Shown here piece after piece: positions 1-25,655 of a stretch of DNA of 25,655 nucleotides. The position numbers and the translations under genes are program-made. Source of the DNA: a virus; the IMG/VR virus record IMGVR_UViG_3300037225_000324, positions 1-25,655 of that record. One strand, written 5' to 3'. Positions within the stretch are counted from its first letter, which is position 1, and the number at the start of each line of letters is the position of its first letter. Below the pieces are notes generated by a model. It was not told the DNA's origin. It did not search any database and was given only the letters and a program-made list of their open reading frames with translations.

Positions 1-160
1 GGAGATGTTTCAAACTCTTCCTTATTGCTTCACATCCTACCACCTCTCCCTGCATATCAATATTCTCACTCGACGCTACTCCATATATTATCCTCTTACC
101 GTTTTCCTCTTTAATCCCTGCTTTTTCTATGGGAACAAAAAACTCAAATTCGTTCAACAT
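1..160 (-). CDS. Prohead protease-like / XkdF-type N-terminus (partial)
   Basis: This gene is cut by the window edge; only its first 53 codons are present. The start is ATG at 160-158, preceded by a clear AAGGAG site with a five-base spacer. The peptide begins MLNEFEFFVPIEKAGI and then reads ILYGVASSENIDMQGEVV. The YGVAS...D.QGE pattern is typical of the N-terminal strand of phage prohead (capsid maturation) serine proteases and of the related XkdF-type domain of PBSX-like phages. Its place after portal and MuF in a head module supports this role, since such proteases cleave scaffold and capsid proteins during head maturation. The catalytic Ser and His lie outside the window and cannot be checked, so the family call is by N-terminal motif and context only. 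Confidence 0.6.
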   Translation of the reverse strand, partial: MLNEFEFFVPIEKAGIKEENGKRIIYGVASSENIDMQGEVVGCEAIRKSLKHL

Positions 161-184
161 TTGCACTCCTTATATTATAATTCC

Positions 185-208
185 GTGCCTACAAATATTC
201 GCAGGCAC
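185..208 (-). other. Intergenic hairpin before the prohead protease-like gene
   Basis: GTGCCT at 185-190 pairs with AGGCAC at 203-208, and the 12-base interior can continue pairing with G-U wobbles, making a nearly complete 24-base palindrome. It lies between the stop at 220 and the start at 160. No T-run follows on either strand, so it is not a normal terminator. It may stabilise or process the mRNA. Confidence 0.4.
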
Positions 209-219
209 AATATTTTCCT

Positions 220-432
220 TTATAAGTCAATGTTTGCGGTTGCTATTGAACTTTGCAACGCTCCGCCGTGGCTTACAACAGCGTCGTTGATGTCAGCCTT
301 GATTTCGTTCAGCATATCCTGCATCTTCTTGAGTTCAAACTTTATTGCTTGAAGATTCGGGTCAGCATTCATATTATTTTCGTGTTTAAGACCCGACGGT
401 GCGTCTATCGGTAACTTGTCTACCATTTCCAT
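220..432 (-). CDS. Small hypothetical protein, helical
   Basis: A 70-residue protein with no recognised family. Residues from about 25 on (LQAIKFELKKMQDMLNEIKA) look like an amphipathic helix or short coiled coil. Two ATGs are possible, at 432 and 426; AAAGGGGGG lies three bases before the first and nine before the second, so the second may be the better spaced. It is the first gene after the promoter at 560-595 and the terminator-like stem at 460-494, and precedes the prohead protease-like gene by 59 bases. A small accessory head or scaffold-type role is possible from position only. Confidence 0.65.
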   Translation of the reverse strand: MEMVDKLPIDAPSGLKHENNMNADPNLQAIKFELKKMQDMLNEIKADINDAVVSHGGALQSSIATANIDL

Positions 433-459
433 TCACCCCCCTTTGAAATTCAACCTAAC

Positions 460-494
460 AAAAAAGGCCAATAGCGTTTCGTCGCTATGGCCTT
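460..494 (-). terminator. Rho-independent terminator / attenuator
   Basis: On the minus strand AAGGCCATAGCG, a six-base loop and CGCTATTGGCCTT form a stem of about 12 pairs with one bulge, followed at once by a run of six T. It lies after the promoter at 560-595 and before the gene at 432, so transcripts from that promoter would end after roughly 95 bases unless read through. This makes it look like an attenuator, or the end of a short leader RNA. Confidence 0.7.
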
Positions 495-518
495 GTAATT
501 CGCCCTCTCGACCTCTTT

Positions 519-547
519 ACTAACAACTTACTAACAACTTATCCACA
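519..547 (-). promoter_or_regulatory. Tandem 11-bp repeats and DnaA-box-like site in leader
   Basis: ACTAACAACTT occurs twice in tandem (519-529 and 530-540), running into TTATCCACA (539-547), an exact match to the bacterial DnaA-box consensus TTATNCACA. The cluster is in the transcribed leader between the promoter and the attenuator. A similar cluster occurs in the second promoter leader at about 18766-18800. Confidence 0.4.
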
Positions 548-559
548 TTTCCTCTATGA

Positions 560-595
560 CCTGATTATACCACAATATATTGTGTTGTCAAGTCC
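560..595 (-). promoter_or_regulatory. Sigma70-type promoter with internal palindromic operator (copy 1)
   Basis: On the minus strand TTGACA (591-586), a 16-base spacer and TATAAT (569-564) give exact consensus boxes. The spacer contains the perfect 14-bp palindrome CACAATATATTGTG (571-584), placed where a repressor would block RNA polymerase. The 36-bp block matches the one at 18805-18840 at 33 positions by eye, so this is a repeated regulatory unit. It should drive the genes at 432 and 160. Confidence 0.75.
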
Positions 596-614
596 TTTGC
601 TTAATTTTTTTGTC

Positions 615-643
615 TTGACATTTTTGTAAAAATATGGTATACT
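615..643 (+). promoter_or_regulatory. Promoter of tnpB
   Basis: TTGACA (615-620), a 17-base spacer and TATACT (638-643) form a near-consensus sigma70 promoter. It is followed by GGAG (655-658) and the tnpB ATG at 665. It lies back to back with the minus promoter at 560-595. Confidence 0.75.
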
Positions 644-664
644 TATTAAGGACTGGAGAATAAA

Positions 665-1798
665 ATGAAACGAACTTACAAATTTAGAATATATCCCACA
701 AGGGAAACCGAAAAACAAACCAATATTGTTCTTGAACTTTGTCGTCAAATATACAATCTTTGCCTTGAACAACGTAGAGATACTTGGAAAAATTTGCAGA
801 AATCTGTTACTCGTTTTGACCAAATATATCAACTCCCTGACCTTAAAAAAGAATATCCTGAATTCACTCAAATCCCTTCGCAAACCTTGTATAATGTTGT
901 TGATAGAGTTAATCTTGCTTTTCAAGTTTTTTTTCGTAGAATTAAACAAGAGCAAAATCCAGGATACCCTCGTTTTAAAAGTTTTGGTAGATATGATTCT
1001 TTTACTCTTACACAAGCAGGATGGAAAATTCAAAGAAGTAATCTTTTTATTAAGAAAATTGGTAAATTTAAGGTTAAATTTCACCGACAAATTGAAGGAA
1101 CTATTAAAACTGTTACTATTAGTAAATCCCAATCCGGCAAATGGTTTGTTTGTTTTTCCTGTGATAATGTTTCTGAAAAGAAACTGCCAGCAATTCATAA
1201 ATCCATTGGTATTGATGTAGGTTGTGAAAGTTTTCTCACTGACAGCAATGGGTTTAAAGTAGAAAATCCAAGATTCCTTAAGCATAGTGAAGATAGATTT
1301 AAGGTTCTTCAACAGAAAATGTCTAAACAATCTTTGAAATCTAATCGCCGTAAAAAGACTAAACAGTTGATTGCAAGAGTATTTGAAAAGATTACTAATC
1401 AGCGTCTTGACTTCCATCATAAAGTTGCAAAACATTATGTGGATAATTACTATACTATTTGTCACGAAAAGATGAATGCGTTTACGAGTTTCAGAAATCT
1501 CAATAGGAGCATGAGAGATGTTGCTTGGTTTCAGTTCTTCAATATACTTCACTACAAAGCGGAAGAGGCTGGTAGAGAAGTCATTGAAGTTCCTGCCAAA
1601 GATACCTCTCAACGGTGTAGCGGTTGTGGAGAGATTGTTCCCAAATCTCTCGGTATTCGTGTTCATAACTGCCCTCACTGTCACACACTCCTTGATAGAG
1701 ACTTTAATTCTGCACTCAATATTTTACGGCTCGGTGCGAGCCGACAGGGTAAAAGCAACTCTCCAGTTGATTCACCCTGTAAAATTCTTATCTTTTGA
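665..1798 (+). CDS. tnpB: TnpB RNA-guided endonuclease
   Basis: A full-length 377-residue TnpB. TnpB proteins are omega-RNA-guided RuvC nucleases of IS200/IS605 elements, ancestors of Cas12, that cut target DNA next to a short TAM. Visible parts are the N-terminal MKRTYKFRIYPT segment, the RuvC-I motif IGIDVG with Asp about 184, the RuvC-II segment YTICHEKMNAF with Glu about 268, a CxxC...CxxC zinc finger (Cys about 318, 321, 336, 339) and the RuvC-III motif LDRDFNSALNI (Asp about 344/346). All catalytic motifs are intact, so it is probably active. It runs opposite to every other gene. The start follows GGAG with a six-base spacer. Its last codons also encode the likely omega-RNA hairpins and overlap the end of the gene at 1772-2002. 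Confidence 0.93.
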   Translation: MKRTYKFRIYPTRETEKQTNIVLELCRQIYNLCLEQRRDTWKNLQKSVTRFDQIYQLPDLKKEYPEFTQIPSQTLYNVVDRVNLAFQVFFRRIKQEQNPGYPRFKSFGRYDSFTLTQAGWKIQRSNLFIKKIGKFKVKFHRQIEGTIKTVTISKSQSGKWFVCFSCDNVSEKKLPAIHKSIGIDVGCESFLTDSNGFKVENPRFLKHSEDRFKVLQQKMSKQSLKSNRRKKTKQLIARVFEKITNQRLDFHHKVAKHYVDNYYTICHEKMNAFTSFRNLNRSMRDVAWFQFFNILHYKAEEAGREVIEVPAKDTSQRCSGCGEIVPKSLGIRVHNCPHCHTLLDRDFNSALNILRLGASRQGKSNSPVDSPCKILIF

Positions 1799-1806
1799 TA
1801 AAGAAT
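1727..1806 (+). ncRNA. Candidate omega-RNA (3' part of tnpB)
   Basis: The 3' end of tnpB folds into CGGCTCG-GTG-CGAGCCG (1727-1743). Directly after it is a second stem, ACAGGGT (1744-1750) with ACCCTGT (1774-1780), with an inner CAACT/AGTTG stem (1756-1760/1765-1769). A third short stem follows (ATTCTTATC with GATAAAGAAT, about 1784-1805). TnpB guide RNAs are known to overlap the tnpB 3' end and run out through the right end, with the guide in flanking DNA. The guide would then start near 1800. Exact RNA ends are not determined. Confidence 0.5.
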
Positions 1807-2002
1807 AGTTCACCAAGTCTTTATTTAAAATAACCATACTATCCGTTTTTGCCAAGATTTCCAACTTCACTTCCTGCCTGCAAAATGGACATATCTCCCA
1901 AACTCCATCTGATTTCACAATTATTATATTATTCCTAATTACGAGTTCGCCATTAGGACGTTTAATAATAAGCGTGTGCTTGCAAGACGGACATTGGGTC
2001 AT
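1772..2002 (-). CDS. Small zinc-ribbon protein, C-terminus overlapping tnpB
   Basis: A 76-residue protein with two CxxC knuckles, TQCPSC at the N-terminus and ICPFC in the middle, forming one zinc ribbon. It resembles small phage zinc-binding regulators (Com-like), but no firm family is claimed. The start is ATG at 2002 after AGGAGGG, overlapping the upstream stop as TGATG. The last codons (KNFTG-stop) come from the overlap with the convergent tnpB 3' end, so the native C-terminus was probably replaced when the element inserted. Confidence 0.75.
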   Translation of the reverse strand: MTQCPSCKHTLIIKRPNGELVIRNNIIIVKSDGVWEICPFCRQEVKLEILAKTDSMVILNKDLVNYSLSKDKNFTG

Positions 2003-3201
2003 CAATCCCTCCTAATAATCAACGGTCTAACCGTTAGACTTTTATTGAGGTTGTAAATAAAATGAGAAAATGATTTTTCCCAATCCGCCTTTTCGTATTT
2101 CAAATAGGTTTCCATTCCTGGCGTTACCTGAACAGGGCTTTGTGAAAATTCTGGTAACATACCTGATTTCGGTAATGTCAATATCGTTATTTCGTGTTCA
2201 CCAACAGGTTGAGTATTCATATTAACCTGCACGGAATCTTTGAACTTGCCTCCAGACCGAATATCCGGAACATCCCAAGCATTTTTAAGTGATGTTTTTG
2301 AACCGGTCTTTCCATATTTATAGAATATCCCTACAACCCGTTTCTTTTCCTCATCGCTTCTTGGCTGAAAAACAATAGTGTGTTCTACTGACTTGGCAAA
2401 AGGTCGTCCACGACTATAATCATTATCTTTTGTTTCTTTATTCATTAAATATTTCGGGTAATCATCGTATGGGTTGCCTTTCAAATCCTCATATTTTATA
2501 CCATCTTCTTTATCCCAATCTTTCCAAACGAACTTTGACCCACGTTGTAAAACAGCATAGGGAACGTCGCCTACTTCGTCTCTTACTTTTGATAAAAGTT
2601 CTGCTGTATGTTCCGGATGAGAATTATACATAGAATAGGAAATGGTCAAAGGGTCTTTCAGGAATGTCTTATTAAAACCTTTTTGCTGAACCTCGTATCG
2701 AGCATAATTATAACCTGTTGCCTGCTTTGTTTTGATAATAGCATCGCCAATTTTCTCAATATCCTTGCTGACAAATTCGTGAAAATCCTGCACAAGATTC
2801 TTGGTAACACTATTAAAATCCTTAACGTATTCCTTAATTGCTTCCTCGCCGGATTTCTTACCGTGAGTATCTTTCTTGGTAGGCATTACGAATTTTTCCA
2901 CTTTTTCTTGCGGTTCAACTTTTGGCGTTTCCTTTTCTTTTGCCGGAACTGTCAATTTCGGCTGTTCCTTTGTTTTGGCTGGTTCTTTTTCGTGCAACTT
3001 TGTTTCCGAACTGTATTCTTTTCCCTGTGCGTCCTCATACCAGTAAATCCACTTTTGGGTTTTAGGGTCTCTTTCACGCCTCTTATATTTATGCCCTGGC
3101 CTTTCCTTACCGTAAGACGCACTATGTCCACCGACTTTAACAGGCGGAACAGCAGGTGGGGTCAAGGCTTTCTCAATTATCAATTTAGGATTTCTTAACA
3201 T
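2002..3201 (-). CDS. Phage head-module protein with GHKY-RRE motif, 399 aa
   Basis: No known fold is recognised. The N-terminus carries a short motif at about residues 36-61, GHKYKRRERDP followed by WIYWYEDAQGK, shared with the proteins at 4521-7619 and 12424-13590. A Lys/Glu/Pro-rich linker follows (about 65-115), then a charged helical segment (about 118-165) and a globular C-terminal half. The C-terminal half looks like a compact enzyme or binding domain of unknown type. It follows MuF and a 66-residue gene in the same operon. Position and the shared motif suggest a minor virion or injected protein (inference). The start ATG at 3201 has AAAGG nine bases upstream and overlaps the preceding stop. 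Confidence 0.8.
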   Translation of the reverse strand: MLRNPKLIIEKALTPPAVPPVKVGGHSASYGKERPGHKYKRRERDPKTQKWIYWYEDAQGKEYSSETKLHEKEPAKTKEQPKLTVPAKEKETPKVEPQEKVEKFVMPTKKDTHGKKSGEEAIKEYVKDFNSVTKNLVQDFHEFVSKDIEKIGDAIIKTKQATGYNYARYEVQQKGFNKTFLKDPLTISYSMYNSHPEHTAELLSKVRDEVGDVPYAVLQRGSKFVWKDWDKEDGIKYEDLKGNPYDDYPKYLMNKETKDNDYSRGRPFAKSVEHTIVFQPRSDEEKKRVVGIFYKYGKTGSKTSLKNAWDVPDIRSGGKFKDSVQVNMNTQPVGEHEITILTLPKSGMLPEFSQSPVQVTPGMETYLKYEKADWEKSFSHFIYNLNKSLTVRPLIIRRD

Positions 3202-3385
3202 ATAGTTTTACCTTTTTCTTTTTACGTTTACCAACATTAAATTCCTCACCGTATTCTTTCTTAACCCCACGTAAGGCTCTCTTCGCCTCAACTTGGAGAA
3301 TTAAATGAGGCAAAGTTTCTATCTGTTTATTCAATGAGATAATATAATCCGTAAAGTCCGTTTTATGCGTCCTGATTTGTCCCAT
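3185..3385 (-). CDS. Small hypothetical basic protein
   Basis: A 66-residue protein with an acidic/neutral first half and a very basic tail (GKRKKKKVKLYVKKS). No family is recognised. AAAAGGGGG precedes the ATG at 3385. It starts one base after the MuF stop and overlaps the next gene by 17 bases, so it is part of the head operon. The tail could bind nucleic acid. Confidence 0.7.
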   Translation of the reverse strand: MGQIRTHKTDFTDYIISLNKQIETLPHLILQVEAKRALRGVKKEYGEEFNVGKRKKKKVKLYVKKS

Positions 3386-3386
3386 T

Positions 3387-4160
3387 TTATTTTCCCCCTT
3401 TTGTTATTCCTATTGAAAAATAACAGCGACACCCTGGATGACAAGGTATAACCCCTGGCAACCAATTTTTTCTATCTAATCCGTAATTTGTTTTTCCTGC
3501 CCACGTATAATTCTCATTAGTAATAATTGTAGGATTCGTTGGTGCATTTTTCCTATATATAAATTCACGACCATTTATCAATTTCAAACATTCAGGGCAA
3601 GCACCTGCCAACGAATGCCCTACAATCATTTCCTCTTCAACTAAATTAAGAAAGAAACCCATTATTGCCATCCGTGAATTTTCAGTAATGGCAATTAACC
3701 GCCAATTTTTGTTAATTTTCTCAAACTTTTTATACAGTTCGTGTGCTACCTGTTGAGCCGGTATCTTTCCTAAATACGACTGAATTAACGTTGTCCTGAT
3801 TTCTTTCCGTGCATCGTCCTGAATCCCTTTTATATAAGTTCCAACGTCCTGATAAGCGAGGTCAATCGCTTTCTTGGTATCAGCACTTGCCGGAAACGCT
3901 ATCTTTGAAATATCAGCCATAAGGTCATCAGGAACATTTGCATCCTCAATTTTCTTGGCCGAGAAATCTATATTAGGAACGTCTTTCAATTCGTTAATGT
4001 TCTTACCTTTTCTGGAATATAAATACAGCATAATACCAAGGAACACCACTACCTGTGACCATGTGCTTACCTTGGTATCAACAGGCTTAAATGCGTCATT
4101 GATAACATCATCAATGAACTGCATTTCTTTTTCTTTTAATGACTGTTCGGGGTTATACAC
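3387..4160 (-). CDS. MuF-like minor head protein
   Basis: A 257-residue protein of the phage Mu gpF / SPP1 gp7 family, minor capsid proteins that enter the head near the portal and often accompany DNA into the cell. The diagnostic C-terminal part is present: WRLIAITENSRMAIMGFF, then GACPECLKLINGREF and finally VIPCHPGCRCYFSI, the conserved Cys/His end of the family. Residues about 33-50 (TWSQVVVFLGIMLYLYS) are hydrophobic. The start is GTG at 4160 after GGAGG at about 10 bases, with ATG at 4124 as an alternative. It overlaps the preceding gene by 25 bases. Confidence 0.88.
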   Translation of the reverse strand: MYNPEQSLKEKEMQFIDDVINDAFKPVDTKVSTWSQVVVFLGIMLYLYSRKGKNINELKDVPNIDFSAKKIEDANVPDDLMADISKIAFPASADTKKAIDLAYQDVGTYIKGIQDDARKEIRTTLIQSYLGKIPAQQVAHELYKKFEKINKNWRLIAITENSRMAIMGFFLNLVEEEMIVGHSLAGACPECLKLINGREFIYRKNAPTNPTIITNENYTWAGKTNYGLDRKNWLPGVIPCHPGCRCYFSIGITKGGK

Positions 4161-4519
4161 GACCTGATTTCCTCCAATGTAATTCTTACGCCTTTTTTAA
4201 GTTCCTCATCCGTAACGTCCAGTATCAATCCAGTATTCATTGTGTTGCATATCCCAAACTGCCAATAAGCCCCTCCTGACGTATGTTCGTGGAACAGCCT
4301 TAAAAGACTTATCCCATTATTAAGATGTTTAAGTTTAACAACGGCTTTTCTTAAATATTCATCAACTTTAAGCGTATTCAAAAACCAAGTTTTCCGAATT
4401 TTAGCCTTTTCACGGGTCTTACAAACAACAATATATTTCTTATGTTTTTCATCCCACACAATCCACGCCCTGCGTTTTAATTTCCCATTCTCTATTGATG
4501 TGATTTTCGCTCCAAACAT
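4136..4519 (-). CDS. Hypothetical head-operon protein, 127 aa
   Basis: No family is recognised. It begins MFGAKITSIENGKLKRRAWI, with WIVWDEKHKKYIVVCKTR resembling a small beta-rich fold, then a helical C-terminal half. The ATG at 4519 is chosen because GGGGG lies seven bases upstream; the frame is open further upstream but only with a TTG. It starts immediately after the stop of the 1032-residue gene and overlaps MuF, so it is translated in the same operon. It may be a partner or inhibitor of the large enzyme upstream, by position only. Confidence 0.7.
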   Translation of the reverse strand: MFGAKITSIENGKLKRRAWIVWDEKHKKYIVVCKTREKAKIRKTWFLNTLKVDEYLRKAVVKLKHLNNGISLLRLFHEHTSGGAYWQFGICNTMNTGLILDVTDEELKKGVRITLEEIRSCITPNSH

Positions 4520-4520
4520 A

Positions 4521-7500
4521 CTACATCCCCCTTCTTTCAAATTCTCTTATTACTGCTTTTTTTACAAGTCCATCAGGATGAACATTATACATATACTGCA
4601 ATAAATCTTTAGGAATCTCGTTTACCCATTTATCAAGACCCTTATCCTGTATTGTTCCACCGCCTGCCACTAACGCAGGAACAACGTATTCCTCCCATTT
4701 TTGTTCTAATTTTAAATCCGGATTTTCACGAATCTTTTTCCATACTTTGTCTTGGTCATCTATCCCACGTAATTCAGCATCATCCTTTATATACAAATCG
4801 TGATTAGGATTATTATTATTAAATAATTTTATGAATGTTACTCTTTTATCTCCATCCATATTTTCCATAAGTTCTTTAGCATATCCATATCGTATATGTT
4901 CATTCTCTTCGTTATGGTATTTTTCAAACAAATTCCCTTGAAATTTATTCAATTTATTTTTCATAAACGCATAACGATATTCGTAATTTTTCATTGCGTC
5001 ATATACTTTCGCACCGGTATCTCCACCACCCATACCCATAGCGTAAACTTTCCGCATTTGCTTGTAATTAAGATTTTCCATAAGTAATTTAGTTACTTTT
5101 TCCTCTTTTTGTTGGTCATTTAATATGCGGTCGCCTTTTATTTTTTTAAATTCGTCATAACCTTTCATGTTTTCTAAAATTTCCTTTTCAAACGATTCTC
5201 TTTTATGTTGTAAATCCATATCTCGGTATTGCGTGCCAACAGGCATTTTATCTGCTATTTCTTTTCTCAAATCATCCAATGCCGCCCTGTCTTTAACCAT
5301 TTTGAATGATAAAAAATCCTTGCTTTCAAAATTACCCATTTTGTATATATGGTCATAAAGACCTTCATTTTCCGGAATCGATTCTATTTGTTTCGTGTGA
5401 ACAGTCCCGTCTGGTGTATCACCTGATTCTTCTGACGAAGTTCCTTGAAAATTACTGCCAAAAAAATCTTTCCAGTAAGCAGAATATGTTTCTGTGATTT
5501 CTTCATATTCAGGCAATTCCTTATCAATCCCGTTTGATTCCCAACTATTAGGAATTGTTTTTCTTACCAATAATTTATCCATACGATTAAATATTATTTT
5601 AACTTGATAATCGGGATATTCTATACCGCTTTCTTTTATTGTTTTCTCGATTTTATCTTTATTTTGTTTATATAGTTTCTCAAATTTATCCAATATATCT
5701 TTCGGTATTTTTTTGCCTCTTTCCATACTAACTACAGCTGAATTATGTTGAGCATACGCAAAATTCAATCCATTATCAATTGCGTAAATCTTTCCTTTAT
5801 CGTCTCTCATAAAATTCTTTGCGTGCCTATCAGACGCACCAGTTATAAAATCAAACATAGCCAATCTAATTCTATCTCCCTTTTTCGTATTCTTTCTGAA
5901 CATATCCCAATTCCAGCCCAAATCATCAAATGTTTTAGCGTTTTGAACGAAATACTGCAAAGACGCCGGCGTTCCTATATCTTTTTTCTTTAAAAACATT
6001 TTATTAACAAAATCAGCATTTAATTTTTTTTCTACTGTTTGAGGGACAACATCGAATCCCAACAAAGTATCAATCTTATACGCAAGAATCTCTCTCAAAT
6101 ATTGTGTCTTATCTGCCACGGTTTGCCTTATGTTTTCCCCTTTGATTCGAGAATCCCTTTCCCCTACTTTTGATTTTAACATTCCTTCCCCATCACCTTT
6201 AATGGTAACTTTAACAGCCGAATTAACGCCATTTTTATAATCTTGGCTATACGAGAAATCCCTTTTCCATAAAATAGTTTCAAGCAAATTTCTGTTTTGT
6301 TTATTAAATATCTTTTCTTGCGGAATAGTTATTGGTGCTTCCATCAAATACTGTTCCTTTGAGAATTGTTCGTGTGGTGCGAGTTCCGTATCGGATATTG
6401 CACCTTTCTTTTTATACTTTTCCCAATGCTTTGCGTGCTTATCGTGAAACGCCGGCTTGTGCTTGCCTTCATCGTGTAACGGCACTTTTGAGGAAATTAT
6501 TTTGCCTTGGGTGTCCTTATAATAATAAGTGTAATCACCAGGCTGTCCCTCACGTCTCAAATACTTGTGCCCTGCTCTCATCTTGCCTTTTTGCGGTGAC
6601 GGTTTCATTCCTGACGGCATTGTCACTTTTGGTGCGGATACTTTCGGTGCTGTTGTTGATTTAGCACCGCTTGAAGGTGGTTTTCCCGTTGCGGTAACAT
6701 CCGCTTTCTCAATCTTTTCCATAAACTTATGTAAAACATATTTATTCAAAAATGCAAGTTTCTGTTTGCCGGTCTCACCATTAAACCGGCCAGTTAAACC
6801 TGTTACAGCAAAACAAAAACTTTCAACAAAATCCTCTTTTGGATTACGTTTGGCATACCACCGGACAAAATCTGTGCCTGCTTTGAATTGCCAAGGCGAT
6901 ATTAACGTAGGTGCGTCCTTTTCCCTCAAAACAAGACGCTTATACCCTTTATCCGGCTTATCTGACCCGATTTTTCCCCAACCACTTATACTTGTCCACT
7001 CTTTTTTGTCACTGAACCCGTTTGCGTCATCTATTACGTGACCTATTTCGTGGACTGCGACCTGCGTGACTTTGGATATTGAGTGCCCTTTCCCGTCCTC
7101 GTATCTTGTTTTAATATCGAATATTTCAGGATTAAGCATGATTTTCTTTTCTGCCTCAATGTATTTCCCGTGATTAGGATAAAGACGTTTGCTCTTACCC
7201 ATACGTTCATCAAGAATTATCGATTTAACATGGCCTTTTAATACTTTAGCAGGAATTTCTTTCAGGGCTTCCAATAACTGTTTGGCGGTTTTATTGTCAA
7301 AATTATCAGATAACGTTATCCCATAGGTTTTCTCGATTTCCTCAACAACGCTGTCATTCTCGGATTTCCTAATTTCCGACAAGCCAAGATTTTCAAATAT
7401 CTTTTTCTCAATATCAAATAGGGCGTCCGATACAGGCTTGAAAATCATTTCCTCGGCAAGTGCCAATGAACCAATTGAATGCGGTTGCCAGAGTTTACGC

Positions 7501-7619
7501 AGTTCTTCTTGAATCTTTTTTTTATTTTTTGCTTTTTCTAATAAAGAAAATATTTGGGGAATACTCTTAATGATTTTTTCTTTAGTAACATATTTCCCAA
7601 TTTTGAACCGTATTTTCAT
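4521..7619 (-). CDS. Polyvalent phage protein: zincin peptidase + kinase-like domain, 1032 aa
   Basis: A large multidomain protein between portal and MuF. Residues about 185-270 hold a zinc metallopeptidase signature, VHEIGHVID (His190, Glu191, His194), with a likely third ligand in EDFVESFCF (Glu266). After a Ser/Pro/Lys linker comes the GHKYLRRE...YTYYYKDTQGK motif (about 350-373) shared with other head-module proteins. Residues about 440-700 resemble a protein/lipid-kinase fold of the HipA / PI3-4K-like type: catalytic loop FITGASDRHAKNFM (Asp597, His599, Asn602), metal-binding YAIDNGLNF (Asp615), and a possible ATP lysine in AVKVTIKG. The last 330 residues are helical and unknown. Combining several effector activities next to MuF fits the polyvalent proteins thought to be injected with phage DNA. 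The peptidase call is strong; the kinase-like call is by motif. The stop is TAG. Confidence 0.85.
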   Translation of the reverse strand: MKIRFKIGKYVTKEKIIKSIPQIFSLLEKAKNKKKIQEELRKLWQPHSIGSLALAEEMIFKPVSDALFDIEKKIFENLGLSEIRKSENDSVVEEIEKTYGITLSDNFDNKTAKQLLEALKEIPAKVLKGHVKSIILDERMGKSKRLYPNHGKYIEAEKKIMLNPEIFDIKTRYEDGKGHSISKVTQVAVHEIGHVIDDANGFSDKKEWTSISGWGKIGSDKPDKGYKRLVLREKDAPTLISPWQFKAGTDFVRWYAKRNPKEDFVESFCFAVTGLTGRFNGETGKQKLAFLNKYVLHKFMEKIEKADVTATGKPPSSGAKSTTAPKVSAPKVTMPSGMKPSPQKGKMRAGHKYLRREGQPGDYTYYYKDTQGKIISSKVPLHDEGKHKPAFHDKHAKHWEKYKKKGAISDTELAPHEQFSKEQYLMEAPITIPQEKIFNKQNRNLLETILWKRDFSYSQDYKNGVNSAVKVTIKGDGEGMLKSKVGERDSRIKGENIRQTVADKTQYLREILAYKIDTLLGFDVVPQTVEKKLNADFVNKMFLKKKDIGTPASLQYFVQNAKTFDDLGWNWDMFRKNTKKGDRIRLAMFDFITGASDRHAKNFMRDDKGKIYAIDNGLNFAYAQHNSAVVSMERGKKIPKDILDKFEKLYKQNKDKIEKTIKESGIEYPDYQVKIIFNRMDKLLVRKTIPNSWESNGIDKELPEYEEITETYSAYWKDFFGSNFQGTSSEESGDTPDGTVHTKQIESIPENEGLYDHIYKMGNFESKDFLSFKMVKDRAALDDLRKEIADKMPVGTQYRDMDLQHKRESFEKEILENMKGYDEFKKIKGDRILNDQQKEEKVTKLLMENLNYKQMRKVYAMGMGGGDTGAKVYDAMKNYEYRYAFMKNKLNKFQGNLFEKYHNEENEHIRYGYAKELMENMDGDKRVTFIKLFNNNNPNHDLYIKDDAELRGIDDQDKVWKKIRENPDLKLEQKWEEYVVPALVAGGGTIQDKGLDKWVNEIPKDLLQYMYNVHPDGLVKKAVIREFERRGM

Positions 7620-7642
7620 TGAATCACCATAATTGTTTTATA

Positions 7643-7724
7643 AAATGGCAGGGAACAAAAAAAATAGGGGTTTCCAACCTCACCATATTTTTTTTAATGA
7701 ACATCATACTGTTCCCTGCCATTT
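7643..7724 (-). other. Long stem-loop between HNH gene and the 1032-aa gene
   Basis: AAATGGCAGGGAACA (7643-7657) is repeated exactly in inverted orientation at 7710-7724, where it encodes the last codons of the HNH gene. Inside, an A8/T8 pair and a small GGTT-GGA-AACC hairpin allow further pairing. On the minus strand the inner hairpin is followed by eight T, so it may act as a terminator or attenuator for the gene at 7619, or the stem may hide that gene's weak ribosome site. Confidence 0.55.
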
Positions 7725-8341
7725 AATTTCTTTAATCTTTTATGTTCTTCTTTATGACAATCCTCACAATAAACTTCACCATTTTCTACGTCCCACATAG
7801 GAGTATATTGCATTGCACCTTCATATAAATCCAATAAGGGAAAATTATATTTAATCTCTTCTAATAATATGGAAAAGAGTTTTTTGTGATGAACGTGTAA
7901 TTTACCGCCCTTATTATGGCAGGATTTACAAGTAAAATCTTTTTTTATACGAACTTCTTGTTTCCATTGTTTATATCTTATTGAATTACGAATTGCTATT
8001 GTTATTGGAGTCCTTCCATCTTTATAATTGGGACTTTTCTCGCCGAAACGGTGTATCCCATACATAGGATGGTTTTTGCCTTTTTGATTTTCTAAATTAC
8101 ATTTTTGACACAATTTCGGTTCATAATTTTTTACTTTACGAGTGCTTAATAATTTTCCGCAATTTATACATTTAGGCAAACCACCTTTCCAATGAAAACT
8201 ATTTATACCTTTTAAGTGGGGTCTTTTTTTGGTTTCGCAAGAACGACATCTTTTAGACCTGTAATTCGTTAATTGTTTTCCACATCCAATACATTTAGGA
8301 AAGCCACCTTTCCAATTTCCGTGTTTATTGCCTTTTTCCAT
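7694..8341 (-). CDS. HNH endonuclease with zinc-ribbon modules (between portal and 1032-aa gene)
   Basis: A 215-residue homing-type HNH nuclease. The N-terminal half has two zinc-ribbon modules (CIGCGKQL...RCRSC and CINCGKLL...LCQKC) joined by NUMOD3-like GxNSFHWKGG / GEKSPNYKDG segments, expected to bind DNA. The nuclease domain follows, with CKSC, LHVHHKK and VYCEDCHKEEH. It is free-standing between the portal and the 1032-residue gene and does not disrupt either. It is closely related to the protein at 10487-11200. The ATG at 8341 follows GAGGG. The last codons form one arm of a long inverted repeat with sequence beyond the gene. Confidence 0.88.
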   Translation of the reverse strand: MEKGNKHGNWKGGFPKCIGCGKQLTNYRSKRCRSCETKKRPHLKGINSFHWKGGLPKCINCGKLLSTRKVKNYEPKLCQKCNLENQKGKNHPMYGIHRFGEKSPNYKDGRTPITIAIRNSIRYKQWKQEVRIKKDFTCKSCHNKGGKLHVHHKKLFSILLEEIKYNFPLLDLYEGAMQYTPMWDVENGEVYCEDCHKEEHKRLKKLNGREQYDVH

Positions 8342-8383
8342 TTTTCTGCCCTCTACCCTTTATAACATCTTGGTCTTCGGCCT

Positions 8384-10378
8384 TTAATTGATTTCTACTA
8401 AAACCTCTTCGCCCTCGCTGTCAATTTCAACGACTTCTATCCCATCATCAAGAATTCCGCCCTGCGATTTATGGACAGAATTGACGCCCAAGTGTTCCTT
8501 TTCACGTCTTTTTGCGAGCCGTTCCTTTTCGTTCTCTCTGGCCTCTGCGTATTCAGGGCTGGATTTGTCTTTCCCACGCCTTGTCCTGAACGGCATATCA
8601 ACCCCGTAATCCTCTGCTTTTCCCTCATTAGGAATAACCGGTTTCTGTTCAACGCCTTCAGGTGCAGGAATAGCCGGCTGTGTGCCCTGTTGAGGCGTTC
8701 CAGCGTTTTTACCCCCACCTTGAGGTGCAGGCGACCCCCCTGCCGGTTTAGACTGTTGTCCACCCTCTGCACCTTGTTCAGCCGGAGGCTGTTCTGCCTG
8801 CTGTTCAGCCTCTCTTTCCTGCTGTTCTTTCGCATCGGCTCGTTCTTGGTCTTTTAGGAATACCTGTGCCAAAACTGCGTGTGCCGGTGCGTCCGCCCAA
8901 GCCTGGTTAATCCTTGGCATATCCTCTAACGCCCTTGCCTCGTTTACAGTCATAAGTCCAGCCTGTATTTTCTTGGATGTAATGTCAATTTTGTCTGCTT
9001 CGGGCATTGCGTCCGCACCAACCCACTCAAAATAAAGGTCAGTATATAATCTCTGGACAATGTGCTTATTGATTAAATGCTGATAGAATTTCATTAACGG
9101 CCACAGCCCTTTATCTTTGCTGAAATCCAGTTTAACCTTGCCCGAATGTTCCATCAAAGGTGCACTGCCTCCACCCTTGATTAAATATCCTACTTCACTT
9201 GGGTCAATGCAGAATATCGCACAAGCAGTCTGGATAAGATATTCTATCCATAAATGAAATTCCATATCTTTATTATTTTGTTTAAATGGCACGAAATTCA
9301 CGCCACCGCCCTTTTCGTCAATTGCCATTACCGGCACACGCCACGCATTTGCTACGCCGGAAACCTGTGCTATCCATGCACGCTTGAACGCTTCCATTGC
9401 TTCCGGTGTGTATTTACCGGCAATATTAAGGACACCCTGCGGTATTGCGTTTTGCGTAAAATATTTCATGTTATACTGCTCGCCAAACAGAATAGCCGTC
9501 ACGGTTTCCATAAGGATTTCTAATGGCGAAAGACCATATCCGAATATATCCATGTCCGTTCTCGGATTCATTACATCATAAACCATTTCATCACGATTGT
9601 ATTGAGCAACTACTCTGCCGTGTATCAGTTCCTGAACATATTTTACCGGCAACCCATTTGTGTAACTCAATGGCTTGACTTTCTGTTTGCCAGTAACAGG
9701 ATTAAATTCAACTTCTTCAGATGCGAACTTGATTGTTGCGGCATCAATTGGCCATACCGCAAACGGCTTGCCGTTCACCCTACGCTGTATCTCAAAACAG
9801 GTAGCGTCAAGAGTCAAAGTGTCCCTGACAAGTTTACGCATGAACATATCGAAATTATCCTGACGGTCAATCCCTTTATATAAATCCTGCTTCGTGTTTG
9901 GCAAACCCGTATTGAGAATGAATTCCTGCAATTCATCAATACGCCGTCTTTCACTTTCAGATGGAACTTTATGAGGGTCTTTGGTGGTTATCCTGAACCC
10001 AATATCACCTGGCTTGCGTGTCAACTGTGTGAATGACGCTATCTGGTTTTGCCGAACTTGGATTATTGCGGCAACTGGCTTACAGGAAATTGCCATACGA
10101 CGAAGAATCTGATACGTGCAACGTGAAGGTTTTGTCCTGCTCCCCAAAAAATCCGGCAAATTCCAAGCATCAATCATCACAGACTTAATTGCCGAATGTT
10201 TTATACCGGATTTTTCAAGCTCGGTGCTTTGTAAATTTACAGCCTCTCTTTCAATAGCCTCAATTTCAGATTTTGTTAATCGTCTATTCGGATGTTCCAT
10301 AGATAAAGAAACACCATCGGGCACTATTCCCGGCTCATTCATTTCAGAAATTTCGCTTTGCTTATATCTGCGTGCCAT
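8384..10378 (-). CDS. Portal protein
   Basis: A 664-residue portal protein, forming the dodecameric DNA gate at one head vertex and binding terminase and head-completion proteins. Supporting features are the length, the position between terminase and MuF, and conserved stretches: ISCKPVAAIIQVRQNQIASF near the N-terminus, MNPRTDMDIFGYGLSPLE in the middle, and CIDPSEVGYL followed by LWPLMKFYQHLINKHIVQRL and the GLMTVNEAR.LEDMPRI segment typical of portal stems and wings. The last about 150 residues are a Gln/Glu/Pro/Gly-rich, low-complexity tail ending in acidic sequence. AGAGGGG lies upstream of the ATG at 10378, inside the end of a small membrane-protein gene. Confidence 0.9.
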   Translation of the reverse strand: MARRYKQSEISEMNEPGIVPDGVSLSMEHPNRRLTKSEIEAIEREAVNLQSTELEKSGIKHSAIKSVMIDAWNLPDFLGSRTKPSRCTYQILRRMAISCKPVAAIIQVRQNQIASFTQLTRKPGDIGFRITTKDPHKVPSESERRRIDELQEFILNTGLPNTKQDLYKGIDRQDNFDMFMRKLVRDTLTLDATCFEIQRRVNGKPFAVWPIDAATIKFASEEVEFNPVTGKQKVKPLSYTNGLPVKYVQELIHGRVVAQYNRDEMVYDVMNPRTDMDIFGYGLSPLEILMETVTAILFGEQYNMKYFTQNAIPQGVLNIAGKYTPEAMEAFKRAWIAQVSGVANAWRVPVMAIDEKGGGVNFVPFKQNNKDMEFHLWIEYLIQTACAIFCIDPSEVGYLIKGGGSAPLMEHSGKVKLDFSKDKGLWPLMKFYQHLINKHIVQRLYTDLYFEWVGADAMPEADKIDITSKKIQAGLMTVNEARALEDMPRINQAWADAPAHAVLAQVFLKDQERADAKEQQEREAEQQAEQPPAEQGAEGGQQSKPAGGSPAPQGGGKNAGTPQQGTQPAIPAPEGVEQKPVIPNEGKAEDYGVDMPFRTRRGKDKSSPEYAEARENEKERLAKRREKEHLGVNSVHKSQGGILDDGIEVVEIDSEGEEVLVEIN

Positions 10379-10380
10379 TT

Positions 10381-10500
10381 TTATTTACCCCTCTTATTAG
10401 CAGAATGAAAATATACAAATATTTCACTCATTCCAAAAGAAAAAGCACAACATCCTAAAACAAATCCTAAAACCAAATATACGCTGTTAATGCTTGCCAC
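10381..10500 (-). CDS. Tiny single-pass membrane protein, 39 aa
   Basis: GTG at 10500 follows AAGGAG with eight bases between. The peptide has one membrane-spanning stretch (VYLVLGFVLGCCAFSFGM), then EIFVYFHSANKRGK, suggesting a cytoplasmic basic tail. The ribosome site lies inside the last codons of the HNH gene, and the gene ends two bases before the portal start. It may be a native gene displaced by HNH insertion. Function is unknown; small phage membrane peptides include holin-like and superinfection-exclusion proteins, but nothing here decides. Confidence 0.6.
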   Translation of the reverse strand: MASINSVYLVLGFVLGCCAFSFGMSEIFVYFHSANKRGK

Positions 10501-11200
10501 TTTGATAACTCCTTTTTTTGTGTCTCTTCTCGTGACAATTCTCACATAAAGTTACACCATTATCTATATTCCAAAGAGGAACATACAACATTGACGCTTC
10601 ATATAATGATAACAATAGCATATAATTTTTCGCCTCTTCCAACAAAACTATAAAGGGTTTTTTATGATGCACCCTTAAATTTCCACCTGTATTATCATTA
10701 CAATCTTGACAAGTAAAATTATCCCTGACATACACCATTTGTCTCCATATTTTATATTTAACACTATTTCTTATAGTATCATAAATAGATTTTATTAAAC
10801 ATTCCGGATTTTGCCTTTTGAATAACCCATAACATTTTTTACATAATTTATATTTATTTTTATAATGCGATAATTGTTTCCCACATTTTTCACATTTAGG
10901 TAAACCATTTTTATAATTTGGACTATTAGAACCTCGTTTTGCTTTTTCTTTCATTAACAGAATACTTTCTGATTTGTGATGCTTACCTAATCCTCCCAAT
11001 CCTATATTTTTCTTATGTTTTTCTGATAATTTTTTATTTCTTTTAGCCAAATTAGCACATTCCACCGAATGATATTTTCCCCTGCCTTTTTTAATTACAG
11101 ATGGTTTTACTTGAAAACTTATTCCACAATATTTGCAAATAACATTTACCTTATGTCCATTTTTATCTTTCATTTTTCTTTTGATACCCTTCTCCCTCAT
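10487..11200 (-). CDS. HNH endonuclease with zinc-ribbon module (upstream of portal)
   Basis: A homing-type HNH nuclease, up to 237 residues. The N-terminus has a CKYCG...VECAN knuckle pair of the kind that precedes NUMOD3-like motifs (SEKHKKNIG), then NYKNGLPKCEKCGKQL...LCKKCYG, and the nuclease domain with FTCQDC, LRVHHKKPF and VTLCENCHEKRHKK. The C-terminal domain is clearly paralogous to that at 7694-8341. ATG at 11200 lacks an obvious ribosome site; ATG at 11173 (MKDKNGHKVN) is an equally good start. It overlaps the 85-residue gene before it, and its last codons encode the AAGGAG used by the small membrane gene. Confidence 0.87.
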   Translation of the reverse strand: MREKGIKRKMKDKNGHKVNVICKYCGISFQVKPSVIKKGRGKYHSVECANLAKRNKKLSEKHKKNIGLGGLGKHHKSESILLMKEKAKRGSNSPNYKNGLPKCEKCGKQLSHYKNKYKLCKKCYGLFKRQNPECLIKSIYDTIRNSVKYKIWRQMVYVRDNFTCQDCNDNTGGNLRVHHKKPFIVLLEEAKNYMLLLSLYEASMLYVPLWNIDNGVTLCENCHEKRHKKRSYQSGKH

Positions 11201-11420
11201 TTTCGAGGATTCTTAAAGCGTGTTTTCTCCCTTGGGAATCCAATATATGATATATGGGGGGCGTTTTGCCCCCTTTGAAGGCCGGATAGGACGTTACCTT
11301 ATCTCTCGCCTTTTTTTGTTTCAATTCCTTTTTTTCCCGTTTTCCGATATTATAATCCACGCCTGCACCGACACTGATTATATCGGACTTATTCAGCAAT
11401 ATGTAATGTTTTATTTGCAT
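11163..11420 (-). CDS. Small hypothetical protein, 85 aa
   Basis: No family is recognised. It is basic in the middle (KREKKELKQKKARDK) and ends with IYHILDSQGRKHALRILENE. This end resembles the YYYKDTQGK / YWYEDAQGK part of the motif shared by the larger head-module proteins, so it may be a fourth, degenerate copy. ATG at 11420 overlaps the preceding gene by 10 bases. Its 3' end is overlapped by the HNH gene, so the tail may have been changed by that insertion. Confidence 0.6.
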   Translation of the reverse strand: MQIKHYILLNKSDIISVGAGVDYNIGKREKKELKQKKARDKVTSYPAFKGGKTPPIYHILDSQGRKHALRILENEGEGYQKKNER

Positions 11421-12400
11421 TGTTTTGGTTTCAACGCCGGCTTATCAATATTTCTGGTATTCACACCAACGCTATATTGAACACTGCCGGACTTCGTTTT
11501 CTTTGTCTTAATTTTCTTAACTTCCGGCATTGCTTTCCGCAGTTCGTCAGTTACCCGTTCCATAGCAAAACTCTTGTTATGTGCATCAAACACACTCTGG
11601 AACGAATAATCGCCATCTCCGACATTCCCCACCAAAGTCAATTCTTCTTCTGTAATGAGACCTTTACCAGCAGATGTCGCTACCAAAGCGTCAAATTGTT
11701 CAGAAAGCGTAATGAGAGCCATGTTAATTACCGCCAATTTATCAGGGTCGCTTTCATACATTTGAGCCTGCTTTTTCAGCAAGTCCATTTGCAACATCAT
11801 TATACAAAGGCGTTTATATGGCACTTTCTTTTTCGGGTCTTGGCCAGCAACCAAAGAACCGCCTACCTGTTCAATTTTCTGTGCCTTTGTCCATTCCTCT
11901 TGAATGGATTTAGCAACCGATTCTGTTACCATTGGCTGTGGATTAAGGCGAATTCTATTCCTCACCTTGTCTTGTATATTCCATTTAACTTGGCTGATAA
12001 GATAGAGCATTGACCGCTTGAATTTGGCGTAATCCGACAAGGTTTCAGCAATACATTCAAGACCAACCTTGTCAACAACCGCTTTGAGTTTGTTTTCGAG
12101 ACCTTCAAATTCGGACGTGAGTTGTTTCCTGTATTCCGCCTCGATTTTTTCCATTTTCTTGTAATTCTCGTTGCTTTCCTTGTTTATTTTATCGCCCTCT
12201 ATGTAATGCTTTTGCCGTTTCTCATCAATCTTGGCTTGGTCAGTCGCTACTTCTTTAATATCGTCCTCAAACTGACCGATAATACGACCTGCACCCTCGC
12301 CATCGCCCTTACGCAAGTTCAACGGAATGCGGACATCCGATTTAAGAAAAGAATTATTCTCAATCCTTTCTACGACTTTTTCGTCAAATGACTTTGCCAT
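11411..12400 (-). CDS. Coiled-coil head-module protein, 329 aa
   Basis: No named family is recognised. Residues about 40-120 are a long charged helix (EDDIKEVATDQAKIDEKRQK onwards) likely to form a coiled coil, followed by a mixed domain (VGLECIAETLSDYAKFKRSM; LCIMMLQMDLLKKQAQMYES) and a Lys-rich tail. It lies between terminase and portal in the packaging/head operon, where scaffold-like or head-completion proteins occur. ATG at 12400 follows AAAAGGGGG at eight bases. Confidence 0.75.
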   Translation of the reverse strand: MAKSFDEKVVERIENNSFLKSDVRIPLNLRKGDGEGAGRIIGQFEDDIKEVATDQAKIDEKRQKHYIEGDKINKESNENYKKMEKIEAEYRKQLTSEFEGLENKLKAVVDKVGLECIAETLSDYAKFKRSMLYLISQVKWNIQDKVRNRIRLNPQPMVTESVAKSIQEEWTKAQKIEQVGGSLVAGQDPKKKVPYKRLCIMMLQMDLLKKQAQMYESDPDKLAVINMALITLSEQFDALVATSAGKGLITEEELTLVGNVGDGDYSFQSVFDAHNKSFAMERVTDELRKAMPEVKKIKTKKTKSGSVQYSVGVNTRNIDKPALKPKQCK

Positions 12401-12423
12401 TTTAGTTTCCCCCTTTTAATTTT

Positions 12424-13590
12424 TTACCGTAAACCAGCCTTAAACATATTTTCAAGAATCTCTTTCGCCTGTGTCGTGGCTTCAGCATCGCCCATATCAG
12501 AATATTGGGATTTAAGGTCACGTTCAACGCCTTTCATCCTTGATTCAACCCACTGTTCATCCACGGCAGACATAGACTTTTCCGTTTTCTTTTCCTCTGC
12601 TTTTTTCTCGAAATGTTCAGCGTGTTTCGCCTCGTCTTGCGACATTTTCTTTAATGCTTGCTTTTCTTTCGGGTCTTTTTCCTTTTCCGACATTTTCTCG
12701 TATTCTTTCGACCCTGCCGTTTCCTCTTTAATGTGTGCTTCCGGTGACGCTTTTTCTATAACCCTGCTTTCCGGCATAAATGGCTCTTGCTGGTTAAGTT
12801 TCAAATCACCTTTCTCAATCCGTTCAGCAAGTATATCATCCTCGCTTTTCTGAACTTTATGAGGTTCGTGCTTTGCCGTTGCAACAGCAGAGGTTTTCAT
12901 TTTCGCCCTCTGTTTTAACTGCGTTGACGACTTGACTTTCTTGGTTTCCGGCCTTCCAGTAGGCTTTTCAGCCTCTTTGGTTGGTACACTGTCCTCTTTC
13001 TTAACAACCTTTTTATCCGATTCAACTTGAGCTTTCTTGTCCTTTGCTTTTTTATATAAATATCTCCACCGACCAGTATTTTCGTCTTTAACACGAGTCA
13101 TGTAGCGATGTGGATATTTAATCTCGCCAGGCAGAGATTTGAACATATCGGCAAAAACTTCCGGCAAAGATTTAACTATCCCGAACTGCTGTGCGATATT
13201 GGATTTGAGAATACTTTCCGGCACAAGAGATTCCTCGCTTTTTGCAAATGTGAACCGCCCTCCGGCAGAAAGATAGTTAATTATCTGCAACGTGTTGGCG
13301 ATTTTCTCGCCCTTGGTCAAACCTGAATCGAGAACATCTTCACGTTCAATTTTCAGATACAACCTTTTGTCCTGAATATACGAAGGCGTGGATTTTTCCA
13401 GTTGTTCACAGGCCGTAATAAGGTCGGCAAGAGATTTCTCTGACTTCTTGGAAAACTTACCCCCCATTTTTTGATACACACTGTTGACCAACTTCCAGAA
13501 CCGAGGATTTTCCTCGCTAAATTTATACTGCTTTTTTACAGACGCTTTGGCTTCATTCCATTTCGATTCATTTACAGCACCCTTTGGCAT
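12424..13590 (-). CDS. Head-module protein with HRY-TR/Y-Y motif, 388 aa
   Basis: It begins MPKGAVNESKWNEAKASVKK, an N-terminal pattern seen on many phage proteins from portal/capsid regions. Residues about 159-186 contain YPHRYMTRVKDE...GRWRYLYKKAKDKK, a diverged copy of the GHKY-RRE motif of the proteins at 2002-3201 and 4521-7619. The rest is a long Lys/Glu-rich, mostly helical and disordered region. No enzyme motif is seen. ATG at 13590 is preferred over 13596 because GGGGG is eight bases upstream of it but only two from the earlier ATG. It is likely a virion or injected protein (inference). Confidence 0.75.
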   Translation of the reverse strand: MPKGAVNESKWNEAKASVKKQYKFSEENPRFWKLVNSVYQKMGGKFSKKSEKSLADLITACEQLEKSTPSYIQDKRLYLKIEREDVLDSGLTKGEKIANTLQIINYLSAGGRFTFAKSEESLVPESILKSNIAQQFGIVKSLPEVFADMFKSLPGEIKYPHRYMTRVKDENTGRWRYLYKKAKDKKAQVESDKKVVKKEDSVPTKEAEKPTGRPETKKVKSSTQLKQRAKMKTSAVATAKHEPHKVQKSEDDILAERIEKGDLKLNQQEPFMPESRVIEKASPEAHIKEETAGSKEYEKMSEKEKDPKEKQALKKMSQDEAKHAEHFEKKAEEKKTEKSMSAVDEQWVESRMKGVERDLKSQYSDMGDAEATTQAKEILENMFKAGLR

Positions 13591-13605
13591 AACCATTTCC
13601 CCCTT

Positions 13606-13884
13606 TTATTTTGTTCTCATAACTAATTGCCCTTTACCATCCAATATAAAATCGTAACCGCCGAACTTTGCTAATTTTTCTTCAACTTCAACAATTTTTC
13701 CATTAACAAACAGAAAAATATTGCCTCCCTCTAAAATCCATTCAACCCTATCTTCCGGCAAAACATTTCGCACCTTGCAATTTAATACTGTCGTGAATGA
13801 AAGAACCAAATTTCCCTCGGTATCCCTGCCCATCTGCGAAGGGATTACCTTTATGTCACGAGAAAAGGCTGTCGGCTCGTTCAT
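13606..13884 (-). CDS. Hypothetical protein, 92 aa
   Basis: It begins MNEPTAFSRDIKVIPSQM and looks beta-rich, with short strands and a hydrophobic core (EWILEGGNIFLFVNGKIVEV). No family is recognised. The start at 13884 is supported by AAGGAG seven bases upstream and by an ATGA overlap with the stop of the HNH gene; the frame is open further up only with a TTG. Before the HNH insertion it would have followed the terminase gene directly. Confidence 0.75.
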   Translation of the reverse strand: MNEPTAFSRDIKVIPSQMGRDTEGNLVLSFTTVLNCKVRNVLPEDRVEWILEGGNIFLFVNGKIVEVEEKLAKFGGYDFILDGKGQLVMRTK

Positions 13885-14861
13885 ACCAAGACTCCTTGTT
13901 TTTCCAATAATTCCTTGAAATATGTTTCCCAATGCTTTCTGTTTTTCTTTGTTTTGCTATGGCATCTATTACACAAAGGAATCAAATTTTTAGGGTCATT
14001 GTTTTTCTTATTAGAATCAATATGGTGAACATCTAACGCTTGATTACATTCAATTTCCGGAACTCCACATAATTGACAAATACGATTATGCCTATTTCTA
14101 ATGGATTCTTTTAATGCGTTATTGAATTCCAATGGATATGGTTCACGACTTTTACCATCAACATAATTGGAATTATTTTTACCAGTATTATTTTTACTTT
14201 GCTCTATCGCATAACATCCATAACATAATTCACTTCCATAACTTTTTAATTGCGTCCCACATCCTTTGCATTTTGGTTTTCCTTTTTTATAATTTGGATT
14301 TTTTTCTCCTCTTATTCCATACATAGGATTATTTTTACCTGTATTCCATTTAACGTAACAATCCCAACATCTTTTAGTTTTACAATATTTAGCCAATTCA
14401 TTTAGCGGTTTTCCACAATCCACACAATATCTTTTATTTTTCTTTTTCCATCCACCCTTAAAATTAGGATTCTTTTCCCCGCTTAAATCAGGACGTTTTT
14501 TACCTTTAATACTTTCTACCCAACATTTTTTACATAATTTAGTGCCATAATTTCTCAATGGTTTTTCACAATTTTGACAATTAGGTTTACTCTTAAAATC
14601 AGGATTATTTTTACTTTTCTCCCATTTGATATAACAATCCCAACACCTTTCGGCATTATAATCACTTAATAGTTTACCACAATCAATACATTTATTTTTT
14701 CCATCTTTATAATTAGGACTATCTTTGCCAGTATGTGATTTCCCATAACATTCTATACATAATTTAGTTTTATAATGACGTAATATCTTTCCACACTTTT
14801 GGCATTTGGATTTTCCATGTTTATAATTAGGATTATTTTTCCCTACCATATTTTTTTTCAT
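13881..14861 (-). CDS. HNH endonuclease with five zinc-ribbon modules
   Basis: A 326-residue homing-type nuclease between terminase and the next head gene. About residues 10-235 hold five repeats of roughly 36-45 residues, each with a CxxCGK.L...CxxCY zinc ribbon, separated by NPNYK.GK / NNPMYGI segments like NUMOD3. Examples are KCQKCGKIL...LCIECYG and KCKGCGTQL...LCYGCY. The C-terminal HNH domain has ICQLCGVP, ALDVHHIDSNKKNND and LIPLCNRCHSKTKK, a different subtype from the other two zinc-ribbon HNH genes here. The start overlaps the terminase stop (ATGA), and its stop overlaps the next start (ATGA). Confidence 0.9.
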   Translation of the reverse strand: MKKNMVGKNNPNYKHGKSKCQKCGKILRHYKTKLCIECYGKSHTGKDSPNYKDGKNKCIDCGKLLSDYNAERCWDCYIKWEKSKNNPDFKSKPNCQNCEKPLRNYGTKLCKKCWVESIKGKKRPDLSGEKNPNFKGGWKKKNKRYCVDCGKPLNELAKYCKTKRCWDCYVKWNTGKNNPMYGIRGEKNPNYKKGKPKCKGCGTQLKSYGSELCYGCYAIEQSKNNTGKNNSNYVDGKSREPYPLEFNNALKESIRNRHNRICQLCGVPEIECNQALDVHHIDSNKKNNDPKNLIPLCNRCHSKTKKNRKHWETYFKELLEKQGVLV

Positions 14862-16846
14862 ACAAGCACTCCCGAATCAATCATCAGACTTTTACATGAA
14901 TGCTTTTTTTGACAGTTAAAACACTTCTCGTTTTCCTGATATTTTTCCCCATAGCATTCCCCATTAGTAAGTATAGTCCCCTTAACCGTGCTTCTTGCTA
15001 ATATTCCAGTTAAGTCTCCATAGCCAGGAACATCCGGCAAGGTTATGGAAACTTTACGTTTCTGTTTTATCGCATCCTCAATCTCTCGTCCACCATCCCA
15101 GAATTCTGACTTTGGCATTGTGCTAATTTTACCAAAACCCGTGACTGCATAATTAAGAGAATGTGCAAAATGGTCTTGTCCCATCGAAGCGATGAATTCT
15201 CCCACCTCTCCTGTTTTCTCATCAATGTCTTTTACAGACACGCAATTACATAAATGTTTTATAAATGTTTGAAGTAAAACTATATCAATCCCACGAGGTA
15301 AAATTATTTCGTGACTACGAAAATATGATAATGTCAATTTAAGAGAGTTTGTTCGGTCGATGGAAACCTTTCCTTGTTCATCTTGAAATGATGGTTCGAA
15401 AATCTTACTTCCTCTTTCCACGGAAGGATACCAGCAGGAATACACTTTTTCAGGAAACATTTTTAGCAATTTGGAATTTCGGTCACGACCATAGCCTGCG
15501 TCGCATACAACAATATCTGCATCGTAATTTTCTATGATTCTTTTTACGGATTCAACGTGTTCATCTGGGTCATTGGCAGTAATCTTTTCAAGACCAACTA
15601 TTAAAATTTTACCTTTATACGAAGTAACTATAGTTACCCAAGAAGTATCTCCCCAGTCAACCCCGACAGCAACACGCCCATAGAAGGATTCGCTCACGGG
15701 CATAAATAAATGACCATTATCTGTTATACAACTGATTATCTGCCCTTCGGTCACAAGTATATTGTCACCCAAATAGGGTATTCCTAAACAGTAATTAAAG
15801 AAGAGTTGTTTGAATGGGTAGTCCTCTTGTTTCTGCCAAAGAATTTGTGCCGAAATCCACGGAGCATCTAATTGTGAAATTTGATAGAAAGAATTTCCTT
15901 CTGTTGGAAATTTCGCAACCCATTCGCCCTGCCACCTGTCCTCGACTCTTAATTCTTTATCACAATATTTACACACGTAAATATGAATTCCTAATTTATT
16001 TACTGATATTGAAGTTTTGCCTGCAACATCCTCATCCGGTAAAAACGACATTGTTTGAGATTTCCCACAATGAGAACACTTAATAAACCAGTGATATTGT
16101 TTGGACTTATTCCATCCTACATCAACCCCGAAATTAGGGACAGTAGGCGTGGATATATCACGTATCCAACCCCACTTCGACGACTGCAAACTTTCCTCAA
16201 ATGCTATTTTAATACGGGGGTTCATACGGTCAAGTTCATCGAAGAAAGTGCAGTCTGTATCGATACCTTCACCCAACCGTTCCAACTGGCCTGACCGCAG
16301 GAACATAAATGAGTCACGGATTTGTTTCAAGTTTACGTTTTGTATTTGACCTTTCAAGGACAGTAAATATTTACTTTCGTCAATAGCAGGTGCAACACGT
16401 GTATTTGAAAAGTCCTGAACCTGCCTGCCGGACGGCAACGTATAGCAGACCTTTGAATGGTTGTTGGTATCAAGAAACCATAGGGCTTCTGTAACGCAAA
16501 TCTCGGAAACCCCAACCTGCCTGCATTTCCTAAATCCTTTATATGGACTGTTATCTTCAAGTGGTTGAATTAGGAATGGACGTTTTTGAACAAGACTTTC
16601 CCCATCGAACACATAAGGTTTACCTTTAAGTGTCCGATTATTGATAGACCATACGTAGGACGACATATTTGACATTGTTTTTACTACGGTTGCCTCGTCT
16701 ATATCAAGTTTGTCTTTTTCGATAACAGTAGTAGAATTATTGCCAATTTTAGGTGAACAGACCTCGGCAGTTTCGTAATCCTTGGCGATTACCTCGTCAA
16801 AGTTTGTCAGTTCCTGACATATCGCTTTCTGTTTTATTTTTCTCAT
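14858..16846 (-). CDS. terL: Terminase large subunit (GpA-like)
   Basis: A 662-residue DNA-packaging ATPase/nuclease that drives DNA into the prohead and cuts concatemers. The ATPase has a deviant Walker A, FRKCRQVGVSE (about 105-115), and Walker B DCTFFDELDRM (about 198-208). A zinc ribbon follows (Cys 257, 260, 292, 295), as in lambda gpA-type terminases. The nuclease domain has VGVDWGDTSW (Asp about 397), IVVCDAGYGRDRN (Asp about 449) and MGQDHFAHSLNYA (Asp about 558). The C-terminus carries an extra Cys cluster (CFNCQKKHSCKSL). The start follows AAGGATT and overlaps the previous gene by about 50 bases; the end overlaps the HNH gene as ATGA. Confidence 0.92.
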   Translation of the reverse strand: MRKIKQKAICQELTNFDEVIAKDYETAEVCSPKIGNNSTTVIEKDKLDIDEATVVKTMSNMSSYVWSINNRTLKGKPYVFDGESLVQKRPFLIQPLEDNSPYKGFRKCRQVGVSEICVTEALWFLDTNNHSKVCYTLPSGRQVQDFSNTRVAPAIDESKYLLSLKGQIQNVNLKQIRDSFMFLRSGQLERLGEGIDTDCTFFDELDRMNPRIKIAFEESLQSSKWGWIRDISTPTVPNFGVDVGWNKSKQYHWFIKCSHCGKSQTMSFLPDEDVAGKTSISVNKLGIHIYVCKYCDKELRVEDRWQGEWVAKFPTEGNSFYQISQLDAPWISAQILWQKQEDYPFKQLFFNYCLGIPYLGDNILVTEGQIISCITDNGHLFMPVSESFYGRVAVGVDWGDTSWVTIVTSYKGKILIVGLEKITANDPDEHVESVKRIIENYDADIVVCDAGYGRDRNSKLLKMFPEKVYSCWYPSVERGSKIFEPSFQDEQGKVSIDRTNSLKLTLSYFRSHEIILPRGIDIVLLQTFIKHLCNCVSVKDIDEKTGEVGEFIASMGQDHFAHSLNYAVTGFGKISTMPKSEFWDGGREIEDAIKQKRKVSITLPDVPGYGDLTGILARSTVKGTILTNGECYGEKYQENEKCFNCQKKHSCKSLMIDSGVLV

Positions 16847-17084
16847 TTAATCCTTCTTGGTCGCTTTTCCGTTCTTGAACAACCTGCGTATACAGGATGT
16901 TTTTCCCGTGTTCAATAACCATTTTGATAATCTTGTGCTGACTGTGACGAAACACGTATGCAATTTCTCTAATGACAGCATCGACATCACCGACCTTTTC
17001 TGCCGTCCCTAATCTCTCGTAGGTGACGTGCTTGATAATATTTCCTTTCCCGTCATCCTGTATGACAGTCTCGTTTACAAGCAT
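16797..17084 (-). CDS. Hypothetical protein upstream of terminase, 95 aa
   Basis: No family is recognised. It begins MLVNETVIQDDGKGNIIKHV, has a central VIREIAYVFRHSQHKIIKMV helix and a polar tail. The start follows the preceding stop directly and the 3' end overlaps terL by about 50 bases, so the two are co-translated. The small terminase often occupies this place, but no helix-turn-helix is evident, so that is only a positional guess. Confidence 0.65.
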   Translation of the reverse strand: MLVNETVIQDDGKGNIIKHVTYERLGTAEKVGDVDAVIREIAYVFRHSQHKIIKMVIEHGKNILYTQVVQERKSDQEGLNEKNKTESDMSGTDKL

Positions 17085-17744
17085 TTAAGTAATATACCCA
17101 TTTGTTCTCAAAGTTTCAAAAATGGTATTAGCCAATGCACGAGCAAAAACTATCTGGTCATCACCAGTCTCACGAGAACTTGCTACATTAATAGCATACG
17201 AATCCCCAATCTTTACAGTCTTTGTTCCCATATCAGGAATAGGAACAGTTATTCCTAATCCATTCATAACAGTCACAGTTGCCTGCAATAATTCTATGAT
17301 ATACGAAATCGGGTTCTGATTCGCATTAGGAACAAGTTTGGGTGCAGAAACAAAAATTCCGTTAGCATTCAACGCATACAGGCATTGGTTGACCGTTGCC
17401 TGAATATCGGAAACAGAATCCGGCAACTCGTATTTCTGTAATGCCGGTAACGGCGTAAATGCGTGAGTAGTTGAAGGGTCAAGAGCGTGAACGGTTTCCA
17501 AAAGTATCTTGGCCACCCTTTTCACTAAACCGTCAGCGAAATGAGCAGTTTCGGAAAGTCCCTTGGTTGCCTTTTTTGTTAAGCCATCAGCAAAAGCAAC
17601 ACTCTCGGAAAACAATCCCTTACCTACTCTTTTCACTAAACCGTCAGCGAAATGAGCAGTTTCGGAAAATCTTTTACTATCTGCTTTCGCTATTGAATCG
17701 TTTTCGGCAATGCTATCGCTTAAAGATAAAGGTATATCGGCCAT
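17085..17744 (-). CDS. Structural-type protein with SET/SES..FADGL repeats, 219 aa
   Basis: The first about 85 residues are tandem repeats of about 19 residues (SETAHFADGLVKRVGKGL, SESVAFADGLTKKATKGL, SETAHFADGLVKRVAK), of the kind seen in phage virion surface proteins. Two repeats share an exact 40-bp DNA block. The C-terminal about 105 residues are paralogous to most of the protein at 18351-18734 (shared SDIQATVNQC..ALNAN; DDQIVFARALAN..FETLRT-GYI). ATG at 17744 follows AAGGGGG. It is probably a decoration or fibre-like virion protein (inference). Confidence 0.75.
   Translation of the reverse strand: MADIPLSLSDSIAENDSIAKADSKRFSETAHFADGLVKRVGKGLFSESVAFADGLTKKATKGLSETAHFADGLVKRVAKILLETVHALDPSTTHAFTPLPALQKYELPDSVSDIQATVNQCLYALNANGIFVSAPKLVPNANQNPISYIIELLQATVTVMNGLGITVPIPDMGTKTVKIGDSYAINVASSRETGDDQIVFARALANTIFETLRTNGYIT
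17518..17668 (-). repeat. Exact 40-bp direct repeat, 111 bp apart
   Basis: The 40 bases at 17518-17557 recur exactly at 17629-17668, 111 bp (37 codons) later, inside the repeat region of the 219-residue protein. The intervening unit is diverged. Exact identity including third positions suggests recent duplication or gene conversion. Confidence 0.85.
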
Positions 17745-17764
17745 TTTATCCCCCTTATAAATAA

Positions 17765-17823
17765 AACACCAGTTCGGAACATCCGACAGCCGAAAGACCG
17801 TCGGACGTCCGAATTGTGGTGTT
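17765..17823 (-). terminator. Large hairpin between two structural genes
   Basis: Three nested stems pair across a 12-base loop: AACACCA with TGGTGTT (17765-17771/17817-17823), TTCGGA with TCCGAA (17773-17778/17808-17813) and TCCGAC with GTCGGA (17782-17787/17800-17805). On the minus strand it is followed by TTTTATTT, so it can act as a partial terminator that lowers transcription of terL and the head genes relative to the structural genes before it. Confidence 0.6.
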
Positions 17824-17828
17824 CTATT

Positions 17829-18305
17829 TTACGAGATTGTTACCTGCCAGGTGATTGTCAGCGTGTCGCCAGTATCTTTGCTGATAGGTGCGAACACTTG
17901 ACGAGCAAACAATGTTCCGCCAGTTACAAGACTCCACAGTCCTGCTTCTGCGATAATCTGCAACGTTGCAGGATTACCGGCGGCGAATACACCGATTGCC
18001 TGATAAACTGCACCGGCAGAAGTAATCGTGTTCGTTGGGCGTGTTCCAACTGCCGCTCCCAACGCCACATTACCCACAGCCAATGGTAGAATAGTTCCGT
18101 CGTCCGTCCCTATTGCCATAAACGGCATAAACGGTGCGGCATTTGTTGCCGCCGCCATAAATGCGGCAAGAGCAGTTTTGCCGGCAGTCACAACAAGGTT
18201 ATTAACCTCACGTGTTTCCTTGACTTTGCCGTCCTTACCTGTCAGCACGGCGGTAAATTTACCCGTCGCCTTAATACCCTCTTTCAAACTATCCTTGTCT
18301 CCCAT
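17829..18305 (-). CDS. Phage structural-type protein, 158 aa
   Basis: It begins MGDKDSLKEGIKATGKFTAV with KDGKVKETREVNNLVVTAGK, then hydrophobic PFMPFMAIGTDDGT and a beta-rich C-terminal half (TLTITWQVTIS). This arrangement (polar start, NLVV..GK, then AIGT) is recognisable from many small phage virion proteins near tail or neck genes, commonly annotated only as structural. It is flanked by hairpins on both sides. ATG at 18305 follows GGGGGAAATAGAA. Confidence 0.7.
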   Translation of the reverse strand: MGDKDSLKEGIKATGKFTAVLTGKDGKVKETREVNNLVVTAGKTALAAFMAAATNAAPFMPFMAIGTDDGTILPLAVGNVALGAAVGTRPTNTITSAGAVYQAIGVFAAGNPATLQIIAEAGLWSLVTGGTLFARQVFAPISKDTGDTLTITWQVTIS

Positions 18306-18324
18306 TTCTATTTCCCCCTTTTTA

Positions 18325-18346
18325 TTTGTCGAACTGGTTCGACAAA
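18325..18346 (-). other. Perfect hairpin in the leader of the 158-aa gene
   Basis: TTTGTCGAAC and GTTCGACAAA form a perfect inverted repeat with a two-base centre. On the minus strand it is followed by A-rich sequence and the GGGGG ribosome site, so it is more likely an mRNA 5' stabiliser or processing site than a terminator. Confidence 0.55.
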
Positions 18347-18350
18347 TGTT

Positions 18351-18734
18351 TTATGCTATATAAGTGGCCGTCCTTAACGCATTGAATAATGCGATGGCCG
18401 TTTTTGTTGCCAGAACTATTTGGTTATCGTTGGTATAGGCAACATTGCCTATAACTGTTGCATTCTGTCCACCAATACTTTTGATTGTGTCACCAAAAGT
18501 AGGCAGAGTAAAAGCAATGGATTTAGCGACCATTGCCGCCTCAACTGCCTTGTTGAGTTTTATCAATGTATCAATCGGCGTGTCGCCGGCAACGTAGGTC
18601 GGTAACGTCACAGTAACGCTATTTGCTACGAGTGCAGAGATGCACTGGTTGATAATACTTTTGCATTTTGAAATATCATCATTTATTTCCAGTCCGAACA
18701 AGGTCGAACTTGGTGACTGCGGGACTACTGGCAT
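18351..18734 (-). CDS. Structural-type protein, 127 aa, paralogue of the 219-aa protein
   Basis: First gene of the late operon. It begins MPVVPQSPSSTLFGLEINDD. The body (SIINQCISALVANSVTVTLP; DTPIDTLIKLNKAVEAAM; NDNQIVLATKTAIALFNALR, then TATYIA) aligns along its length with the C-terminal domain of the protein at 17085-17744, so the two arose by duplication. No named family. ATG at 18734 has AGGGGGTGA upstream. High, early placement behind the strong promoter at 18805-18840 fits an abundant virion component. Confidence 0.72.
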   Translation of the reverse strand: MPVVPQSPSSTLFGLEINDDISKCKSIINQCISALVANSVTVTLPTYVAGDTPIDTLIKLNKAVEAAMVAKSIAFTLPTFGDTIKSIGGQNATVIGNVAYTNDNQIVLATKTAIALFNALRTATYIA

Positions 18735-18765
18735 TCTTAATTCACCCCCTTATGATTTATGAAAC

Positions 18766-18785
18766 TTATCCACAACTTTTCCACA
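18766..18785 (-). promoter_or_regulatory. DnaA-box-like pair in the late leader
   Basis: TTATCCACA (18766-18774) is an exact DnaA-box consensus and TTTTCCACA (18777-18785) differs by one base. CTTACTAACA follows, matching the repeat unit in the leader at 519-540. Both lie in the transcribed leader of the late promoter. Confidence 0.4.
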
Positions 18786-18804
18786 ACTTACTAACATATC
18801 TTAC

Positions 18805-18840
18805 CCTGATTATACCACAAGATATTGTATTGTCAAGTCT
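18805..18840 (-). promoter_or_regulatory. Late-operon promoter with internal near-palindrome (copy 2)
   Basis: TTGACA (18836-18831), a 16-base spacer and TATAAT (18814-18809) are exact consensus boxes. The spacer has ACAATATCTTGT, a palindrome with one mismatched pair. The block is nearly identical to that at 560-595, so both are probably controlled by the same regulator. It drives the gene at 18734 and probably the whole packaging/head operon. Confidence 0.75.
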
Positions 18841-18848
18841 TTTTACAA

Positions 18849-18884
18849 TAAAAAAGCCGTTCAGGGAATTATCCCCAAACGGCT
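18849..18884 (-). terminator. Rho-independent terminator of the early region
   Basis: On the minus strand AGCCGTT...AACGGCT, with an inner GGGGATAATTCCC pairing, is followed by TTTTTT. It lies 24 bases after the phosphatase gene and directly before the late promoter, so it separates the two transcription units. Confidence 0.82.
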
Positions 18885-18907
18885 AATATATTATAATATA
18901 TTATACT

Positions 18908-19624
18908 TTAAATCGTAACTATCTGCAAATCCGTAGTCTTTTCCGGTTCAGCACCCTTTTCCAGAATAGCAATCCTGCGTCCTAAAATTTTTGATGTGAA
19001 AGAATAATCAGTGGTTATCAATGTCATACATTTATTTTCCATGCTATGTGTCAAAACACTTGTATCGTGGCCACGAATAAGAAATTTCTTATTAACCGCA
19101 TCCAACCTCGCCTGGAATCTCTCTTGATATTGAGATAGACTTTTAAGATTTTCCAACCGTCCCCAAGTAATATCCTCGAATCTGGATGACGTCATAGTCA
19201 ATTTAATATCGTTTATTTCTTTAATATCGTTGAGAAATGGTAGCATACCGTGCAATGCAATAATACCACCAATTGAAACAGCCAATGGCAACTTACTGAA
19301 CTTATCAGCATAATAATTATATTCCTGCGAATTAGGAATAAGACTTTCAGACCAGTCTGCCGGACTAAATTCACCCATAAAGTATGTTTCGTGATTACCC
19401 ATCAATAAAATGACATTTTCGGGATAACGGTTTCTTAATCCTAAAAGAAAGTCGATATTTTCCTGTGATTGATTACCCCTGTCAACGTAATCCCCCAAGA
19501 ATATAAGACGTTCAAGGTCTGGCGGAAACATTTCAACCACCTTTTTTGTGGCCTCAAAGTCCCCATGCGTATCCCCAATGAATATCGTCCGCCGGTCGTT
19601 ATCCAGTTCCAGTAATTTGTCCAT
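18908..19624 (-). CDS. PPP-family serine/threonine protein phosphatase
   Basis: A 238-residue metallophosphatase like lambda PP221. All metal and phosphate motifs are present: GDTHGDF (Asp18, His20), GDYVDRG (Asp45, Arg49), MGNHET (Asn77, His78), IIALHGM (His125) and FLIRGHDTS (His186). It would remove phosphate from Ser/Thr or other phosphorylated host or phage substrates, or hydrolyse dinucleoside polyphosphates as related enzymes do. It has its own consensus promoter 20 bases upstream of the ATG, with GAGGG just before the start, and is followed by a terminator, so it is a single-gene unit. Pairing with the kinase-like domain at 4521-7619 is an intriguing but untested idea. Confidence 0.92.
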   Translation of the reverse strand: MDKLLELDNDRRTIFIGDTHGDFEATKKVVEMFPPDLERLIFLGDYVDRGNQSQENIDFLLGLRNRYPENVILLMGNHETYFMGEFSPADWSESLIPNSQEYNYYADKFSKLPLAVSIGGIIALHGMLPFLNDIKEINDIKLTMTSSRFEDITWGRLENLKSLSQYQERFQARLDAVNKKFLIRGHDTSVLTHSMENKCMTLITTDYSFTSKILGRRIAILEKGAEPEKTTDLQIVTI

Positions 19625-19643
19625 CTTCCCTCACCCCGACTAC

Positions 19644-19672
19644 ATTATAACATATTATACTATATTTGTCAA
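19644..19672 (-). promoter_or_regulatory. Promoter of the phosphatase gene
   Basis: TTGACA (19672-19667), 17 bases and TATAAT (19649-19644) are exact consensus boxes on the minus strand, with the phosphatase ATG 20 bases beyond. Confidence 0.82.
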
Positions 19673-19688
19673 GTAAAAAAACAACTAT

Positions 19689-20093
19689 TTAAGCAGTCTT
19701 TGGGGCGGATTTGGACTGTTCGTAAGCCTGTCTCTGTTTCTCAAGAATCAGTTTTTTGTTCTTTTTATAATAACTGCGACCATACTTCTTAATATATTCT
19801 CTGTTATTTATATAATTCTCATGCTTTTTCCCTTTTAATACACTCTTATTCTTTAAGTAATATTCTTGTTGAAACTTTTTTATCTTGTTTTTGTCACGTT
19901 CACGCCATGCCTTGTATTTATCCGGATTATTTTTATAAAATGACTGACGATAATCCTTAAAATATTCCCTATGTTCAGCGTAATATTTCTTGGAATGTGC
20001 ATTCAAATATTTTTTATGGACAGCATAATATTTCAGAAAATATGCTTTCCTGTATGCTTTCATATCGTCTGTCTTTTTAATTTTCTTTGTCAT
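19689..20093 (-). CDS. Lys/Tyr-rich repeat protein related to HNH N-terminal regions
   Basis: A 134-residue very basic protein made of short repeats around K-x-Y-x-K-x-Y-Y-x-x-N/H (AYRKAYFLKYY, YLNAHSKKYYAEHREYF, EYIKKYGRSYYKKNKK). Such repeats are found N-terminal to HNH domains in phage endonucleases, where they are thought to bind DNA, but no HNH motif is present here. It may be a truncated homing endonuclease or a stand-alone nucleic-acid-binding protein. ATG at 20093 follows AAAGGG; the upstream TTG is unlikely. It comes directly after a structured noncoding region. Confidence 0.7.
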   Translation of the reverse strand: MTKKIKKTDDMKAYRKAYFLKYYAVHKKYLNAHSKKYYAEHREYFKDYRQSFYKNNPDKYKAWRERDKNKIKKFQQEYYLKNKSVLKGKKHENYINNREYIKKYGRSYYKKNKKLILEKQRQAYEQSKSAPKTA

Positions 20094-20112
20094 AGTTTCC
20101 CTTTTTATTTGC

Positions 20113-20236
20113 AAGACACGGCGAATTCACCCATCCGCCGGTGGAATGACCCACCTATTGTCCTATAGGCTTTTACGTGTCTTATTTAATCGCAGGGTCG
20201 TTTTCACGGACAGACCTTCAAAGTGCTGTCCAACCC
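20113..20236 (-). ncRNA. Candidate structured RNA in the leader of the Lys/Tyr-rich gene
   Basis: Two compact domains are seen on the minus strand. The 5' one (20236-20195) is closed by GGGT/ACCC and holds GGACAG...CTGTCC with an inner ACTT-TGA-AGGT stem, then CGT-GAAA-ACG with a GNRA tetraloop. The 3' one (20183-20113) is closed by AAGACAC/GTGTCTT and holds CCTAT/ATAGG, GGTGG/CCACC and GGCGG/TCGCC hairpins. The density of stems and the tetraloop argue for a folded RNA (riboswitch, leader or mobile-element RNA). It does not match tRNA rules, and no known class is claimed. Confidence 0.5.
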
Positions 20237-20247
20237 ACGAATAAATA

Positions 20248-20727
20248 TTATTTTTTATTCTTTTCTTTCTCTTTCAAATAATAATCGCAATAATCAAGAT
20301 TGCTCTTAATTTTTGCCTTACAGTCATCTGTTGCGTCGGCAAGTAAAGAAGCCTGTTCAAGCAATACCTTTGCTTTTTCTAAATCAACAGTGCTATCTTT
20401 CTTATGTGCCTTTATATACATAAATCCTGCGTCGTTAAGCATCCAAGCCTGAATATCTAATCGGCCAAGACCAAACGCCTGTTTTTCTGCTTTAAGAAAT
20501 TCCTCAACTGCTTCCAGTAACTTTCCTTCCGCTTCCAATTTCCAAGCGGCGTCACGGTGTAGTTTAAAACCATCCCAAGAAATTTCCTCTTTGGCAACAG
20601 GTGCAACAACAGCAGGTGCTTTCACGTCAGCCTTTGGTGCAGGTGCTATGGCTTTATCACCGGCATTAACGGCAACCGCCAAAAAAATCATACCTACCCA
20701 AATCATAATTACTTTTTTCCAATCCAT
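20248..20727 (-). CDS. Exported or membrane-anchored helical-repeat protein
   Basis: A 159-residue protein with an N-terminal signal or anchor (MDWKKVIMIWVGMIFLAVAV then NAGDK), an Ala/Pro/Val-rich linker (about 26-50) and a TPR-like helical part (AWKLEAEGKLLEAVEEFLKA; QAWMLNDAGFMYIKAHKK; KAKVLLEQASLLAD). ATG at 20727 is chosen because GGGGGTGA is well spaced from it; an in-frame ATG at 20757 would place that site inside the gene. It could act at the cell envelope during infection. It follows a small membrane-protein gene. Confidence 0.78.
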   Translation of the reverse strand: MDWKKVIMIWVGMIFLAVAVNAGDKAIAPAPKADVKAPAVVAPVAKEEISWDGFKLHRDAAWKLEAEGKLLEAVEEFLKAEKQAFGLGRLDIQAWMLNDAGFMYIKAHKKDSTVDLEKAKVLLEQASLLADATDDCKAKIKSNLDYCDYYLKEKEKNKK

Positions 20728-20749
20728 TTCGTTTTCACCCCCTTTTCTT

Positions 20750-20866
20750 TTAACCATTTTTCTTACTATCTCTCCTTATTATCCAAGCAACAATGCTTAT
20801 CACCAATAATAGCAAAACTATTTTTATCGGCACAAAATTATTATGAATATATGTTTTTATGTCCAT
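20750..20866 (-). CDS. Tiny single-pass membrane protein, 38 aa
   Basis: ATG at 20866 begins MDIKTYIHNNFVPIK and continues into a clear membrane helix, IVLLLLVISIVAWII, with a basic RRDSKK tail. It overlaps the end of the nucleotidyltransferase gene and ends just before the ribosome site of the exported-protein gene, so it fits the operon. The ribosome site is weak. Function is unknown. Confidence 0.55.
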   Translation of the reverse strand: MDIKTYIHNNFVPIKIVLLLLVISIVAWIIRRDSKKNG

Positions 20867-21357
20867 GAACCAGTTCTCACTTCGGGTTCTACCCAGGGTA
20901 ACTGTAATGTCCTAAAAATATCAATTTCTTCCTTTATGTTTGACAATGGTTCGGGCGGAAATTCATCATCACCTGTATTTGGGGATAACCTACAAAGTCG
21001 GGCATTCTTACTACAGAATCCCTTTGTTCTAATAAAACACATAAAACTGTGAATCCACTCTGCCGAGCCGGTTCTGATTAAGAAATTCATGGCATAAGTT
21101 TCTGGTGTGCATAAAAACAGGTCTATTTTTTCGCCCTCATAATTAAACATCCAATACTTATCTTTGCCTTTAATGAGTTTGATATTGTTGTCTTGACGCC
21201 ATTTTTCAAGAGTCCAAAAAGGAACAACCACTAATTCGATGTCGTGAGGGTCAACCTTTTTACGTCTCACTCCACCAGCGATTTCCACCCGTGAACAATA
21301 CGGTTTTATTTCGCCAATCAATTTATTCGTTATTGTCAATGCCTGATTATAGTTCAT
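20857..21357 (-). CDS. Minimal PolX-like nucleotidyltransferase
   Basis: A 166-residue protein matching the palm and C-terminal end of family X DNA polymerases (pol beta fold). It has the phosphate-binding VEIAGGVRRKK, the metal-binding pair DPHDIELVV (Asp39, Glu41), the third acidic residue in EGEKIDLFL (Asp79) and FLIRTGSAEWIH. The end, EEIDIFRTLQLPWVEPEVR, corresponds to the EEEIF..LGL.YI.PE.R end of PolX proteins. Usual PolX proteins are over 300 residues; the 8-kDa and fingers helix-hairpin-helix domains are missing. It may add nucleotides to DNA or RNA ends or to a protein. ATG at 21357 overlaps the previous stop (ATGA). Confidence 0.82.
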   Translation of the reverse strand: MNYNQALTITNKLIGEIKPYCSRVEIAGGVRRKKVDPHDIELVVVPFWTLEKWRQDNNIKLIKGKDKYWMFNYEGEKIDLFLCTPETYAMNFLIRTGSAEWIHSFMCFIRTKGFCSKNARLCRLSPNTGDDEFPPEPLSNIKEEIDIFRTLQLPWVEPEVRTGSWT

Positions 21358-21569
21358 GGCGTTTTCTCATTCTCATTTGCACCCAATACGGTTTTCCATA
21401 ATTCGTTTTGTTCAGCAAGACGCTTGGCTTTTGCCTCGGTTTCTTTTGCGTCGCCTTTCTGATAATACGGACAACCCTGAAATTGATGTGGAGTGCAAGA
21501 ATAAAAAAACTTGCAACCACGGCATTTATTCCGTGTAAAAAATTTTCTGATTTTCTTTATAATATTCAT
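21354..21569 (-). CDS. Small cysteine-rich protein, 71 aa
   Basis: It starts with a basic MNIIKKIRKFFTRNK segment, then CRGCKFFYSC and GCPYYQ, which could bind one metal, and ends with a charged helix. No family is recognised. ATG at 21569 follows GAGG, and an exact promoter lies so close upstream that the mRNA leader would be only a few bases long. It is translationally coupled to the nucleotidyltransferase. Confidence 0.7.
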   Translation of the reverse strand: MNIIKKIRKFFTRNKCRGCKFFYSCTPHQFQGCPYYQKGDAKETEAKAKRLAEQNELWKTVLGANENEKTP

Positions 21570-21578
21570 TTTGTCCTC

Positions 21579-21607
21579 ATTATACCATAGATTTTACTTT
21601 TTGTCAA
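21579..21607 (-). promoter_or_regulatory. Consensus promoter before the Cys-rich gene
   Basis: TTGACA (21607-21602), 17 bases and TATAAT (21584-21579) on the minus strand. The ATG is at 21569, so the expected transcription start falls within about five bases of the start codon. Confidence 0.82.
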
Positions 21608-21616
21608 GTAAAAAAT

Positions 21617-21757
21617 CTACTTGGCTTTGCGTCTTTCCAATTGGTGTAATTTCCTCGCCGTCTTATTCTTGACCCTACGCCGATTATATTTCCTTTGGAT
21701 GTAATGTAAATAATGATTAGCCTTTACCGGTTTATTTTGTTTCTTTTTTTTTGCCAT
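21617..21757 (-). CDS. Small very basic protein, 46 aa
   Basis: It begins MAKKKKQNKPVKANHYLHYI and is rich in Lys/Arg to the end (RRKAK), suggesting nucleic-acid binding. GGAGGG lies seven bases before the ATG at 21757, which starts two bases after the preceding stop. It ends in TAG just before the promoter at 21579-21607, good evidence that TAG is a true stop in this genome. Confidence 0.65.
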   Translation of the reverse strand: MAKKKKQNKPVKANHYLHYIQRKYNRRRVKNKTARKLHQLERRKAK

Positions 21758-21759
21758 TT

Positions 21760-21987
21760 TCAATCCCTCCAATGTTTTTCGTCAAGCGTCGGGAACAAAA
21801 CCATTGCTACTACTTTTGGTATTTTATCCCCGTGTCTTGCAACATCCTCATATTCCTCGCTATGATTATACCCTGGCACGGCATCACAATACGCTGACCA
21901 GTCCCAATGTTCCTCATCGAGTTTATCTATCATTGCCACCGCAAGAACCCTTGACGCAAGAGCAACATATCTATAAGTCCTTTCCAT
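21760..21987 (-). CDS. Hypothetical protein, 75 aa
   Basis: It begins MERTYRYVALASRVLAVAMI and contains two similar short segments (KLDEEHWDWS and TLDEKHWRD). No family is recognised. ATG at 21987 is preferred; the earlier GTG at 21996 is only two bases from GGGAG. Confidence 0.6.
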   Translation of the reverse strand: MERTYRYVALASRVLAVAMIDKLDEEHWDWSAYCDAVPGYNHSEEYEDVARHGDKIPKVVAMVLFPTLDEKHWRD

Positions 21988-21989
21988 AG

Positions 21990-22163
21990 TTACCACGTCT
22001 CCCTTTTATATTTGAATTTAATATTTTTCTTTTTTGCTTTTCTCAAATATCCACACATAACGCAATACAATTCCCTTTTTGTGCAATCATAAAACATTGT
22101 TTCTCCACATTTACGACATTTGTGTTTCGTTGTTCTCGACCTGTTTGCACCTGCTATAACCAT
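21990..22163 (-). CDS. Small zinc-ribbon protein, 57 aa
   Basis: It begins MVIAGANRSRTTKHKCRKCG with a second knuckle LYCVMCG, forming one zinc ribbon, and a basic tail. AAAGG precedes the ATG at 22163, and the stop is two bases before the next start. A small phage regulator or nucleic-acid binder is likely; no specific role is claimed. Confidence 0.65.
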   Translation of the reverse strand: MVIAGANRSRTTKHKCRKCGETMFYDCTKRELYCVMCGYLRKAKKKNIKFKYKRETW

Positions 22164-22172
22164 ATTTTACCT

Positions 22173-22337
22173 TTAAAGTTTTTTCCCACAAAACGGACAA
22201 TAATTTATTAGCCACCATCTGTTTCCATTGTCTAACCAAAACCAACCATTCAACTCTTTCCACCTTATATTTTTGTAATAAGTAACACATTTTCTGAAAT
22301 CATTACAGCAATAACAGCAATATTTTTTCCTTTTCAT
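22173..22337 (-). CDS. Small Cys/Trp-rich zinc protein, 54 aa
   Basis: It begins MKRKKYCCYCCNDFRKCV and ends YCPFCGKKL, a common phage zinc-ribbon pattern in which an aromatic beta segment (GWFWLDNGNRWW) lies between knuckles. ATG at 22337 overlaps the preceding stop as ATGA; the frame upstream opens only with TTG. Confidence 0.7.
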   Translation of the reverse strand: MKRKKYCCYCCNDFRKCVTYYKNIRWKELNGWFWLDNGNRWWLINYCPFCGKKL

Positions 22338-22615
22338 TTCCCTGACAACTCCGATTGTTTTCTCAACCAAATCATCAGGCAAAAATTAGCAATATGTATC
22401 AATTTTCTGCCATCATTTTTCTCTGTATTAGTCGAATAATATTCGTGAACTTTCTTGTTTAATTCATTCTCCAAATAAGAACGTTCACAGATTTCCCAAC
22501 TCCGACCTTTATCTTTATGTTCCAAAAGCGTTCTGGCCATTTCAGCGGTAAAAGACTTGAATTCCGACAATGTAAAACCTGTCAATTCCATCAATTCATT
22601 TTTTTCCTTTTTCAT
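22334..22615 (-). CDS. Hypothetical protein with IANF.LMI end, 93 aa
   Basis: It begins MKKEKNELMELTGFTLSEFK. The body HKDKGRSWEICERSYLENEL ... LIHIANFCLMIWLRK recalls small phage proteins with a K-G-W.....L...L..E pattern and a DVANFAMMI-type end, sometimes compared with MazG-like folds. The metal-binding EExxE pattern is not clear, so no enzyme function is claimed. ATG at 22615 has AAGGAGG seven bases upstream, inside the end of the previous gene. Confidence 0.65.
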   Translation of the reverse strand: MKKEKNELMELTGFTLSEFKSFTAEMARTLLEHKDKGRSWEICERSYLENELNKKVHEYYSTNTEKNDGRKLIHIANFCLMIWLRKQSELSGK

Positions 22616-22808
22616 TTTGTGCCTCCTTATGTTTTTTATATTCTTTTTCCCATTCTGCCAATGTCTTGTGAACACACCGACAAAGAATTATTGACCCACC
22701 CCTTACCTTTCCTAATTGCCCTGTGCCGTAACAGTGTTTGCAATTATCTTTTGCCGTAATCTTGAAAAGAATCTCACCCTGTTTATCTGTTATTTTTATT
22801 TCCGGCAT
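22596..22808 (-). CDS. Small zinc protein with CxxCxGxG, 70 aa
   Basis: It begins MPEIKITDKQGEILFKITAK, followed by NCKHCYGTGQLG and LCRCVHK, half of a DnaJ-type zinc centre, then a charged helical tail. AAGGAGG precedes the ATG at 22808. It overlaps the end of the broken cysteine-rich gene and the start of the next gene. Confidence 0.7.
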   Translation of the reverse strand: MPEIKITDKQGEILFKITAKDNCKHCYGTGQLGKVRGGSIILCRCVHKTLAEWEKEYKKHKEAQNEKGKK

Positions 22809-23046
22809 TTTTCCTCCTTGATTTATTCTTTTGTATATGCCAACAATTCTTATTGTCGGGTTCATACCCTTCGTGGTCACATTTCGGGGTGCACAAGACC
22901 TTGTATCCGGCCTCACAACCCTCACACCCATCAGAATCGCAAGGCATTAAATCCGACAATTAACAAGCACATTCACCGAAATCATTAAACAACCCACTAT
23001 ATCCGTGTTTCCCCAACCAATCTTTAACTATTTCCTTGACTGTCAT
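22783..23046 (-). pseudogene. Cysteine-rich phage protein interrupted by TAA
   Basis: From ATG at 23046 the frame reads MTVKEIVKDWLGKHGYSGLF then NDFGECAC, a TAA (22962-22960), and continues in the same frame with LSDLMPCDSDGCEGCEAGYK for 58 more codons to the TAA at 22785-22783. Start, GEC.C..L.DL.PC core and CE.GYK segment belong together in a familiar small phage protein family, so one codon has become TAA (GAA to TAA is the simplest change). The start overlaps the methyltransferase stop (ATGA). Either the gene is broken or only the 28-residue N-terminal part is made; restart at the internal ATG is possible. Confidence 0.7.
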
Positions 23047-23389
23047 TTTTCCTCACTCTCCTTTTCATAAAATAAATCCGTTTCGTAAAATTTTTCTGTT
23101 TCATCAACTTCTATTTCATTAAATAATTCCGGCTGATAAACAGTTCGTCTTATTCTCCTTTCCGCCATAATAATATATTTAGGATTAAGTTCTATTCCGA
23201 TATAATTCCGGCCAAGTGATTTAGCGACGGCAAGTGTCGTTCCCGAACCCGCAAAAATATCCATTACAATCCCGTCTTTCGGACACCCTGCCTTAATACA
23301 TAATGTCGGCAACTTCGGCGGGAACGTGGCAAAATGCGCTTCTCTATATGGCTTTGTGGTGATTGTCCATACGGACCGGCGGTTACGCA

Positions 23390-23983
23390 TTAAATATTGT
23401 TTATCTGGTTTTCCTTCTGCACGGAGTTTATGGAAAGTATTCGGCTCTTGTCCGTCGGATTGTAGATTTTTATACTGTTTCCCTTCCTTGAATTGCAACT
23501 CCGGCATAATGCCTGTATGTTCGTTGCTGTATGTTGGCCGTTCTTTGTCAATGGAATTATATGGTCTCTCGTTAAGGGTCTCTTTTTTTTGCATATTGCA
23601 CAAAGATAATTCTGCCCTTTTTTTATCTTTCCCCATTGTTCGGACGTTAGGTCGCAAATTGTTAATTCTATCATCGCCCTTCTTTTGTGACACCCACGTA
23701 ATAAACTTTCCCTTCCCTTCGGAGTCATTTGATATTTCTTTAACGTCTTGCGAAACTTTTTGCTTTTGGAATATTTGTCCATTACCTTTTTTCTTTTGCC
23801 CGATTTCTTGTAATTCTCCACATATTTCTTTATGTAATTCTGCCCTGTTTCTGTTGCAAGCCATCGCTTGCGGATTTTCGCCATCTTCTCCGACCTGCTG
23901 TAAGCCAATCGCTTCGCTCTCCCGTGAGGACTGTGATTGTATTTCATCTGTGCTTTTCTCAAAGAGTTCTTCATATTCTCCAT
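23390..23983 (-). CDS. HNH endonuclease nested within the methyltransferase gene
   Basis: In a different minus-strand frame inside the methyltransferase gene is a full HNH protein of 197 residues (or 194 from the second ATG). The N-terminal half has short basic DNA-binding repeats (YNHSPHGRAKRLAYSRSEKM; KYQMTPKGRESLLRG). The C-terminal half has YLCAICKKKRPLTRDHIIPL, then NIQALCRSCNSRKGN, a complete HNH with two CxxC knuckles. Its own consensus promoter is directly upstream. The methyltransferase frame through this region is atypical Glu/Gln/Ser-rich sequence, so HNH is the true coding frame here and has been inserted without closing the host frame. Confidence 0.85.
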   Translation of the reverse strand: MENMKNSLRKAQMKYNHSPHGRAKRLAYSRSEKMAKIRKRWLATETGQNYIKKYVENYKKSGKRKKVMDKYSKSKKFRKTLKKYQMTPKGRESLLRGCHKRRAMIELTICDLTSEQWGKIKKGQNYLCAICKKKRPLTRDHIIPLTKNGQHTATNIQALCRSCNSRKGNSIKIYNPTDKSRILSINSVQKENQINNI

Positions 23984-24010
23984 TATACTCGCTTATCGCC
24001 TCATTGTCAA
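23982..24010 (-). promoter_or_regulatory. Promoter inside the methyltransferase gene driving the HNH gene
   Basis: TTGACA (24010-24005), 17 bases and TATAAT (23987-23982) are exact consensus boxes. The last bases of TATAAT overlap the first HNH ATG (23983), so the transcript would begin near the ATG at 23974 and could be leaderless. Confidence 0.72.
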
Positions 24011-24603
24011 CTGCTTTTTCTTGAATTGCGAAACTGTCATAGTAATATCTCGCACTTTTTGTCAGCAAAAATATATATTCGTGACTCTTGGTGCATCTAT
24101 CCGTCACGCTTTCCGGCATTGGGTTCGGCTTCGCCCACACAATGTCTTGACGAAGATACCAACCATCGGCTCTTAAAGCAAATGCAACAGACCAGGGGAT
24201 ACCACAAAGGTCTTTAGTTTTAATTATAGGGTGTGGTGCATCCTTTGTCATATTACGACCATCCAAAGTTCCTTTGTTCGTTTCTTGCTTTGTCCCTTCC
24301 AAATTTGTATTACTTCCTTTCCATCCTCCCCCATAATAAGAATCACCAAGATTAAGCCAACAAGTCCCCTCTGGTTTCATCACTCTCTTGACTTCCCTGA
24401 ATAGATCCACTAACTTTGATACATATTCCTCTGGCGTTTTCTCTAACCCTAATTGCCCGTCAACACCATAATCCCGTAAACCCCACTAATAAGGCGGAGA
24501 AGTTACTATGCAGTCTACAAAGTCATTAGGCATCTTGCATAGAACCTCCAAGGCATCACCTTGGTGGATTCTATTTATCCATTCCGTCATAAATATCACC
24601 TCC

Positions 24604-24978
24604 TCAATAATTATTATCCTTACAGGCATTATAAAGTAAATCCCTGTAAGCAAGAATATCCGACGACATCAATCTTGACTTTCCTTTACTACGACCTCCT
24701 TTATTCCCTCCTCTTTCCGAAGTTTTTATATTATCTTTGCTTTTCCTTAATTGCATTATTAAGTTTACATTTTTATCTTTTATTAACAAATATGGCAAAA
24801 GTTCTATAATTTCTTCTAATTCATTAACCGTGTAGTCAGTATTAAGATTATCTGCATGTCGTAAACAAAGTATCAATAATCCAGCCATTATTTCATCATC
24901 ATTATATTTACGCCGATTTAATTCATCGTATATTGGCTTAAATAACGGATGTTTTAACACTTCTTGTAAAATCATCAT
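24604..24978 (-). CDS. Hypothetical protein, 124 aa
   Basis: It begins MMILQEVLKHPLFKPIYDEL, is helical for about 80 residues (EIMAGLLILCLRHAD; ELEEIIELLPYLLI), then has a Gly/Lys/Ser-rich linker (GGNKGGRSKGKS) and a short C-terminal helix. No family is recognised. AAAGGGGG is well placed for the ATG at 24978. It lies 13 bases before the methyltransferase. Confidence 0.7.
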   Translation of the reverse strand: MMILQEVLKHPLFKPIYDELNRRKYNDDEIMAGLLILCLRHADNLNTDYTVNELEEIIELLPYLLIKDKNVNLIMQLRKSKDNIKTSERGGNKGGRSKGKSRLMSSDILAYRDLLYNACKDNNY

Positions 24979-25120
24979 CGCTCATACCCCCTTTTGAGCA
25001 AGTCTTTAACTGCTCTTTGAGTTCCTTGTTTTCCTGTTCAAGTTTTGCTACTAGTTGTTTATGTTTTTCCCAGCATCGTTCACAATTTTCTTCAATTCCA
25101 AACTTATCTTCATAGGTTAG
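24938..25120 (-). other. Possible coiled-coil ORF after the zinc-ribbon gene (start unclear)
   Basis: Directly after the TGA of the zinc-ribbon gene and in the same frame, 60 codons read YEDKFGIEENCERCWEKHKQ, then LVAKLEQENKELKEQLK, a convincing CxxC plus coiled-coil segment, to TAA at 24940-24938. There is no ATG, GTG or TTG near its beginning. The only well-placed ATG (25113, behind GGGAGAGG) is in another frame and stops after 20 codons. It may be a separate gene with a frameshift, or the second half of a gene broken by the TGA. Confidence 0.35.
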
Positions 25121-25288
25121 TCACCTCTCCCTTTTAGATTTTTGCTTCATTTCTTTTTCTTCTTCGGCTTCTATGTATTCATAATGGAATTGTCCGGAGA
25201 AATCGCACCAACATCTATCTTCCGATTTACTTCTTCCGTAATGTGGCTTACCGCAAATATTACATACTGGAACTCTTATCTGTGTCAT
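25121..25288 (-). CDS. Small zinc-ribbon protein, 55 aa
   Basis: It begins [20 protein letters not shown] and has a second Cys pair in RCWCDFSG, then an acidic helix and basic end. ATG at 25288 overlaps the pentapeptide gene stop (ATGA) and follows a purine-rich GGAGAAGGGGAA site. It ends in TGA, after which the same frame continues open as a coiled coil. Confidence 0.68.
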
Positions 25289-25655
25289 TTCCCCTTCTCC
25301 TTCCCCTCTGCACAGGCACGTAGAAACTTTATGAACGCTTCGTATTCCTTTCTGTGTTGATTTTTCTTATCGGGGTATGTTTCCTTTGTTCTTTCCGCAA
25401 ACTCTTTCAGCGTTCCTGACCAGCAACCACACCACACTTTATCATCATCATAGCAATAGGTTGTCATACCTTTACGAGAGCCTATACGAGATACTTGGAT
25501 ATATTGTTTTGACAGGTCAGCCCGCGACAGGTTAGCCCACGACAGGTCAGCCCACGACAGGTCAGCCCGCGACAGGTCAGCCCACGACAGGTTAGCCCCC
25601 GACAGGTCAGCCCCCGACAGGTTAGCCCCCGACAGGTTAGCCCACGACAGGTTAG
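25285..25655 (-). CDS. Pentapeptide-repeat protein, C-terminal part (partial)
   Basis: The gene enters from beyond the window. The visible N-terminal side is a row of A(D/N)LSx units ([20 protein letters not shown] and so on), the classic pentapeptide repeat that builds a right-handed square beta-helix. A non-repeat tail follows, [20 protein letters not shown], then [20 protein letters not shown] and a charged end. Pentapeptide proteins include DNA-mimic gyrase inhibitors (Qnr, MfpA) and many of unknown role; the tail here gives no clue. It is translationally coupled to the next gene. Confidence 0.85.
25511..25655 (-). repeat. Tandem 15-bp repeat encoding pentapeptides
   Basis: Nine and two-thirds copies of a 15-bp unit (plus strand GACAGGTYAGCCCVC) run to the window edge. 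The copies vary at only two bases: the first base of the Asp/Asn codon and the first base of an NGG codon giving Trp, Arg or Gly. Confidence 0.92.

Follow-up and report, generated by a model that had tools for sequence, protein, structure and literature searches.

The window analyzed here, 25,655 bases long, is an entire IMG/VR virus record, and almost every gene in it lies on the minus strand. The terminase (positions 14858 to 16846) and the portal protein (8384 to 10378) were recognized by both Pfam and PHROGs, and their closest GenBank matches come from SPO1-like Herelleviridae, with approximately 35 to 37% identity. The closest relatives in IMG/VR are a 97-kb contig, L008, with a terminase that is 65% identical, and L009, with a terminase that is 51% identical. 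Terminase scans gave one distant relative each in viral contigs and in genome contigs; a later scan gave 40 loci, among which only L008 and L009 were close, and one further scan from a tighter alignment added no close member.

Three HNH-type genes with zinc-ribbon-like repeats (7694 to 8341, 10487 to 11200, and 13881 to 14861, minus strand) lie between the late genes for terminase, portal, and head, which suggests repeated invasion by homing endonucleases. An open reading frame (ORF) for a 197-amino-acid (aa) HNH endonuclease (23390 to 23983, minus strand; Pfam HNH_5, E = 2.5e-12) is located out of frame inside that of a 455-aa DNA methyltransferase (23043 to 24410, minus strand). The middle of the methyltransferase (residues 168 to 342) comprises approximately 174 aa here versus approximately 40 aa in phiAH14a and is mostly missing in the phage relatives, so that the HNH gene seems to lie in the methyltransferase gene with both frames open. 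An IS605-type TnpB/OrfB gene (665 to 1798, plus strand) is on the strand opposite to nearly all other genes. A 1,032-aa protein of the virion region (4521 to 7619, minus strand) matches PI3/PI4 kinases weakly, though above the cut-off (E = 5.5e-7, residues 538 to 627), and is also weakly M91 peptidase-like, possibly being a multidomain head or injected protein. A 166-aa protein (20857 to 21357, minus strand) has a weak, below-cut-off match to the DNA polymerase beta thumb (E = 5e-5) and is a possible nucleotidyltransferase.

The spacer and its flanking genes

The earlier note on this DNA described a gap of 154 bases between two genes, and such a gap was found at 20094 to 20247, between two minus-strand ORFs. 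The upstream gene (20248 to 20757) encodes a 169-aa protein with an N-terminal signal-like or hydrophobic segment and a helical repeat-like region, without any Pfam family above the cut-off. Its homologue in L008 (9209 to 9652; 30% identity, E = 1e-10) overlaps the next gene by 4 nucleotides (nt), stop to start (9652/9649), with no spacer after it, and the genes surrounding the upstream gene in the window are in a different order from those in L008. The downstream gene (19689 to 20093) encodes a basic 134-aa protein rich in Lys and Tyr (33 K, 8 R, and 19 Y) with a pI of 10 and a charge of about +28. A relationship of this protein to the DNA-binding parts of HNH proteins had been proposed and is borne out by tblastn matches to proteins that carry an HNH endonuclease annotation in Roseobacter phage CRP-603 (37% identity over 71%, E = 6e-4) and in Bacillus phage 015DV004 (37% over 60%, E = 8e-3), the likeness being to the basic region of these phage proteins. 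The protein has neither an HNH nor a RuvC domain and no Pfam or NCBIfam domain; residues 66 to 127 weakly match phrog_17714 (E = 2.9e-4), a 129-position profile of unknown function that has no known association with RNA. The two closest HNH-like relatives, in CRP-603 and 015DV004, do not have a comparable leader, as one has a spacer of 83 nt and the other gene overlaps its neighbor. The two ORFs that flank the spacer are separate and apparently complete genes, and the neighbors are not visibly split.

The transcription unit to which the spacer belongs has a probable promoter at 21607 to 21579 (minus strand; TTGACA-17-TATAAT with TG, a 12/12 consensus match), and a second perfect match at 19672 to 19644 would serve the next gene. 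Together with one at 18836 to 18809, these make three perfect sigma-70 matches in 3 kb on the minus strand (TTGACA-16/17-TATAAT, each with TG), and a similar promoter was seen by eye within 433 to 664. Inside the spacer (20094 to 20247), no site scored above 9/12 in a scan for sigma-70-type promoters, and no intrinsic terminator consisting of a GC-rich hairpin and a U-tract was present there.

Predicted fold of the spacer

The minus strand of the spacer folds with a minimum free energy (MFE) of -50.9 kcal/mol (z = -3.93; 0 of 200 shuffles as good), and a larger shuffle set for the entire 154 nt gave z = -3.65, with 0 of 700 shuffles as good. The first 136 nt, which leave out the tail with the ribosome-binding site, score better (z = -4.41; 0 of 700 shuffles). 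The interval given in the earlier note, 20113 to 20236, scores only -2.83 (3 of 700 shuffles) because its ends cut the outer A/U stem of the first domain. The plus strand folds less well (z = -2.8; 7 of 700 shuffles), so that the coding strand is the better folder. The spacer has a GC content of 45%, compared to approximately 26 to 33% in several neighboring spacers. It is unlikely to be a decayed coding sequence, since stop codons are present in all three minus-strand frames.

The proposal of a compact multistem RNA holds, in that two closed domains are found in both the MFE and the centroid structures, most of the stem pairs having p > 0.85, and both are retained when the spacer is folded with 60 nt of flanking sequence on one side and 53 nt on the other (a 267-nt fold). 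Domain 1 (20183 to 20247), which was also delimited by pair probabilities, is a stepped stem formed by 20247-20242/20188-20183, 20240-20232/20199-20190, and 20231-20226/20213-20208, with an apical helix at 20224-20221/20217-20214. The three-way junction with a CGU-GAAA-ACG hairpin that had been drawn here is possible only in part. The GNRA-type mini-hairpin (20199 to 20208) that would create it is a minority conformation, its GU-GAAA-AC form occupying approximately 38% of the predicted ensemble (two pairs at p of approximately 0.38), and the third pair, C20208-G20199, has a strong competitor in G20231-C20208 (p = 0.96) and is excluded whenever the 20231-20226/20213-20208 stem is complete. Domain 2 (20114 to 20182; pair probabilities of 0.77 to 0.99) has a closing stem, 20182-20177/20119-20114, that encloses two strong hairpins, 20155-20150/20145-20140 and 20139-20133/20126-20120. 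It is thus closed, as had been described, but the third of its three supposed hairpins, CCUAU-AGGACA-AUAGG (20154 to 20169; pairing 20169-20165/20158-20154), is an alternative of which the MFE structure leaves just a 2-bp stub. Because it shares G20155 and G20154 with the strong GGUGGG hairpin (20155 to 20140), the two are never both complete.

Downstream of domain 2 is an unpaired tail (20094 to 20113) carrying the Shine-Dalgarno sequence AAGGG (20103 to 20099) of the 134-aa gene, 10 nt past the base of the domain. This sequence is open in the 154-nt fold and largely open, outside the domains, in the 267-nt fold.

Comparison with other spacers and searches for relatives

The structure had been considered far beyond what other AT-rich spacers show, and this is not the case. 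Among 94 same-strand spacers of 100 to 260 nt from this virus and related loci (mean z of -1.64), 13 reach a z of -3.4 or lower, and the present spacer is fourth, a ranking that is approximate because a simple ORF rule was used to call the reference genes and terminator likeness was judged by eye. Most of the 13 resemble terminator hairpins by this comparison, and approximately 5% of all 140-nt minus-strand segments score below -3. Structured spacers in the same window include 17745 to 17828 (z = -8.1), 18735 to 18907 (z = -3.9), and 433 to 664 (z = -2.7), which are structured largely through terminator-like hairpins; the very strong long hairpin at 17745 to 17828 (minus strand; z of about -8) is a probable terminator or other structural element. 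Compared to most of the strong folders, the spacer at 20094 to 20247 is multistemmed, richer in GC, and without a terminator U-tract.

The spacer and the Lys/Tyr-rich gene were undetectable in the records of both L008 and L009, while the phosphatase that adjoins them in the window has a homologue elsewhere in the L008 record. Scans of viral contigs with both flanking proteins gave no matches, and a profile of the upstream protein matched the L008 record again and nothing else. With gathering and relaxed thresholds, Rfam gave only chance-level hits (Bacteroid-trp at E = 3.1; DUF3800-XI at 11.6 bits versus a gathering score of 37.8); HEARO/omega RNA and group I and II introns did not match the spacer even at an E value of 5 to 10, and searches for tRNA or tmRNA found none. 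BLAST of the spacer DNA against phages and plasmids returned short chance pieces only, and a six-frame IMG/VR scan seeded with the spacer as pseudo-peptides had no matches. The pattern TCCGTGAAAACGACCC occurs in 12 IMG/VR contigs, but the flanks are unlike the spacer beyond the 16-mer and look coding, several of them reading FRENDP. A single-sequence covariance model, applied to 688 kb of loci as well as six complete virus records, found the window itself only. Since such a model and exact patterns reach close relatives only, the failure to find the spacer elsewhere does not prove its absence. As a candidate target-site duplication, the 8-nt direct repeat AATAAAAA flanks the spacer on both sides, but 12% of shuffles do as well, and we regard it as chance.

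Discussion

Our results suggest, with slightly less than even confidence, that the spacer acts in cis as a structured part of a polycistronic phage mRNA and lies next to an HNH-like gene that was acquired. The basis for this is in silico and consists of the fold and its strand, the lack of a promoter and a terminator, a ribosome-binding site that stays open, and a nearest relative that has neither the spacer nor the gene. Transcription would run from the probable promoter at 21607 to 21579 through the 169-aa gene into the Lys/Tyr-rich gene, and the two folded domains would close off the upstream cistron at its 3' end or mark a boundary for processing or stability. They may also uncouple the translation of the upstream gene from that of the HNH-like gene, for which the ribosome-binding site stays open. 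The Lys/Tyr-rich gene, perhaps together with the spacer, would have been gained in the lineage of the window; the distribution of the two among the compared sequences fits such an acquisition, with loss in the other lineages as a second possibility.

Structured RNAs are found upstream of the phage homing-endonuclease genes I-TevI, segB, and mobE, and in Aeromonas phage 25, a predicted stable hairpin precedes seg43(25) and leaves its ribosome-binding site uncovered (PMC2988022). With a predicted stable structure immediately ahead of an HNH-like gene, the spacer would resemble these leaders if it is transcribed together with that gene, and it is like seg43(25) in having its ribosome-binding site past the base of the stem. 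It differs from the single hairpin of seg43(25) in being two multibranched domains of about 65 to 70 nt each, and it differs from homing-endonuclease leaders in general in that the downstream protein has no recognizable nuclease domain. The AAGGG sequence is located past the closing stem of domain 2 and remains outside the folded domains with longer flanks, and classical sequestration as for I-TevI and mobE therefore does not apply. Unlike in the T4/Aeh1-type leaders, the spacer does not sequester the ribosome-binding site, and the sigma-70-type scan found no internal late promoter.

Several points speak against a cis-acting element. The fold is known from one sequence, and with no homologue found, neither covariation nor selection for the pairing is evident. 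Such a spacer is missing from the nearest HNH-like relatives, and folding energy alone is weak evidence when 13 of 94 comparable spacers reach a z of -3.4 or lower. With the ribosome-binding site uncovered, a regulatory effect is not obvious. It is also plausible that there is no functional RNA here at all, a reading that comes close behind that of a cis-acting element: the spacer would be GC-rich acquired or rearranged DNA that folds well by accident, or a decayed hairpin sequence. The frequency of segments below a z of -3 on the minus strand, the number of strongly folding spacers among the kin, the lack of a relative in the collections searched, and the rearranged gene order near the upstream gene relative to L008 all agree with this. 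It accounts less well for the failure of all 700 shuffles to match the full spacer, for the two neatly closed domains that fill the noncoding stretch up to the ribosome-binding site, and for the better folding of the coding strand. Since strongly folding intergenic stretches are not unusual among related phages and no relative of this one was found, it most likely serves ordinary control or spacing, or has no function.

Group I introns carrying HNH genes are known from SPO1-like phages, and the setting here is similar, with an HNH-like protein near a folded RNA in a relative of the SPO1-type Herelleviridae. The 134-aa protein looks like an HNH protein minus its nuclease domain, and further HNH genes occur at several places in the window, as might be expected if the spacer were what is left of a bigger mobile RNA, for instance a group I intron or omega RNA, that once had a full HNH gene and has since been reduced to a short RNA. 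We consider this unlikely, as no intron or HEARO family matched at an E value up to 5 to 10, no host gene is interrupted, and the flanking repeat is at chance level. There is also a likeness to the HEARO/omega RNA of IscB, in which a structured RNA likewise precedes an HNH-related gene in a mobile context, but no target or transposon end was identified here. The earlier note had suggested an RNA-protein pair or mobile ribonucleoprotein because the RNA precedes a protein related to HNH proteins. A discrete noncoding RNA partnering the 134-aa protein, as a mobile ribonucleoprotein or an RNA chaperone pair, would agree with the adjacency of spacer and gene, their joint absence from the nearest relatives, and the strongly basic nature of the protein. 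The suggestion is nevertheless unsupported and, in our view, improbable: neither HEARO nor any other Rfam family matches, the protein is devoid of RuvC and HNH domains, the closest HNH-like homologues are without an RNA-sized spacer, and the spacer has no promoter of its own above 9/12. More improbable still is its most specific form, in which a stand-alone HNH-derived Lys/Tyr-repeat protein binds, and moves together with, an orphan two-domain phage RNA of approximately 135 nt, the pair being a minimal ribonucleoprotein without a nuclease domain of its own.

If the spacer RNA is nonfunctional, it illustrates that folding energy alone fails to single out functional RNAs in phage spacers, since one in seven comparable spacers has a z of -3.4 or lower and many of these look like terminators. 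If it does function as a cis-acting segment of the mRNA, it would be one more RNA structure beside HNH-like mobile genes in phage mRNAs, and one of the little-studied kind that leaves the ribosome-binding site open.
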